From: an uncultured Desulfatitalea sp.
GTDB taxonomy: Bacteria; Desulfobacterota; Desulfobacteria; Desulfobacterales; Desulfosarcinaceae
NCBI GenBank assembly: GCA_937868765.1
Contig: CALMNL010000003.1
Location: 558,001-622,000, forward strand
Direction: 5' to 3'
Length of the DNA stretch: 64,000 nt
A program made the translations under genes and the position numbers. The notes beneath the pieces are model-generated. The model was not told the origin of the DNA and made no database searches. It worked only from the letters and a program-made list of their open reading frames with translations. Positions 1-64,000 of this stretch are shown here, piece after piece. Numbering within the stretch: the first letter of the stretch is position 1; every line of letters starts with the position of its first letter.

Positions 1-1239
1 GTAATCAGCCCAAAAGAGCAGGAGAGCTTTCACGAACGGCATCCCAACAATGTGATTCGCCTCGAATTGGGAAAAAATCAGCCTGGTGACAATGCCCAGG
101 ACAACGTGCATACCAGAGCCGGGCGCTATTTCCAGTCCTGGATGGCGGAAAAGGTCCTGGTATCCGAAAAAAAGCCTGCAATTTATCTGACGACGGTGAC
201 CTTCAACAGTGGCGGGACATGCCATACCCGTTTCGGAATTATCGGCCGGGTGCGGCTGGAGCCTTTCGAAAAGGGCATCGTTCTTCCCCACGAGCGGACT
301 TTCTCCAAAGTGAAATCCGAACGACTTTCGTTGATGAAATCCTGCCATGCGAACTTCAGTCCGGTTTTCGGTCTTTTTGCCGATGGCCGAGAAATCCTCC
401 AGCGCATGAAGGAGATCACGGAAAACCAGAACCCCGACATAGATCTGGTAGACGAAAAGGGGCACCAGCACAAGATGTGGTGTCTCACCGACAAAAAAAT
501 CACGGATCAATTGACCCAATTTTTTGCAGATGAACGCATTTACATTGCCGATGGCCATCATCGGTATGAAACCGCTTTGAACTATCGGGAGTGGGTCAAA
601 GAGAATACCCCCGGTTTTTCATCCAACCATCCTGCCAACTTCATCATGATGAGTTTGAGCAGTATGATGGACCCCGGAATGATCATCCTTCCGGCCCACC
701 GGCTTCTCAAGGCATTGCCGCAAGGCAGTGTTTCGGCGCTGCTGCGCAGATCCACGGAGTGCTTCGATATCTTAACGGTTCCGCTCGACAAGGGATTGGA
801 ACTCGCCATGGGCGAATTCAACCGGCATTTGGCTTCCAACGCCCATACGAACGCTATTGGGCTTTATATCAAGGATCCCGGCCTGTTGCAGGTTATGGCA
901 CTGAAACAGGGCGTCATGGAGCGTTTTTTCCAAGGCCAACTCGACGCCGCCTTAAGGGACCTGGATGTGAATGTATTGACCCAATTGATCATGATGGAGT
1001 TGATGGGATTCGACCAGGCCCGGTTGGATGATGAAACCAAGATCGCCTACCGCACCACCTCCATGGATGCCGTGGCGGCGGTCAATGCCGGAGAGGCAGA
1101 GCTTGCCTTTATCCTCAACCCCACCAAAATCGAACAGGTGCGACGCGTGTCGGAGAGAGGCTTGATCATGCCTCGCAAATCTACCTATTTTTATCCCAAG
1201 GTGATCAGCGGGCTGGTGTTTAATCGGCTCGGCGATTGA
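1..1239 (+). CDS. DUF1015 family protein, 5' end outside window
   Basis: Reads open from the first base of the window (VISPKEQESFHERHPNNVIRLELG), so the true start lies to the left; the GTG at 52 is only an internal codon. The order of conserved blocks fits DUF1015: an N-terminal VISP...NP.N.IRLELG segment, a central segment with ERTF, and IADGHHRYETAL near 540-580, which is the family's best-known motif. Family members are soluble proteins of about 400-430 aa often found near serA/serC in anaerobes; their biochemical role is not established. About 30 residues are missing here. The gene ends at TGA 1237-1239, and a convergent gene on the other strand ends 4 nt later. The family call is firm; no reaction can be assigned. 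Confidence 0.88.
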   Translation, partial: VISPKEQESFHERHPNNVIRLELGKNQPGDNAQDNVHTRAGRYFQSWMAEKVLVSEKKPAIYLTTVTFNSGGTCHTRFGIIGRVRLEPFEKGIVLPHERTFSKVKSERLSLMKSCHANFSPVFGLFADGREILQRMKEITENQNPDIDLVDEKGHQHKMWCLTDKKITDQLTQFFADERIYIADGHHRYETALNYREWVKENTPGFSSNHPANFIMMSLSSMMDPGMIILPAHRLLKALPQGSVSALLRRSTECFDILTVPLDKGLELAMGEFNRHLASNAHTNAIGLYIKDPGLLQVMALKQGVMERFFQGQLDAALRDLDVNVLTQLIMMELMGFDQARLDDETKIAYRTTSMDAVAAVNAGEAELAFILNPTKIEQVRRVSERGLIMPRKSTYFYPKVISGLVFNRLGD

Positions 1240-1243
1240 AACT

Positions 1244-1666
1244 TCATCGATCCTTGGCCAAGGCGGCCCGCTCCGCAGACAGTTCCCTGAGGAGCTGGCC
1301 CAAGGGCCAGGTTTCGGAGGTGGGGGTCAGTGTCGCCCAGAGCGCCTGGCGCATGCCCGCCTGGCGACACCCGGCCATCAGGGTGTGCAATTCATTCTCT
1401 TCCAGCCCCGCGACGATGACGGCCCGGGGCAGTTCTGAATCGATGCCCTCACCACTGCCATCCGGTCGTGAGAACACGCCTCCCACGGCTTCTGCGACAT
1501 CCTGGGCCGTGGCCCACACCAGGGGCACGGCGCCAATGCCGATCATCCCCAGCAAGGTTTTGAATTTTGATTGGGCGGCGGCGGCAAACCCGCACAACAG
1601 CAATTTGCGCGAACCATAAAGGCGCCGGTTCGTCTGACCCAGTTTTTCAAAGGTTGCATCGACCAT
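1244..1666 (-). CDS. DUF3783 domain protein
   Basis: A 140-aa soluble protein. The C-terminal half (about residues 75-135: PRAVIVAGLEENELHTLM followed by a G.R.ALWATLTPTSE.WPLG stretch) matches DUF3783, a small domain of unknown function frequent in Desulfobacterota and Firmicutes. The N-terminal half contains a basic segment and a glycine/alanine-rich patch with no recognised motif. It is convergent with the DUF1015 gene and lies 90 nt downstream of the bacteriohemerythrin gene on the same strand, so co-transcription with it is possible. No catalytic residues can be named. Confidence 0.72.
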   Translation of the reverse strand: MVDATFEKLGQTNRRLYGSRKLLLCGFAAAAQSKFKTLLGMIGIGAVPLVWATAQDVAEAVGGVFSRPDGSGEGIDSELPRAVIVAGLEENELHTLMAGCRQAGMRQALWATLTPTSETWPLGQLLRELSAERAALAKDR

Positions 1667-1756
1667 TTTTCCCCCGAGGAGAATCGGATTCTGTTCCGAA
1701 GCTTGAAAAGCTACACCATCGCTCCGCTGGGATGCAAGCCGAAAGTGGTCGCGAAA

Positions 1757-2164
1757 TCAAACGACGCCTTTAGCGCTCATGAACGGTCCATACTTCTTAT
1801 CCACGATCTGAATGTGCTTGATGAGCCAATCTTTGAGAAAATTCAACACCTCCATCGAAAGCAAAATGCGACCCAGTTTCAAATCATTCTGAAAACCAGC
1901 CACTTTTTCAATGAACGCATTGTGCTCACGGGTATGCCGGGTTGTTTCGGGGTAGCCATGTTTCAAGAAAAGCTGTTCTTCGGACATGAAATGGCGCTGG
2001 GTATATTCCGCAAGCTTTACAATGATCGACCCGACCACCTCTTTGCCTTTGCCCTGCTTCATGGCATCATGCAGGGCATTGATCTGATCGATCAATTGCC
2101 TGTGTTGATTGTCTATTTCCTTGATCTGGACGCTGTAATCATCATTCCATTCAATAATCGGCAT
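1757..2164 (-). CDS. Bacteriohemerythrin (O2-binding diiron protein)
   Basis: A 135-aa single-domain hemerythrin. All diiron ligand motifs are visible in order: W-N-D-D near residue 6, IDNQH (first His), HF.SEEQLF (His and Glu), H..EH (two His), and LKDWLIKHI...D at the C-terminus. Length is exactly typical. In anaerobes and microaerophiles such proteins bind O2 reversibly and act as an oxygen scavenger, carrier or sensor input in the cytoplasm; that role is inferred from the family. No TM segment or fused signalling domain is present, so this is the soluble form. Confidence 0.93.
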   Translation of the reverse strand: MPIIEWNDDYSVQIKEIDNQHRQLIDQINALHDAMKQGKGKEVVGSIIVKLAEYTQRHFMSEEQLFLKHGYPETTRHTREHNAFIEKVAGFQNDLKLGRILLSMEVLNFLKDWLIKHIQIVDKKYGPFMSAKGVV

Positions 2165-2385
2165 TGACGCACTCCTTTGCTTTGCACGGGCAATAAATAC
2201 CAGATCGCCCTCTTGGTTTTGATTTTATATATCGACCAGTTCCGCCCCGAGTTGAGCAGGGGCCGGATAAGGGAAGCCCAGGACGATCATATCCCTCGGT
2301 GGACAACGCGGCCCTGCTTGCACTATACAGAGCCCCGAGCTCTGTGCGGATGAAGAGATTCAACACTGAGAGGTGCCGACAGCAC

Positions 2386-3219
2386 ATGCCTGAACTTCCC
2401 GAAGTGCAAACCATCGTCAATGATCTGATCACATCCGGTCTCGTAGGGCGGCGCATCATCAAAGCGGAGGTCCAGTGGCCGCGTACCATCGCCACTTCAT
2501 CGGTCCATCGCTTTTGCCGCCTGATGCGTGCCCGCCGTATTGAGCGCATTGAGCGCAGGGGCAAATACATCCTGATGTCGCTGGATGACCAGCAGACGCT
2601 GGGTGTTCATCTGCGCATGACCGGACGCTTCCAGTGGGGGGCCTTAGGCGAGAGCCTGGATAAGCATGTTCATGTGGCTTTATCCATCGATGACGGACGG
2701 GTGTTGTGTTTTCATGACACACGCAAATTCGGCCGATTTTATCTGGTCAAGGAGCCGCTGGCGCTCCTGGGCAATCTGGGGCCCGAACCTTTGTCGCCGG
2801 CTTTCACGGTGGCTGTTTTCAAGTATCGCTTGGCGGGCCGACAACGCCAGATCAAGCCCTTGCTGCTGGATCAAACCTTCCTGGCCGGATTAGGCAATAT
2901 CTATGTGGATGAAGCCTTATGGGCCGCTCGGATCCATCCAATGCGCGCAAGCGACAGCCTGAATGCCGACGAGATCGAAGCTTTATATGAGAGCATCCGG
3001 CGAGTATTGCGCCAGGGGATCAGACATGCCGGAACCACCTTGGGCAGCGGCAGCAACAATTTCTACTCCCTGGGCCGGGCGCGGGGAGGCAATGCCAGCC
3101 ATTTGAAGGTGTTTCGGCGGACCGGTGCGCCTTGTCCACGTTGTCGGCAGCAGATCAGGCGCATTGTCGTTGCCCAGCGCAGCAGCCATGTGTGCGAACA
3201 TTGTCAGCGGCAGGGATGA
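2386..3219 (+). CDS. mutM: Formamidopyrimidine-DNA glycosylase (Fpg/MutM)
   Basis: A 277-aa base-excision-repair enzyme that removes oxidised purines such as 8-oxoguanine and nicks the abasic site. The start at 2386 is chosen because the mature protein must begin Met-Pro-Glu-Leu-Pro: Pro2 is the Schiff-base nucleophile and Glu3 the catalytic acid. The frame is open upstream to 2299, but those 29 residues would block the N-terminal proline. Further signatures are LGVHLRMTGRF, the helix-two-turn-helix GLGNIYVDEALW, and a C-terminal zinc finger C-P-R-C...C-E-H-C. A second DNA glycosylase (SMUG1-like) lies 550 nt downstream. Confidence 0.95.
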   Translation: MPELPEVQTIVNDLITSGLVGRRIIKAEVQWPRTIATSSVHRFCRLMRARRIERIERRGKYILMSLDDQQTLGVHLRMTGRFQWGALGESLDKHVHVALSIDDGRVLCFHDTRKFGRFYLVKEPLALLGNLGPEPLSPAFTVAVFKYRLAGRQRQIKPLLLDQTFLAGLGNIYVDEALWAARIHPMRASDSLNADEIEALYESIRRVLRQGIRHAGTTLGSGSNNFYSLGRARGGNASHLKVFRRTGAPCPRCRQQIRRIVVAQRSSHVCEHCQRQG

Positions 3220-3266
3220 GTCCCTATTAGGTAGCGAACGAAGTGGTGATACGCAAGCTTGGAGGG

Positions 3267-3575
3267 TCAGGTTATCACTAAAAATCCATTGAAATTGGTG
3301 AGCATCTCTTTGACGCGGTTCAGAATGATGCGCGCCGGATCCTCATTCTCGGTATGGCATTGGCGGTAGCACGAATCCAACAAGTCGACATTTCCCTGCC
3401 AGATCTGGAACTCTTCGTTGAGATAGGGCGTTACATGATCACAAAGCATATTGAACTCTTTTTCGGACATACGAGACAAAGTTTGAAGATGTTGGACCAA
3501 TAGATCCGATAAAAGCTGTTCGGCCGCCTCATTGACAGTGCGGGGCTTTCGATGTTGTGCTTTTTTTGCTTGCAT
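3267..3575 (-). CDS. Small hypothetical protein
   Basis: About 102 aa from an ATG at 3575 preceded by a purine-rich GGGAAAG ribosome-binding site; the frame stays open to an upstream ATG at 3614. The N-terminus is strongly basic (MQAKKAQHRKPR), followed by a predicted all-helical body with two Cys (positions ~75-80, SCYRQC). No signal peptide, TM segment or recognised family. It lies between the two glycosylase genes but on the opposite strand, so it is unlikely to belong to their transcription unit. Coding status rests on the open frame, the RBS and protein-like composition. Confidence 0.5.
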   Translation of the reverse strand: MQAKKAQHRKPRTVNEAAEQLLSDLLVQHLQTLSRMSEKEFNMLCDHVTPYLNEEFQIWQGNVDLLDSCYRQCHTENEDPARIILNRVKEMLTNFNGFLVIT

Positions 3576-3764
3576 GATCTTTCCCTGCCTGCTTATTTCG
3601 TGCCGCGCGCCCATTTCCTTTTGGACGCTCGCCTTTAGTTATCGTCAAGAAGGATTTGAAGGTTTAGCCCAAAAGCGCGGAAAGACCGGTATGTCGCTGC
3701 AGCCCACTGAAAATGCTGCCAATTGGTTTGCGATCGCGCCGAACGGGATTAAGGAGACCCTGCA

Positions 3765-4523
3765 TTGTCCGGACCATCTCGCCGCCTGGCAACAGATCAA
3801 CCCATGGAACGGATCATCGATCAGCTGGTTTCTCGATTGCGCCCCCTGCATTTCGGCGCTCCGGTTCACATGGTCTACAATCCGCTCATTTATGCCCGCT
3901 CGGCTCACATGGCCTATTGGCGCCAGTATGGCCGCCCCCCCAAAGAGATCCTGCTGCTGGGGATGAATCCTGGCCCATGGGGAATGGTACAGACCGGCGT
4001 GCCCTTCGGAGATACCGGCATGGTGAGGGAGTGGCTGAAGCTGACGCAGAAAGTGGCGCCGCCAGAGATCCAACACCCCAAGCGGCCGGTATCGGGCCTC
4101 GAATGCAGTCGACGCGAAGTAAGCGGTCAGCGTCTTTGGAGTTGGGCCAAGCAACGCTTTGGGACACCCCGATCTTTTTTCAGGCGCTTCGGTGTCGCCA
4201 ATTATTGTCCTTTGTCCTTCATGGATGACGGCGGCCGCAACATTACGCCCGATAAGTTGCCGGTCACAGAAACGGTGACGCTATTCGAGGCTTGTGACGA
4301 AGCCCTGGTCGAGATGGTGCGCTGGCTGCAACCCGAAATAGTGGTTGGTGTCGGCATGTTTGCCACCCGGCAGGCCCGACGAGCCCTATCGCGGAGCCGG
4401 GTACGGATCGGGCAAATTACCCATCCGAGTCCGGCCAATCCCAGAGCCAATGCAGGTTGGAGCGCACTGGTGGAAAAGGAATTGAGTGCATTGGGTATCG
4501 TTATTGGTAACGTTTCATCGTAA
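3765..4523 (+). CDS. SMUG1-like uracil-DNA glycosylase
   Basis: A 252-aa uracil-DNA glycosylase superfamily protein that excises uracil (and probably oxidised pyrimidines) from DNA. Motif 1 is G-M-N-P-G-P-W-G-M followed by TGVPFGD, and motif 2 is H-P-S-P-A-N-P, the combination typical of the SMUG1 branch (Asn in motif 1, His in motif 2). TTG 3765 is preferred because TAAGGAG lies 8 nt upstream; ATG 3804 has no visible RBS and would give 239 aa. The neighbouring mutM suggests a base-excision-repair pair. The 3' end overlaps the convergent flavoprotein gene by 9 nt. Family call strong; exact substrate range unknown. Confidence 0.88.
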   Translation: MSGPSRRLATDQPMERIIDQLVSRLRPLHFGAPVHMVYNPLIYARSAHMAYWRQYGRPPKEILLLGMNPGPWGMVQTGVPFGDTGMVREWLKLTQKVAPPEIQHPKRPVSGLECSRREVSGQRLWSWAKQRFGTPRSFFRRFGVANYCPLSFMDDGGRNITPDKLPVTETVTLFEACDEALVEMVRWLQPEIVVGVGMFATRQARRALSRSRVRIGQITHPSPANPRANAGWSALVEKELSALGIVIGNVSS

Positions 4524-5663
4524 AAGTAGTCGTGAGAAGGAAAGCTGCCCATGGACCGCAGCCTCGAGCCGCTTTGGCATGATCCGGCAAAAGAGGCGCA
4601 ATCCTCGGTAACGGCGGTGCGCTCCTCCCATGAACAGGAGGGTGCGCCAAAAATTGATCCAGCGCAGTTCGTGGAGCAGACCCCGTCCCAAAAGCTCGCC
4701 ATACCGCCGGCCGACCCGCTCCACAGCCAAATTCGTTTCGATTATCGCCTTGGCGGCCATGGCCGCGCTGGCATGGGCATAGTAGATCCCTTCGCCCAGC
4801 AGCGGGTCGGCCAACCCGCAGGCATCGCCGGCCAGCAGCAGCCGCCTGGATGCCGGCTGGCAAAGAAAATTGCCGTAGGGCAGGGGGTAGCTCTGCCAAT
4901 GCGTTGCCGTCTCCGAGTCAACACCCTGGTCTTCCAGAAAATTGGAAAAAGCTTTGCGGATGGAGCGATCGCGCGACATGCGCAGTCCGGCAATCCCCAG
5001 TGTTTGTGAGTTGCTTCCGGGAAATGACCAGGCATAACCCCAGGGAAGATAGCCGAAGTGCAAAGCGGCAACATCCGATGTCGCCTTTTGCCCATAAGGC
5101 CGGCGCAGCTCTATGGTGCCGGCCAGGTTGACCCGCCAGCGCCGTTCCCTGTCCTCCCGCCCAGGCAGGGACCGGCGTGCCTTGCTCCAAATTCCATCGG
5201 CGCCGATGATCACCCGAGCGGCAAATGTGAGGCCATTGGCCAAGGTCAGCCGACCCGTCTGGGCATCCACGCTTGTCACAGCCACGCCCATGATGGTTCT
5301 GGCACCGACTGCGCCGGCCGTGCGCAGCCAATAGTGATCGTACACGGTTCGATCGATGAAATGGAAGGGGAAGTCCAGCCGGCCGCCACCGATTTCCTTT
5401 ATTTTGTAATAGATACGATAATTCCAGCAGCTGTGGAGAATCAGACCTTTTTGGCTCAACCGTGCCAGGGACAGACCGAAAAGGCGCTCCAGGAGGTCGA
5501 TACTCTTCCAGGTGAGCAAACCGGCGCACGGCTTGGGGCGGGGAAAATCATGCCGATCGAAAAGAACGACATCGTATCCATGCCTTGCGAGCAGGAAGGC
5601 TGCCGTGGCGCCCGCCGGTCCGGCTCCGATGACCGCCACGTCGCAGGATTGCATAGCGCTCAT
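4515..5663 (-). CDS. Geranylgeranyl-reductase family FAD oxidoreductase
   Basis: A 382-aa flavoprotein. The N-terminus has the FAD-binding GxGxxG fingerprint (VIGAGPAGATAAFLLA) and the family's F.R..FPRPKPCAGLL segment; the second FAD motif is LLLAGDACGLADPLLGEGIYYA near residue 285. The family reduces isoprenoid double bonds in lipids, quinone side chains or (in other lineages) chlorophyll tails; a membrane-lipid or quinone role is the usual inference in non-phototrophs. Its start overlaps the stop of the RluA-type gene (ATGA), so the two are translated from one mRNA. Substrate not deducible from sequence. Confidence 0.85.
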   Translation of the reverse strand: MSAMQSCDVAVIGAGPAGATAAFLLARHGYDVVLFDRHDFPRPKPCAGLLTWKSIDLLERLFGLSLARLSQKGLILHSCWNYRIYYKIKEIGGGRLDFPFHFIDRTVYDHYWLRTAGAVGARTIMGVAVTSVDAQTGRLTLANGLTFAARVIIGADGIWSKARRSLPGREDRERRWRVNLAGTIELRRPYGQKATSDVAALHFGYLPWGYAWSFPGSNSQTLGIAGLRMSRDRSIRKAFSNFLEDQGVDSETATHWQSYPLPYGNFLCQPASRRLLLAGDACGLADPLLGEGIYYAHASAAMAAKAIIETNLAVERVGRRYGELLGRGLLHELRWINFWRTLLFMGGAHRRYRGLRLFCRIMPKRLEAAVHGQLSFSRLLLR

Positions 5664-6502
5664 GATCGCTCAAGCCCCTTTTTGTCGATGCATATACTGA
5701 CGCTTACATTGCCGAAGGGGCAATCAAAAGAGATGCAATCGGCCGCCAATTTCAGGCCGCTTTGATTCTTATTGTTCTCACCATAGCGTGGATCGCCCAT
5801 GATCGGAAAACCGATCATGGCCATGTGGCGTCGGATCTGATGTTTCCGGCCGGTTTGAATCCGCACGTGCAACAGGGTCTGGTTCAAGGCGGCGTCATAA
5901 GCAACGACCTCATATTCGGTGAGTGATGGCCGGCCATCCAAATCCAGGTTGATTCGGCCCGGCGAAGGCTGTCCGGTCATATCCCCTCGCACATAGACGG
6001 TATATCTCTTTTTTAAGGCGCCGTTACGCAGCATGGCTGAAAATTGCGCCGCGGCCTGCCGGCTGTGCGCCACAAGCACGAGTCCGGCAGCTTCGCGGTC
6101 AATGCGATGGACCAGCAATACCTTGCGTTTCATTTGGAAATGGTGTTCAACCTGGCGCGCAAGGGAACAGTGATCACCGAATCGGGTGCCCTGGGTCATC
6201 AATCCGGCCGGTTTGAACCAGATGCTGTAATGAGCGGTCGTTTTCAGGCAACTTGCCTGGGGCGGATCCAGATCCAGAATGGCCGGATCGTAGTAAACCG
6301 ACCAGTGGTCGCCCAACCGGCAGACAGTAGTGGCCCTGCGCACGCGACGCTCCTTGGCATCGCCGCGCTGGAGCCACACGGCCCCTTGGCGCATGGCTCG
6401 CTTGAGGCGGGTTTTGGACAGCCCCGTGCGGTTGGCCAAGGCATCGCATGCCGTGGCCGGATCGTCAGTCGCGATCGTGATGTGCCATCTTTTGGGTTCC
6501 AT
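5660..6502 (-). CDS. RluA-family 23S/tRNA pseudouridine synthase
   Basis: About 280 aa from ATG 6502. It carries an S4-like N-terminal segment (TGLSKTRLKRAMRQGAVWL) and the RluA/RluD catalytic motif HRIDREAAGLVLVAH, where the Asp is the nucleophile, followed by KRYTVYVRG and a late block with TGRKHQIRRHMA. The enzyme isomerises uridine in rRNA or tRNA; the exact target cannot be read. The frame is open upstream to 6733, but those residues would overlap the divergent GluRS-fragment gene and are low-complexity, so the shorter start is preferred. It is translationally coupled to the downstream flavoprotein. Confidence 0.85.
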   Translation of the reverse strand: MEPKRWHITIATDDPATACDALANRTGLSKTRLKRAMRQGAVWLQRGDAKERRVRRATTVCRLGDHWSVYYDPAILDLDPPQASCLKTTAHYSIWFKPAGLMTQGTRFGDHCSLARQVEHHFQMKRKVLLVHRIDREAAGLVLVAHSRQAAAQFSAMLRNGALKKRYTVYVRGDMTGQPSPGRINLDLDGRPSLTEYEVVAYDAALNQTLLHVRIQTGRKHQIRRHMAMIGFPIMGDPRYGENNKNQSGLKLAADCISFDCPFGNVSVSICIDKKGLERS

Positions 6503-6613
6503 GCCCAAATCCGGTGGAGGTCCCTTGTGGTCTGCCTTTCTGCCGTGGGCGGATTCATAACGCGGATCGGGCCCCATGGCAAGCAGGTGCGGCGCAAGAA
6601 TTGAAGGAGCGTT

Positions 6614-7231
6614 GTGATGCTGATCGACTCCTTCGGACTGGAAGGCGTCAGCCGCACCAACTCGATCTTCAATATACAGCCCGATGACCCTAAGTTTATC
6701 ACCGACCCAAAATTGCTCAGCATCAATGCCCATTACCTGCGCAGCATGCGATTGGATGCATTGCTGCCTATGGTCAAGGAGCAGCTTTCCCTGTCAGATC
6801 TTTGGAATCCGGCGTTCGAGACGGATAAGCGCCGATGGTTTGACGAAACCGTCGAATTGATCCGCGGACGCTTTCAGCGGTTGACCGATTTCACAAGCTA
6901 CGGAAGGCCCTATTTCAGCGATCGTTTTGCCCTTGAGGCGGGTGCCGTTGAGAAAAACCTGTTGGAAGAGGGGCGTTTTCCAATCTGGTTGCCTGAACTG
7001 GCAGACTGTCTGGCTGCTCTGCGTCCTTTCGATCAAAATAGTCTGGAAACCGCGCTCGGGGCCTTTATGAAAGAGCAGGGGTTCAAGCCAGGAAAGGTAA
7101 TCAATGCCGTGCGCACTGCCATCACCGGTCAATCGGTGGGCCCGGAGTTTCTTCAGGTGCTGCTATGTCTGGGGCAAGCGGGGGTGGTGGAGCGGTTGCG
7201 CCAATGCGCCGGGAGTCTGATCCAACACTGA
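6614..7231 (+). CDS. Orphan GltX C-terminal anticodon-binding domain
   Basis: About 205 aa (GTG 6614 or ATG 6617). The sequence matches only the C-terminal half of glutamyl-tRNA synthetase: it begins at the LIDSFGLEGVSRTNSIFNI segment that follows the KMSKS region in intact enzymes and runs to the normal end (AVRTAITGQSVGPEF...). The whole Rossmann catalytic domain with HIGH and KMSKS is absent: the upstream frame hits TGA at 6602, and the sequence beyond is the RluA gene on the other strand. Yet AAGGAG at 6604-6609 is correctly spaced for translation, and about 200 codons remain open. It is either a 5'-truncated gltX remnant or a standalone tRNA-binding protein, complementary to GluQ-RS (which lacks this domain). 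Confidence 0.7.
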   Translation: MMLIDSFGLEGVSRTNSIFNIQPDDPKFITDPKLLSINAHYLRSMRLDALLPMVKEQLSLSDLWNPAFETDKRRWFDETVELIRGRFQRLTDFTSYGRPYFSDRFALEAGAVEKNLLEEGRFPIWLPELADCLAALRPFDQNSLETALGAFMKEQGFKPGKVINAVRTAITGQSVGPEFLQVLLCLGQAGVVERLRQCAGSLIQH

Positions 7232-7250
7232 CAATCCAGGAAATCTCTTG

Positions 7251-9176
7251 TCAGGAATGGGGGCAGGGCGGCAGCAGAATATGCACCACTGTACCGCGTC
7301 CCGATTCGGAATCAACATAGATGTATCCGCCGTGGTTCTTTATGATACCATACGCAGCCGCCATGCCCATGCCCCGGCCGAGGAATTTGGTGGTGAAGAA
7401 GGGCTCGAAGATATGCTCCTTGACCTCTTCGGACATGCCTTTGCCATCGTCCAGAATACTCAATCCAGCATATTCGCCTGAGGGCAATCCGGGAAAAGCT
7501 TCGGCGGCAATTTCATCAAACCTGGCCCGGTAGGTTTCAATACCGATATGGCCATTTTCGGCAATGGCTTCGGCGGCATTGTTGATCACCGCCAGGATCA
7601 CCATGCGAATTTGAATGGTATCCATCTCCACCAGGGGCGTATCCGGCGAAAGTGCGGTGTCGAAATGGATGCTCTTATTTGCGCTGTTCGAGAGTTGAAG
7701 CAGTACTTCCTTGATCAAAAAATTCAAAGAGTGCGGTCGGGATTGGTATTTCCCGCCCCGGGCGTAAGCCAGCAGTTGCTGGGTAAGGCCCGACATGGAT
7801 TGTGCGCATTGCAGGGCCGTATTACCGCATTTTTGAACCTGTGGGTTGTCCGGCAATGAGATTTTCAGCAGGTCGATATTACCGATGATGCCGGCAAGGG
7901 CGTTATTGAACTGGTGGGCAATGCCGCCGGCCAAGGTGCCGATGGCCTCCATCTTGCGAATTTGCCCTATGGAGGCTTCCAGCCGCTTGCGACTGGTGAT
8001 GTCCCGCAGAAAATTGAGGGCACTGTGATGGCCTTTCCATTGAATGTTGACGATATCCAACTCAACCCAGCGAAGCGCTTCATCTGCGGTTTGGATTCGG
8101 AAAGCGATCATCTGCGAGGATTTTTCGTCGGACAGGCCATTATGGTAATTGGCGGCCACCGTTTCCCGGTCCTCGGGATGTATGAAGTCCAGGAGAGACA
8201 TTTTCAAAAGTGATTCGATGGGATATCCCGTGAGAGCGCAAAGTCCCGGGTTGGCGAAAAGAATTTGATTGTTCTGGGAGATGAAAATCGCTTGATCGGC
8301 GTTTTCGATCAGGAGACGATAACGCATCTCCGATTCGCGCAGTGAATTTTCTATCTTTTCCCTTTCCGCGATCTCTTCGCGGAGCCGTTGATTTGTCGCA
8401 TTCAGCTCTTCGGTGCGTTTCCGGACAAGATCTTCCAAGCCAAGCTGGTGTCGGCTGAGTTCCAGGCGCACGTTTTCATGTTCGACGATCTTGCCAAGTC
8501 GTCTCGCCACCGACTCTATCAGTTGAGGCACCGCCTTCGATACGTCTTCATAATCTGCACCCTCCTCGGACCAGCTGGCTTCGATAGCTCCTGCCGGATT
8601 CCCATTGGCTTCTATGGCGCTGGTCATTCTAATAGGATACGCTGCGATCGCTTCGGTCTTGAAAACGCTTCCTTCGTAGTAAATAATTACTTTTATGGGG
8701 ATCTGCGCGAAGGCCTTTTCTATCAATTTTACGGTCTCCAGAAAAATTTCGCCCAGCGGGATGTGTTTCGCTTCCCGGAGCTTATTGATATCGTAGAGGC
8801 AGTTCAGCGAGCGCACCCTGGTTTCCAAGACTTTGGTCTGATTTTGCAGCTTAATTTCAGTGGATCGAATTCGGCTGCGCAGCAGTATGACTACACCGGA
8901 GACAATCAGGAAGATTGCAGACCGAAAGAAATCCTTATAGATGGAATAATCGGGACGATAGTACAAATGGCTCGTCAGCAGGACCGCTCCCAGCAGCAGG
9001 GCGACACCCATGCCGGCGCGCCCCCACCACAAAGCCCCCAGAATGATAGGGATGTAAAAAAAATGGGTGAAGACGGTCTCTATGCCCAGGAAACCTTGAA
9101 AGTAAACCGTAAGCAGGGTGGCGGCCGCCACCAGGGCGATGATCGACATCCATTTGGCAGGTCCTGCTGGCTTCAT
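7251..9176 (-). CDS. Membrane PAS sensor histidine kinase
   Basis: A 641-aa sensor kinase. Residues ~8-105 hold four or five hydrophobic segments, followed by a short coiled coil, a GAF-like region (~125-240), another coiled coil (~240-285), one PAS domain (~285-395, RYRLLIENADQAIF), a HisKA-type dimerisation region with phospho-acceptor His in GGIAHQFNNALAG, and an ATPase domain with N box NNAAEA, G1 DDGKGM and G2 GRGMGMAAAYG. The family's usual HDFNN reads HQFNN. There is no receiver domain and no adjacent response regulator, so its partner is elsewhere, perhaps the NtrC-type regulator at 53.7 kb. Signal unknown. Confidence 0.88.
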   Translation of the reverse strand: MKPAGPAKWMSIIALVAAATLLTVYFQGFLGIETVFTHFFYIPIILGALWWGRAGMGVALLLGAVLLTSHLYYRPDYSIYKDFFRSAIFLIVSGVVILLRSRIRSTEIKLQNQTKVLETRVRSLNCLYDINKLREAKHIPLGEIFLETVKLIEKAFAQIPIKVIIYYEGSVFKTEAIAAYPIRMTSAIEANGNPAGAIEASWSEEGADYEDVSKAVPQLIESVARRLGKIVEHENVRLELSRHQLGLEDLVRKRTEELNATNQRLREEIAEREKIENSLRESEMRYRLLIENADQAIFISQNNQILFANPGLCALTGYPIESLLKMSLLDFIHPEDRETVAANYHNGLSDEKSSQMIAFRIQTADEALRWVELDIVNIQWKGHHSALNFLRDITSRKRLEASIGQIRKMEAIGTLAGGIAHQFNNALAGIIGNIDLLKISLPDNPQVQKCGNTALQCAQSMSGLTQQLLAYARGGKYQSRPHSLNFLIKEVLLQLSNSANKSIHFDTALSPDTPLVEMDTIQIRMVILAVINNAAEAIAENGHIGIETYRARFDEIAAEAFPGLPSGEYAGLSILDDGKGMSEEVKEHIFEPFFTTKFLGRGMGMAAAYGIIKNHGGYIYVDSESGRGTVVHILLPPCPHS

Positions 9177-9249
9177 CCGCAGAGAGGTCCTATTTCATTA
9201 GGGGGTAATGCTTCTGCTCCAATTTTTCCGGTTCATGAAACGGCGCGGA

Positions 9250-10965
9250 TCACCTGCTCAATGAGTTGATGTCAAATGACGGGGCTGCTATTCGAGGAAA
9301 GGTCATGGTGAAGGTGGCGCCTTCGTCGACTCTGGATGCAACAGTCAGGGTGCCATTCATTTTTTCCACGAATTTTTTCACCATCGGCAACCCTAACCCC
9401 GTGCCTCCGGTTCCCTTGGTGGTGTAAAAAAGTTCAAAAACACGGTTTAACCGATCCGGCGCAATCCCTATTCCGTTGTCGGAGACACTGACACTCATTG
9501 TATCGGCGGTTTCATCGAGGCGCGAGGTGATGATGATTTTCCCCGAAGGTTTGTGCTTGACCGCATCGATGGCGTTTACGACGAGATTGAGCAATGCCCG
9601 ATTGAACTGGTGGGCATCCATCAGCCAAATCGGGTCCCCATCGCAAAGCATGAATTCCATGCGGATACCTTTGCTCGACAGGCTGTTTTCGATAACTTCA
9701 CGATTGGCCATAATGATTTTATTGAGGTGGACCTGCTTTAATACAACATCCTGCTCCTTGGCGAACGCCAGCATGTTGACTGTCAGGTTGTTGATGCGGG
9801 TAAAGCTTTGTAGAACATAATGCCAGCTTTTATCAATTTTATTGTCTTGAAGCGCCTTGAGCTGCAGTCCAAGCAGGTCCACCGAATTTTGATTGAGGGC
9901 CAGCAGGTTCTTGATGTTGTGGGCCAGGTTGGTCATGGTCATGCCGATGGCGGCCATGCGTTCGCTTTGGACCAATTCGTTCTGCAACCGCACATTCTCT
10001 ATGCACAGGGCCAATTCGTTGGCCACAGCTGCCGAAAAGGCGACATCCTGCCGGTTGAAGGTGTGCAGGATATCTTTGCCGTCGATATAAAGAATGCCGA
10101 TGACCTTGTCCTCTTTCATTAAGGGGACGACGATGATGCTCTTTAGATTGTGGATGCGAATGGAGTCTGAATCTTGAAAGCGGGTATCCTGGGTCAAGTT
10201 CTGGCTTACCAGGGCGATCTTTTCGGTCAACACCCAATCCACGATGGTGCGACTGATTGGAAAGCTGCCTCCATTTTCCTGGGGCTTCCGATATTTGAAA
10301 GCGCTCACCTGCAGCTGGCCATTGCTGTGGTCGCCGAGCAGAATCATGGCTCTTTCGGCGGCTGTCAAGGCGCTGAGGATGAGCTCGAGCCCTTTGTCGA
10401 GGATCTGGTCCAGTGCCTCAGTGGCTCTCAGCTTCTCGCTTAACTGATACAACAAAGACAACCGATGGTGTGCCAGGGAGGCCTCTTCCGTCTCTTCGTC
10501 ATGATTGGCATCCATAGGTCGGAACATGCTCTTGGCCGCCTCTTTGGCTGTTTGGGCCAGAAGCTCCGTCGGTTCCACATCCTCTTCGAAAAGCGTGAAC
10601 GTTTCTTTAGGCACGATAAATGGGCGGGAAGTTTCCCTGAGAGCAGGGGGCGATTTCATGAGGAATAGGAACGAGCGGTCACCGAATGATAGCTTGTCAT
10701 GGTGGTTAAGCAGCGCGCTTTTTACCCTGGCGCCGTTGAGAAAGGTGCCGGTCACTGGGTCCAGGTCTTGAATTCGGTACTCATCGTTGCTGTATTCGAT
10801 GATCGCATGATGGTCGGCCACGGAAGGATGGGAGATCTGGATGGCATTGGATGAAGTCCTTCCGATGGAGGTTTTGCCCATGGTAAGCAGCACCGGTTTT
10901 GAAAAAGATTCGGCCGGGAATGGGATCAGGTAGGCTTCGGGGGTCAGATTTTTGCGCATGCTCAT
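9250..10965 (-). CDS. FHA-GAF sensor histidine kinase
   Basis: About 571 aa from ATG 10965, which has GGAAGGGA upstream; the frame is open to 11025 but without better signals. Domain order: FHA (~25-105; GRTSSNAIQISHPSVADHH and GTFLNG, a phosphothreonine-binding fold), an acidic linker, GAF (~185-330), kinase dimerisation with LAHNIKNLL as the His motif, and an ATPase domain (NLVVNAIDA, DNGIGI, GTGGTGLGLPMVKK). FHA on a histidine kinase links Ser/Thr phosphorylation to two-component signalling. No TM segment, so it is cytoplasmic. No response regulator is adjacent. The 3' end is 73 nt from the start of the next kinase on the same strand. Confidence 0.88.
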   Translation of the reverse strand: MSMRKNLTPEAYLIPFPAESFSKPVLLTMGKTSIGRTSSNAIQISHPSVADHHAIIEYSNDEYRIQDLDPVTGTFLNGARVKSALLNHHDKLSFGDRSFLFLMKSPPALRETSRPFIVPKETFTLFEEDVEPTELLAQTAKEAAKSMFRPMDANHDEETEEASLAHHRLSLLYQLSEKLRATEALDQILDKGLELILSALTAAERAMILLGDHSNGQLQVSAFKYRKPQENGGSFPISRTIVDWVLTEKIALVSQNLTQDTRFQDSDSIRIHNLKSIIVVPLMKEDKVIGILYIDGKDILHTFNRQDVAFSAAVANELALCIENVRLQNELVQSERMAAIGMTMTNLAHNIKNLLALNQNSVDLLGLQLKALQDNKIDKSWHYVLQSFTRINNLTVNMLAFAKEQDVVLKQVHLNKIIMANREVIENSLSSKGIRMEFMLCDGDPIWLMDAHQFNRALLNLVVNAIDAVKHKPSGKIIITSRLDETADTMSVSVSDNGIGIAPDRLNRVFELFYTTKGTGGTGLGLPMVKKFVEKMNGTLTVASRVDEGATFTMTFPRIAAPSFDINSLSR

Positions 10966-11156
10966 GTCGCCGTCCCTTCCTTGGCAGAAATGTCCGTCTG
11001 ATGGTTGACCCAAGGGATTTTTCAAAAGCCGCCGACAGGAACCTCAATGCCAGACGGCACCAAGGAAGAATGTCCGTTTCAAAAAGGATTCATTATCCGG
11101 ATATTGCACAATCTTGTCAATGCGCTGCGCAATAAATTCTCTCGGTTATCGGAAAA

Positions 11157-13112
11157 CTACGACCATATATCAAAGCAGTAATCTTTGCCGGCGATTTTGC
11201 GAAGCCAACGGATGCAGAGTTCGACCCGAGCGAAGCTGATGTGGATCAGGTCATCCGCCAGGGGCGCCATATCGTCTTGCCACCTGCGTTGGTGGTCCTT
11301 CGCCAGCGGCAGATCGATCAATACCCCGTCAAAACCCTGGTTTTCCAGACCATGGATGGATTCGACAGACGGCAGAGCGGATTGCCGCCACCAATGGATG
11401 TGGCGTTGCATGGGGCCGGCGAACCTGGCCTTCATCTCATCGGTGACCACGGTAAATATGATCGAGCGATTACCGGCCTGGTCGAAAAGCGGTCGCAGGT
11501 GGCCATCCAGATAGTGAGGACGTTCGATGCGCGATGCCTCGAGCAACCGCCGTACGGCAGGCATTCGTTGGGGTTCGAAGAAGACCAGTTCCAAGGGTGT
11601 GTGCGGATTGGTCGCAGTGAAGATGGAAAGCGCGCGGGCGACATACTCGGATGCGTCGACCAGGGGGGGAACCAGCAACTGATACGGCTGGGTCACAAGG
11701 CGGGACAAGCGCACCAGATCCGCCATGCTTCGCTCCGGCCGCAGCCAGACCTTGTTTAGAACCCGGTGTCCGTCTACGACCACGGATAAATCCGCCTCGG
11801 TGTCCATGCGGCTTTCATCCCGCGTCCGCCACGAAAGATCAAGGCTTGGCATGGGGTAAAGCGCCACATCCAATCGCTTTTCGGCGTGGGCCATGGCCTC
11901 CAGCAGCTCAGTATTGGAGAAGGTCGGTGTTTTGATGACGCTATAAGGTGGTTTTTTTTCGTAGGTCACGCCAAGGCGTTTGGCATCCCTTCGGAATTCG
12001 GTTCCAGGGAGAATCGACAGAGGAAATACCTGGATTTCCTCGTGCAGGTGGTGATCGAGAACGAATTGGAGGGTTTTGTCGAAACCGTGCCAATCATCTC
12101 CGGGCAATCCCACGATCAAATCGACCGCGGTGGTGATCCCCCGCTTTTTCAATGCGCGAAAACCCTTCAAAAAGCGATCGCCGTCTGATTTGCGGCGCAT
12201 TTGTGCCAAAGCCTTTGGATTTGTGCTTTGCAATCCGATTTCAAACCAGGAGAATCCGGCCGCAGCCAGAAGATCGGCCAGTTCTCCGTCCACTGCATCG
12301 GCACGGATTTCACTGATCAGCGACAGGCGCCGGTTCTTGTTGAGGACGGCGATCTCTTTGAGCAATGATTTGAGGCCGGGACGCGCATTCAAAGAAGGAT
12401 CCAGGAAATAAATCTCTTTGACGTCGCGATCCAGAGCCCACTGGATAGCCGCCAACACCCGGCGATCCTCCTTGAAAAGCGGACCCCGCCTCGATTTGCT
12501 GTAGTAGCAGTAGGCGCATGCGTAAGGGCATCCGCGCATCGTTTCCAGCAGCATGGTCTTTTCGATGCCAGGATCCAATGGTGCGGAGAGGTATGGACTG
12601 GGAGATTCCATGAACAAGGTGCCGGCATCTTCAGTGGCGCTGCCGAGGGCCCATAAATCCGGCGACTGAAGCAGTTTGGCAAAGATGCGCTCGCCTTCGC
12701 CATAAACCCTGAAATCGAAGCATTGTTTGTCGAGCAGCCGGTTGTCTTCGGTTACCTCCGGTCCGCCTACGACTATCTTGGGGGTATAGTGGACTTTTAT
12801 TTCCCGCGCAAGGTGACTTACCCGTTCGATATTCCACATATATACGGTAAACCCGATGATATCGGGCCGCCGGGTCACAATCGTGTCCACGAGGGCGGCG
12901 TCACCCATGTAGGATGAAGTCATCTGAGATAGGATCTCGACGTGCGCATCTTTAATGTGGGCGGCGGCTTGATGCAGGCATGCGGCAGCGAAGGGGGTGT
13001 TGCCGGTCTGGTGGCCGAAGTTGAGCTGCGGCACCGGTAGTTGGATGAGCAAAGCATGAATCATGAGGGGTACATTCTTTTGGAAATAAGCGACGTTGAC
13101 AGTGCCCGACAT
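11157..13112 (-). CDS. B12-binding-domain radical SAM protein
   Basis: About 651 aa from ATG 13112, which has CAGGA 5-6 nt upstream; TTG 13136 and ATG 13064 are alternatives. The N-terminal ~170 residues form a cobalamin-binding Rossmann domain (DIIGFTVYMWN, KIVVGGPEVT). The radical SAM cluster motif C-P-Y-A-C-A-Y-C is near residue 195 and is followed by a TIM-barrel core (YFLDPSLNARP, GLQSTNPKAL, DLIVGLPGD). The last ~200 residues are a variable domain. Such proteins perform radical methylations or rearrangements; nothing in the context identifies the substrate. No biosynthetic cluster surrounds it. Confidence 0.86.
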   Translation of the reverse strand: MSGTVNVAYFQKNVPLMIHALLIQLPVPQLNFGHQTGNTPFAAACLHQAAAHIKDAHVEILSQMTSSYMGDAALVDTIVTRRPDIIGFTVYMWNIERVSHLAREIKVHYTPKIVVGGPEVTEDNRLLDKQCFDFRVYGEGERIFAKLLQSPDLWALGSATEDAGTLFMESPSPYLSAPLDPGIEKTMLLETMRGCPYACAYCYYSKSRRGPLFKEDRRVLAAIQWALDRDVKEIYFLDPSLNARPGLKSLLKEIAVLNKNRRLSLISEIRADAVDGELADLLAAAGFSWFEIGLQSTNPKALAQMRRKSDGDRFLKGFRALKKRGITTAVDLIVGLPGDDWHGFDKTLQFVLDHHLHEEIQVFPLSILPGTEFRRDAKRLGVTYEKKPPYSVIKTPTFSNTELLEAMAHAEKRLDVALYPMPSLDLSWRTRDESRMDTEADLSVVVDGHRVLNKVWLRPERSMADLVRLSRLVTQPYQLLVPPLVDASEYVARALSIFTATNPHTPLELVFFEPQRMPAVRRLLEASRIERPHYLDGHLRPLFDQAGNRSIIFTVVTDEMKARFAGPMQRHIHWWRQSALPSVESIHGLENQGFDGVLIDLPLAKDHQRRWQDDMAPLADDLIHISFARVELCIRWLRKIAGKDYCFDIWS

Positions 13113-13211
13113 ATCATTCCTGGGCGAAGGGTTCAATCGATCTGGATTGCTTGAACAGTCGTGGGTATTGGTGATAAGAGAGGCTTGAAAAGATAAAGAG
13201 AGGCTGGTTTT

Positions 13212-13700
13212 ATGTTTACGCTATCCGACATCCGCGAAATTGCCCTTCAAATTGAATACAATGGTGAAAGTGTTTACCGGCGCGCGGCCAAGAACAGTCG
13301 CACCCCTAAAATCGCAAAGTTGCTGTCAGAGATGGCCGATGAAGAGCAGCGACATGCGCACTGGTTTGAACGCCTGAGTGGCGCCATTCCTCTGGCCGCC
13401 GAAGATCGACGCATCGAGCAGATGGGGAAGGACTTGCTCCAGAAGATGGTCGGCCAACAAGCCTTTTCGTTGGATGAATCCCGCCTGGCAACCACTATCG
13501 AGGCCCAGGACTTGTTGGATCAGGCCATTGAATTCGAAAACGATACCATTTTATTCTATCAAATGCTGCACAACTTTATGGATGATTCGGCAACCATGGC
13601 CCAATTGGAGCGAATCATCGAAGAAGAGCAGGCGCACATCGAAAAGCTAAAATCGCTGTTTTGCCGTCGAGAGCGGGTCGGCTGCCCTCTGGAAAAATAA
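13212..13700 (+). CDS. Ferritin-like / rubrerythrin-family protein
   Basis: A 162-aa four-helix protein. Two helix pairs each contain an E..EE.RH-type metal motif: IEYNGESVYRR with MADEEQRHAHWFE, and IEFENDTILFYQ with IEEEQAHIEKL, giving the diiron ligand set of the ferritin-like superfamily. There is no rubredoxin tail, so it is not a full rubrerythrin. In anaerobes these proteins reduce peroxide or store iron; the specific activity is inferred. An AGAGAGGCTGG RBS precedes ATG 13212. A strong hairpin terminator follows at about 13765-13800. Confidence 0.85.
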   Translation: MFTLSDIREIALQIEYNGESVYRRAAKNSRTPKIAKLLSEMADEEQRHAHWFERLSGAIPLAAEDRRIEQMGKDLLQKMVGQQAFSLDESRLATTIEAQDLLDQAIEFENDTILFYQMLHNFMDDSATMAQLERIIEEEQAHIEKLKSLFCRRERVGCPLEK

Positions 13701-13763
13701 CCGCCGTCCGATTGTGCGCGCGACGCTTCAATGCGCTGGTGTGTTAAGCCAAATCATAAAAAT

Positions 13764-13801
13764 AAAAAGGGTGCCACCTGAAAGGTGGCACCCATCTTTT
13801 T
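13764..13801 (+). terminator. Rho-independent terminator after ferritin-like gene
   Basis: A perfect 11-bp stem (GGGTGCCACCT at 13769-13779 with AGGTGGCACCC at 13783-13793) closes a 3-nt GAA loop and is followed by ATCTTTTT; an A-rich tract precedes it, so it could also work on the minus strand. It sits 64 nt after the ferritin-like stop codon. Confidence 0.85.
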
Positions 13802-13810
13802 GGAGGGGCT

Positions 13811-13837
13811 GCTGGGTGGCGCGAGGCGCCACCCAGC
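13811..13837. repeat. Second GC-rich perfect hairpin
   Basis: A 12-bp perfect inverted repeat, GCTGGGTGGCGC with GCGCCACCCAGC, around a GAG loop, 17 nt after the preceding terminator. It shares the core GGTGGC/GCCACC with that hairpin but has no T-run, so it is not a second classic terminator. Confidence 0.75.
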
Positions 13838-14158
13838 TGGCAAGAGAGGAAGATGATGAAAAAGTTAGGCTTCGATTATTATATAAGCATCTTGTGTGCC
13901 AATTAATGAAAAAAACGTATGCAATAAATAAATGCAAAAATTACAATAAGATGAAAACTAAATGATGTTGCCCCCCTTCACGGAAGGCCCCAAAATAATA
14001 TTGCAATATGCAAAATAGAATCGCAGAATGCAAATAAAATTGGTCTTCAGCAAAATCCAAATCCGCCGATAAATAATCAACGATAGCGACATCCGCTCAA
14101 ATACCGTTTTGGGCACGGTCTGTAGCAAGACGGGACATTTAAATGAAAGGGGCAGGAT
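13838..14158. other. AT-rich intergenic region with possible 17-aa ORF
   Basis: Strikingly A+T rich compared with its surroundings. GAGAGGAAG precedes ATGATG at 13852, which would encode 17 residues (MMKKLGFDYYISILCAN) before TAA; I cannot tell whether this is a real peptide or a leader. No other convincing gene or RNA signature was seen. The TerB-like gene begins at its right edge behind AAAGGGGCAGG. Confidence 0.35.
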
Positions 14159-14575
14159 ATGGTGGATTTTAACTTTGTGGAAGCCAACACGCCTGATTTC
14201 GATCCTCGTGTCTATATCCAAATATTGCTGGCCATCGCCAAGGCCGACAAAAACAATGGCCCTCCCGAATTTGAGTTTGTGCAGCGGCAAGCCCGGCTCT
14301 TAGGGGTCGATTACGAAAGCTGTTACCAAACCACCGACAAGGATTTCCTGCTGACCGCTCGTAAAGTTTCACGTTTGACGGCAATGGTGATTCTGAAAGA
14401 TGCGATTGCCCTGGCGAGTCTGGATGGCAATTTCTCCCTCCCCGAAAAGCAGCGGATTTACCAGTATGCGGAGAAGCTGGATGCGACCCGCAGCGATGTC
14501 GATGGCCTCGTGGACCTGATGGCCGATTATTACCGGCTCATCGAAAAGTGGCGCAAGATCGTGCGCGCGAGGTAG
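14159..14575 (+). CDS. TerB-like protein
   Basis: A 138-aa helical protein. The segment AIALASLDGNFSLPEKQRIYQYAEKL resembles the repeated acidic helix-loop-helix of the TerB/DjlA N-terminal domain family (LA.ADG.....E). That family occurs in tellurite and phage-stress systems and in membrane-associated metal or stress sensing; its biochemistry is not settled. The stop is 6 nt before the start of the CaCA-type exchanger gene, so the two are almost certainly co-transcribed. That pairing suggests regulation of, or response to, cation transport, which is inference. No signal peptide. Confidence 0.65.
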   Translation: MVDFNFVEANTPDFDPRVYIQILLAIAKADKNNGPPEFEFVQRQARLLGVDYESCYQTTDKDFLLTARKVSRLTAMVILKDAIALASLDGNFSLPEKQRIYQYAEKLDATRSDVDGLVDLMADYYRLIEKWRKIVRAR

Positions 14576-14581
14576 CGCCTC

Positions 14582-15625
14582 ATGCCCCCATATATCTCCA
14601 ATATCCCTGGGTGGTGGGATCGCTGGATGGCGCGAATCGAACCGATCCGCTCGGCAACCGCGCACATGGAACCCTGGTTCTCCCTCCTGCTGTTCCTTTG
14701 TGCGACCGCCTTGATGATCTGGCGTTTGAACGCCCTGGAAGGCAAGGGATTGGAGGGTACGGTGCTGGGAACAGTCGTTATGCCCTATGCATCGGGATTT
14801 TCGAATCTGACGTTCGCCTTGGTGATGGGGCGTGCCGGTGGCAACGGCACCCTTGTGCTGGAGAACTGCCTGGTGAACAATGTGACCAATCTGACCCTGC
14901 TGATCGGCCTGCCGGCCATGATCTGGTCACTTTCCGTCTTTCCTGAAAAGCGGGGAGGTCGCAACGGGACAATCGTTTCCCGGTCCCACCGCTTGAATTA
15001 CCTTTCCCTTTTGCTGACACTGGCGGCAGCGCTCTTTTTTTCAGGCGCCCTCTGGGCGTTGGCCAGAGACGGCGTTCTGGACCTGGGCGATGGCCTGGTG
15101 CTGGTAGGCGCTTTTCTTTTCTGGCAGCTGTTTCATGTGTTTGACGTGTTGAAACAGAACGTGATGCGTGGCCGCTGCCTGAAATGGTCTATGGCCATTG
15201 ATATGCTGATGGTCATAACAGGCGGGATAGGCGTTTATCAGGCCATCGAGGGCCTCGTGGACTGGATTCCCAGAGATGGCAAAGGCTTTCTGGTTTTTGG
15301 AAACATCGGCTGGCTCAGCGGCCTGCTCATGGTTCTACCCAACGCCCTTCTGGCGCTATTCTACGCCAGAAGCAGACGCGCCGACATCGTTTATACTTCT
15401 CAAATAGGCGACGGCCATATTTGCATTCCCATGTGCATCGGCCTGTTTGCGCTTTTCGGGCAGATTCGGATTCCGAGCTATTTCAACTTCGGTGTGCTGA
15501 TCATCATGGCAGCCGGAGCCGTTCACTTTCTATTCGTGAGTGTTTTTGGTCGACTACCGCGATTCATGGGTCTGGCTATGGCCGTCGCGTATGGTCTGTT
15601 TCTGTATAAAGGGATTCTCCAATAG
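14582..15625 (+). CDS. CaCA-type sodium/calcium exchanger family protein
   Basis: A 347-aa integral membrane protein with about 9-10 hydrophobic segments. Two inverted alpha-repeat-like segments are visible: GTVVMPYASGFSNLTFALVMG...NCLVNNVTNLTLLIGLP (~60-115) and GLLMVLPNALLALFYARSR...SQIGDGHICIPMCIGLF (~250-300), the hallmark of the Ca2+/cation antiporter superfamily. The acidic residues that coordinate cation in classic members are partly replaced (Asn in repeat one), so ion specificity cannot be assigned. It follows the TerB-like gene by 6 nt and is convergent with the helix-turn-helix gene 5 nt downstream. Confidence 0.75.
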   Translation: MPPYISNIPGWWDRWMARIEPIRSATAHMEPWFSLLLFLCATALMIWRLNALEGKGLEGTVLGTVVMPYASGFSNLTFALVMGRAGGNGTLVLENCLVNNVTNLTLLIGLPAMIWSLSVFPEKRGGRNGTIVSRSHRLNYLSLLLTLAAALFFSGALWALARDGVLDLGDGLVLVGAFLFWQLFHVFDVLKQNVMRGRCLKWSMAIDMLMVITGGIGVYQAIEGLVDWIPRDGKGFLVFGNIGWLSGLLMVLPNALLALFYARSRRADIVYTSQIGDGHICIPMCIGLFALFGQIRIPSYFNFGVLIIMAAGAVHFLFVSVFGRLPRFMGLAMAVAYGLFLYKGILQ

Positions 15626-15630
15626 AAGAC

Positions 15631-16047
15631 TTATTTGCGCGTCAGACGTTGAATATCCGGCCGCTCCAAATTGGCATGGTCTACCGACCATTTACCGCTC
15701 TCGTCCTTGCGGCCTGTGAGCCTGCCCTCTTTTAAGAAACGTTCGACCCCAAAAGTCGTCAGGTACGTTATGGCGCTGAACTCCTCGATGGAGTAAGACC
15801 GCCGGGAGGCAGCCGGTTTGGCGGTAACCGGGGCGACGGCAGGCTTGGGGGGCTCGGACGCGGTTGATGGCTGCAGGTGACGCGTCGGCGCGACACTTTT
15901 CAGTTGATCGGCCGATATCATCCATTTTCCGCTTTGTTTGACGCCTTTTACTTTTCCGCTGCGCAGCCATTTGGAAACGGTCGCGGCCGAGACACCGGCA
16001 CGTTCGGCAAACTTCTGGCTGGTTAAGATCTCTTTGGGGTCGGTCAT
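15631..16047 (-). CDS. Double excisionase-like helix-turn-helix protein
   Basis: A 138-aa protein with two similar DNA-binding modules joined by a Pro/Ala-rich linker. Module one (~8-50: TSQKFAERAGVSAATVSKWLRSGKVKG) is a clear HTH_17/MerR-type motif; module two (~84-128: SIEEFSAITYLTTFGVERFLKEGRLTG) has the same layout but is degenerate. Both end in the G.W.....L pattern of excisionase-like domains. This suggests binding to two half-sites or a small nucleoid-type regulator; the target is unknown. No integrase lies nearby, so there is no reason to call it an Xis. Confidence 0.72.
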   Translation of the reverse strand: MTDPKEILTSQKFAERAGVSAATVSKWLRSGKVKGVKQSGKWMISADQLKSVAPTRHLQPSTASEPPKPAVAPVTAKPAASRRSYSIEEFSAITYLTTFGVERFLKEGRLTGRKDESGKWSVDHANLERPDIQRLTRK

Positions 16048-16144
16048 CTGTGTACTCCTTTCGATCTTCGCTGGTGAGCTGGCAAAATCCGACGACGGCC
16101 GATCATCTCAAAATAAGATAGAAGAAGCAAGAGGCCGAAGATAA

Positions 16145-16184
16145 AAGAGCAGCACCTCCTGAAGCCGCTGCTGGCTCAAGGTGC
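16145..16184 (-). terminator. Possible terminator after HDOD gene
   Basis: An imperfect stem: GCACCT (16152-16157) with AGGTGC (16179-16184), enclosing a second AGCC/GGCT stem. On the minus strand it is followed by TGCTCTTTTATC, a weak T-rich stretch. It lies 27 nt after the HDOD stop codon. Confidence 0.35.
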
Positions 16185-16210
16185 ATGGGAAGAGGGTGCA
16201 TGCCGTTTGT

Positions 16211-17281
16211 CTATACGGTCAGGGAAGCGGTGATCTGAGCCACCGAAGCGCCTACCTCGGCGGCCATTTCAACCAGGTCTTCATCCTTCAAGCGCAAGGT
16301 TTCAAGGCACCCTTGGGGAATTGGCTGATCTTCGAAGCCGGGACCTCCCCCCAGGCCAGCTTGGGCGCTTATGTGGTTGGCCAGGCATACGATGTAAGCC
16401 AGTTGGTTTCCCTTGGACGCCTCGGGTGTGTGATGATAGCGCATGGCAGCGGCCTGATTTTCCGGCAGCTTCCATTTCTGGCACAAATCGTGTGCTATTT
16501 CGGTATGATCGAAACCCAGCAGGACGCGCTCGGCTTCCAGGAAAGAAGGGGATTTTTCACGCAGAAATTGATCTATTTCTTTCCTTTTTTCGGCCACATA
16601 GGGGTCGAGAGCCAGTTTTCCGGCATCATGGATGAGACCCACTGAGAAGGCGTCGTTCTCCATGCTTGGGGCACGTTTTTTAGCAATCAGCCGGGAGGCT
16701 ATGGCCGTGCCCAGGCTATGCTTCCAGAGAACGCCGGCATTGAGTCCATAACCCTTTAGTTGCTTGCCCAACAAGGAACTGGACGACACCATGGTGATGA
16801 CTTGTTCGAGGGTTTGGTAGCCCAACACCACCGAGGCCTGGTGGATGGAGCTGACCATGCCGCTTAACCCATAATAGGCGGAGTTGGCCACTTTTAGGAT
16901 TTTGGCGGCGATCGCCTGATCGGTTTCGATGATTTTTGAAATGTCTTTGAAGCTGGAATTGGGATCCGAGAGCACTTCCCGTGCCTTGAGCAGCACTTTG
17001 GGCATGGGGGGAAGGTCATTGATGCGTTTGACGATCTTTTTTCTGAGATCTTCGCTGGTGAGTTCGGAATTGGGTTCATCGGCCAATGGTTTGAAAACAC
17101 GACGATCGGAGGGCGCTTCTTCCGGCACGGCTTCAAGCACCACCTCTTCCTCCTTTTCGCGCAGGTCGAGGGTGATCTTGGCTTTGCAGGCGGGGCAGGG
17201 GAATGACACCACTTTGCCATGGGGCAGGCGATCATCGGGCAATGTATAGCTTTTTTGACACGTCGGACACTCTATGCGCAT
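16211..17281 (-). CDS. Zinc-ribbon HDOD signalling protein
   Basis: A 356-aa protein. Residues 1-40 form an MJ0042-type zinc ribbon (C-P-T-C ... C-P-A-C). After an acidic linker comes an HDOD domain (~85-285: RINDLPPMPKVLLKAREVL, AAKILKVANSAYYG, FSVGLIHDAGKLALDPY). The canonical HD is represented by HDAGK, but other HD-GYP metal ligands are missing, as is normal for HDOD. These proteins are regulatory partners in motility, cyclic-di-GMP and stress networks without known catalysis. The zinc ribbon suggests nucleic-acid or protein contact. It is divergent from the quinone oxidoreductase gene. Confidence 0.82.
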   Translation of the reverse strand: MRIECPTCQKSYTLPDDRLPHGKVVSFPCPACKAKITLDLREKEEEVVLEAVPEEAPSDRRVFKPLADEPNSELTSEDLRKKIVKRINDLPPMPKVLLKAREVLSDPNSSFKDISKIIETDQAIAAKILKVANSAYYGLSGMVSSIHQASVVLGYQTLEQVITMVSSSSLLGKQLKGYGLNAGVLWKHSLGTAIASRLIAKKRAPSMENDAFSVGLIHDAGKLALDPYVAEKRKEIDQFLREKSPSFLEAERVLLGFDHTEIAHDLCQKWKLPENQAAAMRYHHTPEASKGNQLAYIVCLANHISAQAGLGGGPGFEDQPIPQGCLETLRLKDEDLVEMAAEVGASVAQITASLTV

Positions 17282-17451
17282 AAAGCTCCCTCATTAATAA
17301 CGGTGGCAAGGCGCATCGCTCGCACTTTAGGGCAAGAGGCGGCCGCATACATAATCGGCCAGCGCAATCCACTTTCAATGGCCGCAATCTGACTTATTAT
17401 CGGTCCAAGCTTAGGCGAAGTTGAGCGACAAAATCGAAAGGAGGCAAAAAC

Positions 17452-18432
17452 ATGGGGAACGCAATCTTCGTTCATCAGACGGGCGGACCCGAGGTCTTGC
17501 GCTGGTCGTCTCACGATCCAGGGGCCCCTGGCGAAGGGGAGGTGCGATTGCGCCATGAAGCCATTGGACTGAACTTCATCGACGTCTATCACCGCACTGG
17601 GCTCTATCCACTGCCCAAGTTGCCCGCCGTGATCGGTATGGAGGGCGCAGGGGTCGTCACTGCAGTGGGCGCAGGTGTTTCCGATCTGAAGGTCGGGGAT
17701 CGAGTGGCTTATGCCGGACAGCCGTCCGGTGCCTATGCTCAGGAACGCCGGATACCTGCCCAACGGCTGGTGCCATTGCCAGCGGACATCGGTATGGAAC
17801 AGGCGGCAGCCATGATGCTCAAAGGCATGACGGCGCGCTTCCTGCTGTATGGGTGCCATGCGCTTCAGCCGGGGCATACGATCCTGATCCATGCGGCTGC
17901 CGGAGGCGTGGGCAGCATCGTCTGTCAGTGGGCACGGCACAAGGGTGCCACGGTCATCGGTACGGTCGGTTCCGAGGAGAAGGCCTCCTATGCCGCCGAG
18001 CGTGGATGCCATCATCCAATCCTATACGGCAAGGAGGATTTTGTGGCCCGGGTCAAGGCTATCACAGCCGGTGCCGGAGTGGATGTGGTTTACGATTCGG
18101 TGGGCCAGGCAACGTTCATGCGTTCCCTCGATTGTCTAAAACCGATGGGCACGCTGGTCTCTTTCGGCCAATCCTCGGGTCCCATCGCTGCATTTGATCC
18201 AGGCCTGTTAGCAGCCAAAGGCTCTCTTTTTTTAACGCGCCCCTCGTTATTTACATACACTGCCAAACGACATGACCTGCTGGCCCATGCGGCCGATCTA
18301 TTCGAAGCGATCCGGCAGGGGGCGGTTCGCGTGGAGATCAATCAGCGGTATCCCCTGGCCGAAGCAGCCCGGGCGCACCAGGATTTAGAGAACCGGCGCA
18401 CGTTCGGTCAATCCGTGCTGCTTCCCTTTTGA
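17452..18432 (+). CDS. Quinone oxidoreductase-like NADPH dehydrogenase
   Basis: A 326-aa medium-chain dehydrogenase of the zinc-free quinone oxidoreductase branch. Visible features: a GroES-like N-terminal domain (IGLNFIDVYHRTGLYP, GMEGAGVVTAVG), no catalytic zinc cysteines, and a Rossmann NADP site (AAAGGVGSIVCQWARHKGA). Near the end, DLF.AI..GAVRVEINQRYPL is typical for Qor. It reduces quinones or enones with NADPH in the cytoplasm. AAAGGAGG lies 9 nt upstream of ATG 17452. The next gene begins 87 nt downstream; co-transcription is possible. Confidence 0.9.
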   Translation: MGNAIFVHQTGGPEVLRWSSHDPGAPGEGEVRLRHEAIGLNFIDVYHRTGLYPLPKLPAVIGMEGAGVVTAVGAGVSDLKVGDRVAYAGQPSGAYAQERRIPAQRLVPLPADIGMEQAAAMMLKGMTARFLLYGCHALQPGHTILIHAAAGGVGSIVCQWARHKGATVIGTVGSEEKASYAAERGCHHPILYGKEDFVARVKAITAGAGVDVVYDSVGQATFMRSLDCLKPMGTLVSFGQSSGPIAAFDPGLLAAKGSLFLTRPSLFTYTAKRHDLLAHAADLFEAIRQGAVRVEINQRYPLAEAARAHQDLENRRTFGQSVLLPF

Positions 18433-18518
18433 CATTAGATGTGCTCCGCGGTAACAGCAGGGGCGTCTGCCCATTGTCGAGCCAGGTAAGACAGGCATTC
18501 AACGAGAGGACCCGCCCG

Positions 18519-19055
18519 ATGAAATTGACCTTGATCATGGCCATGACCGCCGATGGCAAGATCGCCCGCCACAATCGGCATTTTCCCAACTGGACCGGGC
18601 GGGCGGATAAGCGCATGTTCAAGCACCTCACCACCGAAGCCGGGGTGGTGATCATGGGGGCGGGCACCTATGAAACCATCGGCAAGCCGCTCTCCGGGCG
18701 CCTCAATGTGGTTATGACGCGAAACCCGGGACGCTTCCAACCGGGTGACAACCTGTGGGTCACCGACGACACTCCCCAAGGCATATTGGCGGCCCTGGAG
18801 CGCCGGGGACACGCTGCCGCGGCGCTCACCGGTGGTGCGACCATCAACACATTGTTCGCGCGGGCACGTCTAATCGACGAGATGGTCGTGACCATCTCTC
18901 CGATCCTTTTCGGGGAAGGGATTTCGCTCTTTTCAGAGCCTGTCGACATCGCCCTCGACCTGCAGTCGATGCGTGAAATCGAGCCCGCTGTGGTGGTGTT
19001 GCATTACAAGCTGCGTTATGATTCAGGCGCACTCCAGGCCGGGGGAGCGAAATGA
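18519..19055 (+). CDS. RibD C-terminal / DHFR-like reductase
   Basis: About 178 aa from ATG 18519 (the frame is open to 18429, overlapping qor). MKLTLIMAMTADGKIAR, ...VVIMGAGTYETIGKPL, LTGGATINTLFARARLIDEMVVTISPILFGEGISLF are the standard blocks of the RibD reductase / dihydrofolate-reductase-like fold that binds NADPH. Without a deaminase domain it is probably not the main RibD; family members reduce pterin- or pyrimidine-type substrates. AACGAGAGGA precedes the start. Specific substrate unknown. Confidence 0.82.
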   Translation: MKLTLIMAMTADGKIARHNRHFPNWTGRADKRMFKHLTTEAGVVIMGAGTYETIGKPLSGRLNVVMTRNPGRFQPGDNLWVTDDTPQGILAALERRGHAAAALTGGATINTLFARARLIDEMVVTISPILFGEGISLFSEPVDIALDLQSMREIEPAVVVLHYKLRYDSGALQAGGAK

Positions 19056-19231
19056 CATCATGGTGAATAAATATCGAATTTGACATTCACCCGACCCTTA
19101 AGGCATAAAACAGGGCGCCGGTCAGGCCAGGAGCCATTGGGCGCAAGCATCCCGCAAGCAGCCGATGGTCCCACGCCGGGCGGGCGGAGCTCTAAGAGGA
19201 GCGCGAACCATTTTTCCCGATCGGAAGTGCC

Positions 19232-20620
19232 ATGGAGCTATTGCTGTACAATACGATGACACGCTGCAAAGAGCGTTTTGAACCGATCCTGCCGCCCCAG
19301 GTAGGGCTTTATACCTGCGGTCCCACCGTTTACAACTACGCCCACATCGGCAACCTGCGCACTTATATCTTTTCCGATATCCTGAAGCGTGTACTGCAAT
19401 ACAACGGTTACGAAGTGCGCCATATAATGAACATCACTGATGTGGGGCACCTGACCGGCGACCGGGACATGGGTGAAGACAAACTGGAAAAGGGTGCCCG
19501 CAGCGAAGGCAAGAGTGCGTGGGAAATTGCCGAGTTCTATACCCAGGCTTTTAAAAAGGACATTCGGCGCCTGAACATTCTGGAACCGACCGTCTGGTGC
19601 AAAGCCACCGAAACCATCCCAGACCAGATCGCCCTGATACAGACCCTGGAAACCAAGGGCTACACCTATCGCACCAGTGACGGCATCTACTTCGACACTT
19701 CCCGTTTCAAAGACTATACCAAGCTCTCCCATCAGGACCTCGAGGCCTTGCAGGAGGGCGCACGGGTGGAGAGAAACCCGGAAAAGCGAAATGCCACCGA
19801 TTTTGCTTTATGGAAATTCTCTCCGCCGCAAGTCCAGCGCCAAATGGAATGGGAATCCCCGTGGGGGGTGGGTTTCCCGGGGTGGCATATCGAGTGTTCG
19901 GCCATGAGCATGAGGTACCTGGGTAAATTGCTGGATATTCACTGTGGTGGAACCGACCACGTGGATGTGCACCACACCAACGAAATTGCCCAGTCCGAGG
20001 CCGCCACCGGCCGGAAATTCTTCAATTACTGGATGCACGGCGCTTTCTTGATCATCGCCGGCGGCAAGAAGATGGCCAAGAGCGAAGGCAATTTTCTGAC
20101 TTTGGAATCCACCGTAGCCACACAGCGGATCGATCCGCTCGCCTTCCGTTTTGCCGCATTCCAGACCCATTACCGCAAACCCATGGAATACGGGGACGAG
20201 GCCATTGCCGCGGCACAGAATGGTCTGCAGCACCTGCGCAATCAAACGCGCGCCCTGATGGATGCCGGCGCCCCTTCGGCCGTAGATGCGGAATATCGGG
20301 GCAAATTCCTGCAGGCGATCAACAACGATCTCAACATCCCCCAGGCCCTGGCGGTGGTCCAGGATATGCTCAAATCGGACCTGCCGACGGACGTAAAACT
20401 GGCCACCTTGTTCGATTACGATCGCGTGCTGGGTTTGGAATTGAAGAAGAGCGGCGCCGATCAGGATCTTCCTGCCGAAATCCAGGCCATGGTCGAAGCC
20501 CGCCAGCGCGCCCGCAAGGAAAAGCAGTGGGCGCTTTCAGACCAATTGCGCGATCGGATCCAGGCCTTGGGATATGTGGTCCAGGACGGCCCCCAGGGCA
20601 TGAAGGTGTTCAAGCCATGA
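19232..20620 (+). CDS. cysS: Cysteinyl-tRNA synthetase
   Basis: A 462-aa class I aminoacyl-tRNA synthetase charging tRNA-Cys. The HIGH box appears as NYAHIGNLRTYIF near residue 38, the zinc site as TCGPTVYN plus WHIECSAMS and HTNEIAQSEA, and the KMSKS box as KKMAKSEGNF near residue 275. A DALR-type anticodon domain with QRARKEKQWALSDQLRD closes the protein. Full length, no interruption. The upstream 176-nt gap holds nothing recognisable (no T-box). The Nudix gene follows 29 nt later and could be co-transcribed. Confidence 0.97.
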   Translation: MELLLYNTMTRCKERFEPILPPQVGLYTCGPTVYNYAHIGNLRTYIFSDILKRVLQYNGYEVRHIMNITDVGHLTGDRDMGEDKLEKGARSEGKSAWEIAEFYTQAFKKDIRRLNILEPTVWCKATETIPDQIALIQTLETKGYTYRTSDGIYFDTSRFKDYTKLSHQDLEALQEGARVERNPEKRNATDFALWKFSPPQVQRQMEWESPWGVGFPGWHIECSAMSMRYLGKLLDIHCGGTDHVDVHHTNEIAQSEAATGRKFFNYWMHGAFLIIAGGKKMAKSEGNFLTLESTVATQRIDPLAFRFAAFQTHYRKPMEYGDEAIAAAQNGLQHLRNQTRALMDAGAPSAVDAEYRGKFLQAINNDLNIPQALAVVQDMLKSDLPTDVKLATLFDYDRVLGLELKKSGADQDLPAEIQAMVEARQRARKEKQWALSDQLRDRIQALGYVVQDGPQGMKVFKP

Positions 20621-20649
20621 GCGCTGCGTCAAACGAGCGATGATCTGTT

Positions 20650-21531
20650 ATGGATGAGACGCAACGAGAATTCCTGCTCAATAATCCATCCTATCTTAAA
20701 GCGTGGATTCGCAAGCAGACGACTGGAGACGGGTTGCATAATGCCCTGGATGACCTGCCGGAGGGAGATGTCAGGGCTGCTTCCGTGGTCCTGTTCGTCT
20801 TAAGTCAATGCGCTGGTGTTGGCGGCGGCGGCCAGCCCTGTTTGATTCTGAACAAGCGCTCTGCTCAGGTGCGCCAGGCGGGAGATTTATGTTGCCCCGG
20901 TGGCGGCGTTTCATGGCGCCAGGATAGCCTTTGGGGCCGGCTTTTGAGCATGCCGGGTTTGCCTTTATGGCGCTGGGCGCACAAACCGGAAACCTCGAAA
21001 ACGATATCGCCGAAACGCACCTTGCCCACACTGCTGGCCGCCGGTCTGCGCGAAGCGTGGGAGGAGATGCGCCTCAACCCCCTGCGGTTTTCTTTTCTGG
21101 GCGTGCTACCCGAACAACATCTGGTGATGTTCAAACGGGTCATCTACCCCATCGTGGGGTGGGTCCCTGCCCAACCCTTCAAACCCAATTGGGAGGTGGA
21201 GCGCATAGTGCCGGTGCCCCTGCGCCAATTGCTGGATCCAGGAAGTTACGGCCGGTTTCGGCCCACGGTCCCATCGCCGACCAATGGCGGTTCCCAGCCT
21301 TTGCGTTACGATGATTTCCCTTGTTTTATCCACGAAGACGGCCAGAGCAGGGAGATGCTGTGGGGGGCAACCTATCGGATCACCCAGCATTTTCTAAGCC
21401 TGATATTCGATTTCACGGCACCAGACACTGCTCATCTCCCCATAGCCCACCGTCAGTTGGATGAAACCTATCTCAACGGCTCGAGATGGCGCGGCCGGAA
21501 TACCAAATCCGATAACCAGAACGATTGGTAA
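20650..21531 (+). CDS. Nudix hydrolase, CoA-pyrophosphatase-like, with insertion
   Basis: A 293-aa protein. LNKRSAQVRQAGDLCCPGGGVS and AAGLREAWEEMRLNPLRF-SFLGVLPE reproduce the two ends of the Nudix box of the CoA/acyl-CoA pyrophosphatase branch (R..GE..FPGG and REA.EE). They are separated by about 45 extra residues (WRQDSLWGRLLSMPG...KRTLPT), and the Gly after the REUxEE core is replaced. The family hydrolyses nucleoside-diphosphate-linked compounds such as CoA. It lies 29 nt downstream of cysS and is convergent with argF; a bidirectional terminator starts at its stop codon. Confidence 0.78.
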   Translation: MDETQREFLLNNPSYLKAWIRKQTTGDGLHNALDDLPEGDVRAASVVLFVLSQCAGVGGGGQPCLILNKRSAQVRQAGDLCCPGGGVSWRQDSLWGRLLSMPGLPLWRWAHKPETSKTISPKRTLPTLLAAGLREAWEEMRLNPLRFSFLGVLPEQHLVMFKRVIYPIVGWVPAQPFKPNWEVERIVPVPLRQLLDPGSYGRFRPTVPSPTNGGSQPLRYDDFPCFIHEDGQSREMLWGATYRITQHFLSLIFDFTAPDTAHLPIAHRQLDETYLNGSRWRGRNTKSDNQNDW

Positions 21532-21572
21532 AAAAAGCGCTCCATACCCCATGAGGTATGCGAGCGCTTTTT
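21531..21572. terminator. Bidirectional terminator between Nudix gene and argF
   Basis: AAAAAAGCGCTCCATACC pairs with GGTATG-c-GAGCGCTTTTT (one bulged C at 21561) around a CCATGA loop. An A-run on the left and a T-run on the right give a functional terminator on either strand, as expected for convergent genes. Confidence 0.9.
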
Positions 21573-21605
21573 GAACCACAATATCAGGTGGTAGGTCTGT
21601 CCGGG

Positions 21606-22613
<1,008 letters not shown>

Positions 22614-22698
22614 TCAATTGCTTGAAATTAATTCGTCACGGGTCTATAGACGTTTAGTTCGAAGGTCGGCCAGACCGGCGTGAAAGGAGTGCCAAAGC

Positions 22699-23211
22699 AT
22701 GGAGTTGTTGGATGTCTGTCCGTTAGAGCGTTGGGTATCCCTGGAAAACGATATTTTTGAGCGCTCGGGGTTGTGTGCCTCGGTCTACGACACGGCCGGT
22801 ATCCGGATCAACCCCAACCTGCGCTGGCCGAACCGGCTTTGCCCGGAAATAAAGGCCACCTCCAAAGGACAGAGTTTCATCTGCGCCACAGCCCATATGA
22901 ATATTGCCATCATGGCCAAAGAGACCCGCTCTCCGGCGATCGAGGAGTGCGATGCGGGCATGCTCAAACTGGTGGTCCCCATTTTCGTGAACGGCGAATT
23001 CATCGGCAGTGCCGGGGGGTGCGGCCTGCTCCTGGATCAGGGCGAGGTCGACAGCTTCCTGGTCAATAAAATTACAGAGATCGACGAGGAGAGGGTGGAA
23101 TCCCTGTCACAGGGGATTGCGGCCTTGAGCATGGCCCAAGCCCGGGAACTGGCGCAATTCATCCAGGAACGCATTGAATTGATGGTCCAGGAGTGTTCGG
23201 CCGCAAAATAG
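22699..23211 (+). CDS. PocR-type sensory domain protein
   Basis: A 170-aa stand-alone PocR ligand-binding domain (PF10114-like): W..LENDIFERSGLCASVYD near the start, then CPEIKAT.KGQSFICA.AHMNIA, EECDAGMLKLVVPIFVNGEFIGSAGGCGLL. PocR domains sense small molecules (1,2-propanediol is the textbook case) and are normally fused to AraC or kinase domains; here no output domain is present. Seven or more Cys residues are spaced through the domain, which could bind a metal or heme. AAAGGAG precedes ATG 22699. It is the first gene of the Hdr/Qmo-like operon (12 nt to the next), suggesting a ligand or redox sensor for the complex, which is inference. Confidence 0.8.
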   Translation: MELLDVCPLERWVSLENDIFERSGLCASVYDTAGIRINPNLRWPNRLCPEIKATSKGQSFICATAHMNIAIMAKETRSPAIEECDAGMLKLVVPIFVNGEFIGSAGGCGLLLDQGEVDSFLVNKITEIDEERVESLSQGIAALSMAQARELAQFIQERIELMVQECSAAK

Positions 23212-23222
23212 AAGGAGCCGCT

Positions 23223-24281
23223 TTGAATTTACCAGAAAGGCAAGTTGTCATCGTGGGCGCAGGCGTAGCGGGCCTGGCCGCCGCGGACGAAATCGCCCGC
23301 TGGGGGGTGGCGGTGACCATGCTCGAAGAGGCCCCCCGTACCGGCGGGCACGCATCGCGCTATAGCTGCAAGGCCCTGGGGGAATGCGTCGCCTGCGGCG
23401 CCTGTCTGGCCGATGAACGTCGGCGGCGCGTGGCGGACAGAGAGAATGTAACGATCCTCGCGGGGGTGCGGATTTCCACTATCGAGAACAAAGTGGGCTT
23501 CAACATCCACTATGAACATCGCAACAGTCAAGAGCCGCCAGGGGGGCTCAAAGCCGACGCGCTGCTGTTGACGACTGGTTTCCAGCCATATGATCCATCC
23601 GATAAACCCTATGGCTATCGTCGTTTTCCCAATGTTTTGACCCTGCTGGATGCCGAGGACCGCCTGCAGCGGGAAGGCGTATTAACCTGCCCCTCGGACG
23701 GGCGGCCGCCGGAGCGCATTGCTTTTATCCAGTGTGTGGGCAGCCGGGACAGCCGCATCGGCCATCCGTGGTGCTCGAAAATCTGCTGTGGTGCGGCCCT
23801 GCGCATGGCGCGCCTGGTCCAATACCGGCGCCCGGAGACGGTCGTCACCTTCTTCTACATCGATGTGCAGACCTTCGGGAAGAACTTCCAAAAATATTAT
23901 GACCAGACCCGACGTCAGGTTCGGATGGTGCGTGCCATTCCCGGCGACATCGTTCAGTCTGAGGGCCAGCGTTTGCAGTTGGCTTACTTCGATCCCGATG
24001 CCAGCCGAGCGACGGAAGAGCCGTTCGATCTCGTGATTCTATCGGCTGGTATTGCACCCAATACGGACAACCCCTCCCTGGCGGACATGTTGGGAGTTCG
24101 TTTGAACGCAGCCGGCTTTTTCCACCCCCATGAAAGCGACGAGGGCCGGAAGCGGTCAGGCCTTTTTACGGCTGGTGCGGCATTGGGCCCCATGAGCATC
24201 GCCGAGAGCATCGACAGCGCCGGAAAAGCGGCCTGGGATATAATGAACTATCTGAAATCGAACGGTTTGTCCAAATTCTAA
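23223..24281 (+). CDS. HdrA/QmoA-like FAD iron-sulfur oxidoreductase
   Basis: 352 aa from TTG 23223, with GAAGGAG 5-6 nt upstream. N-terminal FAD fingerprint VIVGAGVAGLAAADEIA, then a cluster-binding segment C.....ECVACGAC near residue 50, and the HdrA family signature F-I-Q-C-V-G-S-R-D with WCSKICC near residue 170-190; a second dinucleotide motif GLFTAGAALGPMSIAESI closes the protein. QmoA and HdrA pass electrons between flavin and [4Fe-4S] clusters in sulfate reducers and methanogens. It is shorter than methanogen HdrA and lacks C-terminal ferredoxin domains, which the next gene supplies. Cytoplasmic. Confidence 0.9.
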   Translation: MNLPERQVVIVGAGVAGLAAADEIARWGVAVTMLEEAPRTGGHASRYSCKALGECVACGACLADERRRRVADRENVTILAGVRISTIENKVGFNIHYEHRNSQEPPGGLKADALLLTTGFQPYDPSDKPYGYRRFPNVLTLLDAEDRLQREGVLTCPSDGRPPERIAFIQCVGSRDSRIGHPWCSKICCGAALRMARLVQYRRPETVVTFFYIDVQTFGKNFQKYYDQTRRQVRMVRAIPGDIVQSEGQRLQLAYFDPDASRATEEPFDLVILSAGIAPNTDNPSLADMLGVRLNAAGFFHPHESDEGRKRSGLFTAGAALGPMSIAESIDSAGKAAWDIMNYLKSNGLSKF

Positions 24282-24346
24282 CCCAGCGTGCAGCGCCGCC
24301 GGATGGGGCGCACTGCCGCCTACTGGTGTGAGGTTCGCGTACCATT

Positions 24347-25957
24347 ATGCCCACTCAATACCATACACTCGTTTTTGGCAATGGTGAGTGCGCCCGGTCG
24401 CTGGCCATGGGGTTGAGCGGCCGCGGTCTGAAGGTGGCGATGGCCGTTGCCGCCCCTGTCGCCGATAAACTCGAACCGCCCGCTGGCCACGGCGACACCA
24501 TCACTTCCTGGGCCGGAACGCATCTCATCGCTTGCCAGGGACAGCCGGGCGATTTCCAACTTACCGTCGAGCAGGACGGCCGTCGCATGGTGCAACGGGC
24601 AGGCAGTATCGTGGTAGCCGAGCAGCCGCAGCAGATCCCCAACTTTGCCGTCTACGGATTGTCGTCATCCGGGCGGGTACTCTCCATCTCTCAGGCGGAG
24701 GCGATACTGCTGGACGGCAAGGCCGCATCCACGTCCGGGGGCGCCATCCATATACTCTTTCTAAATGACTGGAATGAGCATTGCCACCCGGTGACGGCGG
24801 CGCGCATGCTGCGGTTGTGCAAGACTGTCCAGCAATTGCCCAATAGGCACACGGTTTATATGGCCGGGCATCTTAAAGTGTCTGTCGAGGGCATGGAAGC
24901 TTGCTGTCAGGCAGCCAAAGCAGCCGGGACCATGTTTTTCAAGTTCGATCGCCAGCGGCCCCAAGTGCAGATGTTGCCAGATGGTCGGGTCCAGGCCTCG
25001 TGCTGGGACGACACCACCCGCATCACCTTCACCATGACATTCGATTACGTCGTGGTGGACGAAAAAATCACGCCCAACTCAACGCTTGACCACCTTTCAC
25101 GTGTGCTTCGTCTCGATCGCGACCTGCATGGGTTTGTGCAAAGCGACAATGTCCAACGCCTGAGCAATGCCACCAACCGGCGCGGCATTTTCGCCGCCGG
25201 CGGTGCACGCGCCGTTATGTCGCCGGAGGAGCAGCTATCCGATGCCGCCCACGCGGCCTTAAAAGTTTCCGAGTTCCTTGCCGGTCTGGACAAGGGGGAA
25301 CTGCCCCGGGTGGAGATCGATACGGCTCGGTGCGCCCGATGCCTGACCTGCTATCGCCTCTGTCCCCATGGGGCGATTGAAATGCTTCCCCGTATGACCG
25401 TCATGCCCCAGGCATGTCAAAGCTGCGGGCTGTGCATGGCCGGCTGTCCCAACCGGGCGATTCAGGTGCATGACGACCAGCTGACATCAGCGCTTCAACA
25501 GATGATGACGGAAGAGGCCCCACGACCCATGAACGGCCCTTTCATTCCCCGACTGGTCGCCTTTTGTTGCCGAAGGTCGGCGCTCCCTGCACGCGATATG
25601 GCTGTTTCGGCGGGGCATCGCCTGCCTGACGGCCTGGTGGTGGTGGAGGGGCTCTGCGGCGGTCGTTTTTCGGTGACCCATATGCTGAGCGCCCTGGAGG
25701 CCGGTGCCGACGGCGTGCTGGTGTTGACCTGCCACCCTGGGAATTGCCATTCGGAATGCGGTCCGACCAATGCGTCCCGGCGGGTCGATACGGCCGCCCA
25801 GGCGTTGGCCTTGGCCGATATCGGTGCCGAACGCCTGCATTTTGGCACCCTGGCGGCCAACATGGGCGCAGAGTTTGCCCGGACGGTCGAACAGTTCGCG
25901 CAAAGAATCGCCTCCCTGGGGCCCGTCATGAGCGAACAAACGATGCGCCGTTCGTAA
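24347..25957 (+). CDS. QmoB-like flavoprotein, ferredoxin and MvhD fusion
   Basis: A 536-aa three-part protein. Residues ~1-320 form an HdrA-like FAD domain whose first GxGxxG is degenerate (VFGNGECARSLA) but whose later FAAGGARAVMSPEEQLSDAAH is clear. Residues ~325-375 hold two [4Fe-4S] motifs, C-A-R-C-L-T-C-Y-R-L-C-P and C-Q-S-C-G-L-C-M-A-G-C-P. The last ~140 residues are an MvhD/FrhD-type domain (AFCCRRSA, VVVEGLCGGRFS, TCHPGNCHSECGPTNA). This order is that of QmoB in sulfate reducers. It should connect the flavin/cluster chain of the QmoA-like subunit to the downstream HdrD-like protein. Starts 66 nt after the previous gene. Confidence 0.9.
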   Translation: MPTQYHTLVFGNGECARSLAMGLSGRGLKVAMAVAAPVADKLEPPAGHGDTITSWAGTHLIACQGQPGDFQLTVEQDGRRMVQRAGSIVVAEQPQQIPNFAVYGLSSSGRVLSISQAEAILLDGKAASTSGGAIHILFLNDWNEHCHPVTAARMLRLCKTVQQLPNRHTVYMAGHLKVSVEGMEACCQAAKAAGTMFFKFDRQRPQVQMLPDGRVQASCWDDTTRITFTMTFDYVVVDEKITPNSTLDHLSRVLRLDRDLHGFVQSDNVQRLSNATNRRGIFAAGGARAVMSPEEQLSDAAHAALKVSEFLAGLDKGELPRVEIDTARCARCLTCYRLCPHGAIEMLPRMTVMPQACQSCGLCMAGCPNRAIQVHDDQLTSALQQMMTEEAPRPMNGPFIPRLVAFCCRRSALPARDMAVSAGHRLPDGLVVVEGLCGGRFSVTHMLSALEAGADGVLVLTCHPGNCHSECGPTNASRRVDTAAQALALADIGAERLHFGTLAANMGAEFARTVEQFAQRIASLGPVMSEQTMRRS

Positions 25958-25984
25958 CCAGAAACTTCGGAACTGGAAGAAAAT

Positions 25985-27217
25985 ATGACCATTTTACAAA
26001 ATCCGGTCTCCTTCGAGAGCTTGGATCCGGGTCGCTCCAGAGCATGGCCCTGTGACCAGGATCTTTGCCTGACCTGCGCCAACTGCTCCGGCGCCTGCCC
26101 GGTAGCGGGCATCGATGATTTCGACCCGCGCAAAATCGTGCGCATGGTTTCCATGGGCATGGCGGACCATGTGGCCTCGGAACGCTGGCCCTGGATTTGT
26201 ACCATGTGCGGTAAATGCGAACAGGTCTGCCCCATGGGCATCGCCATCCCCGACATGATGCGGCGCATCCGTTCCCTGCGTGCCCGGGACCAGATCCCCG
26301 GGATTCTCCAGAGCGGTCTGGAGAACGCCCTGCGCACCGGCAACAACCTGGCCCTGCCGAAGGAGGATTTCGTTTTCATCCTGGAAGATGTCGGGGCGGA
26401 GATCGCAGAGGAACAAGGCTTCGAGACTTTTACGGTGCCCATCGACAAGGAGGGCGCCAACATTCTCACCACCATCCACAACAAGCTGGTCAATACCCAC
26501 ACCGAAGACCTGAAGCACTGGTGGAAGATCTTTCATGCCGCCGGCGAAGATTGGACCGTGGCGGCCGACAACTGGGAGGGCACCAGCTGGGGATACTTTA
26601 CGGGAGACGACGAGGCCATGAAAACCATGGCTGGGCGCATCGTGGAAAACATGCGTCGGCTCAAAGCCAGGACCCTGTTGTGGCCCGAATGAGGGCACGC
26701 CTATCTGGCGACCAGGTATGGTCTGCAGAAATGGTTCCCCGAAGCGCTTCAGGAGTTTGAAACCATCACCGTGTTCGACCTGTTGATTCGTTATATCCGG
26801 CAGGGCCGTATCACCCTAAACCGCGACCGCTTCACACAATTGGCCACCTATCATGATCCATGCAATTACGGCCGGCGGGCGGAAAAGATTTTCGGGCAGG
26901 GTTTTTTCGAAGAGCCGCGCTGGATCATGGATCAATGCCTGACCCACTGGGTGGAACTCTATCCGGACCGGCGGCATCAGTTCTGCTGTGGCGGCGGTGG
27001 AGGGGCCCTGACCAACGGTTATAACGAAGAACGTATTTTCTACGGGCGCCGCAAAATGGATCAGATCAAGGCCACCGGCGCCGAGATGCTGGTGGTTCCC
27101 TGTCACAGCTGCCACGGCCAGCTCAACAACATCAAAGCCACTTATGGCCTGCCCAAACTGACGGTCAAATATCTCTGGGAACTGGTGGCCGATTGTCTGG
27201 TTCTGTCGGAAGCATAG
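25985..27217 (+). CDS. HdrCD/DsrK-like Fe-S protein with probable selenocysteine (UGA 26690)
   Basis: Read through the in-frame TGA at 26690-26692, this is one 410-aa protein. Residues 25-90 carry two [4Fe-4S] motifs (C-L-T-C-A-N-C-S-G-A-C-P; C-T-M-C-G-K-C-E-Q-V-C-P). Residues ~130-250 match the first CCG domain of DsrK/HmeD/TmcB-type proteins, and residues ~270-400 the second (YHDPCNYGR, FCCGGGGGA, PCHSCHG). The UGA replaces the Cys of the conserved P-E-C-G-H-A-Y block (TLLWPE-UGA-GHAYLATRY), and the same frame continues at once with conserved sequence. A SECIS-like hairpin follows. Hence Sec rather than a true stop is the best reading. Likely the thiol/disulfide-active subunit of the complex. 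If Sec is wrong, it is a nonsense-mutated gene. Confidence 0.82.
26693..26730 (+). promoter_or_regulatory. Candidate bacterial SECIS element
   Basis: Directly after the in-frame UGA. One fold pairs G26708-C26709-(GACC 26710-26713) with (GGTC 26720-26723)-bulged T26724-G26725-C26726 around a six-base loop A-G-G-T-A-T. The E. coli fdhF SECIS has a six-base AGGUCU loop and a bulged U in the same kind of short stem. The loop GGU lies 23-25 nt after UGA, inside the usual range for bacterial SECIS. An alternative longer stem (26700-26708 with 26712-26721, CGA loop, bulged T26719) is mutually exclusive. The element lies in coding sequence, as bacterial SECIS elements do. Confidence 0.6.
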
Positions 27218-27354
27218 TGTTTTCCTTGCCTCCACGCGACCGAACATGGTAGAGGAAACACCCTTGTGCCCTGGCGATTCAAATCCACTGAATTCAAGTG
27301 CATCGGCTTGCGCGGCCAACGGGGCCGCAGGCACCATGTTCAAAGGAGGAATGT

Positions 27355-27801
27355 ATGCGACGCGGGTTTTGGTTTCTGATTGCCATTATGACGCTCACCG
27401 TCGGTGTAGGATGTGCTCCGCAACCTTCTCAGAAAGCCGGCCAGGTGGTACTTTTCGATGGAATGATCAACGTCTTCGATGACGGCATTTACCATCGCGG
27501 ATCGCGGATCGGCAGCATTCAGGCCACCGAAACCGGCCCAGGCAATGTCACCCGCGTCCAAATCGCCATTTCCCCCGAATTCGCCCCGAGCATGGGCGAT
27601 CACGTGGCTTTCTATGTGGACGGGGGACATCTGGAAGCCGTTTTGCTGCAGCCCTTCGGCGCCCCATTGGCGCCAAGCGCGCCGCTGTGCGGTTTCGGAT
27701 CCAAAGTGGACTTCAACTGGTTCAAATTCAAAACCCTGCTCAACGACCGGGTCGGCGCTGCCAGGCAGCGTGCATTGATGTTGCAGACACGCATGGGATA
27801 G
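27355..27801 (+). CDS. Small predicted lipoprotein
   Basis: A 148-aa protein with an obvious lipoprotein signal: basic n-region, hydrophobic core and a lipobox ending G-V-G-C at about residue 20. ATG 27355 has AAAGGAGGA 4-5 nt upstream; the frame is open further upstream but that would bury the signal. The mature part is beta-rich with the phrase YHRGSRIGSIQ and near the middle a segment resembling MlaD/MCE-type repeats (G.I......G.V..V.I), though too short to be sure. It lies 138 nt after the Sec-containing gene and 20 nt before dus. Function unknown; membrane-anchored on the periplasmic side. Confidence 0.75.
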   Translation: MRRGFWFLIAIMTLTVGVGCAPQPSQKAGQVVLFDGMINVFDDGIYHRGSRIGSIQATETGPGNVTRVQIAISPEFAPSMGDHVAFYVDGGHLEAVLLQPFGAPLAPSAPLCGFGSKVDFNWFKFKTLLNDRVGAARQRALMLQTRMG

Positions 27802-27820
27802 GGCCTCTTTCGGACACTCC

Positions 27821-28783
27821 ATGAACGAAAGCACCTCCCCCCACATCTATCTCGCCCCCCTGCGCGGGCTGACGGGGGCGGTTTACCGTGCGACTTACGC
27901 TGAGTTCTTCCAAGGTATCGACGGCGCGGTGGCGCCGTTTCTGACGACGATCCAGGGCACGCGGATCAAACCGGGACAGCTCAAGGAACTGCTGCCCGAG
28001 AACAATCGGCTCATGCCGGTGATTCCCCAGATCCTGAGCAAATCAGCCGATAAGTTTATTGTGTTGGCCAAGGCCTTGTTCGACCTGGGATACGAAACCA
28101 TCAACTGGAATCTGGGCTGCCCGTTCGCCCGCGTAGCTCAAAAAATGCGGGGATCCGGGTTGTTGCCGCATCCCGATGTGGTTCAGTCTTTCCTGGACGT
28201 TGTTTTGACGGCCATTCCCAATCGTTTGAGCATCAAGACACGCCTGGGGCGACGCCAGAAGGACGAGATCCTGGCGTTGATGCCGGTGTTCAACGCCTAT
28301 CCCCTTCAGGAGCTGATCATCCATCCGCGCACCGGCGAGCAGATGTACACCGGCAAGCCCGACCTGGAGATCTTTGCCCAGTGCCTGGATCTATCCCGCT
28401 GCCCGGTGGTCTACAACGGAGATATCAACACCCGGCAGGATTTCGAATCTTTGAGGCGGCGTTTTCCTGCGGTAAGCGCCTGGATGATCGGCCGCGGGGT
28501 ATTGGCCAACCCTTTTCTACCGGCCGAGATCAAAGGGTTGTTGGATGTTACGGGAAATCGCATGGAACGGTTTCATCTATTTCACGATACGCTCTATGAC
28601 CGCTATGCCCAGGTGCGTCATGGTCCCGCCCACCTGGTGGACAGCATGAAAGGATACTGGACATACTTTGCCGCTTTTTTCCCGGGCGGCGAGCGGATCC
28701 TGAAACAGATACGAAAATCCCAAGGCACCGAGCAATATAAAAAAGTGGTGGACTCATTTTTGGCACGCGCGGTGTCGCCGTAG
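27821..28783 (+). CDS. tRNA-dihydrouridine synthase
   Basis: A 320-aa FMN enzyme of the Dus family that reduces uridine to dihydrouridine in tRNA D-loops. YLAPLRGLTGAVYR, the catalytic block NWNLGCPFARVAQKMRGSGLL with the active Cys near residue 98, HPRTGEQMYTGKP, and VVYNGDINT plus MIGRGVLANPFL for phosphate/FMN binding are all present. The N-terminus is closer to DusC/DusA than to DusB. Length is typical. Starts 20 nt after the lipoprotein gene, possibly in the same transcript. Confidence 0.92.
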   Translation: MNESTSPHIYLAPLRGLTGAVYRATYAEFFQGIDGAVAPFLTTIQGTRIKPGQLKELLPENNRLMPVIPQILSKSADKFIVLAKALFDLGYETINWNLGCPFARVAQKMRGSGLLPHPDVVQSFLDVVLTAIPNRLSIKTRLGRRQKDEILALMPVFNAYPLQELIIHPRTGEQMYTGKPDLEIFAQCLDLSRCPVVYNGDINTRQDFESLRRRFPAVSAWMIGRGVLANPFLPAEIKGLLDVTGNRMERFHLFHDTLYDRYAQVRHGPAHLVDSMKGYWTYFAAFFPGGERILKQIRKSQGTEQYKKVVDSFLARAVSP

Positions 28784-28837
28784 CCGGTTGGAAATGGTGT
28801 CACTCTTTGCCGGCCTTCCCCACGAAAAAGGTGATAC

Positions 28838-29242
28838 ATGGACTCACTTTATTGGGCAGCTCTGATGAGTTTCATCGCCGGCGCGTTTGGTTACATCATT
28901 GCGCGCTTCTGGATCATACCCATCGGTCGCTATCGGCGGGTCAAGCATCAGCTGCTCCGGGAACTGCAAGGTTTCGGGCAGAGCCTGTGCGAGGAAAAGA
29001 AGTCCACAAAGGATGACCCGCGCCTGCTCCAGATCCGGCAGTTGGGCCTCAAGTTGCTGGAAGTGCACAATCTGGAACTGCCCTACTGGTACCGCCTCGT
29101 GCTCGTAACGCGCAAGGAGAGCCCCCAGGATGCGTTCGATCCAATCCAGCGCCTGGAGCATATGCCCGGCGTGCACCAGGCCAGGCAGTGCATCGAGCGC
29201 ATCGAGCACCATTTGGGGGTAGGTGGCACCGTCACATCGTAA
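28838..29242 (+). CDS. Membrane-anchored hypothetical protein
   Basis: A 134-aa protein with one N-terminal TM helix (~4-30) followed by a basic stop-transfer stretch (GRYRRVKHQLLREL) and a soluble helical domain, so the body is probably cytoplasmic. No recognised family. The spacing to the transglycosylase gene is about 10 nt and its final codons overlap the latter's RBS (AAGGAG at 29241), indicating translational coupling; a role in the cell envelope is therefore possible but unproven. Confidence 0.6.
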   Translation: MDSLYWAALMSFIAGAFGYIIARFWIIPIGRYRRVKHQLLRELQGFGQSLCEEKKSTKDDPRLLQIRQLGLKLLEVHNLELPYWYRLVLVTRKESPQDAFDPIQRLEHMPGVHQARQCIERIEHHLGVGGTVTS

Positions 29243-29252
29243 GGAGCAGGCT

Positions 29253-30341
29253 TTGACTCTCTATTCACGAATCCTTCTGGTATGGCTTTGCGTGGGCGCT
29301 AGTTCACCCGCCCTGGCCTTGGAAAGAATCAACGCGACCATGGCACGTCTGCCCGAGGGTACGACCCTCTGCGGTGAAGCCGTGCCTGCCAACCTGGAAG
29401 ACGTGCGCGAGCGTTTCGAAAAGGAGATGTTGCTCACGATCTGGGATCGGCCCCAGGTGCTGCTTTGGCTCAAGCGTGCACCGCGTTTCCTGCCGATCAT
29501 TTCCCAGGAACTCAAAAAGGCAAACCTGCCGGACGATTTGAAGTATCTGGTCATCGTAGAGAGCGCCATGATGCCCCATGCCGGTTCGTCACGGGGCGCC
29601 GTCGGGTTTTGGCAACTGGTGCCGGAAACCGCCCGCAAATACGGCCTGACGGTGAACGAATTCATCGATCAACGGCGGGATATCTTTCTTTCAACGCCGG
29701 CTGCGCTGGCCTACCTGAAGGATCTGCACGATCGTTTCTCTTCCTGGACGTTGGCTTTGGCCGGCTACAACCTGGGCGAAGGCGCGTTGGACGCCGAAAT
29801 TTTGGAGCAGAAGACGCAGGATTACTACCGGCTCTATCTGCCCCTGGAGACCCAGCGGTTCATCTTCCGCATGCTGGCCGTCAAGCTCGTTGTCGGCAAT
29901 CCGAAGTATTACGGCTTCGAATTAGCCGCAGAGGACGCCTATGCGCCGCTGCGCTTCGAGACGGTCGAGGTGGATTGCTTCCAGGAGACCCCTTTGCGCC
30001 TGCTGGCTCAGGCCGCCGATACCTCTTTCAAAACGATCAAGGATCTGAATCCCCACCTGCGCGGACACTATCTGCAGGCCGGCCGGCACGCCGTTCGAGT
30101 TCCCCCGGGTGGCGGCGATCATTTCAGCGAGCGCTTCCAGAAACTGCTGTCGGACCATGTTGAGGAACGTGAGCAGCGTATCTATGTTGTCCAGGAAGGC
30201 GACAACCTCTCGGCCATCGCCGACAGATTCAAGGTGCCACTGGCAGCACTGCTGATCTGGAACCGCATCGACTTGAAGAAAAACCTCCAACCCGGAGACC
30301 ATCTGGTGATTTATCCCAGATCCGAGCTTCCGGAAGAATAA
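29253..30341 (+). CDS. Lytic transglycosylase (SLT) with LysM domain, MltD-like
   Basis: About 362 aa from TTG 29253, 6 nt after AAGGAG; this start exposes a clean signal peptide (LYSRILLVWLCVGASSPALA-L). The catalytic SLT domain (~85-215) has the Glu in IVESAMM near residue 103, the G.WQL pattern in GAVGFWQLVPETARKYGL, and AGYNLGEGAL. A short linker domain leads to a C-terminal LysM (~315-360: IYVVQEGDNLSAIADRFKV). It cleaves peptidoglycan in the periplasm; the architecture is that of MltD. One LysM, where MltD often has two. Confidence 0.9.
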   Translation: MTLYSRILLVWLCVGASSPALALERINATMARLPEGTTLCGEAVPANLEDVRERFEKEMLLTIWDRPQVLLWLKRAPRFLPIISQELKKANLPDDLKYLVIVESAMMPHAGSSRGAVGFWQLVPETARKYGLTVNEFIDQRRDIFLSTPAALAYLKDLHDRFSSWTLALAGYNLGEGALDAEILEQKTQDYYRLYLPLETQRFIFRMLAVKLVVGNPKYYGFELAAEDAYAPLRFETVEVDCFQETPLRLLAQAADTSFKTIKDLNPHLRGHYLQAGRHAVRVPPGGGDHFSERFQKLLSDHVEEREQRIYVVQEGDNLSAIADRFKVPLAALLIWNRIDLKKNLQPGDHLVIYPRSELPEE

Positions 30342-30361
30342 CCAGGGTAGCTGTACGCGCG

Positions 30362-31300
30362 ATGAAGAAAAAGAAGATATATGGCGAAACGCTCAAAGAC
30401 CAGCTGAAGGCCAGCACCCGGGACCGGATGTACCATTTCATTATGGCCAGTGACACCATTCGGGGGGTGGCCCTGCATGCCACCCGCATGGTCAACGAAA
30501 TGCGCTGGAACCATGAGCTGGGTATCCTGGAGACCCTGGTCCTGGGGCACGCCTATATGGCGGCCGCATTGATGTCGGCCCAATTGAAGGGCGATGACCG
30601 CATCCGCCTCGGGGTGGAGTGCTCGGGTCCCATCCAAGGCCTATCGGTGGAGGCCAATGCCTTCGGGGAGGTGCGCGGGTATCTGGAACGGGTACCGATT
30701 CCGGTGGCCAAGCCTTTGGAGAGTTTCGATCTGTCGCCGTTTTTCGGCGCCGGCTTCATTTCGGTGACCAAGCACCTTCACGACGCCAAGCATCCCTTTA
30801 CCGGAAAGGTGATGATGGAATACGGCAGTCTGGCCAAGGACCTGGCGCTTTACCACCTGAAATCGGAGCAGGTTCCCACCTCGATCTCGCTGGGAATTGT
30901 GTTTGACCGGCAGGGGGAGGTTCAGGGGGCCGGCGGGCTGTTCCTCCAGGCCCTGCCGGGGGCGGATGACAATGTACTGACGCAGCTGGAAGACCTGGTC
31001 CGCGGCTTGCCCTCCATGGGGCAAGCGGTGGGGGCGGAAGAGTTCCCCGGTGGCTGGCTCGATCGTACTTTCCAAGGGTTGGCCCCCAGGATGCTGGATC
31101 AGCGCGGAGTGGAGTTCATGTGTCACTGCAACGAACAGCAAATCCGTACCATGCTCACCATGCTGGATCCTGCAGAGCTCTCCGATATGGCTGAAAAAGG
31201 GCCTTTCCCAGTGGAGATCCGCTGCCACAAGTGCAACACCCGCTATCTCTTCGATCAGAAGGGAATCCAGGCAATATCGGCGCAGCGCACGGCAGGTTAG
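30362..31300 (+). CDS. hslO: Hsp33 redox-regulated chaperone
   Basis: A 312-aa Hsp33. The N-terminal domain shows MRWNHELGILETLVLGHAYMAAALMS and GVECSGPIQGLSVEANAFGEVRGYL. The C-terminal zinc site is C-H-C (~257) and C-H-K-C (~291); oxidation of these cysteines activates the holdase during oxidative and heat stress. The CxC/CxxC set is intact, so redox control should work. Starts 20 nt after the transglycosylase gene; overlaps the convergent Nudix gene by 4 nt. Confidence 0.93.
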   Translation: MKKKKIYGETLKDQLKASTRDRMYHFIMASDTIRGVALHATRMVNEMRWNHELGILETLVLGHAYMAAALMSAQLKGDDRIRLGVECSGPIQGLSVEANAFGEVRGYLERVPIPVAKPLESFDLSPFFGAGFISVTKHLHDAKHPFTGKVMMEYGSLAKDLALYHLKSEQVPTSISLGIVFDRQGEVQGAGGLFLQALPGADDNVLTQLEDLVRGLPSMGQAVGAEEFPGGWLDRTFQGLAPRMLDQRGVEFMCHCNEQQIRTMLTMLDPAELSDMAEKGPFPVEIRCHKCNTRYLFDQKGIQAISAQRTAG

Positions 31301-31833
31301 GCACCGGTTTTCAGCTTTTGCATGGCGAAGAAAATTCCGGCGATGGTTTTGGCGTCTTCGATGCGGCCTGCCATGATCATGTCGACCACTTCGTGGAGGG
31401 GCAGGGGATAGACTTCCAATAATTCGTCCTGATCCAACTCCTGCGCCGCAGGCGAAAGATCGCGGGCCAGAAAAAGATGTATGCGCTCGTCGGAGTAGCC
31501 CGGCACCGGGGTGATGGCACCCAGCCGCTCCCAGCGTCCGGCCGCATAGCCGGTTTCTTCGGTCAACTCCCTGCGGGCGCATGCGAGGGGCTCTTCCTGG
31601 CCGTCGAAGGTACCGGCCGGGATTTCCCACATGAAGTCGCCGATGGCGTGCCGATACTGCTTGATCATCACGACCTTGTCCGTGCCCAGCAGCGGCACGA
31701 TGGCCGAAGCGCCCGGATGGCGCAAAATTTCCAGATCTACGTTGAACCCGTTGGGAAAGGTGACATTCTCCACGGTGATATCGAAGACACGGCCATGCCG
31801 GATGGTTTTTCGGGTGTGAACCTGCAAGCTCAT
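31297..31833 (-). CDS. ADP-ribose pyrophosphatase (NudF-like Nudix)
   Basis: A 178-aa Nudix hydrolase. The full Nudix box is present around residue 72-95 (AGTFDGQEEPLACARRELTEETGYAAG), preceded by VVMIKQYRHAIGDFMWEIPAG and followed by PGYSDERIHLFLA, the ADP-ribose-specific pattern. It hydrolyses ADP-ribose to AMP and ribose 5-phosphate in the cytoplasm. It starts 23 nt after the TPR gene on the same strand and is probably co-transcribed with it. Confidence 0.9.
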   Translation of the reverse strand: MSLQVHTRKTIRHGRVFDITVENVTFPNGFNVDLEILRHPGASAIVPLLGTDKVVMIKQYRHAIGDFMWEIPAGTFDGQEEPLACARRELTEETGYAAGRWERLGAITPVPGYSDERIHLFLARDLSPAAQELDQDELLEVYPLPLHEVVDMIMAGRIEDAKTIAGIFFAMQKLKTGA

Positions 31834-31856
31834 CGGGATTATTCGCCTTCCTTTTT

Positions 31857-32495
31857 CTACTTACCGACCTCGGTGCCGGTTTGACCGGATTGAGAAGTTG
31901 TGCGTTTCAGTTGTTCTACGATGCTTTTCAAGCTTTCACCGCCAGGCGTCTTGATGTCGGGGTCGATTGCCAATACTTTTTCCCAGGCTGTCAGCGCCCC
32001 CTGGGTGTCGTTGAGGTCGTGCATGAGTACGATACCCTTGTTGTAAAGGGCGATGCGATGATCCCCTTTCAGGGAAAGAGCATGATCAAAGGCTTGAATG
32101 GCCTTCTTGGGGTCGCCGTTGCGTCGGTACATGACACCTAGATCGGTCCAGACGTCCGGGCGGTCAGCGTCCAGTTTCAGTGAGGTTTCATAAGCGTCGA
32201 TGGCTTTGGCCGGTTGATCCATGTCGAAGTAGATATGGCCCAGTTGAGTCCACGCTTCCACGTCATCCGGTGTCCGCTTGGTTTTTTCCAGCAGCTGCGT
32301 CAGGACCTGTTGCTGCTCGGCGCTCACCGCCGGTTTGCCGCCCGCCTCCAGGCCGGCCGGCACTCCATCCGGCGCCCGAAATACGGAAAATACCACGCCG
32401 CCGACGAATCCCAGGGCGAGCGCCGCCGCTATGAGAAGGATAGTGCTCTCTGTTTTTACATATCCTTTTATTATCTTGGGGTCTTGTCCCTTCAT
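31857..32495 (-). CDS. Membrane-anchored TPR protein
   Basis: 212 aa from ATG 32495 with AAAGGAG at ideal distance; upstream codons of the open frame are not protein-like. One N-terminal TM helix (~20-42, ESTILLIAAALALGFVGGVVF) is followed by a linker and three or four TPR units (~75-190: AWTQLGHIYFDMDQPAKAIDAYETSLKLD, VWTDLGVMYRRNGDPKKAIQAFDHALSLK, ...). It resembles CcmH/NrfG-type TPR scaffolds, but no cytochrome maturation gene is near. Protein-interaction role inferred. Confidence 0.82.
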   Translation of the reverse strand: MKGQDPKIIKGYVKTESTILLIAAALALGFVGGVVFSVFRAPDGVPAGLEAGGKPAVSAEQQQVLTQLLEKTKRTPDDVEAWTQLGHIYFDMDQPAKAIDAYETSLKLDADRPDVWTDLGVMYRRNGDPKKAIQAFDHALSLKGDHRIALYNKGIVLMHDLNDTQGALTAWEKVLAIDPDIKTPGGESLKSIVEQLKRTTSQSGQTGTEVGK

Positions 32496-32735
32496 GAATC
32501 GCTCCTTTCGCAGCAATGGCCTCATCGCCCGCTGGCATGAACACGACAATATAGGGTGGATGCCAGGGCCACGCAAGGTGAAAATGTGATTGGGCCGCGA
32601 TCGCGAAACCGCCTGGCCGGGGGCCATGGCGCGGTCTTGGCAAGCATTGATTTGTCGCGGGAATGAGGTTACTAAGATCAGACAATACTTTCCCATGATC
32701 TCGCTTCCCCCGCAACCCAGAAAGGAGCATTCCGC

Positions 32736-34373
32736 ATGTCCATCCATCGTTTGGCCGGAAAGCCCGTGCCGTCGGCCATGATCGCCGACCTTCCCAAACT
32801 GGTGACCGCCTACTACACACGGACCCCCGATGCCGGCATCACTGCCCAACGGGTTTCCTTCGGCACCTCCGGCCACCGCGGGTCATCGCTGAAAAGCAGT
32901 TTCAACGAAGCTCACATCCTGGCCACCAGCCAGGCGATCTGCAATTACCGCAAGACCCAGCACATAGACGGGCCGCTGTTTCTGGGCATGGACACCCACG
33001 CCCTCTCGATGCCGGCCTTTGCCAGTGCCCTGGAAGTACTGGCGGCGAACGGGGTAGAAGTCATGATCGCCGATGGCTTGGCGTATACCCCCACGCCGGC
33101 CATCTCCCATGCGATTCTGGTTTACAACCAGGGCCGCACCAGCGGCCTGGCCGACGGCATCGTGATCACCCCTTCCCATAACCCACCCGAGGACGGCGGA
33201 TTCAAATACAATCCGCCCAGCGGCGGACCGGCCGGCGGAGAGATCACCGGCTGGATCGAAAAGGCGGCCAATGAACTGCTGGCCGTCGATCTGAAAGGCA
33301 TTCAACGTATTCCCTATGAAAGGGCGTTGCGCTCGGATACCACCCACCGCTTCAATTACATCGATGCTTATACTCGGGATCTGGCCAAAGTGATCGACAT
33401 GGCGGCCATCCGGCAATCCGGCCTCACTTTTGGCGTGGATCCGCTGGGTGGAGCAGGCGTCCAATACTGGCCGGTCATCGCCGAACGCTATGGCTTGAAT
33501 CTTGAGGTGGTGGACGATGCCGTGGATGCTACTTTCCGTTTCATGAGCCTGGACTGGGACGGGCGCATCCGCATGGATCCCTCTTCGCCCTATGCCATGC
33601 AGCGTCTGCTTGGGTTGAAGGATCGATTCCAGTTGGCATGCGCCTGCGACACCGACCATGACCGTCACGGGATCGTGACCCGTGCGGGGTTGATGCCGCC
33701 CAATCATTACCTGGCGGTATGCGTGGATTATCTGTTCAAGAATCGACCCCGGTGGCCAACTTCTTTCGCCGTCGGCAAGACCCTGGTCAGCAGCCAGATG
33801 ATCGACCGCGTCGCCGGCGCCCTCGGCCGCCGCGTCTATGAAGTACCCGTGGGCTTCAAATGGTTCGTCGACGGCCTGCTGGACGGCTCTCTGGGATTCG
33901 GCGGAGAGGAGAGCGCCGGCGCCTCTTTCGAGTGCATGGATGGCACAGCCTGGTCCACGGACAAAGACGGGATCATCGCCTGCCTGCTGGCCGCCGAGAT
34001 CACGGCTCGAACCGGACGCGATCCAGGAGAAGCTTATGACCGGTTGGCCGAGCGCTTCGGGGCGCCGGTTTACGCGCGCATCGACGCCCCGGCCACACCG
34101 GAACAGAAAGCGGCGCTGTCCAAGCTCACACCAGAAAAAATCCGTCTCCAGACGTTGGCCGGCGAACCCATTGAGGCCGCTTTGACCCATGCCCCGGGCA
34201 ACGGTGCCGCCATCGGTGGCCTCAAGGTGGTAGCGGCCAGCGGCTGGTTTGCGGCTCGGCCGTCGGGCACGGAGAATATTTATAAAATTTATGCGGAAAG
34301 CTTCAAAGACGAAGACCACTTGCAGCGCATCCAGGCCGATGCCCAAACCATTGTCAGCGCTGTGGTGGCCTGA
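32736..34373 (+). CDS. pgm: Phosphoglucomutase, alpha-D-glucose specific
   Basis: A 545-aa enzyme interconverting glucose 1- and 6-phosphate. [25 protein letters not shown] at residue ~39, the phosphoserine loop [17 protein letters not shown] near 145, the metal loop C-D-T-D-H-D-R near 305, [15 protein letters not shown] near 388 and [12 protein letters not shown] near 507 give a complete alpha-D-phosphohexomutase. It fits the bacterial Pgm (not GlmM/ManB) by the NPP..GG loop and length. AAAGGAG precedes ATG 32736. It supplies UDP-glucose and glycogen precursors. Confidence 0.96.
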
Positions 34374-34417
34374 AGACAATTGGTTCTGCAGATGAAAGGA
34401 GTGCTTCCCTAAGTCCT

Positions 34418-35557
34418 ATGGAAACCCTGCATCAATTGATCATTGCCGATGGGGCGCAGATGAGCGCCATCGAAGACCGCTGCATTGATCTGGTGGTTAC
34501 ATCACCGCCATACCCGATGATCGAAATGTGGGACGATCTCTTCTGCCGGGCCGATGCGCAGATCGGGCCGGCGTTCGAGCGATCGGACACCGATCAGGCC
34601 TTCGAGAGGATGCACGGCCAGCTGGACAAGGTGTGGCTCGAAGTGCGGCGCGTGGTCAAGCCCGGCGCAATCGTCTGTATCAACATCGGCGACGCCACCC
34701 GTACCGTCGGCGGACGGTTTCGGCTCTTTGCCAATCACGCGCGCGTCATATCCGCTTTCATGGCGCTCGGCTTCGATCAACTGCCCACCATCATCTGGCG
34801 CAAGACCACCAATGCTCCCAATAAATTCATGGGCTCGGGCATGTTGCCGCCATGCGCCTATGTGACGCTGGAGCACGAGTATGTGTTGATTTTCCGGCTG
34901 GGCGCCAATCGTTCCTTCGAAACTGAAGAACAGAAGCAAAGCAGAAGGGAGAGCGCTTATTTCTGGGAAGAACGCAACATCTGGTTTTCCGATGTCTGGC
35001 TCAATCTGATCGGGACCAGCCAGCGATTGCACGACGGCGCGGCCCGGGATCGCAGCGCTGCCTATCCCTTCGAACTGCCCTACCGCTTGATCAACATGTT
35101 TTCCATCAAAGGCGACACCGTACTGGATCCTTTCCTCGGCACCGGCACCACCATGCTGGCGGCCATGTGTGCCGGCCGTCACTGCCTCGGCTATGAAATC
35201 GAGCCCGAGATGCAGTCGGTCATTCTCGAAAAGGTCGCCGGTCTTCCCGAAATTGCCGAAGAGACCATCGAGCGCCGTCTGAAGGCCCATGCGGATTTCG
35301 CCAAAGAACGAGGAAGGCAAGAAAACGAAATAAAAAATCACAACCTGTTTTACGAGGTACCGGTCATCACCCGCCAGGAGGCGGTCCTGCGCTTGGAGCG
35401 GGTCCGTCAACTGCAGTTCATCGGAAACGACCGCTTTCGCGTCATTTACGAGAGGGGGGCTGACGCGGTCGAGACTCCGGCAGCGCCACCTGCTCAGGGG
35501 CACGATCGTCCGAGAGGGTGCCCTGTCTCCAAAGGGCGGCAATTGAAACTGTTTTGA
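34418..35557 (+). CDS. Orphan DNA methyltransferase, beta class (N4-C/N6-A)
   Basis: A 379-aa site-specific DNA methylase. The catalytic motif IV is S-P-P-Y-P near residue 29 and the SAM-binding motif I is D-P-F-L-G-T-G-T near 239, so the order IV...I defines a beta-group enzyme; S-P-P-Y is frequent in N4-cytosine methylases but also in some N6-adenine ones. After a charged helical section the C-terminal 60 residues may be the target-recognition or an accessory part. No restriction endonuclease or specificity gene is adjacent, so it is solitary. It starts 44 nt after pgm and is convergent with the hybrid kinase. Confidence 0.85.
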   Translation: METLHQLIIADGAQMSAIEDRCIDLVVTSPPYPMIEMWDDLFCRADAQIGPAFERSDTDQAFERMHGQLDKVWLEVRRVVKPGAIVCINIGDATRTVGGRFRLFANHARVISAFMALGFDQLPTIIWRKTTNAPNKFMGSGMLPPCAYVTLEHEYVLIFRLGANRSFETEEQKQSRRESAYFWEERNIWFSDVWLNLIGTSQRLHDGAARDRSAAYPFELPYRLINMFSIKGDTVLDPFLGTGTTMLAAMCAGRHCLGYEIEPEMQSVILEKVAGLPEIAEETIERRLKAHADFAKERGRQENEIKNHNLFYEVPVITRQEAVLRLERVRQLQFIGNDRFRVIYERGADAVETPAAPPAQGHDRPRGCPVSKGRQLKLF

Positions 35558-35560
35558 TGG

Positions 35561-37717
35561 CTATGGCGTATTACTTTGGAGAACGGCTCGAATTTTGGTG
35601 GAAAGCTGTTTCATATTGAAGGGTTTTTGCAGAAAACCGCTGGCGCCGTTGTTGATGAATGAAGGGGTCTCTTCCATGACGTAAAAGCCGCTGGCGAATA
35701 GCACTTTGATGTCGGGGCGGATTTCACGCATGCGTTGGTATACCGCCTCGCCATCCAAGTCCGGCATCACCATGTCCAGAATCACCAGATCGATGGTGCC
35801 CTTTTTCTCTGCGAACAGTTCCACGGCCCTCTGGCCGCTGTCCGCTTTCAATATCTTGTAGCCCAAGCCTTCGAGCATCAACCTGGCCACTTCGATGATA
35901 TATTCTTCGTCGTCCACGAGCAGAATGGTTTCATTGCCCAATTGAATGGTATCGTGGGGCTGCTCTTCCACCTCGGGTGCCTCGTCCGAAGCCGGCAGGT
36001 ACACTTCGAACGTACTGCCTTGGGACGGCTTGCTCGTGACGGTGATAAAACCATTGTGGTTCTTGATGATGCCGAAAACCGAGGCCAATCCCAAGCCCGT
36101 GCCGCGGCCCGGTTCATGGGTCGTGAAGAACGGCTCGAAGATGCGCCGCATGGTAGCCTCATCCATGCCGATGCCGGTGTCGGTGACCGTGAGGCGGACA
36201 TAGCGTCCCGGGGGCATGTCGTAGGCCGCCACCAAGGCTTCGTCCAAATACAGGTTGGCACTACTCAAATATAGGTCGCCCGTGCCCTGCATTGCCTGCC
36301 AGGCGTTCAGGAACAGGTTGACCAGCACCTGCTCCATCTGACTGCTGTCGGCCATCACGGTCCACAGATTCTGCTGGTAACTGCCGTGAATGGTGATCGC
36401 CTTGCGGGTGCGTCCAAACATGTCGGCCGAACTTTGCAGAAGCTGGTTCATGTCGATGGGCTTGACCACATATTTGCCGCCCCGGGCAAAGCCGAGCAAT
36501 TGCTTGGTCAGACGCGAACCGCTATCCACGCAATCTTCGATGTTCTTGAGCTTTTCGGCTAGGGCGGGATCGTCTTCGGCTTCCAGATAGATCAGCGAGA
36601 CATTGCCCTGAATACCCATCAGCAGGTTGTTGAAATCGTGGGCGATACCACCGGCCAGCGTTCCCAGGGATTCCATGCGCTGGGATTCCTGGAAACGCTT
36701 TTCGAGCGCTTTGCTCTGGGTGATGTCCCGGACGAAGTTCAAGGTGGCCGGCTTCCCTTTCCATTTGATGATGATGGTGTTCAACTCGATCCACAACGGC
36801 GCATTTGCCGGATCGACCAATCGGAAGGAAATGGGACCGGGTTTGGGCTCCTGGCCATTCAGGCGGCGCAGATAATACGCTGCATCGGCGTTTCGATCAG
36901 CCGGATCGATGTATTGCTCTATGGACCTGCGCAGCTGTATGAGGCCGAGTTTGCGCGCCATCTCCTTGGCTTTGCGGTTGGCGAATTTGAATTCACCTTC
37001 CTGAAAAATAAAAATTCCCTCATGGGCATTTTCTACCAGCGTGCGGTACTTCTCTTCGGACTCGACGAGGGAAGCTTCGCTTCTCTTGATTTCGGTGATG
37101 TCCCGCCAGTGCTCGACAATACGAAAAACGCGCCCGTCCATATCCCTGATGGGATATGCCCGAATGTCCATCCAGACCTGTTTGCTTTCGATGAACCTTT
37201 CGATCTGGGCCGGCTCGTTGGTCCGCAATATCTGACGGGTCGCGCAGTTTTTGCAGGGTACTCCCTGATCGATCAATTCGTAACAGCGCCGGCCGTTCAC
37301 CTGATCTTCGCTTTTACCGAAGAACCGATACCCGGCCTTGTTGAAACGAATGACGCGGTAATTGCCATCTTGGACGCCGATGATATCGGGAATCGCATCC
37401 AGCATGGCCTCAAGCATGATCGAGGCTTCCCGGAACTGATCTTCGAAAGTGCGGCGCTCCCTTTCGGCCATGCGGCGCACCCGGTTTTCCTGGAGCAGCT
37501 TTTCATTGATGGCCATCAATTCGGCGGTGCGGCTGGCGACCAGGGATTCGAAATGATCCCGGTAACGAATCAAATCGATCTCCATGCGCTTGTGATCCGC
37601 CACCACCTGGCGGATGCGCTCCTCGGTCAACAAGCGTTCGTTGCGTTCCTGTGCGAGTTGCCGTCGCAGCGCTTCGATGGTGTCAGCAGGTGGTAGATGA
37701 AAAGGGCTGTTGGCCAT
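35561..37717 (-). CDS. Soluble hybrid PAS histidine kinase with receiver
   Basis: A 718-aa cytoplasmic hybrid kinase. Residues 1-85 form a coiled coil; PAS 1 (~95-215, containing VPCKNCATRQ with two Cys) and PAS 2 (~225-340) follow; the dimerisation His lies in LAGGIAHDFNNLLMGI near 358; the ATPase domain has NLFLNAWQAM, DTGIGM and GRGTGLGLASVFG; the C-terminal receiver (~592-712) has the phospho-Asp in D-L-V-I-L-D-M-V-M-P-D-L-D-G and Lys in FLQKPF. The second kinase in the window of the HDFNN type. No membrane segment. A phosphorelay partner is not nearby. Confidence 0.9.
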   Translation of the reverse strand: MANSPFHLPPADTIEALRRQLAQERNERLLTEERIRQVVADHKRMEIDLIRYRDHFESLVASRTAELMAINEKLLQENRVRRMAERERRTFEDQFREASIMLEAMLDAIPDIIGVQDGNYRVIRFNKAGYRFFGKSEDQVNGRRCYELIDQGVPCKNCATRQILRTNEPAQIERFIESKQVWMDIRAYPIRDMDGRVFRIVEHWRDITEIKRSEASLVESEEKYRTLVENAHEGIFIFQEGEFKFANRKAKEMARKLGLIQLRRSIEQYIDPADRNADAAYYLRRLNGQEPKPGPISFRLVDPANAPLWIELNTIIIKWKGKPATLNFVRDITQSKALEKRFQESQRMESLGTLAGGIAHDFNNLLMGIQGNVSLIYLEAEDDPALAEKLKNIEDCVDSGSRLTKQLLGFARGGKYVVKPIDMNQLLQSSADMFGRTRKAITIHGSYQQNLWTVMADSSQMEQVLVNLFLNAWQAMQGTGDLYLSSANLYLDEALVAAYDMPPGRYVRLTVTDTGIGMDEATMRRIFEPFFTTHEPGRGTGLGLASVFGIIKNHNGFITVTSKPSQGSTFEVYLPASDEAPEVEEQPHDTIQLGNETILLVDDEEYIIEVARLMLEGLGYKILKADSGQRAVELFAEKKGTIDLVILDMVMPDLDGEAVYQRMREIRPDIKVLFASGFYVMEETPSFINNGASGFLQKPFNMKQLSTKIRAVLQSNTP

Positions 37718-38024
37718 TTAGCCGGAATACCTTCTGGAAAAAATGGTAGATGGTGCCACCGTACAAAGCGAAATCCATTTATTTAATAAGCTTGGTGATC
37801 ACAACCCGCAACAATATTTTTGTCTGTCCCAAGGTTCAAACATGCAGCGGCACCCGATCTATCATTTCGATGGGAATTATTTAAGTTTTAGGCAAACTCG
37901 TCGATATGACACTATATACTGCAAGGGCCAGAGCCCGCCTGGTTCCCGGAGGGGGGGATGCAGGCCCTTCCGATTTGAGAATTGACAATATTCGCGCGCA
38001 GTTGACGATGACGAGACAGGTGCC
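37718..38024. other. Intergenic leader with GC-rich inverted repeat
   Basis: A 307-nt non-coding stretch between divergent genes. The clearest element is AAGGGCC at 37923-37929 pairing with GGCCCTT at 37963-37969, with an inner C/G-rich stretch, 56 nt before the IMAEI-repeat gene. TATACT at 37915-37920 and TTGACA at 37982 resemble promoter hexamers but have no properly spaced partner. Its role (promoter, attenuator or leader structure) is undetermined. Confidence 0.35.
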
Positions 38025-40409
38025 ATGGATCAAGACAAAGATGCCCCAAAAGGTTCGCCCGAAGGCGACGATGAATTGGAAAACCTGAGCTCTGATGAAA
38101 AGGCAGCCTTTGAAAAGATCATGGCCGAAATCGCTGCGGCCACAGGGGGTACCTCCAAAGGAAAAGGCGATGACCCCCCCAAAAAGGTCAAGAGCGACAG
38201 CCCCGCCAAAGCGTCCACGCCTGCATCAACCCCGGTGAGTGAAGAACCGCTGCCCGTGGACAATGCCCAGGCCGATCTTGATAAGATCATGGCTGAAATA
38301 TCCTCCAAAAAAGGAGTGCAGAAATTGTCGTCCGGAGGACCGGATGATTCGGTCTCAAATGACACCTCTTCGGAGGACCTTTCGTCTGATCAGCAGGCCG
38401 CCCTGGATCAAATCATGGCCGAGATCGGATCCAAGCGTAAGGCGGACCCTTTGCCTGGATCTCAAATCGAACCATCGGGCAACACGGATGAGGAACTGAG
38501 CCAAGACCAGCAGGCGGCCCTGGACAGCATCATGGCTGAAATCGGAGCGAAGCGTAAGGCGGACAAAAGCCCCGAGCCTGCAAAAGATGCGTCAGGACAG
38601 GACGATGAGAGCTTGAGTGCCGACCAGCAGGCGGCCCTGGATAGTATCATGGCCGAAATCGGGTCCAAGCGTAAGGCCGACCCAGCGCCTTCGGTCAATG
38701 AGTCGCCCGCCAAGCCGGCGGACGAGTCGGCCCAGGAGGATCAACAAGCCGATATCGAAAAAATAATGGCCGAAATAGAAGCCAAAAAGGGGAGGGCAGA
38801 AGAGGAGCCGGAACCTGGTGCCGAGACCTCGGCAGAGCCGATTTCAACTCCTCAGAAAAAGAGCGGCGGCGAAAACTTGACCATGGAAGAGTTCGACGAT
38901 GAGTTGAGCAACCTGCTTTCGGCAGCCCAAACCGCAGCTGCGCCAAAACCGGCGATAAAGGCTAAACCAGCGGACACACAAAAACCAAAGCCGGCCGAGT
39001 CGACCATGGCGGAAGAGGGCGGCAAACCTGCTGCGCCAATCCAGGCAACTATCTCAGACAAAGAGGTGCCCAAATCTCCCGACGAATATCCGATTCTCAA
39101 GGAAGTCAGCGTCGAAATCCAGACAAAGTCAAAAAAGAGTCAGCCCGCTCGTCCGAATTTAAAGCCAACGATGAGGGCCCGCTCTCGGATGACCGTCATC
39201 GCGGCGGCATCGTTGCTGGTTGTCGGCATCGGCGTGTATTGGGGCTACCAGCAAACGCAGCCCAAGCGTCGGATGCCGGCGGCAACAGCTCCCGAAACGG
39301 TTGGGCAAGGCGGGCAAACGGTGCCTGGTGTGGTACATCCATCCCAAAGCGAAACGGCGGCCGGGCCACAAACTGTGGCGGTTGCACCCACGGCTACCCC
39401 CGTCGCCCTTCCGGTCCAAACGCCGGCGAATCCCGCTCCGGTGGCTCGGATCGAAACCCCAGTCGTGATGTTGTCGGCTGCCCAGAGTGACCTGTCGTCG
39501 GCCCGCCAGCAAATCCAAAACAAAATAAATGAGATAGAACAACTCAAAAGCTATTATATGCGGGGGGTCGAGGAAGAGGCGCGCATGATCGAGGATGCCC
39601 TCCAGAGCGGTCAGGTTCCATCTTTCGATGCGGCCCTGGCCGACAAAAAGATCGAGTTGAGCCTTCGGTCCATCCAACGGCGCCAAACCTATATCGCCAA
39701 GCTGGACACCCCATTGGCAAAGCTGTCGGCCATGTCCGAGCAATTGCTGTATTTGGAACGAAAGGCTAGGATTTATGAGGCATTGCAGCTGGGTATCACT
39801 GGCTTACCGATTGAAGCCTTTAAGAATGAGGTGACCGATACGGTCAACCGCTACGTGAGCTTCAACGCCCAACTCTCCATCGACCAGGTGGAACTGCAGC
39901 CTCCCTCTCTGGAAACTATCTGGACGCAAATCGAAGCTGAACTGAAACAAAAAGCCAATCTGTTGGCCCAGCGCGCCCCCCTGAACCGGACCATCAGCGC
40001 CGAAATCTGTAAAGGCAATTTCGAGCGCAAGTCCCTGCTCAGCGCCCTTTCGGCGGAAACAGCCCAGTGTCTGATCAAGTGGGATGGTAAAGATCTCTAT
40101 CTCAACAACCTCAGCGAACTGACGCCGGAGGTGGCTGAAACTCTGGCTCGATGGCAGGGCGAATGGATCAGCTTGAACGGGTTGCGCCAATTGCCTGCCG
40201 CCTCGGCCAAGTATCTCTCACAGTGGCCGGGCAAACGAATATCCCTGAATGGGTTGAGCGAGTTGTCGCCCGAAGCCACTGCGTACATGTCCAAATGGAA
40301 AGGCAGCCAGCTGGAAATGGTAGGGCTGCAATCCATCGGCTCCTGGGAGAATTACGGCACCCGGCTCTATCTTTCGGAGAAACTGCGGAAGCAACTGGAG
40401 GCGCAGTGA
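38025..40409 (+). CDS. Anchored protein with IMAEI repeats and LRR-like tail
   Basis: A 794-aa protein with no recognised full-length homologue. Residues 20-260 are an acidic Ala/Ser/Pro-rich region holding six copies of a short helix, core x-DQQAALDSIMAEIGSKRKAD (IMAEI at ~31, 89, 130, 169, 207, 248), plus a degenerate copy (~290, EEFDDELSNLLSAA). One TM helix lies at ~389-408. Beyond it come a Pro/Ala linker, a coiled-coil domain (~480-670) and two or three LRR-like units of the type L..L.PE.A..LA.W.G..ISLNGL (~695-775). The N-terminus is therefore probably cytoplasmic and the tail periplasmic. It overlaps the next gene by one base. Confidence 0.75.
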   Translation: MDQDKDAPKGSPEGDDELENLSSDEKAAFEKIMAEIAAATGGTSKGKGDDPPKKVKSDSPAKASTPASTPVSEEPLPVDNAQADLDKIMAEISSKKGVQKLSSGGPDDSVSNDTSSEDLSSDQQAALDQIMAEIGSKRKADPLPGSQIEPSGNTDEELSQDQQAALDSIMAEIGAKRKADKSPEPAKDASGQDDESLSADQQAALDSIMAEIGSKRKADPAPSVNESPAKPADESAQEDQQADIEKIMAEIEAKKGRAEEEPEPGAETSAEPISTPQKKSGGENLTMEEFDDELSNLLSAAQTAAAPKPAIKAKPADTQKPKPAESTMAEEGGKPAAPIQATISDKEVPKSPDEYPILKEVSVEIQTKSKKSQPARPNLKPTMRARSRMTVIAAASLLVVGIGVYWGYQQTQPKRRMPAATAPETVGQGGQTVPGVVHPSQSETAAGPQTVAVAPTATPVALPVQTPANPAPVARIETPVVMLSAAQSDLSSARQQIQNKINEIEQLKSYYMRGVEEEARMIEDALQSGQVPSFDAALADKKIELSLRSIQRRQTYIAKLDTPLAKLSAMSEQLLYLERKARIYEALQLGITGLPIEAFKNEVTDTVNRYVSFNAQLSIDQVELQPPSLETIWTQIEAELKQKANLLAQRAPLNRTISAEICKGNFERKSLLSALSAETAQCLIKWDGKDLYLNNLSELTPEVAETLARWQGEWISLNGLRQLPAASAKYLSQWPGKRISLNGLSELSPEATAYMSKWKGSQLEMVGLQSIGSWENYGTRLYLSEKLRKQLEAQ
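38085..38800 (+). repeat. Six coding IMAEI repeats
   Basis: The DNA behind the repeated helices is itself repetitive: units near 38380, 38500, 38614 and 38737 are spaced roughly 114-123 nt and share GACCAGCAGGC-GCCCTGGA and ATCATGGC-GAAATCGG. Units near 38088 and 38263 are more diverged. This pattern implies expansion by tandem duplication and may vary in number between strains. Confidence 0.8.
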
Positions 40410-40975
40410 TGATGAAACCCCATGTATTGGCTGCCCTTTTGTGCTGGGGCGTATTCTTCTGGAGCGCGCCGGTGTCAGCCAACCCGAAGCTTGCCGAACT
40501 CGAACAAAAAATCGCCGATTTGGCCTTGCTCCAGGAACAATTGGCCCACCGCATCGAACAAGTTCAAAACATCCGAGCGGCCTTGAATGAGCAGCGGAGT
40601 ATACTGATCTCTGAAATTCGCCTGCTCGTAAAAAATTTTCATGTAAACACCTTGCAGCAAGCCCAGGAGCAGACGCGGTTGCGCAATAACATAGATCTCA
40701 TGCGCCAGGTGCTGAGCTATGGCGATGAACTGGACGCCAAGGTTTTGTTTTATCAAAACGGCCGCGAACGCCTGGCCTACCTCAGTCGACTGGCCGAAGA
40801 CGATATCCGCATGCTTTCGGCCCTGAACGATCTTAAAATAGATGCCTTGACCACCCAGATATCGTTGATCGTCAATCGTTACTTGCCCGAGGCCCATGTC
40901 ATTCAGATCGATCCCCAAAGGATTGCGCTAATTCCCGCCGAGCAGGTGTGGGAACGCGTCAGCAAAGAAAAATAG
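40409..40975 (+). CDS. Secreted coiled-coil partner protein
   Basis: 188 aa (ATG 40409, or ATG 40412). A signal peptide (MMKPHVLAALLCWGVFFWSAPVSA) is followed by a long coiled coil (LEQKIADLALLQEQLAHRIEQ...). The C-terminal part (DALTTQISLIVNRYLPEAHVIQIDPQRI..IPAEQVWERV) resembles a segment of the upstream protein (EAFKNEVTDTVNRYVSFNAQLSIDQVEL..PSLETIWTQI), so the two proteins share a paralogous periplasmic domain. The start overlaps the previous stop (ATGA), i.e. strict co-expression. Likely forms a periplasmic complex with the anchored partner. No known family recognised. Confidence 0.75.
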   Translation: MMKPHVLAALLCWGVFFWSAPVSANPKLAELEQKIADLALLQEQLAHRIEQVQNIRAALNEQRSILISEIRLLVKNFHVNTLQQAQEQTRLRNNIDLMRQVLSYGDELDAKVLFYQNGRERLAYLSRLAEDDIRMLSALNDLKIDALTTQISLIVNRYLPEAHVIQIDPQRIALIPAEQVWERVSKEK

Positions 40976-41020
40976 GCGGCCATCGACGGTCAAAAGTTCG
41001 CTTTAGAAGCGCACGCAAAC

Positions 41021-42016
41021 TCAGGGGCGAATGCCGCTGACAATCCCCGAGTCCGTGGGGCCTCGATACGCTTCCCTTTTGATTCGGCCGATACCGGCTT
41101 CCGCCAGCATGGACCGAAGCTGAGACTCGCTATAGGATTGTCCATGTTCGGTCCCCAGGAGCATATTCAGTGAAAACAGGGCTGGAAAGAGCGGGCCGTC
41201 CATGCTGTCATTCAAGATGAACTCGTGGATCAGTATTTTACCGCCTGGTTCCAGTACAGCTGCCGCTTTGGCGATCACCTGGGCGCATTCCCCGGACCCC
41301 AGGGCGTGCAGCAGATGGGAGAGCCAGACCACATCGTAGCGACCCTCCAAACGATTTTCGAGAATATCGACGGCTGAAAATTGAATCCTCCCGGAAAGTC
41401 CGAAGCGGGCAATGGTCCGTTCGGCAAATGGCCGAGTGGTGGCCAGGTCGGCCACGACGGCCTGGAGGCCTGGATATTTCAGGCAGAAGTGAATGGCATA
41501 GGTCCCCGGTCCGCCGCCAAGATCCAACAGCCTGCGGCGACCCCCCAGATCGATGGCTTCGGCAACGTCTGGGGCTTGAAGCATGGCATTGTTGAACATC
41601 CCCATCAGAAAAGCTTCTCGTTTTTCCGGATCGCTGAAGGATGCGCTGGTGCGCAAGGGCGCGCCTGCCCGGACTGCCTCGTCCAAACGGGCCCATGAGC
41701 CGGATAGATGGTGGTGATGCAGTATCATGTGACCGAGATAGCTGTCGGCGCCTTCCACCAGAAAACGGCGGGCCGCATCGACCAGCTCGAATCGTTCCTC
41801 GTTTTTGCTGAGCAGGCCCATGGCACATAGGGCATGCAACAACGCGGCTACGCTGCGGGGCGGTGCACCGATCCTATCGGCCACTTCGGGGGCCGCCAGG
41901 GGGCCATCCGACAGAATCGTAAACAGGCGTAGTTTCACGCCGGCATGCAAGGTGAACGTTTGCCAATAACTGCCGGCCAGTTGCAAGATACTTCCGGCAT
42001 GCCATGTGGAATTCAT
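41021..42016 (-). CDS. SAM-dependent methyltransferase (O-methyltransferase type)
   Basis: A 331-aa two-domain protein: an N-terminal winged-helix dimerisation domain (~15-95, LRLFTILSDGPLAAPEVADRIG) and a Rossmann SAM domain with D-L-G-G-G-P-G-T near residue 170, D-I-L-E-N and VLEPGGKILIHEF. This is the O-methyltransferase (plant COMT/CrtF/hydroxyindole-type) architecture; the catalytic His is not obvious. The small-molecule acceptor is unknown. An inverted repeat AGTTC-n5-GAACT lies 40 nt upstream of its start. Confidence 0.85.
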   Translation of the reverse strand: MNSTWHAGSILQLAGSYWQTFTLHAGVKLRLFTILSDGPLAAPEVADRIGAPPRSVAALLHALCAMGLLSKNEERFELVDAARRFLVEGADSYLGHMILHHHHLSGSWARLDEAVRAGAPLRTSASFSDPEKREAFLMGMFNNAMLQAPDVAEAIDLGGRRRLLDLGGGPGTYAIHFCLKYPGLQAVVADLATTRPFAERTIARFGLSGRIQFSAVDILENRLEGRYDVVWLSHLLHALGSGECAQVIAKAAAVLEPGGKILIHEFILNDSMDGPLFPALFSLNMLLGTEHGQSYSESQLRSMLAEAGIGRIKREAYRGPTDSGIVSGIRP

Positions 42017-42056
42017 GTTTTCGCTTCCTTTGCTTGGGTGGGGCGATTATGAACCT

Positions 42057-42071
42057 AGTTCGATATGAACT
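42057..42071. promoter_or_regulatory. Short inverted repeat, possible operator
   Basis: AGTTC-GATAT-GAACT is a perfect 5-bp dyad upstream of the methyltransferase start. It could be an operator, but a dyad this short occurs by chance; no regulator is linked. Confidence 0.2.
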
Positions 42072-42320
42072 GCGACACATACTTACCCCTGGCTTTTCGC
42101 CAAGGCTATACGGACTAACATAATCTTTCACTGGGAAAAAGCACCATGTCTCAGCAATGGGGGCTCCATTGAAGTCTGCGAATACTGGCATTGATACGGG
42201 TGGACATTTTCCTCGGCGGGCCCAGCCACGCGTGAAACTTCCGTTTTTATGGCTTCTTTTCCTTGATCTTTGCCCTAGGGTGTGGAAGGAAAAATTCATC
42301 GTCGCAGAAAGGAAAACCCG

Positions 42321-43100
42321 ATGAGGATTAATACAGCGCTGCAGGCTTGGCGTAAGGGCCAGCGAACAATTGGGTGTTGGCTGAGCCTCGGGAATGCCTA
42401 TTCGGCTGAATTCATGGCCAATCTTGGATTCGATTGGTTGTGCATCGACATGCAGCATGGCATGGCCGGCCCCGAAGACCTCAAGCACATGCTTCCGGCG
42501 ATTTGCACCACCAGCGTGACCCCGCTGGTTCGGGTCCCGTGGAATGATCCGGCCGTGATCATGAAAGCCCTGGACGCAGGCGCCTATGGTGTGATCGTGC
42601 CCATGATCAACTCCCGGCAGGAGGCTTTGAAGGCCGTCGCTGCATGCCGCTACCCTCCTGATGGGCTGCGGTCCTTTGGCCCCATCCGCGCGGCCCTGTA
42701 TGCCGGCAATGGCTACGCCCAGGAAGCGAATCGTCAGATTGCTTGCATTGCCATGATCGAGACCAGGCAGGCATTGGAAAATCTCGAGGATATCGTCGCT
42801 ACCCCTGGACTGGATGGTGTTTACATCGGCCCAGCCGACCTGGCGCTGGCCCTCGGGCTCGCGCCCGATGGCGACAACACCGACCCTGTCCATGAAGCTG
42901 CCGTCAACAAGATATTCGAGGCCGCTCGTGCGCATGGCCTGGCCGTCGGAATCCACACCTGGAGTGCGGCCTTCACCAAGCGGTATCTGGCCCAAGGCTT
43001 CAATTTCGTCACGCTGGGCTCGGACATCGGATTCATGGCCAAGATGGCGATATCCGACCTGAGCGCGGCACGAGAAGCAATTGCAGGAAGTCAGACATGA
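42321..43100 (+). CDS. HpcH/HpaI-type class II aldolase
   Basis: 259 aa from ATG 42321 (GAAAGGAAAAC upstream). A TIM-barrel metal-dependent aldolase: GCWLSLGNAYSAEFMANLGFDWLCIDMQHG, LVRVPWNDPAVIMKALDAGAYGVIVPM, IAMIETRQALENLEDIVATPGLDGVYIGPADLALALG. The Glu/Asp metal ligands and the GPADL motif match 4-hydroxy-2-oxovalerate/2-keto-3-deoxy sugar-type aldolases (HpaI, GarL). It cleaves a 4-hydroxy-2-oxoacid to pyruvate plus aldehyde. No linked pathway gene reveals the substrate. Confidence 0.9.
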   Translation: MRINTALQAWRKGQRTIGCWLSLGNAYSAEFMANLGFDWLCIDMQHGMAGPEDLKHMLPAICTTSVTPLVRVPWNDPAVIMKALDAGAYGVIVPMINSRQEALKAVAACRYPPDGLRSFGPIRAALYAGNGYAQEANRQIACIAMIETRQALENLEDIVATPGLDGVYIGPADLALALGLAPDGDNTDPVHEAAVNKIFEAARAHGLAVGIHTWSAAFTKRYLAQGFNFVTLGSDIGFMAKMAISDLSAAREAIAGSQT

Positions 43101-43215
43101 ATTTGGCCGGTGATGCCGAGAAATGTCATTCTGCTGACGCGTTTCGACAGGGATTGGGGGGGGCAGGTCGAACCCATTGGTTAACAGTATTCCGTTATTA
43201 TTATGTTATCATGGT

Positions 43216-43231
43216 TGGCACAGCTGTCGCA
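43216..43231 (+). promoter_or_regulatory. Candidate sigma-54 promoter (sRNA 1)
   Basis: T-T-G-G-C-A-C-A-GCTG-T-C-G-C-A: GG at 43217-43218 and GC at 43229-43230 are separated by exactly 10 nt, and it differs from the consensus TGGCACG-N4-TTGCA at two positions. Transcription would begin near 43242 and reach a terminator at 43359. Confidence 0.55.
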
Positions 43232-43241
43232 TAGCAAAAAG

Positions 43242-43359
43242 CGGTACTTCGCTGGCCCCGGTTGATCGGGATACCAGGAAGTGATCAAATACCAAACACA
43301 CCTCTTCATTCCTCTTCCTCGCCGGGCAAGATCCTCAGAGTCTTGCCCGGTTCCTTTTT
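43242..43359 (+). ncRNA. Candidate small RNA 1
   Basis: Bounded on the left by the sigma-54-like site and on the right by a terminator, giving about 118 nt. It has a 5' stretch able to fold (GGCCCCGGTTGATCGGG), an unpaired C/U-rich segment (ACCTCTTCATTCCTCTTCC) complementary to GGAGG-type ribosome-binding sites, and a 3' stem-loop. No ORF with an RBS fits. A related segment lies about 330 nt downstream. Pattern and position suggest a regulatory RNA acting on translation initiation regions; not a known family to me. Confidence 0.4.
43322..43359 (+). terminator. Terminator of candidate sRNA 1
   Basis: A perfect 10-bp stem, CCGGGCAAGA (43322-43331) with TCTTGCCCGG (43341-43350), 9-nt loop, then TTCCTTTTT. 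Confidence 0.8.
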
Positions 43360-43569
43360 GGCGGAACCTTGAAAATCCGCCTCAGCACATCTCGCCCCTT
43401 TGCTGTCGTGATGTGCCGAACCGATGGCGAGTACACCGGCAACCGGCACGATAGTATCCGCAGCAAAAAGCGCTGAGATGTGGGCGAGATCTCTATCATG
43501 ACGCCGTCGCGTCAGGATTCCATGAGAAAGACCGCCGTTTCAAGATTACCATCTGATAATTTTGAGATC

Positions 43570-43699
43570 ACCTTGTGATCATGTTGAGGTGTTAGGTATT
43601 GCACGAAGCCAAACCAACAGCCCCGTACCTTCATCCTCTGTTCTCCTCCTCAAGTCGGGCAAGATCCACCCCCCAATGGATCTTGCCCGCCTCTCTTTC
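43570..43699 (+). ncRNA. Candidate small RNA 2, paralogue of sRNA 1
   Basis: Shares with unit 1 the order ACCAAACA / C-U-rich TTCATCCTCTGTTCTCCTCCTC / CGGGCAAGATCC hairpin. The 5' end cannot be fixed: the sequence TTAGGTATTGCACG upstream has GG and GC separated by 11 nt, one too many for sigma-54, and no good sigma-70 pair is present. The shared layout suggests duplication. Confidence 0.28.
43656..43699 (+). terminator. Hairpin terminator of sRNA-like unit 2
   Basis: A perfect 13-bp stem, CGGGCAAGATCCA (43656-43668) with TGGATCTTGCCCG (43677-43689), loop of six C and two A, followed by CCTCTCTTT. The T-run is broken by C. It could also serve the convergent lipase gene, whose stop is at 43755. 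Confidence 0.65.
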
Positions 43700-43754
43700 A
43701 TGGCACGAAGATCTCGCCGACATCTGTATATATTCCCCACCGCGCAGTCCATTA

Positions 43755-45185
43755 CTAATCGCATCGGCTCGGAATGTAGTCGTCCACAATGACCGATATT
43801 TGATCTCCTAAAGCTCCCGCCGGATCTATTATGGCCCAGTTGGGTACGTTTATCCCATGCAGGGAACCACAATCGCCGCGTGGGATCTCCAGAATTGACA
43901 GAGTGGCGTCGGGAGGCGTCGCCCCACGGAGATAAACATCGACCGGGCTGAGAAAAGTTGAGGAGAATATCGAAGGGAAATCCGTCATCGGCCTGGTCAA
44001 GTCGGTGGTTTGATCCGAACCCAGATCGTAAACGAAATAAGCTACCAGCATATGATTTTGAGGGGCGTTGAGCGCATTGACAATGTTGATCCCGTTGATG
44101 GCGAGGATATCGTCGAAGCCATCCGGTTGATCCCCAAGCCACTCGCGGTTCTTCGTAATAATGAGGTTGGTCTGATCCGGGTTTTTGGTCATTAGATCCC
44201 CAAGCCCTGCGCCGGGGGGAGCAGTATTGAGACGAATAAAGTGGTCACTCCTGATTCGCGGTTCGATATAGAAGTGATGATTGAATTCCGGGCGGACGAT
44301 GTTGAATTCATAGTACTCCCCGGGCTTGGCCTTGAAAGGCCCAAAGTTTCCGGTATCGTCTATCGGGTAAACAGCCTGCGGTCTCCTGTGTCTTCTGGCA
44401 CCGGTATCGGCATAGAGTTCATAAACCTCCACCGTGGCGCCTGCCACGCCTACATTTTGGGGGTAGAGGACCGCCCTGCCCGCGAGGTAGATGTGACCGG
44501 GAGGCTCAGGCAACACATCGGTGCTGATGGCATCGTGGCCTGTAAAGAACTTGTACATGTAGGCGAACGATACGGGAGAGGTGCACGTTTCGTTATGCGG
44601 CGCCCTGGGGACATACTCATTCTCCGCCCCGGCGATCCTGCAGTTGGCTTCCCCGTAAACAGGCACACACATGCCATAGCCGCCATATATCGCCAGGGTG
44701 GGCACCGGCACGCCGACCGCCGTCCCGGGAAGAGCGCTGGCTGTCCGGCCATCGAGATTCACATAGTGGGCGACCTTTGAAGCGCGCGCAGCTGAACTGT
44801 TCAGGTATGTTATCGATACCGTTGTGCCTTGAGAATGCCCCAGCAGATCAACTTTATCGGCGCCGGTCTTCTGCAGAACGGCGTCTATAAATTCTTCAAG
44901 GGCAGCATAAACTTCAAGCTGAAACGCAGCGTCGGTGCGATACCGGACCGAATCGTATTCAAACGCGTTAAGGTATTCCTGGGGATAGCCGTTGCTTGCG
45001 AAACGCATGGCCTGCCACTCATATTGTGATGCCGAACCCGTATAGCCATGGACAAAAACCATGGGCAGGAGATTTGAAGAAGCATTTCGATGTCTTGCGT
45101 TCGCCGATGGGGCAACCAAAAAGCTTAGCCCGAGAACCATCAGCGCCAGCCACACTATACCCGAATACTGACCGAACCTTTTCAT
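43755..45185 (-). CDS. Secreted alpha/beta-hydrolase (lipase/esterase)
   Basis: 476 aa from ATG 45185 with AAAAGGAGGGGG upstream. A signal peptide (SGIVWLALMVLGLSFLVAPSANA) precedes the hydrolase domain: the oxyanion segment PMVFVHGYTGSASQYEW and nucleophile G-H-S-Q-G near residue 115, typical of lipases of the EstA/family I.4 kind; a His near DAISTDV..PPGH is a candidate for the triad. The C-terminal ~200 residues are beta-rich (Ig-like: GVAGATVEVYELYADTG, then a jelly-roll-like part ending ISVIVDDYIPSRCD). Extracellular or periplasmic lipid/ester hydrolysis. Confidence 0.85.
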   Translation of the reverse strand: MKRFGQYSGIVWLALMVLGLSFLVAPSANARHRNASSNLLPMVFVHGYTGSASQYEWQAMRFASNGYPQEYLNAFEYDSVRYRTDAAFQLEVYAALEEFIDAVLQKTGADKVDLLGHSQGTTVSITYLNSSAARASKVAHYVNLDGRTASALPGTAVGVPVPTLAIYGGYGMCVPVYGEANCRIAGAENEYVPRAPHNETCTSPVSFAYMYKFFTGHDAISTDVLPEPPGHIYLAGRAVLYPQNVGVAGATVEVYELYADTGARRHRRPQAVYPIDDTGNFGPFKAKPGEYYEFNIVRPEFNHHFYIEPRIRSDHFIRLNTAPPGAGLGDLMTKNPDQTNLIITKNREWLGDQPDGFDDILAINGINIVNALNAPQNHMLVAYFVYDLGSDQTTDLTRPMTDFPSIFSSTFLSPVDVYLRGATPPDATLSILEIPRGDCGSLHGINVPNWAIIDPAGALGDQISVIVDDYIPSRCD

Positions 45186-45693
45186 GATCCCCCTCCTTTT
45201 AATCAGAATGGTTAATCGCGCACCTGACCGCATTTCCCTGGGATACGGCTCATTCAGGTCGAGCGGATACTTCCGATCACCTCCTGGGTTTATGGTGGGT
45301 GTGCCAGATCAACTTTTTTTGTGCTGCTTCGATTGGTTCGGAATAACCTGAAAAGATCCTGCAAAAATGCAGATTCAGTAGAAAGCCGGATGCTATGCAA
45401 AAATTGCGTCCCCGACACTATCTCATATCACCATAAGAGAATCGTGCAGGTCGCGGTTTTTGGATTGTTTGTGAACGTCTTCCAGTGATCCCATTCAATT
45501 ATGGACTTGCGGGATAGTTGTCAAGAGGGAACTTTGTACGACAATATGGAACATGTAGCGCCCCGGCGCAGCTTTCTCTGCCCCAACCGGGGCATCCGCG
45601 GCCTGTTGGCAAGCGGCCGGCATGTTCTGCGGGTCTCCGGCCGTTTGCCCGACCGGAGACCTATGAATTCTATTATCGGGTTGCTGGCCAGTT
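45186..45693. other. Intergenic region with hairpin
   Basis: 508 nt. Contains GGTCTCCGG (45632-45640) pairing with CCGGAGACC (45653-45661) over a 12-nt loop, without a T-run, near the 3' end of the minus-strand gene that follows. A short open frame at 45501-45710 has no RBS and an atypical composition and is not called. Presumably the promoter region of the lipase gene, but no clear hexamers seen. Confidence 0.4.
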
Positions 45694-46038
45694 TTACTGG
45701 CCGACGTTAACCTGGCGGGCGTTGTGCTTCTTCCTGTAGATTGCTTTGCTGGCTTCGTTTTGTTGATGGGTCAAGGCGGCTTTCTGCTTGGCCGTCAGAT
45801 TGCCGTTGGTTTTAGCGCTCATCCGCGCTTCATTTTGGTGAATCCTGGCTTGCTGGGCCTCCAGCCGGCCGGCTTCCTTCGGCGTCAGCTTCCCGCTCTG
45901 GACGCCTTGTTCGATCCGATGTTCCTGGTTCAGTTCTCTTTGTTGAATGCCGGGGGCATTATCGGCCGCAAAGGCCGTTGCCATAGTCAGAACGCATACG
46001 GCGCCCGCAGCAGCCAAAACATAGGTCAGGCGTTTCAT
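45694..46038 (-). CDS. Small periplasmic protein with Gln/Lys-rich helices
   Basis: 114 aa from ATG 46038 (AAAGGAGCTGTC upstream). A clear signal peptide (MKRLTYVLAAAGAVCVLTMATAFA-AD) is followed by a charged helical domain with two similar units, IEQGVQSGKLTPKEAGRLEAQQARI and MSAKTNGNLTAKQKAALTHQQNEASK, and a basic end (YRKKHNARQ). This pattern (LT..E...L...Q..I) recurs in a common, uncharacterised periplasmic family of Proteobacteria. Role unknown; possibly metal/stress responsive, without evidence here. Confidence 0.75.
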   Translation of the reverse strand: MKRLTYVLAAAGAVCVLTMATAFAADNAPGIQQRELNQEHRIEQGVQSGKLTPKEAGRLEAQQARIHQNEARMSAKTNGNLTAKQKAALTHQQNEASKAIYRKKHNARQVNVGQ

Positions 46039-46197
46039 GACAGCTCCTTTCATCAATGCACACCGAGTTGCTGAATTTGCGATCCCTTGCGACCCCAAAC
46101 CATCCTTTCGGCGCAAGTGTCGCCGGGGAAGACGATTGCATATACCTAAAAGTTTACAGCCCTTCGACCCCGCCGAGAATCTCCATCCATGGCCTTG

Positions 46198-46445
46198 GCC
46201 GCGGCAGAATCGCCCCGACTTCATCAAAGCTACCCCCTCACAAAGCCTGCTGCGAAGTATTCGCAGGGGCCGCCTGGGTGTTTTTTCGGAAGGAGCCCTC
46301 CAAATATGAGGTCATCAATGACCTGGATGGGGATTTGGTCTGTTTTTACCGGGTGCTTCAAAACCACTTGGAGGAATTTTTAAAACAGTTTAAATGGCTG
46401 CTGGCCTCGATGGAATGGATCAAAAAACCGATCAAAAGGCATTGA
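46198..46445 (+). pseudogene. Remnant of Dam-type (D12) adenine methylase
   Basis: The frame that ends at 46445 contains LPPHKACCEVFAGAAWVFFRKEPSKYEVINDLDGDLVCFYRVLQNHLEEFL, an unmistakable N-terminal part of a D12-class adenine methylase (motif I: V.PF.G.GA/AWVFF). It then runs into unrelated sequence and stops, before the catalytic DPPY. The 5' part is also broken (frame shift suspected around 46190-46240). So only about 60-80 codons of a ~280-codon gene survive. It lies 150 nt from tRNA-Arg, a common prophage integration target, and may be a leftover of a departed element. Confidence 0.72.
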
Positions 46446-46552
46446 AGACGCGGTTTCAAACCATCCGGCACATGGTTTCAAACCTCGCGGCGTTTTACAG
46501 TTTTACAGAACGGTTTTCCGAATTTTCTTACACAGAGTCTCACACAGAAGAG
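46446..46552. other. Short repeat-containing spacer beside tRNA-Arg
   Basis: Contains GGTTTCAAACC repeated within 36 nt (46452-46462 and 46480-46488 region, GTTTCAAACC) and TTTTACAG twice. No gene. May be further remnant sequence from the element that carried the methylase. Confidence 0.3.
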
Positions 46553-46586
46553 AAAGGGGCCACAGCCCATGAGCTGTAACCCCTTG
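46553..46586 (-). terminator. Terminator of tRNA-Arg
   Basis: On the minus strand AAGGGGTTACAGC pairs with GCTGTGGCCCCTTT (13 bp including two G-T pairs) and ends in TTTCTCTTC. It follows the tRNA 3' end by about 8 nt. Confidence 0.75.
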
Positions 46587-46593
46587 ATTTTTG

Positions 46594-46670
46594 TGGCGCG
46601 CCCGGCCTGATTCGAACAGGCGACCTACGGATTCGTAGTCCGGTGCTCTATCCAGCTGAGCTACGGGCGC
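46594..46670 (-). tRNA. tRNA-Arg (ACG)
   Basis: 77 nt including encoded CCA. Acceptor GCGCCCG pairs with CGGGCGC; D-arm TAGCTCAGCTGGATAGAGC; anticodon loop CTACGAA (anticodon ACG, read as ICG after TadA deamination); T-arm TCGCCTGTTCGAATCAGGC(C). The tRNA-deaminating TadA gene is encoded 160 nt away, divergently, a fitting if possibly chance neighbour. Confidence 0.96.
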
Positions 46671-46697
46671 GTGCAAAAGCGATTGAAACCGGGCACG

Positions 46698-46726
46698 TTC
46701 TTAAGCTATAGTCGCCGGGTTGTCAA
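46698..46726 (-). promoter_or_regulatory. Promoter of tRNA-Arg
   Basis: On the minus strand TTGACA (46726-46721) and TAAGAA (46703-46698) are separated by 17 nt, upstream of the tRNA start at 46670. Perfect -35, weak -10. Confidence 0.5.
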
Positions 46727-46828
46727 TGGTAAGTTCGCATCGGGGAGATGAATGTTTTCCTGGAAGCAATGGCAGCCGCACTGCTTCGGCCGGGCCCGCT
46801 AAGCCCTCATTTTTTTGCAGCCTGTATT

Positions 46829-48600
<1,772 letters not shown>

Positions 48601-48659
48601 TCGGCAGTTTGCTGCGTAACCATCATCCTGTTTTTCACTTTTCAATTCAGGATAATGTA

Positions 48660-48688
48660 TTGACTTTTGGTCCTGCATGAAATAAAAG
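48660..48688 (+). promoter_or_regulatory. Promoter of tRNA-Pro
   Basis: TTGACT (48660-48665), 17-nt spacer, TAAAAG (48683-48688), 13 nt before the tRNA. Confidence 0.5.
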
Positions 48689-48701
48689 CGGCGCTTTAAA
48701 A

Positions 48702-48778
48702 CGGGACATGGCTCAGTCTGGTAGAGCACAGCGTTCGGGACGCTGGGGTCGCAGGTTCAAATCCTGCTGTCCCGACCA
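48702..48778 (+). tRNA. tRNA-Pro (CGG)
   Basis: 77 nt including CCA. Acceptor CGGGACA pairs with TGTCCCG, with C at position 1 as usual for bacterial tRNA-Pro; D-arm GGCTCAGTCTGGTAGAGC; anticodon loop TTCGGGA (CGG); T-arm GCAGGTTCAAATCCTGC. Confidence 0.95.
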
Positions 48779-48783
48779 AAAAA

Positions 48784-48822
48784 ACAAAAGGGATTGCGGA
48801 TGGACGCGATCCCTTTTTTTGT
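48784..48822 (+). terminator. Terminator of tRNA-Pro
   Basis: AAAAGGGATTGCG pairs with CGCGATCCCTTTT (13 bp, one G-T) around GATGGA, followed by a T-run, 6 nt after the tRNA. Confidence 0.9.
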
Positions 48823-48976
48823 GGCCGAGAATGAAATGCCTGAGTTTTTCCCAATATATCGAAATATTAGGCAATTTTCCAGCAAAAGGCGGTTATGGCC
48901 AGATTTTCGAATCGCTGGCGATGCAACCTACGACAGTAAACCAATGATATTTTTCTATGGTAACGCACTTATTTTC

Positions 48977-49005
48977 TTGACAAAAAAGCGTCATGACATT
49001 AGATA
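48977..49005 (+). promoter_or_regulatory. Promoter of the IHF/HU-like gene
   Basis: TTGACA (48977-48982), 17-nt spacer, TAGATA (49000-49005); the coding start is 62 nt downstream. Confidence 0.5.
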
Positions 49006-49066
49006 TTTGAAATTGCTGATGATATTAGATGGAATTCTTCATACACTGTAAAGGAGCAGTTGGATC

Positions 49067-49348
49067 ATGACCCTGACCAAAGCCCAGATAGTCGATATTA
49101 TTCATGAAGAACTACCTTTCCCCAAGAATAAGAGTACGGAAGTAATTGAAGGTTTGATTGAAATCATCAAACGGACTTTGGAAAACGGCGAAGATGTACT
49201 TATCAGCGGTTTCGGCAAATTCTGCGTGAAAAACAAGAGGGAACGTCGTGGACGAAACCCAGCTACTGGTGACGATCTTATTTTATCCCAACGCAAGGTG
49301 GTGACGTTCAAGTGTTCGGGAAAATTGCGTGAAAAGATTAATGGATAA
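49067..49348 (+). CDS. ihfA: Integration host factor alpha-like DNA-binding protein
   Basis: 93-aa HU/IHF-family protein. MTLTKAQIVDIIHEEL, ISGFGKFCVKNKRERRGRNPATGDD and KVVTFKCSGKLREKIN fit the DNA-bending family; the R-G-R-N-P beta-arm proline is present. The LTKA start and RRGRNPATG region favour IhfA over HU, but the distinction is not certain without a tree. IHF bends DNA at sigma-54 promoters, several of which appear in this window. AAAGGAG precedes ATG. Confidence 0.85.
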   Translation: MTLTKAQIVDIIHEELPFPKNKSTEVIEGLIEIIKRTLENGEDVLISGFGKFCVKNKRERRGRNPATGDDLILSQRKVVTFKCSGKLREKING

Positions 49349-49846
49349 GGATTTATTCATCATAAATGGTGCACCTGCCGTAGGGTATGCGCTCGCTGAT
49401 ATCGCTGCAGGCATGTTGTGATTGCGTCTACGCATGCGTATTTGTATATTTTAACGATGCCAAATTTTTAAACTGGTTCGGGCGGAATCAAGCGTATGAA
49501 AAAGCTTGGAGGCCATAATCGCATAGGTCGCCCCCGCGCCAGCCGCACAAACCCGCTAAGGCTTGCAGGCAATGTCTCGCACGCCGATTGCGCAATGCAT
49601 CTGAGTACTTCTTGCAACGCGCTTTGCCTCTTCGATATGACGACCACATGGGAGCGCCGCCTCCTTAAGCATTAAGTCCCTGGGCTTTCGACCGATGATA
49701 TAAGAATCGATGAGTGGTTGATTCTCTCATCGTCCCTGGTTTGCGTGCCTGGGCAATAAAGAGGTTGAAGCGAATAATATTATTATAGTTTTAATGTGTT
49801 TCGCCGGTCCAGAGGGGCGCCGGCCGGTTAAATCGATTTTGAGATA
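49349..49846. other. Intergenic region, no gene seen
   Basis: 498 nt between the IHF gene and the HDOD gene. An inverted repeat CGATGAG (49708-49714) / CTCATCG (49726-49732) is present, and an AT-rich run (AATATTATTATAGTTTTAATG) near 49770-49795. No RNA gene, ORF with RBS, or promoter can be supported. Confidence 0.4.
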
Positions 49847-50725
49847 ATGGACATGGGAATGACTCCAGAGGAACGATTGGTAAAGGTGCAAATCAACATC
49901 GCCAGAATGGCGAGCCTTTCCACGACGGTTTCCAAGGTTCTGGATATTTGCAATAACCCGGCTTCTTCCCCCAATGATCTAAATCGTGTCATCTCTCTGG
50001 ATCCCGTACTTACCGGGCAAGTCATCAAACTTATCAATTCAGCCTATTATTCGCTCCCCAATCGTGTTACCTCTTTAACGAGGGCCATCATTATCCTGGG
50101 CGTAAACACAGTAAAGAATTTGGTCCTGGCCACCTCTGTATTGGCGTCCTTCAGGAAAAACCAGATACAGGGCAGCTTCTCGACTGATGCTTATTGGGCA
50201 CATTGCCTGGGTGTGGGAACCGTTTGCAAAGCCATTGCAAAGATGTGCCAGGTCCCGGCATTGGAGCAAGAGGAATACTTTGTGGCGGGATTGTTGCACG
50301 ATCTTGGCAAATTGCCGATGATCGCCTGTTTTGATGATTTGTACCAACAGGCGGTAAAGGCGGCGGATAATGAAAACATTCCCCTGATCCATGCCGAACG
50401 CAGATACTTCGGCTTCGATCATTGTCAGGTGGGCCGACTCATCTCCGCCAAATGGAAACTGGACCATAAAATGCGAGACGCCATCGCGTACCATCATGAA
50501 CCGTTATCCCAGAACAATGAGCCGAATAAACTGCTTCTCTATATGAGTTTGGCAAACCAGGTGAGCAATCAATTTCAGATTGGCGGGGCAGGGGACAAAT
50601 ATGCGGATGAACTCTTGATGATTTCCTTGTCAGAACGGATCGGCATCGCGCATAATACCTTGAAAACCATGAAGTCCATGATGTTGGAAGAGATCGAGAA
50701 AGCGAAGATTTTCCTTGGCAAGTAA
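49847..50725 (+). CDS. HDOD domain signalling protein
   Basis: A 292-aa protein that is almost entirely an HDOD domain: LSTTVSKVLDICNNPASSPNDLNRVISLDPVLTGQVIKLINSAYYSLP, ILGVNTVKNLVLATS, FVAGLLHDLGKLPMIACF (HD-like), FGFDHCQVGRLISAKWKL. Non-catalytic regulator, no zinc ribbon in contrast to the HDOD protein at 16.2 kb. It lies 16 nt before the MBL-fold gene, forming a likely two-gene unit. The start has only a weak RBS (GAGATA). Confidence 0.85.
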   Translation: MDMGMTPEERLVKVQINIARMASLSTTVSKVLDICNNPASSPNDLNRVISLDPVLTGQVIKLINSAYYSLPNRVTSLTRAIIILGVNTVKNLVLATSVLASFRKNQIQGSFSTDAYWAHCLGVGTVCKAIAKMCQVPALEQEEYFVAGLLHDLGKLPMIACFDDLYQQAVKAADNENIPLIHAERRYFGFDHCQVGRLISAKWKLDHKMRDAIAYHHEPLSQNNEPNKLLLYMSLANQVSNQFQIGGAGDKYADELLMISLSERIGIAHNTLKTMKSMMLEEIEKAKIFLGK

Positions 50726-50741
50726 ACCGCGACAACACGAC

Positions 50742-51659
50742 ATGCATTTAAAATTCTGGGGCGTCAGGGGCTCTATTCCCTGCCCGGGCCCCTCGACGGC
50801 GCGGTACGGTGGCAATACATCGTGCCTGGAATTGATGCTGGAGAGCTCCCACAGGCGAATCATCATAGATGCCGGTTCCGGGTTAAGAGAACTCGGCAAT
50901 CATCTGATGACACTGCCTGGCAATGAGAATGGCATCCAGGCGGAAATCTTCCTTACCCATACCCATTGGGATCATATAATGGGGTTTCCCTTTTTTACCC
51001 CCATTTACCACTCCGGTTCTCGATTCACGATCTACGGGCCGGTAACCTACGAGGATGAACCGCTGAGAGAGGTGTTGAGCGGACAATGGACCTACCGCTA
51101 TTTCCCAGTGCGCCACGAGGACATTTCGTCCCAAATAAACTACGTACATCTCAAAGAAGGACAGTATGATTTGGGGCAGGGGCTGCAGTTGCGCACCAAG
51201 TATCTCAATCACCCGCTGCTATGCCTTGGCTACCGTTTCGAGTTCATGAACAAAGTGCTATGTACGGCATTCGACACCGAACCGTTCACCAACGTATTTG
51301 CATGCGATCCATCCGATCCAGGTTATGACCCCGTGGTTATTGCCCAAGGGGAACAGGCGGCAGCCGAGGAGAATGAGCGCATGGAAAAGTTCTTCGAGGG
51401 CGCCGATTTGTTGATCTATGACACCCAATATACAGATGATGAATACCGCCAGAGCCACGTGGGATGGGGGCATTCGCCCATAGAACACGCCATTGCCGTG
51501 GCCCGGCGCAACAACATTAAGCGCTTGGCTCTATTTCATCACGATATCCAGCGTACCGACGTGCAACTGGATGCACTCGCACACCAGCACTCCCTCAATC
51601 CAGCTGGCGATGCCCCCGATGTTTTCTTTGCCAAGGAAGGCATGGAGATCTTCCTTTAA
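50742..51659 (+). CDS. Metallo-beta-lactamase fold hydrolase
   Basis: 305 aa from ATG 50742. FWGVRGSIPCPGPSTARYGGNTSC is the start of a well-defined MBL-fold subfamily; metal motifs are IIIDAGSG, H-T-H-W-D-H near residue 75, a His in LNHPLLCLGYR near 160, an Asp in CTAFDTE and a His in LALFHHD near 265. A metal-dependent phosphodiesterase/hydrolase of the cyclic-nucleotide-PDE-like branch is likely; substrate unknown. Context with HDOD, PilZ and receiver genes suggests a role in nucleotide signalling. Confidence 0.85.
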   Translation: MHLKFWGVRGSIPCPGPSTARYGGNTSCLELMLESSHRRIIIDAGSGLRELGNHLMTLPGNENGIQAEIFLTHTHWDHIMGFPFFTPIYHSGSRFTIYGPVTYEDEPLREVLSGQWTYRYFPVRHEDISSQINYVHLKEGQYDLGQGLQLRTKYLNHPLLCLGYRFEFMNKVLCTAFDTEPFTNVFACDPSDPGYDPVVIAQGEQAAAEENERMEKFFEGADLLIYDTQYTDDEYRQSHVGWGHSPIEHAIAVARRNNIKRLALFHHDIQRTDVQLDALAHQHSLNPAGDAPDVFFAKEGMEIFL

Positions 51660-51973
51660 AAGCCCGGAGGAAAACTGTTTCCCGTCCTGGATGCGGCAGA
51701 TTTTTCCCGCTAGGGGTAAGAGTTGCTCGAACGCCTTTCGCCAGCCATACCGATTGAATTTCGCCTCAGGCCCTTTATGGGAATCCTTTGGTCGCGATGC
51801 TTTGTCATCTTTTTTTAATGCAATATTATTAAAAAGATAATTGGATGTCGGCCGTCCACGCGGAAACACGGAATGGCGCAAAATCAAAAAACTATTGAAA
51901 TAAATTTTTAGCACGATAGTTGCATGGGGTAGGGGAAACCGATCATGAACCCGCCCAAATTGGAGGCGATCCG
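51660..51973. other. Intergenic region upstream of small gene
   Basis: 314 nt. AT-rich at 51820-51910; the only notable element is the sigma-54-like site at 51909-51925, annotated separately. No terminator with a clean T-run after the MBL gene was found. Confidence 0.4.
51909..51925 (+). promoter_or_regulatory. Near-consensus sigma-54 promoter
   Basis: T-A-G-C-A-C-G-ATAG-T-T-G-C-A matches TGGCACG-N4-TTGCA except that the first G of the -24 GG is A. It ends 49 nt before ATG 51974. The NtrC-type activator at 53.7-55 kb could be its partner. Confidence 0.5.
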
Positions 51974-52423
51974 ATGAAAATAACTCCTATAGATCAAGTG
52001 CAAAAGGCTGGATCTGCGTCAGCTGTAAAACCGAATAACGAACAAAATGCCGCTCGCTTTGCCGACATTCTCTCAAAAGCCTCTCAAATAAATGTGGCCC
52101 AACAGATTGCCCCACCCCCAACGCTTCAACCGGTTCTGCGGCCGTCAGCCTTGGTGTCCCAATCAGAAGTTTATCGATCTACCGAAAGAGTGCTCGACGC
52201 CATGGACGACTACCAGCGCTTGCTGGGAGACCAGAAAGCCAATTTGCGGCAGATCGAACCTGCGGTTGCTCAGCTAAAGAAAGAGATCGCTTCACTGGGA
52301 ACGATGCTGCAGGGCACGGAGGAAAAACATCCCGTATCCCAGGTGGCCCGTGAGACCATGATCCTTGCAAACAAGGAAATTACACGATTTGAAGGCGGGG
52401 AATATATAGGCGGCGATTGCTGA
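51974..52423 (+). CDS. Small helical hypothetical protein
   Basis: 149 aa from ATG 51974 with GGAGGC 8-9 nt upstream. The N-terminal ~60 residues are Asn/Gln/Pro-rich and probably disordered (MKITPIDQVQKAGSASAVKP...), followed by a helical region (~75-140: STERVLDAMDDYQRLLGDQKANLRQIEPAVAQLKKEIASLG). Layout recalls flagellar/secretion-associated small proteins with a disordered N-terminus, but no family is recognised. The sigma-54-like promoter upstream supports expression from this gene. Confidence 0.65.
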   Translation: MKITPIDQVQKAGSASAVKPNNEQNAARFADILSKASQINVAQQIAPPPTLQPVLRPSALVSQSEVYRSTERVLDAMDDYQRLLGDQKANLRQIEPAVAQLKKEIASLGTMLQGTEEKHPVSQVARETMILANKEITRFEGGEYIGGDC

Positions 52424-52439
52424 AATCCTGTCAATCTTT

Positions 52440-53153
52440 TTAATAATCATCCTTAAGCCGGTTCTGCAGGAACTCGCGCTGAAAGCCATATATCAGCTGT
52501 ACCAGCCGCTTTCTTGCTTCGGCATCGAATTGGGTAAACTCGAAAGCGACTCCGAAATGTTTTTGTCGGGTCCTTCCCCCGATCCGTCGCACTACGACAC
52601 GGCCTATTGAAATCATGTGATATTCCCCCTCCACGGTGAATACCAGCGATAAATTCTCGATTATCTGATCCTTGAAGAGAAAGGCTTTGGCTGAGTTTGG
52701 GCAGTGGCAAAAAATGCCCCCCAGACTGATGTTATCCATCGCCATTTTGAATTCGGTTTCGTTTATCAGCGCTGTGGCATATGCATTGGGGGGCGTTTTG
52801 ATTCTGAAGTCATTCCGCAGTTGGTATCGCCTGATAGTCTGCGGACACGGCAGCCAGCCTTCATTGTAACTTTCTTCAAAAGTTACCTCGAACCGATGGG
52901 GAAGACGGTCCTGACTAAAAAATTCAAAACGCAGGATTGCCTGTGGCAGTTGCTTTAAGGCGGTCCACAGGCCTTCGGGAGGATCAATCTGAAAGCGCGC
53001 CTTGTCGGTATTCTCGAAGTCTACGCCGCGGACCAGGGTAAGCCGTTCAAAGTCCCCGCCGTAAATCGAAACTTTGACCAGGGTTTTTCCCTTGATCAGA
53101 TCCTTTAGGAGATCGAATATCTTGGTGTCGCTGAGTGTTTCAAATTCGGACAT
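52440..53153 (-). CDS. PilZ domain protein (c-di-GMP effector)
   Basis: A 237-aa protein. The C-terminal PilZ domain (~115-225) has the basic entry motif R-R-Y-Q-L-R-N-D-F-R and D-N-I-S-L-G-G-I (D/NxSxxG), the c-di-GMP-binding pair. The N-terminal ~110 residues form a YcgR-like beta domain (TLVRGVDFENTDKARFQ, LRFEFFSQDRLPHRFEV). It probably binds c-di-GMP and acts on motility or surface functions. It ends 16 nt from the convergent small gene; the receiver gene is 49 nt upstream, same strand. Confidence 0.87.
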   Translation of the reverse strand: MSEFETLSDTKIFDLLKDLIKGKTLVKVSIYGGDFERLTLVRGVDFENTDKARFQIDPPEGLWTALKQLPQAILRFEFFSQDRLPHRFEVTFEESYNEGWLPCPQTIRRYQLRNDFRIKTPPNAYATALINETEFKMAMDNISLGGIFCHCPNSAKAFLFKDQIIENLSLVFTVEGEYHMISIGRVVVRRIGGRTRQKHFGVAFEFTQFDAEARKRLVQLIYGFQREFLQNRLKDDY

Positions 53154-53202
53154 GCATCATCCAGTAATCCGTTTCTGCCGGCTTTTGGGGACGGACATCC
53201 GT

Positions 53203-53652
53203 TCAGATACCAGAAACATTTCTGGCAAAATCCGGATCCTGGAACAAGCGCTTGGCGAACTTGAGATATTTTTCGGCAATAGCCCGCACGGCAAGCTGCA
53301 GTGCATATGGTTTGATCGGCTTTTCTAAAAGATGATTGACGTCCGAGGCAATGCACATATTGACGATATCGTCGCTGGCATTGCCGGTAATGATGATGGC
53401 GTCCGAATGAGCCGTTGGAAATCTTGCCTCGACTGCATCCAGAAAGTAAAACCCGCTAACGCCGCCGAGAAATACATCGACGATGAAAATGGCGACACCA
53501 ATGTCGCGTCCCATGCAATATTTCATGGCCTCTTCCGAATCGGAAAAGGATTTAACCTCCCCCCAAGTATAAAAACGTTTCACAATAGTAGTAATAAGAT
53601 CACATACGGTGGGGTCGTCGTCCACTACGATTACGTCCAAACCCTCAGACAT
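53203..53652 (-). CDS. Single-domain response regulator receiver
   Basis: 149 aa. A receiver with VIVVDDDPTVCDLI (acidic pair), phospho-acceptor in F-I-V-D-V-F-L-G-G, T in IIITGNAS and Lys in L-L-E-K-P-I-K-P. No output domain: a CheY-like or phosphorelay protein. The last ~20 residues are a short helical tail. It sits 36 nt after the NtrC-type regulator gene, same strand, likely one operon with it and the PilZ gene. Confidence 0.87.
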   Translation of the reverse strand: MSEGLDVIVVDDDPTVCDLITTIVKRFYTWGEVKSFSDSEEAMKYCMGRDIGVAIFIVDVFLGGVSGFYFLDAVEARFPTAHSDAIIITGNASDDIVNMCIASDVNHLLEKPIKPYALQLAVRAIAEKYLKFAKRLFQDPDFARNVSGI

Positions 53653-53688
53653 GGCGATCTCCTTCCGGTATAAATGCTATCCAAAAAA

Positions 53689-55053
53689 TCAATTTTGCTC
53701 GACCTCTTCGGAAATCCTGTACTTCTCCATCTTTCTGTAGACCGTGGTCAAATTAATGCCAAGCAATTTGGCCGCTTCGGCCTTGTTGCCTTTGGTAAAC
53801 CTCAACGCGCGCCTTATCAGTATCTTTTCGTTATCCATAAGGTTGAAATTGTCTTCTCCAATGGGATTCTGCTGTTGCATCGAACGCAATTCGGGCGGAA
53901 GATCTTCGGCATGGATGGCATCATCGATGCCGAGCGCAAAAGCACGCTCGATAACATTTTCCAGTTGGCGGACATTTCCGGGCCATTCATATTTCATCAG
54001 CAGATCCAGCGCCTCCGGCATAATTCGCGTCACCACCCGATGGCTGTCCTGGCTGAATTTCTTGATGAAATGATTTACCAGGTGTGGGATATCCTCTTTA
54101 ATCTCCCTCAAGGAAGGCATATGCAAGGAAATGACGTTCAGTCGGTAATAGAGATCTTCCCGGAATGTTTTGTTTCGAATCGCCTCTTCGAGGTTTTTAT
54201 TGGTGGCCGCGATGACCCTTACGTCAACTTCCGTTTCGCGCGGATCCCCCACCGGGCGTATCTTGCGCTCCTGCAGCGCACGCAATAGCTTGACCTGCAA
54301 TGCCGGCTGTACTTCGGCAATTTCGTCAAGGAAGATGGTGCCGCCATTGGCTGCCTTGAAGAGGCCCATGGTATCTTTGACGGCGCCGGTAAAAGCACCT
54401 TTGACATGTCCAAATAGTTCGCTTTCGAGCAATCCTTCGGCGATGGCACCGCAGTTTACGGGAATAAACGGCCGGTTCTTGCGAACGCTGTTTTGGTGAA
54501 TGACATTAGCCACCAGTTCCTTGCCGGTGCCGCTTTCACCACGGATCAGAATGGTCGGGCTTCCGCTGCTGATGCGGTCGATGACCTCGTAGATCTGCTG
54601 CATCTTGGGGCTTTTGCCCACAAGTTGATCGTAGTTGTATCGATCCTTCAAGCGGCGCTTGAAGAGAAAGTTTTCCAACTGGAGATTCTTTTTTTCAATG
54701 ATGCGATCGATGAGGATCTTAAGGCGCTCGAAATTGATCGGCTTTTGCAGATAGTCGTAGCTTCCGCGTTTGAGCGCCTCGATGGCGGATTCGATCGTAC
54801 CGTAACCGGTGACGATGATGACCTCTGTGGCGGGGCTTGCTTCCTTTACCGACTTGAGCAGGTCCAGGCCGCTGATTTCAGGCATGATCAGATCGGTAAA
54901 GATCGCCGCATATTCCTTTTGTTTAATCTTTTCAAGGGCCAACAGACCATTGTGGACCGCATCGACGGAATATCCGTTGCGGGTGAGGTAGGTCGTGACG
55001 ACGTTCAATATCTGCTGGTCGTCATCGACGAAAAGAATCGGAAATGAGTCCAT
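53689..55053 (-). CDS. NtrC-family sigma-54 response regulator
   Basis: A 454-aa activator: receiver (1-120, phospho-Asp in AAIFTDLIMPEISG, Lys in YLQKPINFERL), AAA+ domain with Walker A G-E-S-G-T-G-K-E, the sigma-54 contact motif G-A-F-T-G-A, Walker B GGTIFLDEI and R-fingers, and a Fis-type HTH (AKLLGINLTTVYRKMEKYRI) at the end. It activates sigma-54 RNA polymerase. The divergent kinase-like gene at 55.46 kb carries a good sigma-54-like promoter, a plausible target. Confidence 0.93.
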   Translation of the reverse strand: MDSFPILFVDDDQQILNVVTTYLTRNGYSVDAVHNGLLALEKIKQKEYAAIFTDLIMPEISGLDLLKSVKEASPATEVIIVTGYGTIESAIEALKRGSYDYLQKPINFERLKILIDRIIEKKNLQLENFLFKRRLKDRYNYDQLVGKSPKMQQIYEVIDRISSGSPTILIRGESGTGKELVANVIHQNSVRKNRPFIPVNCGAIAEGLLESELFGHVKGAFTGAVKDTMGLFKAANGGTIFLDEIAEVQPALQVKLLRALQERKIRPVGDPRETEVDVRVIAATNKNLEEAIRNKTFREDLYYRLNVISLHMPSLREIKEDIPHLVNHFIKKFSQDSHRVVTRIMPEALDLLMKYEWPGNVRQLENVIERAFALGIDDAIHAEDLPPELRSMQQQNPIGEDNFNLMDNEKILIRRALRFTKGNKAEAAKLLGINLTTVYRKMEKYRISEEVEQN

Positions 55054-55389
55054 GGTTCTTTAGTGCAATGTTTGAACAGCCTGTGGGCTGTTTGATTTAA
55101 ATACCGAATATGCTCGCAATGGGCCGACGCACCGGATTGGTCCACCCCTGATTGTCCCCCTCGTGGGCGTCGCACATTCGCGATCAGGGAGAGTATACCG
55201 TATTGTAACAAAATTTATGCCATCGGATCGTTTTGGTGTCAAGGACTTGAAATGCCGGCGTATGCTAATGCGCGAAAAGGACAAGGGCAATGGCTGTGTC
55301 CGTCAATTCCTTGACCGGGAAAGGGATGAAAACTGCTTCGCGGATGGTCCTGTGAATGATATCGCTGAAATAACATGAAGATATGGTGC

Positions 55390-55405
55390 TGGTATAGTAG
55401 TTGCT
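55390..55405 (+). promoter_or_regulatory. Candidate sigma-54 promoter of kinase-like gene
   Basis: T-G-G-T-A-T-AGTAG-T-T-G-C-T: GG at 55391-55392 and GC at 55403-55404, exactly 10 nt apart, TTGCT at -12. Two changes in the -24 half. The start of the kinase-like gene is 58 nt downstream. Confidence 0.5.
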
Positions 55406-55462
55406 TGATTCCTTTGCAGCCACTGATGAGAAGCAATCCGGATTGGGAAGGAACAGATTTCG

Positions 55463-56812
55463 ATGAGAAGAGAATCTGAACTCAAGCAGCAAGTACCAGG
55501 TGTGGCAGAACGCCAAGAGATCCTGCCTTGGATGGCAGCGCTCTTTGCCGAAAGTTTTGGTTCCGGTGCAATAGCGCCGAACGATGATATCTTGTTTCCC
55601 TATGGGATGCACCAAACTCCGATGGCAAGGATTTTTCGACTCCCCTTGATTGATGAAGAGGCCAAGCCCGCCTCGGATGATCAGTGCTTTGCCCACGAAA
55701 AAGTTTCAGAAATGCGTCGCCGACCCGGTGCGGTCATTGCCGGGAAAGTCCGGTCCGCTTTCGCGCTGACTTCCCTTGTTAACAATATTTCAAGAAGTTA
55801 CAATAACATAGCGATGGGTATACTGGGCAATGCAACACTGGCGCGGTTGCAGTTCGAAGAAACGTCTATCGATCATGCCCATGCATGGCAAATGGAGCGC
55901 GTGATCCAGAGCGGCTCATTTTTGATTCATATCATATTTGACTACCTGTCGCAGGAACACATAGACGGCAAGCACCTGCGGCTTCATCGACTGTTTAAGG
56001 CCATCCAGGCCGAACTGGCAGACTGTGCAAAGGGCGGCTATTTCCGGCAGCTGGAGGCCGGGCTGCAATGGGCGTTGAGCACGCAGAGCCCACGCCAGAT
56101 CGCCGGGCGCAGCGCTCGAGTGATAACTGCATTATTGCAGGAAATACAATTTTACTACAAGATGCTAGTATCATCAGGCCAAAGACAAGGACGAGCACAA
56201 AAAAATTTGGATGCAATTCAATTCTTGCTCGCAAGAGGCACTGAAATCGCGGACTCGTTAAGGTTCTATGCCGGCGATTTCACGTACCGCCCGGACCGTG
56301 TCCAGCTGCTGCCTTTGATTCACAAACAGATAAGTCACCTGCGTACAGACTATCCGAACATCAGCGTAGAACTAATCTCCAAAAAGCGGTTGCCCCATAT
56401 CCGAGCAGATCGACGGCGCACGGAATTCGCCTTGTGGCAAATCCTCGTCAATGCGGTAGAGGCACAGCCTGGCGATGCAGCAGTGGTGCGCATTACCCTG
56501 CGCCGATTTCAGGACGAGGCGCCTGCCGAACGCTGTGGCGTCCACTCTGGAAAGGATTATGTGGTAATCACGATTCAGGATGCTGGCCCGGGGATTTCTT
56601 CGGATATTCAAGAAAACATTTTCGAACCTTTCTTCCGGACCCGGGACAAACGGGGCCATGCAGGAATGGGCCTGGCCGCCGCTGCCGGCATCATCCGGGC
56701 CCACCAGGGCTATATCCAGGTTACCTCGCAAGCAGGCCATGGGGCTAGCTTCAAGGTGTACCTGCCTTTGCAAGCCGCTTCGGATCAGGAACGTGCGCTA
56801 AAGAGAGCCTGA
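55463..56812 (+). CDS. Histidine-kinase-like protein lacking phospho-acceptor His
   Basis: 449 aa. The C-terminal ATPase domain is intact (QILVNAVEAQ, DAGPGIS, GHAGMGLAAAAGIIRAHQG). The position where this kinase family has G-I-A-H-D-F-N-N-L-L-M-G-I-L-G-N reads N-I-S-R-S-Y-N-N-I-A-M-G-I-L-G-N: Arg replaces His, while the surrounding NN.MGILGN is preserved. So it probably cannot autophosphorylate in the usual way. No PAS or TM segment; ~100 N-terminal residues unassigned. Divergent from the NtrC-type gene. It may inhibit or scaffold a partner kinase, or be decaying. Confidence 0.83.
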   Translation: MRRESELKQQVPGVAERQEILPWMAALFAESFGSGAIAPNDDILFPYGMHQTPMARIFRLPLIDEEAKPASDDQCFAHEKVSEMRRRPGAVIAGKVRSAFALTSLVNNISRSYNNIAMGILGNATLARLQFEETSIDHAHAWQMERVIQSGSFLIHIIFDYLSQEHIDGKHLRLHRLFKAIQAELADCAKGGYFRQLEAGLQWALSTQSPRQIAGRSARVITALLQEIQFYYKMLVSSGQRQGRAQKNLDAIQFLLARGTEIADSLRFYAGDFTYRPDRVQLLPLIHKQISHLRTDYPNISVELISKKRLPHIRADRRRTEFALWQILVNAVEAQPGDAAVVRITLRRFQDEAPAERCGVHSGKDYVVITIQDAGPGISSDIQENIFEPFFRTRDKRGHAGMGLAAAAGIIRAHQGYIQVTSQAGHGASFKVYLPLQAASDQERALKRA

Positions 56813-57265
56813 CCTCCAATCCGATACAACTCTGCAAGGATTTTGAATGCCTCAGGTATAAATTGTGAGGCATACGTCGTACCCCATAATCACCGGTACC
56901 CACCACAGAAGGCAGATATTGCCCCCGATGCCGATATCGCCAGGGCGACCGGCGTCCCCTTTTACCAACCGCAGCCTTAAGCCCGATGGATTTTTCTGAA
57001 TGTCAAAATCTTGGCTTGTCCTCAAAGGCGCGATTTACAATGCAAGTATTGGGAAATACACAAGGAACTATAATTAGAGGTATGGTATGCGATTTGCTTG
57101 GACGAATGGCGACGAACGACCACAGCAAGGGATTGTTATAAACGCAAACTGGGTAATAGCAGGAGCCCAATTCTAGCATGCAGCAAAATGACTTGAGGGG
57201 GTTCCTCATTTTTACCTTTTCGTCCCCGACGATGTATTCACCAAAGCATTAAAAATAAAAATGGC
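56813..57265. other. Intergenic region with decayed glycan-gene sequence
   Basis: 453 nt. An inverted repeat ATGCCTCA/TGAGGCAT at 56847-56873 follows the kinase-like gene but has no T-run. From about 56979 to 57100 the sequence resembles that downstream of the giant gene (63738-63884), with frame shifts and stops, so it looks like a broken copy of the end of a related gene. Promoter of the giant gene not recognised. Confidence 0.5.
56979..57100 (+). repeat. Direct repeat copy 1 flanking the giant gene
   Basis: Shares with copy 2 the words AGCC-GATGG, TCAAAA-CTTGGCTTG-CCTCAAA, CGCGAT and GT-TGCGA-TTGCTTG in the same order. Translated, WLVLKGAI and IIRGMVCDLL echo copy 2's WLALKHAM and MIRYVVRELL but in two different frames, so this copy is decayed. 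Confidence 0.55.
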
Positions 57266-60200
57266 ATGAAACAAAATTTTCTATATTCATCAGAATTTGA
57301 CTTTCCGGTTTATGACGGTGTGTTGCGAAAGATTGTAACTGTCTTTTTTATGCCTAGAAGCGGGAGCACCCTTCTGGCATGCTTATTGGCACAAACGAAG
57401 AAGCTTGGATTTCCGCTGGAATATTTTTCCCCAAAAAACTTCGAAATGATCACCCGCCGCCTAAATGGATTAAGCGCGGAAAACATCGCTCCTCTGCTTA
57501 GGGTGAGAACGAGCGCTAATGGTATTTTTGGCTACAAGTGGAATTACGATTTCGAAAAGAAAGATGAAATCAGAATAATAAGAGAAAAATTATGTCCTCA
57601 ATACCTCATATTGACGGATCGCAAGGATCGCGAACAACAGGCAAGATCTTTGTGTATTGCCAGAAAAACAGGAGATTGGGTTTTACCAAAGCGAGAGCAC
57701 TCTAGTAGTGGCATTAAAGATATGGCTGTAGAAGCCTGGGAAATTAAGCAAACCCAACAAGAATTACAACGTGATAGAGAAAATCTTCACCGAATGATCG
57801 AAAGATTGAGAATACCAGTTATTGAGGTATTCTATGAGGATATTTTGGGAAATGAACAAAATGTCGTCAGTCATATCGGCAGGTTTTGCGGTGAGCAAAT
57901 AAATGGCCGTGTGTCCATCGAACTTGTGCCAATTAGCAAACAGAGCCCGGAAGATTCAGAAAAACATACACCGCCGACTGCGATAACCAGTCAAAAAGAG
58001 GGCGATTCAAATAATAAACCTATTCATCGAAAAATTGAAAGCACAGTAACAAGCTCCTTCCAAGAAGGTATTTCCACCAATAATCGCCCGCTTCCGTTGA
58101 AATTATTGCTGGCGACAAACCACCTTTTTACATACACGGGCTCTGAGATTACTTTATTGACTTTGGCGAAAGAACTTTCACTCAGAGGACACAATATTTT
58201 TGTCTATTCCAAATATATATCCCATCAGTTTGTTCGAAAATTTTCAGAGTTCTCATCTGTCACAGATGATTTGAAAAAATTTGACGATATCACATTTGAT
58301 GCCGCTTATGTGCAACATAACCCCATTGCATTGGAAGTGCGTCATAGTCGCCCTGCGCTGCCTATCTTCTTTGCCTCTCTAGGCATATTGCCTTTTCTCG
58401 AACAACCGCCACCAATCAATGTGTCAGTCGATAACTACCTCGCGATCAGCGAGGAGGTGAAAGACAATTTGATCAAAGGTGGCATCAGCAGGGAAATCAT
58501 CTATTTATTCAGGAACATAGTCGATTCAGGCAAGTTTCGCCCCTTACGGACTCTCAACCATAGACCGCAATCGGCGGCAATTTACAGCTACAAAATAGAT
58601 CGCAAAACCATGGAGCTGATTGTAGCGGCATGTGCGCATTGCGGTATAATTTGGCGCCATATCGGTGTAAAGCCCGGCGAAATAGATCAGGAAGCGTTGC
58701 CAGCTGAATTAAATAAATACGACATTGTCTTCACTCTTGGAAGAGGGGTTATCGAAACCATGATGTGCGCCAAAATTCCTTTGGTGCTCGATATTCATGG
58801 CGGTGATGGTATGGTTACACCAGAGAATATGAGCGATTTGATGCAAAACAACTTCTCTGGCAGATTCCATCGAAAGCGCTACTCTGTCGATGAGCTTGTT
58901 AATGAGATCCAAAGGTATAGAGCTGAAAATGGTCCAATCATGCGTGAGTTGGCCATCAGGCACTTCGATGCAAAGCTATGCGTGAATAGCTTCGTTGAAA
59001 TCGTTAATGAGAAATTACATTCGAAGATTAAAAAAATGGGCCGGCTCGATACTGGAATATTACAATATTGTGTGAATCTTATCAAAACAACCAAGGATTT
59101 TACAGAAGCTGCACATAATATTCAACAAAGAGAGGAGAAAGAAAAATCGACCCAGCCGGTGGCCGTCCCATCCGAATCAAAAATGAGAAAAGGTGGTGCC
59201 GATCAAACGGAACAGTCAGGTAGGGTTCGTCTGATCGCTTTTTATTTGCCTCAGTTTCACAGGATTGCCGAAAACGATAAATGGTGGGGTAAGGGTTTTA
59301 CCGAATGGTCTAATGTCACAAGCGCAAAGCCTCTTTTCCCGGGACACTATCAGCCTCAACTGCCAGCGGACTTAGGATTTTACGATTTACGTGTACCTGA
59401 AACAATGGATGAACAGGCCCAGTTGGCCAAACAATATGGAATTTACGGGTTCTGCTATTATCATTACTGGTTCAACGGCAGTCGACTCCTAGAGAAACCC
59501 GTATCCGCCATGCTCAGGAGAGGCGAACCCGATTTTCCATTTTGCCTATGCTGGGCAAATGAAAATTGGACGAGATCGTGGGATGGCGGTGCCAACCAGA
59601 TTTTAATGGAGCAAAGATACAGCCATAGCGATGACCTTGCACACATACGATATCTGCTTCCGATATTTGACGATCATAGATATATACGAGTCGACGGGAA
59701 ACCGGTCTTTCTCGTATACCGTGCCAAAAAGCTGCCTGAAGCGAGAAGAACCACTGATATTTGGAGAGTTGAAGCTAAAAGAGCTGGTATTGGGGACCTT
59801 TATTTGTGCCTGGTTGAAAGCTTCAGTGATGAACACTGCGACCCGGCGATGTCAGGTTTCGACGCAGCCATAGAATTCCAGCCCGATTGGAGCCGATTGA
59901 AGCCGGAATTGCGCGATCCTCGATATCCAGATTTGCAAGTGTATAGTTATCCGAAAATCGTTACTGAAATGCTGAAAAAGCCGATGCCTGGATATAAGCG
60001 CTTTCCCTGTGTGGTCCCGAGATGGGACAATTCTCCGCGGCGAGGGAGAAAAGGCACCATCTTCATCGATAGCTCTCCAGAACAATATGAACTGTGGCTG
60101 AAAAATACGATTGCGAAGTTTAGGCCACCATCTCCATCAGAGAATTTCGTTTTCATAAATGCATGGAACGAATGGGCCGAAGGAAATCATCTGGAGCCAG

Positions 60201-63200
60201 ATCAACAATTCCGTCATACCTATCTGATATCCACCCAACGGGCCCTATCCATATCGGCAGAAGAAGGAAAAGACGGAAACCGTCCGGAATTATCGCTCAG
60301 AAAAAAAAATGATTTCGATTCAATAAGAGCTTCAATAATTATTCCTGTCTTTAATCAATTAGAGTATACCAAACGTTGTATTCAATCAATTTTTCAGAAC
60401 ACGGATAACAAACTATATGAATTAATTATAGTCGATAACAATTCGACGGATGGCCATCAGCAATATCTTGATAAGCTCAAAGGCCAAGTTGTAGTCATAA
60501 AGAACAAAGAAAATTTAGGCTTCGCCAAGGCCTGCAATCAGGGAGCGGCGGCGGCATGCGGCGAATTTTTGGTATTTCTAAATAACGACACCGAGCCCCA
60601 AACCCGATGGTTGGATGCTCTTGTAGCGGCTGCGGACAAGAATTCGAATGCGGGGGCAGTCGGTGCAAAATTGGTTTACCCAGATGGACGCCTGCAGGAG
60701 GCAGGTGCGTTGATTTTTTCGGACGGTAGCGGAGATAACTTCGGGCGTGGCAAAAGCCCCGATAATCCTGTGTTCAACATTGCATGCGAGGTAGACTATT
60801 GCTCCGGAGCATGTCTTCTGGTCCGACGCGATATTTTCAAGCGGATAGGCGGCTTCGACGAGCGATACAGCCCGGCTTACTATGAGGAGACGGATCTTTG
60901 TTTCGCTATTCGCAAATTGGGTTGCCAGGTTCTCTATGAACCCGGGGCAGTAGTCATTCACCATGAATCGGTTACCGCTGACAGTTTGAAGAAAGATTTT
61001 TCAAAATCCCTAATAGAAATTAACCGCCGCAAGTTTGCTGCAAAATGGGAAAATGAGCTTACCCTTCAGGATCTCCCTCCTAAAATTAGTGGGCGTCTTC
61101 CGGTTACCGCATCGCGAATGCGTCTGAAAACATTACAAAAAAATGTTCGGCCCACCGCGGCGGGCCCGGCGGCAAAGGCAGTGGTTTTCTTCCCTCATAA
61201 CCCATGGCCACCGATGACCGGGGCCCATCGAAGATGCCTTTCGCTGCTTAGTTCGCTAAGGGGGATGGGAATGGAGGTTGTTTTAGTTAGCAGCTTGGCA
61301 TTCTCAGACCAACCATGGAGCGAGGAAGCTGAGCGGAGGCTGAAGTCGGAACTGGGCGTGTCTTGCGCCGTCCATGTCCCCGATACCAGAGAACGGCTGT
61401 TGATACGTGGGCATTGTGCCGCTTCCGGTTCTGAAAGGTTTCATCGGTATAAACTGCCAGGGCTTGCTCGCTTCTTTGGTGAGATCTGCAGACAGCATAA
61501 ACCGGACATTGTTTTAATCAATTATGCTTACTGGGGCTACCTGGCCGACAATCTGCCCGATGGCAAGCCTTTGAAAGTAATCGAGATGCACGATCTTGTC
61601 GGCCTCAACGAAAAAATGCAAAAAAAAATATGGCAAAAAATCGGAAATCCGCCATTTGGCCCTGGCCGCTATAATACAATGAAAGAATGGCAGATCGAAG
61701 TCGATACAGATCGTCCAGAGACCCCAGAAATCGAAGTGTACGACAAATTCGACCTGGTCATGGCGATCAGCGATCGGGAAGCTCAATGCATTCGGCCGCA
61801 TCTTCACCGGGCGGTGGTCGAGACCTTGCCGATGGCATATCTGCCCGCGGAAATTGAGAACACATACGCAGGAGCGCCGGTGCTTGTAATAAGTGCCAAT
61901 GTTTTCAACTTTCAAGGATATCTGTTCCTTATTGATGAAATCCTTCCCAATGTTCGCACGCTTTTTCCGAAGTTTGAAGTACATGTCATTGGCGATGCGT
62001 GCCGGTATTTGGCACCAGCTGAGGGAGTGAAGCTTCTCGGCTATCAAGAGTCGCTGGCACCTCACTACGCCAAGGCTCCATTCGCGTTATGTCCCCTTCT
62101 GGCTGGCACTGGTCAGCAGGTAAAAATCGTGGAAGCCATGGGCCATGGAGTTCCGGTTATCGCCATGCGACAGGTGACTGCCAGCGCACCAATCATCCAT
62201 GGACAGAACGGATTCATCGCCGAGGACGCAGCTGACTTCGCACGGTGGGTGCGGCTCTGTTTGGAACAGCGCGAACTATGCGAACGGCTCGGCAAAAACG
62301 CACGGCGCACCATTGGCGAGAACTTCTCACCCCAGATTCTGCAGGATCGATTAAAAGGTTTGCTGCAACGGATAGGCGACGGGCGGCATGTTGCGCCGGC
62401 AAAAAACATTGGCAGCCGGCCAATTGCTTCGTCCTATATTGGAGAGCCCCGGCACATCCTGTGGGTTAGGGCGGACGCCATTGGAGACAACGTGCTGGCA
62501 GCCAGCATGCTGCCAGCCTTAAAGAAACAATATCCCGGTGCACGAATCACTGTCCTGTGCCAATCACACATCACGGACCTTTACGAAACATGCCCACAGG
62601 CAGATGAGGTGATAGGCTTTGATCTGCGTCGTGCCCTGGCCGATGGGGCTTACCGCTGGGATATAGCCGGCAGGCTTGGGGCTCTCGGCGTAGATTGGGC
62701 CCTCAATTCTGTTTACTCCCGGGAGCCGCTGGGGGACCTTTTTGCCGCCGCCAGTCGGGCTATGCAGATTGTGGGTTTCCAAGGCGATCTTTGCAACGTC
62801 ACTGCAGAGCAGAGACACAGGGCCAATAAGGCCTATACCCTTCTGATCGGCTCAAGCCGGACTCATGCTCCGGAACTCGAGAGACACCGGGAGTTTTTGG
62901 TTTCGCTGGGGGTGACTTCGCCAAAGCTTCAGCCCATCCTGTGGCTTAACGATGAAGATGATGCCTTCGCGAAGGACTTCTTTGCAACCAATGAATTCGA
63001 CGAGGAACACACTATCGCATTGTTCGCCGGAGCGCAGGCCGATATTCGTCGCTACCCTCGCTACGGAGAGGCATTGGCGGAAGTATGCCAACGACATCAC
63101 CTGCAGGTGGTCGCCTTGGGGGCCGCATCCGACGCAGCTCTCAACCGCGCGTGCCTGACACGGATCGGCGTGCCGGTAATGGATCTGAGTGGTCAAACGA

Positions 63201-63739
63201 GCTTGCGGCAGGCGGCCGCAGTGATCAAGCACTGTCGCTTGGCAGTGGGGTCTGAAAGCGGGTTGGCCCACATGGCCTGCGCGGTCGGTACCCCCCAGGT
63301 GGTGTTGGTCGGCGGCGGTCATTTCGGACGATTCATGCCATACTCGAACCTTACCACCTTGGCCTGTCTGCCCCTCGAATGCTATGGGTGCAACTGGCGC
63401 TGCCCGTTGCCGGCCGCGCGATGCGTCCAGGCGCTCCACCCTATGGTGCTTTCTCGGGCGGTTGAGGCAGCGCTGACATCACGACCGAAAAGGCCGCGCA
63501 TCTTCATGCAAACAACCAAGGCACAGACCGTTTCTGCTTCTCCCCAATGGTGCCTGCCGCACCAGCCTGACCTGGTCGATGATGTGGAAGTCGTCCATGT
63601 CGAAGTCGAGATGGGCATAAAACCTGAAGCCGAACTGAGTATTTCGCCGAAGGCCCTTTCGGCATGCAGTACCACCGCCCTGCCAAACAATACTGCCGAG
63701 GGTTCGCATGGCCTCGGCATTTGCCTGCCACAGGCATGA
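57266..63739 (+). CDS. Six-module sulfotransferase/glycosyltransferase
   Basis: 2157 aa. Modules in order: Stf0-like sulfotransferase (~28-215; PAPS loop P-R-S-G-S-T-L-L at ~30), GT-B glycosyltransferase-like (~278-585; TNHLFTYTGSEITLL), WbsX/GH99-like domain (~654-998; IAFYLPQFH, GKGFTEWSNV, NENWTRSWDGG), GT2 (~1022-1240; IIPVFNQLEYTKRCI, FLNNDTE, YYEETDLCF), GT4 (~1306-1707; GAHRRCLSLL, PLLAGTGQQVKIVEAMG), GT9/heptosyltransferase (~1730-2075; WVRADAIGDNVLAASML, VGSESGLAHMA). The final ~75 residues are not domain-like. The first ~3 kb is clearly AT-richer than the rest. Probably builds and sulfates a surface glycan; a mosaic or horizontally acquired gene. Confidence 0.85.
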   Translation: MKQNFLYSSEFDFPVYDGVLRKIVTVFFMPRSGSTLLACLLAQTKKLGFPLEYFSPKNFEMITRRLNGLSAENIAPLLRVRTSANGIFGYKWNYDFEKKDEIRIIREKLCPQYLILTDRKDREQQARSLCIARKTGDWVLPKREHSSSGIKDMAVEAWEIKQTQQELQRDRENLHRMIERLRIPVIEVFYEDILGNEQNVVSHIGRFCGEQINGRVSIELVPISKQSPEDSEKHTPPTAITSQKEGDSNNKPIHRKIESTVTSSFQEGISTNNRPLPLKLLLATNHLFTYTGSEITLLTLAKELSLRGHNIFVYSKYISHQFVRKFSEFSSVTDDLKKFDDITFDAAYVQHNPIALEVRHSRPALPIFFASLGILPFLEQPPPINVSVDNYLAISEEVKDNLIKGGISREIIYLFRNIVDSGKFRPLRTLNHRPQSAAIYSYKIDRKTMELIVAACAHCGIIWRHIGVKPGEIDQEALPAELNKYDIVFTLGRGVIETMMCAKIPLVLDIHGGDGMVTPENMSDLMQNNFSGRFHRKRYSVDELVNEIQRYRAENGPIMRELAIRHFDAKLCVNSFVEIVNEKLHSKIKKMGRLDTGILQYCVNLIKTTKDFTEAAHNIQQREEKEKSTQPVAVPSESKMRKGGADQTEQSGRVRLIAFYLPQFHRIAENDKWWGKGFTEWSNVTSAKPLFPGHYQPQLPADLGFYDLRVPETMDEQAQLAKQYGIYGFCYYHYWFNGSRLLEKPVSAMLRRGEPDFPFCLCWANENWTRSWDGGANQILMEQRYSHSDDLAHIRYLLPIFDDHRYIRVDGKPVFLVYRAKKLPEARRTTDIWRVEAKRAGIGDLYLCLVESFSDEHCDPAMSGFDAAIEFQPDWSRLKPELRDPRYPDLQVYSYPKIVTEMLKKPMPGYKRFPCVVPRWDNSPRRGRKGTIFIDSSPEQYELWLKNTIAKFRPPSPSENFVFINAWNEWAEGNHLEPDQQFRHTYLISTQRALSISAEEGKDGNRPELSLRKKNDFDSIRASIIIPVFNQLEYTKRCIQSIFQNTDNKLYELIIVDNNSTDGHQQYLDKLKGQVVVIKNKENLGFAKACNQGAAAACGEFLVFLNNDTEPQTRWLDALVAAADKNSNAGAVGAKLVYPDGRLQEAGALIFSDGSGDNFGRGKSPDNPVFNIACEVDYCSGACLLVRRDIFKRIGGFDERYSPAYYEETDLCFAIRKLGCQVLYEPGAVVIHHESVTADSLKKDFSKSLIEINRRKFAAKWENELTLQDLPPKISGRLPVTASRMRLKTLQKNVRPTAAGPAAKAVVFFPHNPWPPMTGAHRRCLSLLSSLRGMGMEVVLVSSLAFSDQPWSEEAERRLKSELGVSCAVHVPDTRERLLIRGHCAASGSERFHRYKLPGLARFFGEICRQHKPDIVLINYAYWGYLADNLPDGKPLKVIEMHDLVGLNEKMQKKIWQKIGNPPFGPGRYNTMKEWQIEVDTDRPETPEIEVYDKFDLVMAISDREAQCIRPHLHRAVVETLPMAYLPAEIENTYAGAPVLVISANVFNFQGYLFLIDEILPNVRTLFPKFEVHVIGDACRYLAPAEGVKLLGYQESLAPHYAKAPFALCPLLAGTGQQVKIVEAMGHGVPVIAMRQVTASAPIIHGQNGFIAEDAADFARWVRLCLEQRELCERLGKNARRTIGENFSPQILQDRLKGLLQRIGDGRHVAPAKNIGSRPIASSYIGEPRHILWVRADAIGDNVLAASMLPALKKQYPGARITVLCQSHITDLYETCPQADEVIGFDLRRALADGAYRWDIAGRLGALGVDWALNSVYSREPLGDLFAAASRAMQIVGFQGDLCNVTAEQRHRANKAYTLLIGSSRTHAPELERHREFLVSLGVTSPKLQPILWLNDEDDAFAKDFFATNEFDEEHTIALFAGAQADIRRYPRYGEALAEVCQRHHLQVVALGAASDAALNRACLTRIGVPVMDLSGQTSLRQAAAVIKHCRLAVGSESGLAHMACAVGTPQVVLVGGGHFGRFMPYSNLTTLACLPLECYGCNWRCPLPAARCVQALHPMVLSRAVEAALTSRPKRPRIFMQTTKAQTVSASPQWCLPHQPDLVDDVEVVHVEVEMGIKPEAELSISPKALSACSTTALPNNTAEGSHGLGICLPQA

Positions 63740-63884
63740 GCCGGATGGGCTCTTCGGAAGCCAATTCTTGAAACAATAGGCCGCACGTCAAAAACTTGGC
63801 TTGCCCTCAAACACGCGATGCAGAAACCAACTGCCAGGAAACGTAAAGAGCCCATGATTCGATATGTGGTACGCGAATTGCTTG
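63738..63884 (+). repeat. Direct repeat copy 2 flanking the giant gene
   Basis: Diverged direct repeat of 56979-57100. Relative to copy 1 it has about 25 extra bases (around 63759-63785). The pair brackets the giant gene at a distance of about 6.7 kb and supports tandem duplication of related glycan genes. Confidence 0.5.
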
Positions 63885-64000
63885 TGAAAAGCTTGAAACT
63901 TAGATGGCACTCGAAAAGAGGTCCTAAAACACGGATACTTGGAAATTTTCGGATTCTGACTTTACGAAACGAAATACTATGGCCTTCCCGAAATCTCCAA
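63740..64000 (+). other. Open frame continuing past the giant gene's stop
   Basis: After TGA 63737-63739 the same frame stays open for 87 codons to the edge of the window (AGWALRKPILETIGRTSKTWLALKHAM...), with a basic C-terminal stretch. It contains copy 2 of the direct repeat, better preserved as coding than copy 1. It could be the 5' part of a next gene, or sequence cut off from the giant gene by the stop. Not assignable to a family. Confidence 0.4.

Follow-up and report, generated by a model that had tools for sequence, protein, structure and literature searches.

A conserved in-frame UGA, almost certainly read as selenocysteine, in an HdrD-like subunit encoded by a Desulfobacterales HdrA – HdrA/MvhD – HdrD module

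An in-frame UGA interrupts an HdrD/GlpC-like gene

Does the TGA that parts two same-phase open reading frames in the 64,000-nucleotide stretch of uncultured Desulfatitalea sp. DNA analysed here ("the window") end a protein, or is it read as an amino acid? Translation with table 11 gives a single frame across nucleotides 25985–27217 whose only internal stop is this TGA, so the coordinates and lengths given for the two frames in the original prediction are correct. Read through the TGA, the frame encodes 410 residues (235 + 1 + 174) and closes with a TAG; the TGA is codon 236, in the block LLWPE-U-GHAYLATRY. The prediction also held that standard annotation would split one 410 amino acid protein in two, and an ORF caller does just that, giving a 235-codon ORF (25985..26692) and a 148 amino acid ORF that begins at an internal GTG. 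Such splitting happens easily at a UGA, and here it hides the likely catalytic subunit of a conserved gene module of sulfate-reducer-type bacteria. Our best overall explanation, which we hold with high confidence, is that selenocysteine (Sec) is inserted at the UGA and that the product is the HdrD-like subunit of an HdrA – HdrA/MvhD – HdrD complex. That UGA 236 encodes Sec is, taken by itself, almost certain, since the close relatives examined keep both the UGA and a hairpin after it. The features are collected in Table 1.

Table 1. Features of the HdrD-like gene and its surroundings, and second tRNA-Sec-like genes at related loci
Feature	Position	Strand	Basis
PocR-domain sensory protein heading the cluster, kept in a minority of relatives	22699..23211	+	Pfam, loci
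HdrA-like FAD subunit without in-frame UGA, likely partner	23193..24281	+	Pfam, NCBIfam, loci
HdrA C-terminal half fused to MvhD/FlpD, without in-frame UGA, likely partner	24347..25957	+	Pfam, NCBIfam, loci
HdrD/GlpC-like Fe-S oxidoreductase, 410 aa with predicted Sec236	25985..27217	+	translation, Pfam, orthologues
Dicluster 4Fe-4S ferredoxin region, residues 28–86, eight Cys invariant in alignment A1	26066..26242	+	
UGA codon 236, read as selenocysteine (predicted)	26690..26692	+	TGA in relatives; TGA/Cys in intact distant homologues
His238 codon, aligned with EtfD His583	26696..26698	+	alignments
SECIS-like hairpin at 11 nt 3' of the UGA	26704..26729	+	fold, synonymous constraint, pair counts, stem counts
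Outer stem of hairpin	26704-26707/26726-26729	+	fold
Inner stem of hairpin	26710-26714/26719-26723	+	fold
CCG domain, residues 288–380 (Cys293, 334, 335, 373, 376), predicted noncubane [4Fe-4S] site	26846..27124	+	
Second tRNA-Sec-like genes, TCA, beside second selB	L037:7179-7270, L038:6007-6098, L039:13697-13783, L040:4739-4832, L041:8412-8503		

The UGA is conserved among relatives

Forty related genomes were searched and yielded 16 matches of nearly full length (L001–L016, 57–100% identity, L001 being the window gene itself), and from a scan of bacterial and archaeal genomes the best 80 of 322 relatives were kept (57–80% identity); the two sets overlap, some genomes being common to both. 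Column 236 is TGA in 16/16 of the former and 80/80 of the latter, so the TGA at codon 236 is not there by chance. The 96 aligned rows have no further internal stops, except in L053, where a TGA falls on the final aligned residues. Among the matches listed from a 291-genome sample of the class, 86 are at least 53% identical to the window protein and each contains at least one TGA somewhere in the match; three more high-identity pieces are partial, one of which spans the column and has a TGA, and the other two stop short of it.

The 42 mostly more distant homologue rows comprise 23 with TGA, 17 with a Cys codon (one gene being counted twice, as L017 and L036), one with TTC and one that does not reach the column. 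The TTC (Phe), the sole other codon found, belongs to a gene broken by an internal TAA; the intact homologues examined have only TGA or TGC/TGT at this column. Paralogues within the window's genome have UGA at the column in five cases and Cys in one, the UGA forms being 34–36% identical to the 410-residue protein. Such alternation of Cys and Sec at one column among intact genes is the textbook mark of a selenoprotein. This restriction to Cys or UGA, and the lack of further internal frame disruptions in close relatives, both agree with the original prediction.

Identity and codon-position differences are similar 5' and 3' of the TGA in seven relatives (L002, for example, is identical to the window gene at 0.91 before the UGA and 0.90 after it), and such similar selection on the two sides means that the 3' part is most likely translated together with the 5' part. 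A true stop, in a broken gene or between two separate proteins, would match what the mechanical ORF caller draws, frames of 235 and 148 amino acids with the second starting at the internal GTG, but the same UGA is kept down to 57% identity, selection is similar on both sides of it, and the stretch 3' of it carries extra synonymous constraint (below), and we give this explanation practically no weight. A broken gene or a sequencing error was rejected on the conservation of the UGA together with the similar selection on its two sides.

The window's genome appears to be rich in selenoproteins, with five UGA-containing GlpC-like paralogues and a UGA-containing selD. In these five further genes (L134–L138) the in-frame UGA lies in a TEUGH block and is in each case followed by a predicted hairpin. 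The broken GlpC-like gene with the TTC (Phe) codon in place of Cys/Sec and the internal TAA (L038:2141-3247) adjoins an intact Cys copy and a second selB.

A SECIS-like hairpin follows the UGA

Synonymous sites were compared in 86 close relatives, reduced to 83 by dropping those at least 95% identical at the DNA level, with the expectation taken from codon usage. Within the region for which codon values were given, codons 242 (z 4.2) and 243 (z 5.6) show the greatest synonymous excess; all twelve of the gene's top 10-codon windows for synonymous identity start at codons 233–244. Nowhere in the gene is synonymous constraint stronger than just 3' of the UGA, over the hairpin, and the hairpin appears to be constrained beyond what the protein demands.

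Measures of the fold itself are more mixed. The window's own sequence folds with a z of -1.54 (14/200 shuffles are as good), RNAalifold over the 83 sequences gives a weak -1.4 kcal/mol, and the outer stem is poorly kept among other relatives. In the 82 distinct sequences 78% of cells pair, versus 26–55% when the partners are slid. Pair 31/36 is AU in 40 sequences and CG in 19; for pair 27/40 the types are GC, GU and AU, and for pair 24/43 there are four, with changes on both sides at all three pairs; pair 22/45 fails in 67/82. The covariation score lies above all 500 shuffles, an excess that relatedness alone can produce; in the same 82 sequences the number of pairs with both-side changes is not above shuffles (222/500 reach it), nor is the number of pair types clearly so (62/500). 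In a subgroup with the apex CCCGGUCCGGG the pairing seems to be shifted along by one base, which may explain part of the weakness of these pair statistics. By a crude count a stem with 5 or more pairs is present in 74/83 orthologues, 25/25 other Sec forms and 12/20 Cys forms, and in a fraction of 0.38–0.46 of codon-shuffled sequences (46% for the orthologue set). The five same-genome paralogues and selD also fold hairpins after their own UGAs, without a shuffle control in these cases. The consensus apex, ACC-AGGUCU-GGU, is one that we take to resemble the E. coli fdhF element. At gathering thresholds Rfam finds only two tRNAs in the window.

Selenocysteine machinery and alternative decoding

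All four of the genes selA, selB, selC and selD that the original prediction singled out are present in the window's genome: selA scores 614 bits, selB 361 bits and tRNA-Sec 72.4 bits (anticodon TCA), and selD, above its cut-off, has an in-frame UGA of its own. Among the 40 related genomes, selA, selB and tRNA-Sec are above cut-off in 39, 37 and 32, respectively. At an E value of 0.001 the selB, selD and tRNA-Sec models match all 14 control genomes, and are above cut-off in 2, 2 and 5 of them, so the cut-offs matter; the matches in the window's genome all pass them. Six of the 16 genomes behind L001–L016 (G017, G019, G021, G024, G026 and G027) lack a tRNA-Sec above 70 bits. With the window genome's own tRNA-Sec as query, G017 yields a piece of 27 bases where a contig ends, and the other five yield no match. 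Since all six are drafts (86–97% completeness), these absences are likely gaps at the tRNA gene.

Two contigs, L182 (G010:C137:1-33) and L181 (G017:C40:1-27), start with an exact 3' piece of tRNA-Sec. G010 has a complete tRNA-Sec as well, as if assemblies break, or an element ends, at tRNA-Sec.

The synthesis and delivery of Sec would follow the usual actors: SelA would make Sec-tRNA-Sec(UCA), which SelB, bound to the hairpin just 3' of the UGA, would deliver to the UGA at 26690–26692. Genome-wide reassignment of UGA was rejected; the stops of eleven window genes were checked, and two of these genes, cysS and pgm, end in TGA.

A second way of decoding had to be weighed, in which the selC* tRNA-Cys(UCA) / SelB* / CysRS* system known from the Desulfobacterales would insert cysteine at the UGA; the selC*/selB* pairs of this system, with CysRS*, are described in a review as cysteine-type. 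Several relatives do have a second selB and a second tRNA-Sec-like gene with a TCA anticodon; in two that carry the UGA orthologue, G017 and G019, the only tRNA above cut-off is selC*-like, and G019 has only a selB*-like selB, with no canonical selB above cut-off. G017, on the other hand, also has a canonical selB and the canonical tRNA-Sec piece at a contig end, and G009, G010 and others carry the UGA though they have no second selB above cut-off. The window's genome has a single selB and a single tRNA-Sec above the cut-offs, and its next three tRNA matches are Leu, Ser and Leu, which argues that the window UGA is Sec and not Cys; with no second selB or selC* tRNA above cut-off, cysteine decoding was rejected for this genome and we consider it very improbable for this codon. 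It may occur in two draft genomes of relatives, G019 among them.

The second tRNA-Sec-like genes that lie beside a second selB have the anticodon TCA in five loci and GCA in one. The last is in G029, where L036:7719-9619 has in a row a tRNA-Sec-shaped tRNA-Cys (GCA), a Cys sister of the window HdrD and the start of a second selB; this HdrD gene is embedded in a likely selC*/selB* system. A Cys-containing GlpC-like gene is also present within about 4 kb in L037, L038 and L040, and about 9 kb off in L039.

A conserved HdrA – HdrA/MvhD – HdrD module

The Sec protein closes a conserved HdrA – HdrA/MvhD – HdrD module. The fused HdrA/MvhD gene is directly upstream of the HdrD-like gene in 62/66 loci with enough sequence (of the 80), and HdrA precedes HdrA/MvhD in 54/59. 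PocR is upstream in 17/52 loci and just downstream in 5/80. Among the 42 loci that reach 14 kb or more, the only families found in more than eight loci are the module itself, PocR and antisense frames; the recurring antisense frames overlap module genes (in the examples listed). No neighbour beyond the module and PocR in these 42 loci hints at a substrate, and hydrogenase genes (frhG/frhA) are not seen among the recurrent neighbours. Neither HdrA (59 matched pieces) nor HdrA/MvhD (69 matched pieces) has a conserved in-frame UGA; among all of these pieces L121 alone has two TGAs, both at other columns; a TAA or TAG occurs in four pieces. The QmoA-like protein of the same genome, so named from its position before qmoC, is just 29% identical to the HdrA subunit. 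Promoter and terminator scans gave nothing above shuffles, and a PHROGs search gave no match.

The PocR-type sensory domain (22699–23211) is free-standing, is sometimes found downstream of the module, and is a possible sensor of the substrate.

Protein domains and the site of Sec236

Pfam finds Fer4_8 at residues 26–86 and a single CCG domain at 288–380, and there are no cysteines at all in residues 150–235. A two-cluster HdrB/HdrD proper was rejected on these grounds. AlphaFold2 (16 sequences) gives a mean pLDDT of 77 and a pTM of 0.78, and the top PDB fold matches of the model are EtfD (9ojn), which is best, followed by HdrB chains and a LutA-LutB model. In EtfD, Cys581 is a ligand of a linear cluster and His583 binds the noncubane cluster that belongs to the other CCG domain (PMC13083937).

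The alignments would set U236 in register with EtfD Cys581: the C-P-H-C block of 9ojn is covered by a match to a protein encoded in the window's genome, whose His aligns with His238 of the window protein, which places U236 on Cys581. An hhalign comparison of the first with the second CCG domain of the protein was not significant, so this register rests on the EtfD-like alignments and predicted secondary structure. The most likely place of Sec236 is next to the single noncubane cluster.

What might the selenocysteine do there? An Hdr-type electron-transfer complex seems to us a fairly probable setting. The product would then be the HdrD-like catalytic subunit of a putatively cytoplasmic HdrA – HdrA/MvhD – HdrD complex, in which electrons would pass from the flavin and Fe-S subunits HdrA/MvhD through the ferredoxin region to one cluster, predicted to be a noncubane [4Fe-4S], in the intact C-terminal CCG domain. 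The N-terminal CCG-like domain would have lost its cluster cysteines and kept Sec236 alone, next to His238. A selenolate facing the noncubane cluster might split a disulfide, a persulfide or something similar, or might be a soft ligand of the cluster. Disulfide-type chemistry at Sec236 is a tentative suggestion that we find rather doubtful; the Sec form may be a faster catalyst than the Cys form, as the original prediction had it, with a thiol-type substrate attacked at the site. It is quite conceivable, if in our view a little short of an even chance, that Sec is made but that the protein is mainly an EtfD-like electron relay in which Sec236 is structural or a cluster ligand and does not attack a substrate. 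EtfD is the best fold match, and its aligned Cys581 and His583 are both cluster ligands; against this, nothing in residues 150–235 corresponds to the remaining Cys ligands of cluster D1 in EtfD, and the lack of a Cys form in the close clade is explained no less well by a reactive selenol.

Evolution of the clade

A tree was built from an input of 142 rows (121 Sec, 20 Cys, 1 Phe), 130 of them distinct, of which 79 were used (L044–L123 being represented by one in three). The 37 rows that form the clade of the window protein all have Sec, and the tree as a whole requires no fewer than five Sec/Cys changes. Sec/Cys exchange occurs in the wider family and is not seen within the window protein's clade. 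At or above 53% identity, the matches listed from the 291-genome class sample include no Cys form, and none was found in close relatives. One may speculate that the clade is Sec-obligate and that Sec236 replaces one of the two classical Hdr noncubane clusters, with one noncubane [4Fe-4S] cluster and the selenolate (its Se possibly bound to cluster iron) cleaving the substrate between them in a hydrogenase-free, flavin-based electron-bifurcating complex of the Desulfobacterales; we think this combination improbable as a whole. The all-Sec clade, set against its Cys sister clades, lends itself to asking why certain redox enzymes are unable to drop selenium, and whether Sec can replace, or bind, a noncubane iron-sulfur cluster.

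Comparison with known systems

The best NCBIfam models for the window protein are DsrK, HmcF and TmcB, and identity with these was rejected (144 vs 400, 181 vs 750 and 175 vs 735 bits, respectively, the second figure being the cut-off). The window's genome has a DsrK, an HmcF and a TmcB of its own, each above its cut-off, and each has Cys in the ECGH block at the Sec column, so that the Cys which the original prediction ascribed to the ECGHAY block of DsrK/TmcB-type proteins is there in these three. EtfD of Mycobacterium smegmatis (PDB 9ojn) has a C-P-H-C block that aligns with U-G-H-A of the window protein; it is a membrane-bound protein that has heme and two clusters bound by CCG domains (PMC13083937), whereas the first CCG-like domain of the window protein has no cluster cysteines.

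Sec-containing Hdr proteins and Fe-S oxidoreductases had already been described, as the original prediction stated (PMC1794560, PMC13188914, PMC2702500, PMC8318568). A Sec-containing "Fe-S oxidoreductase (GlpC)" adjoins hdrA-frhD-frhG-frhA in Deltaproteobacteria (Zhang et al. 2006, PMC1794560), and an "Fe-S oxidoreductase-like" selenoprotein family is tabulated with the motif UGH in a 2026 review (PMC13188914). The GlpC family and the window protein are alike in being Fe-S oxidoreductases with Sec in a UGH motif (U236-G237-H238 here), in having hdrA and frhD/mvhD-type neighbours, and in the exchange of Sec and Cys within the family. The published glpC operon also has Sec in HdrA, FrhD and FrhA and includes hydrogenase subunits (PMC1794560), unlike the window module, in which HdrA and MvhD lack a conserved UGA and no hydrogenase gene recurs. 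Sec-containing HdrD4 and HdrF2 have been predicted in the sulfate reducer Desulfobacterium autotrophicum, HdrD being described there as soluble (PMC2702500); these resemble the window protein in being Sec-containing and HdrD-type, a comparison made by description only. A marine deltaproteobacterium is reported to have a Sec "Fe-S oxidoreductase" and a Sec "heterodisulfide reductase" (PMC8318568), and of the five UGA genes reported for Desulfococcus multivorans none is an HdrD. Our literature search, which left most subscription journals outside its range, found no publication on this clade with its Sec-free HdrA and HdrA/MvhD partners, which is weak evidence of absence. With Sec-containing Fe-S oxidoreductase/GlpC and HdrD4 proteins in print, the window protein adds a branch to a known selenoprotein family, one in which every sampled member uses Sec.
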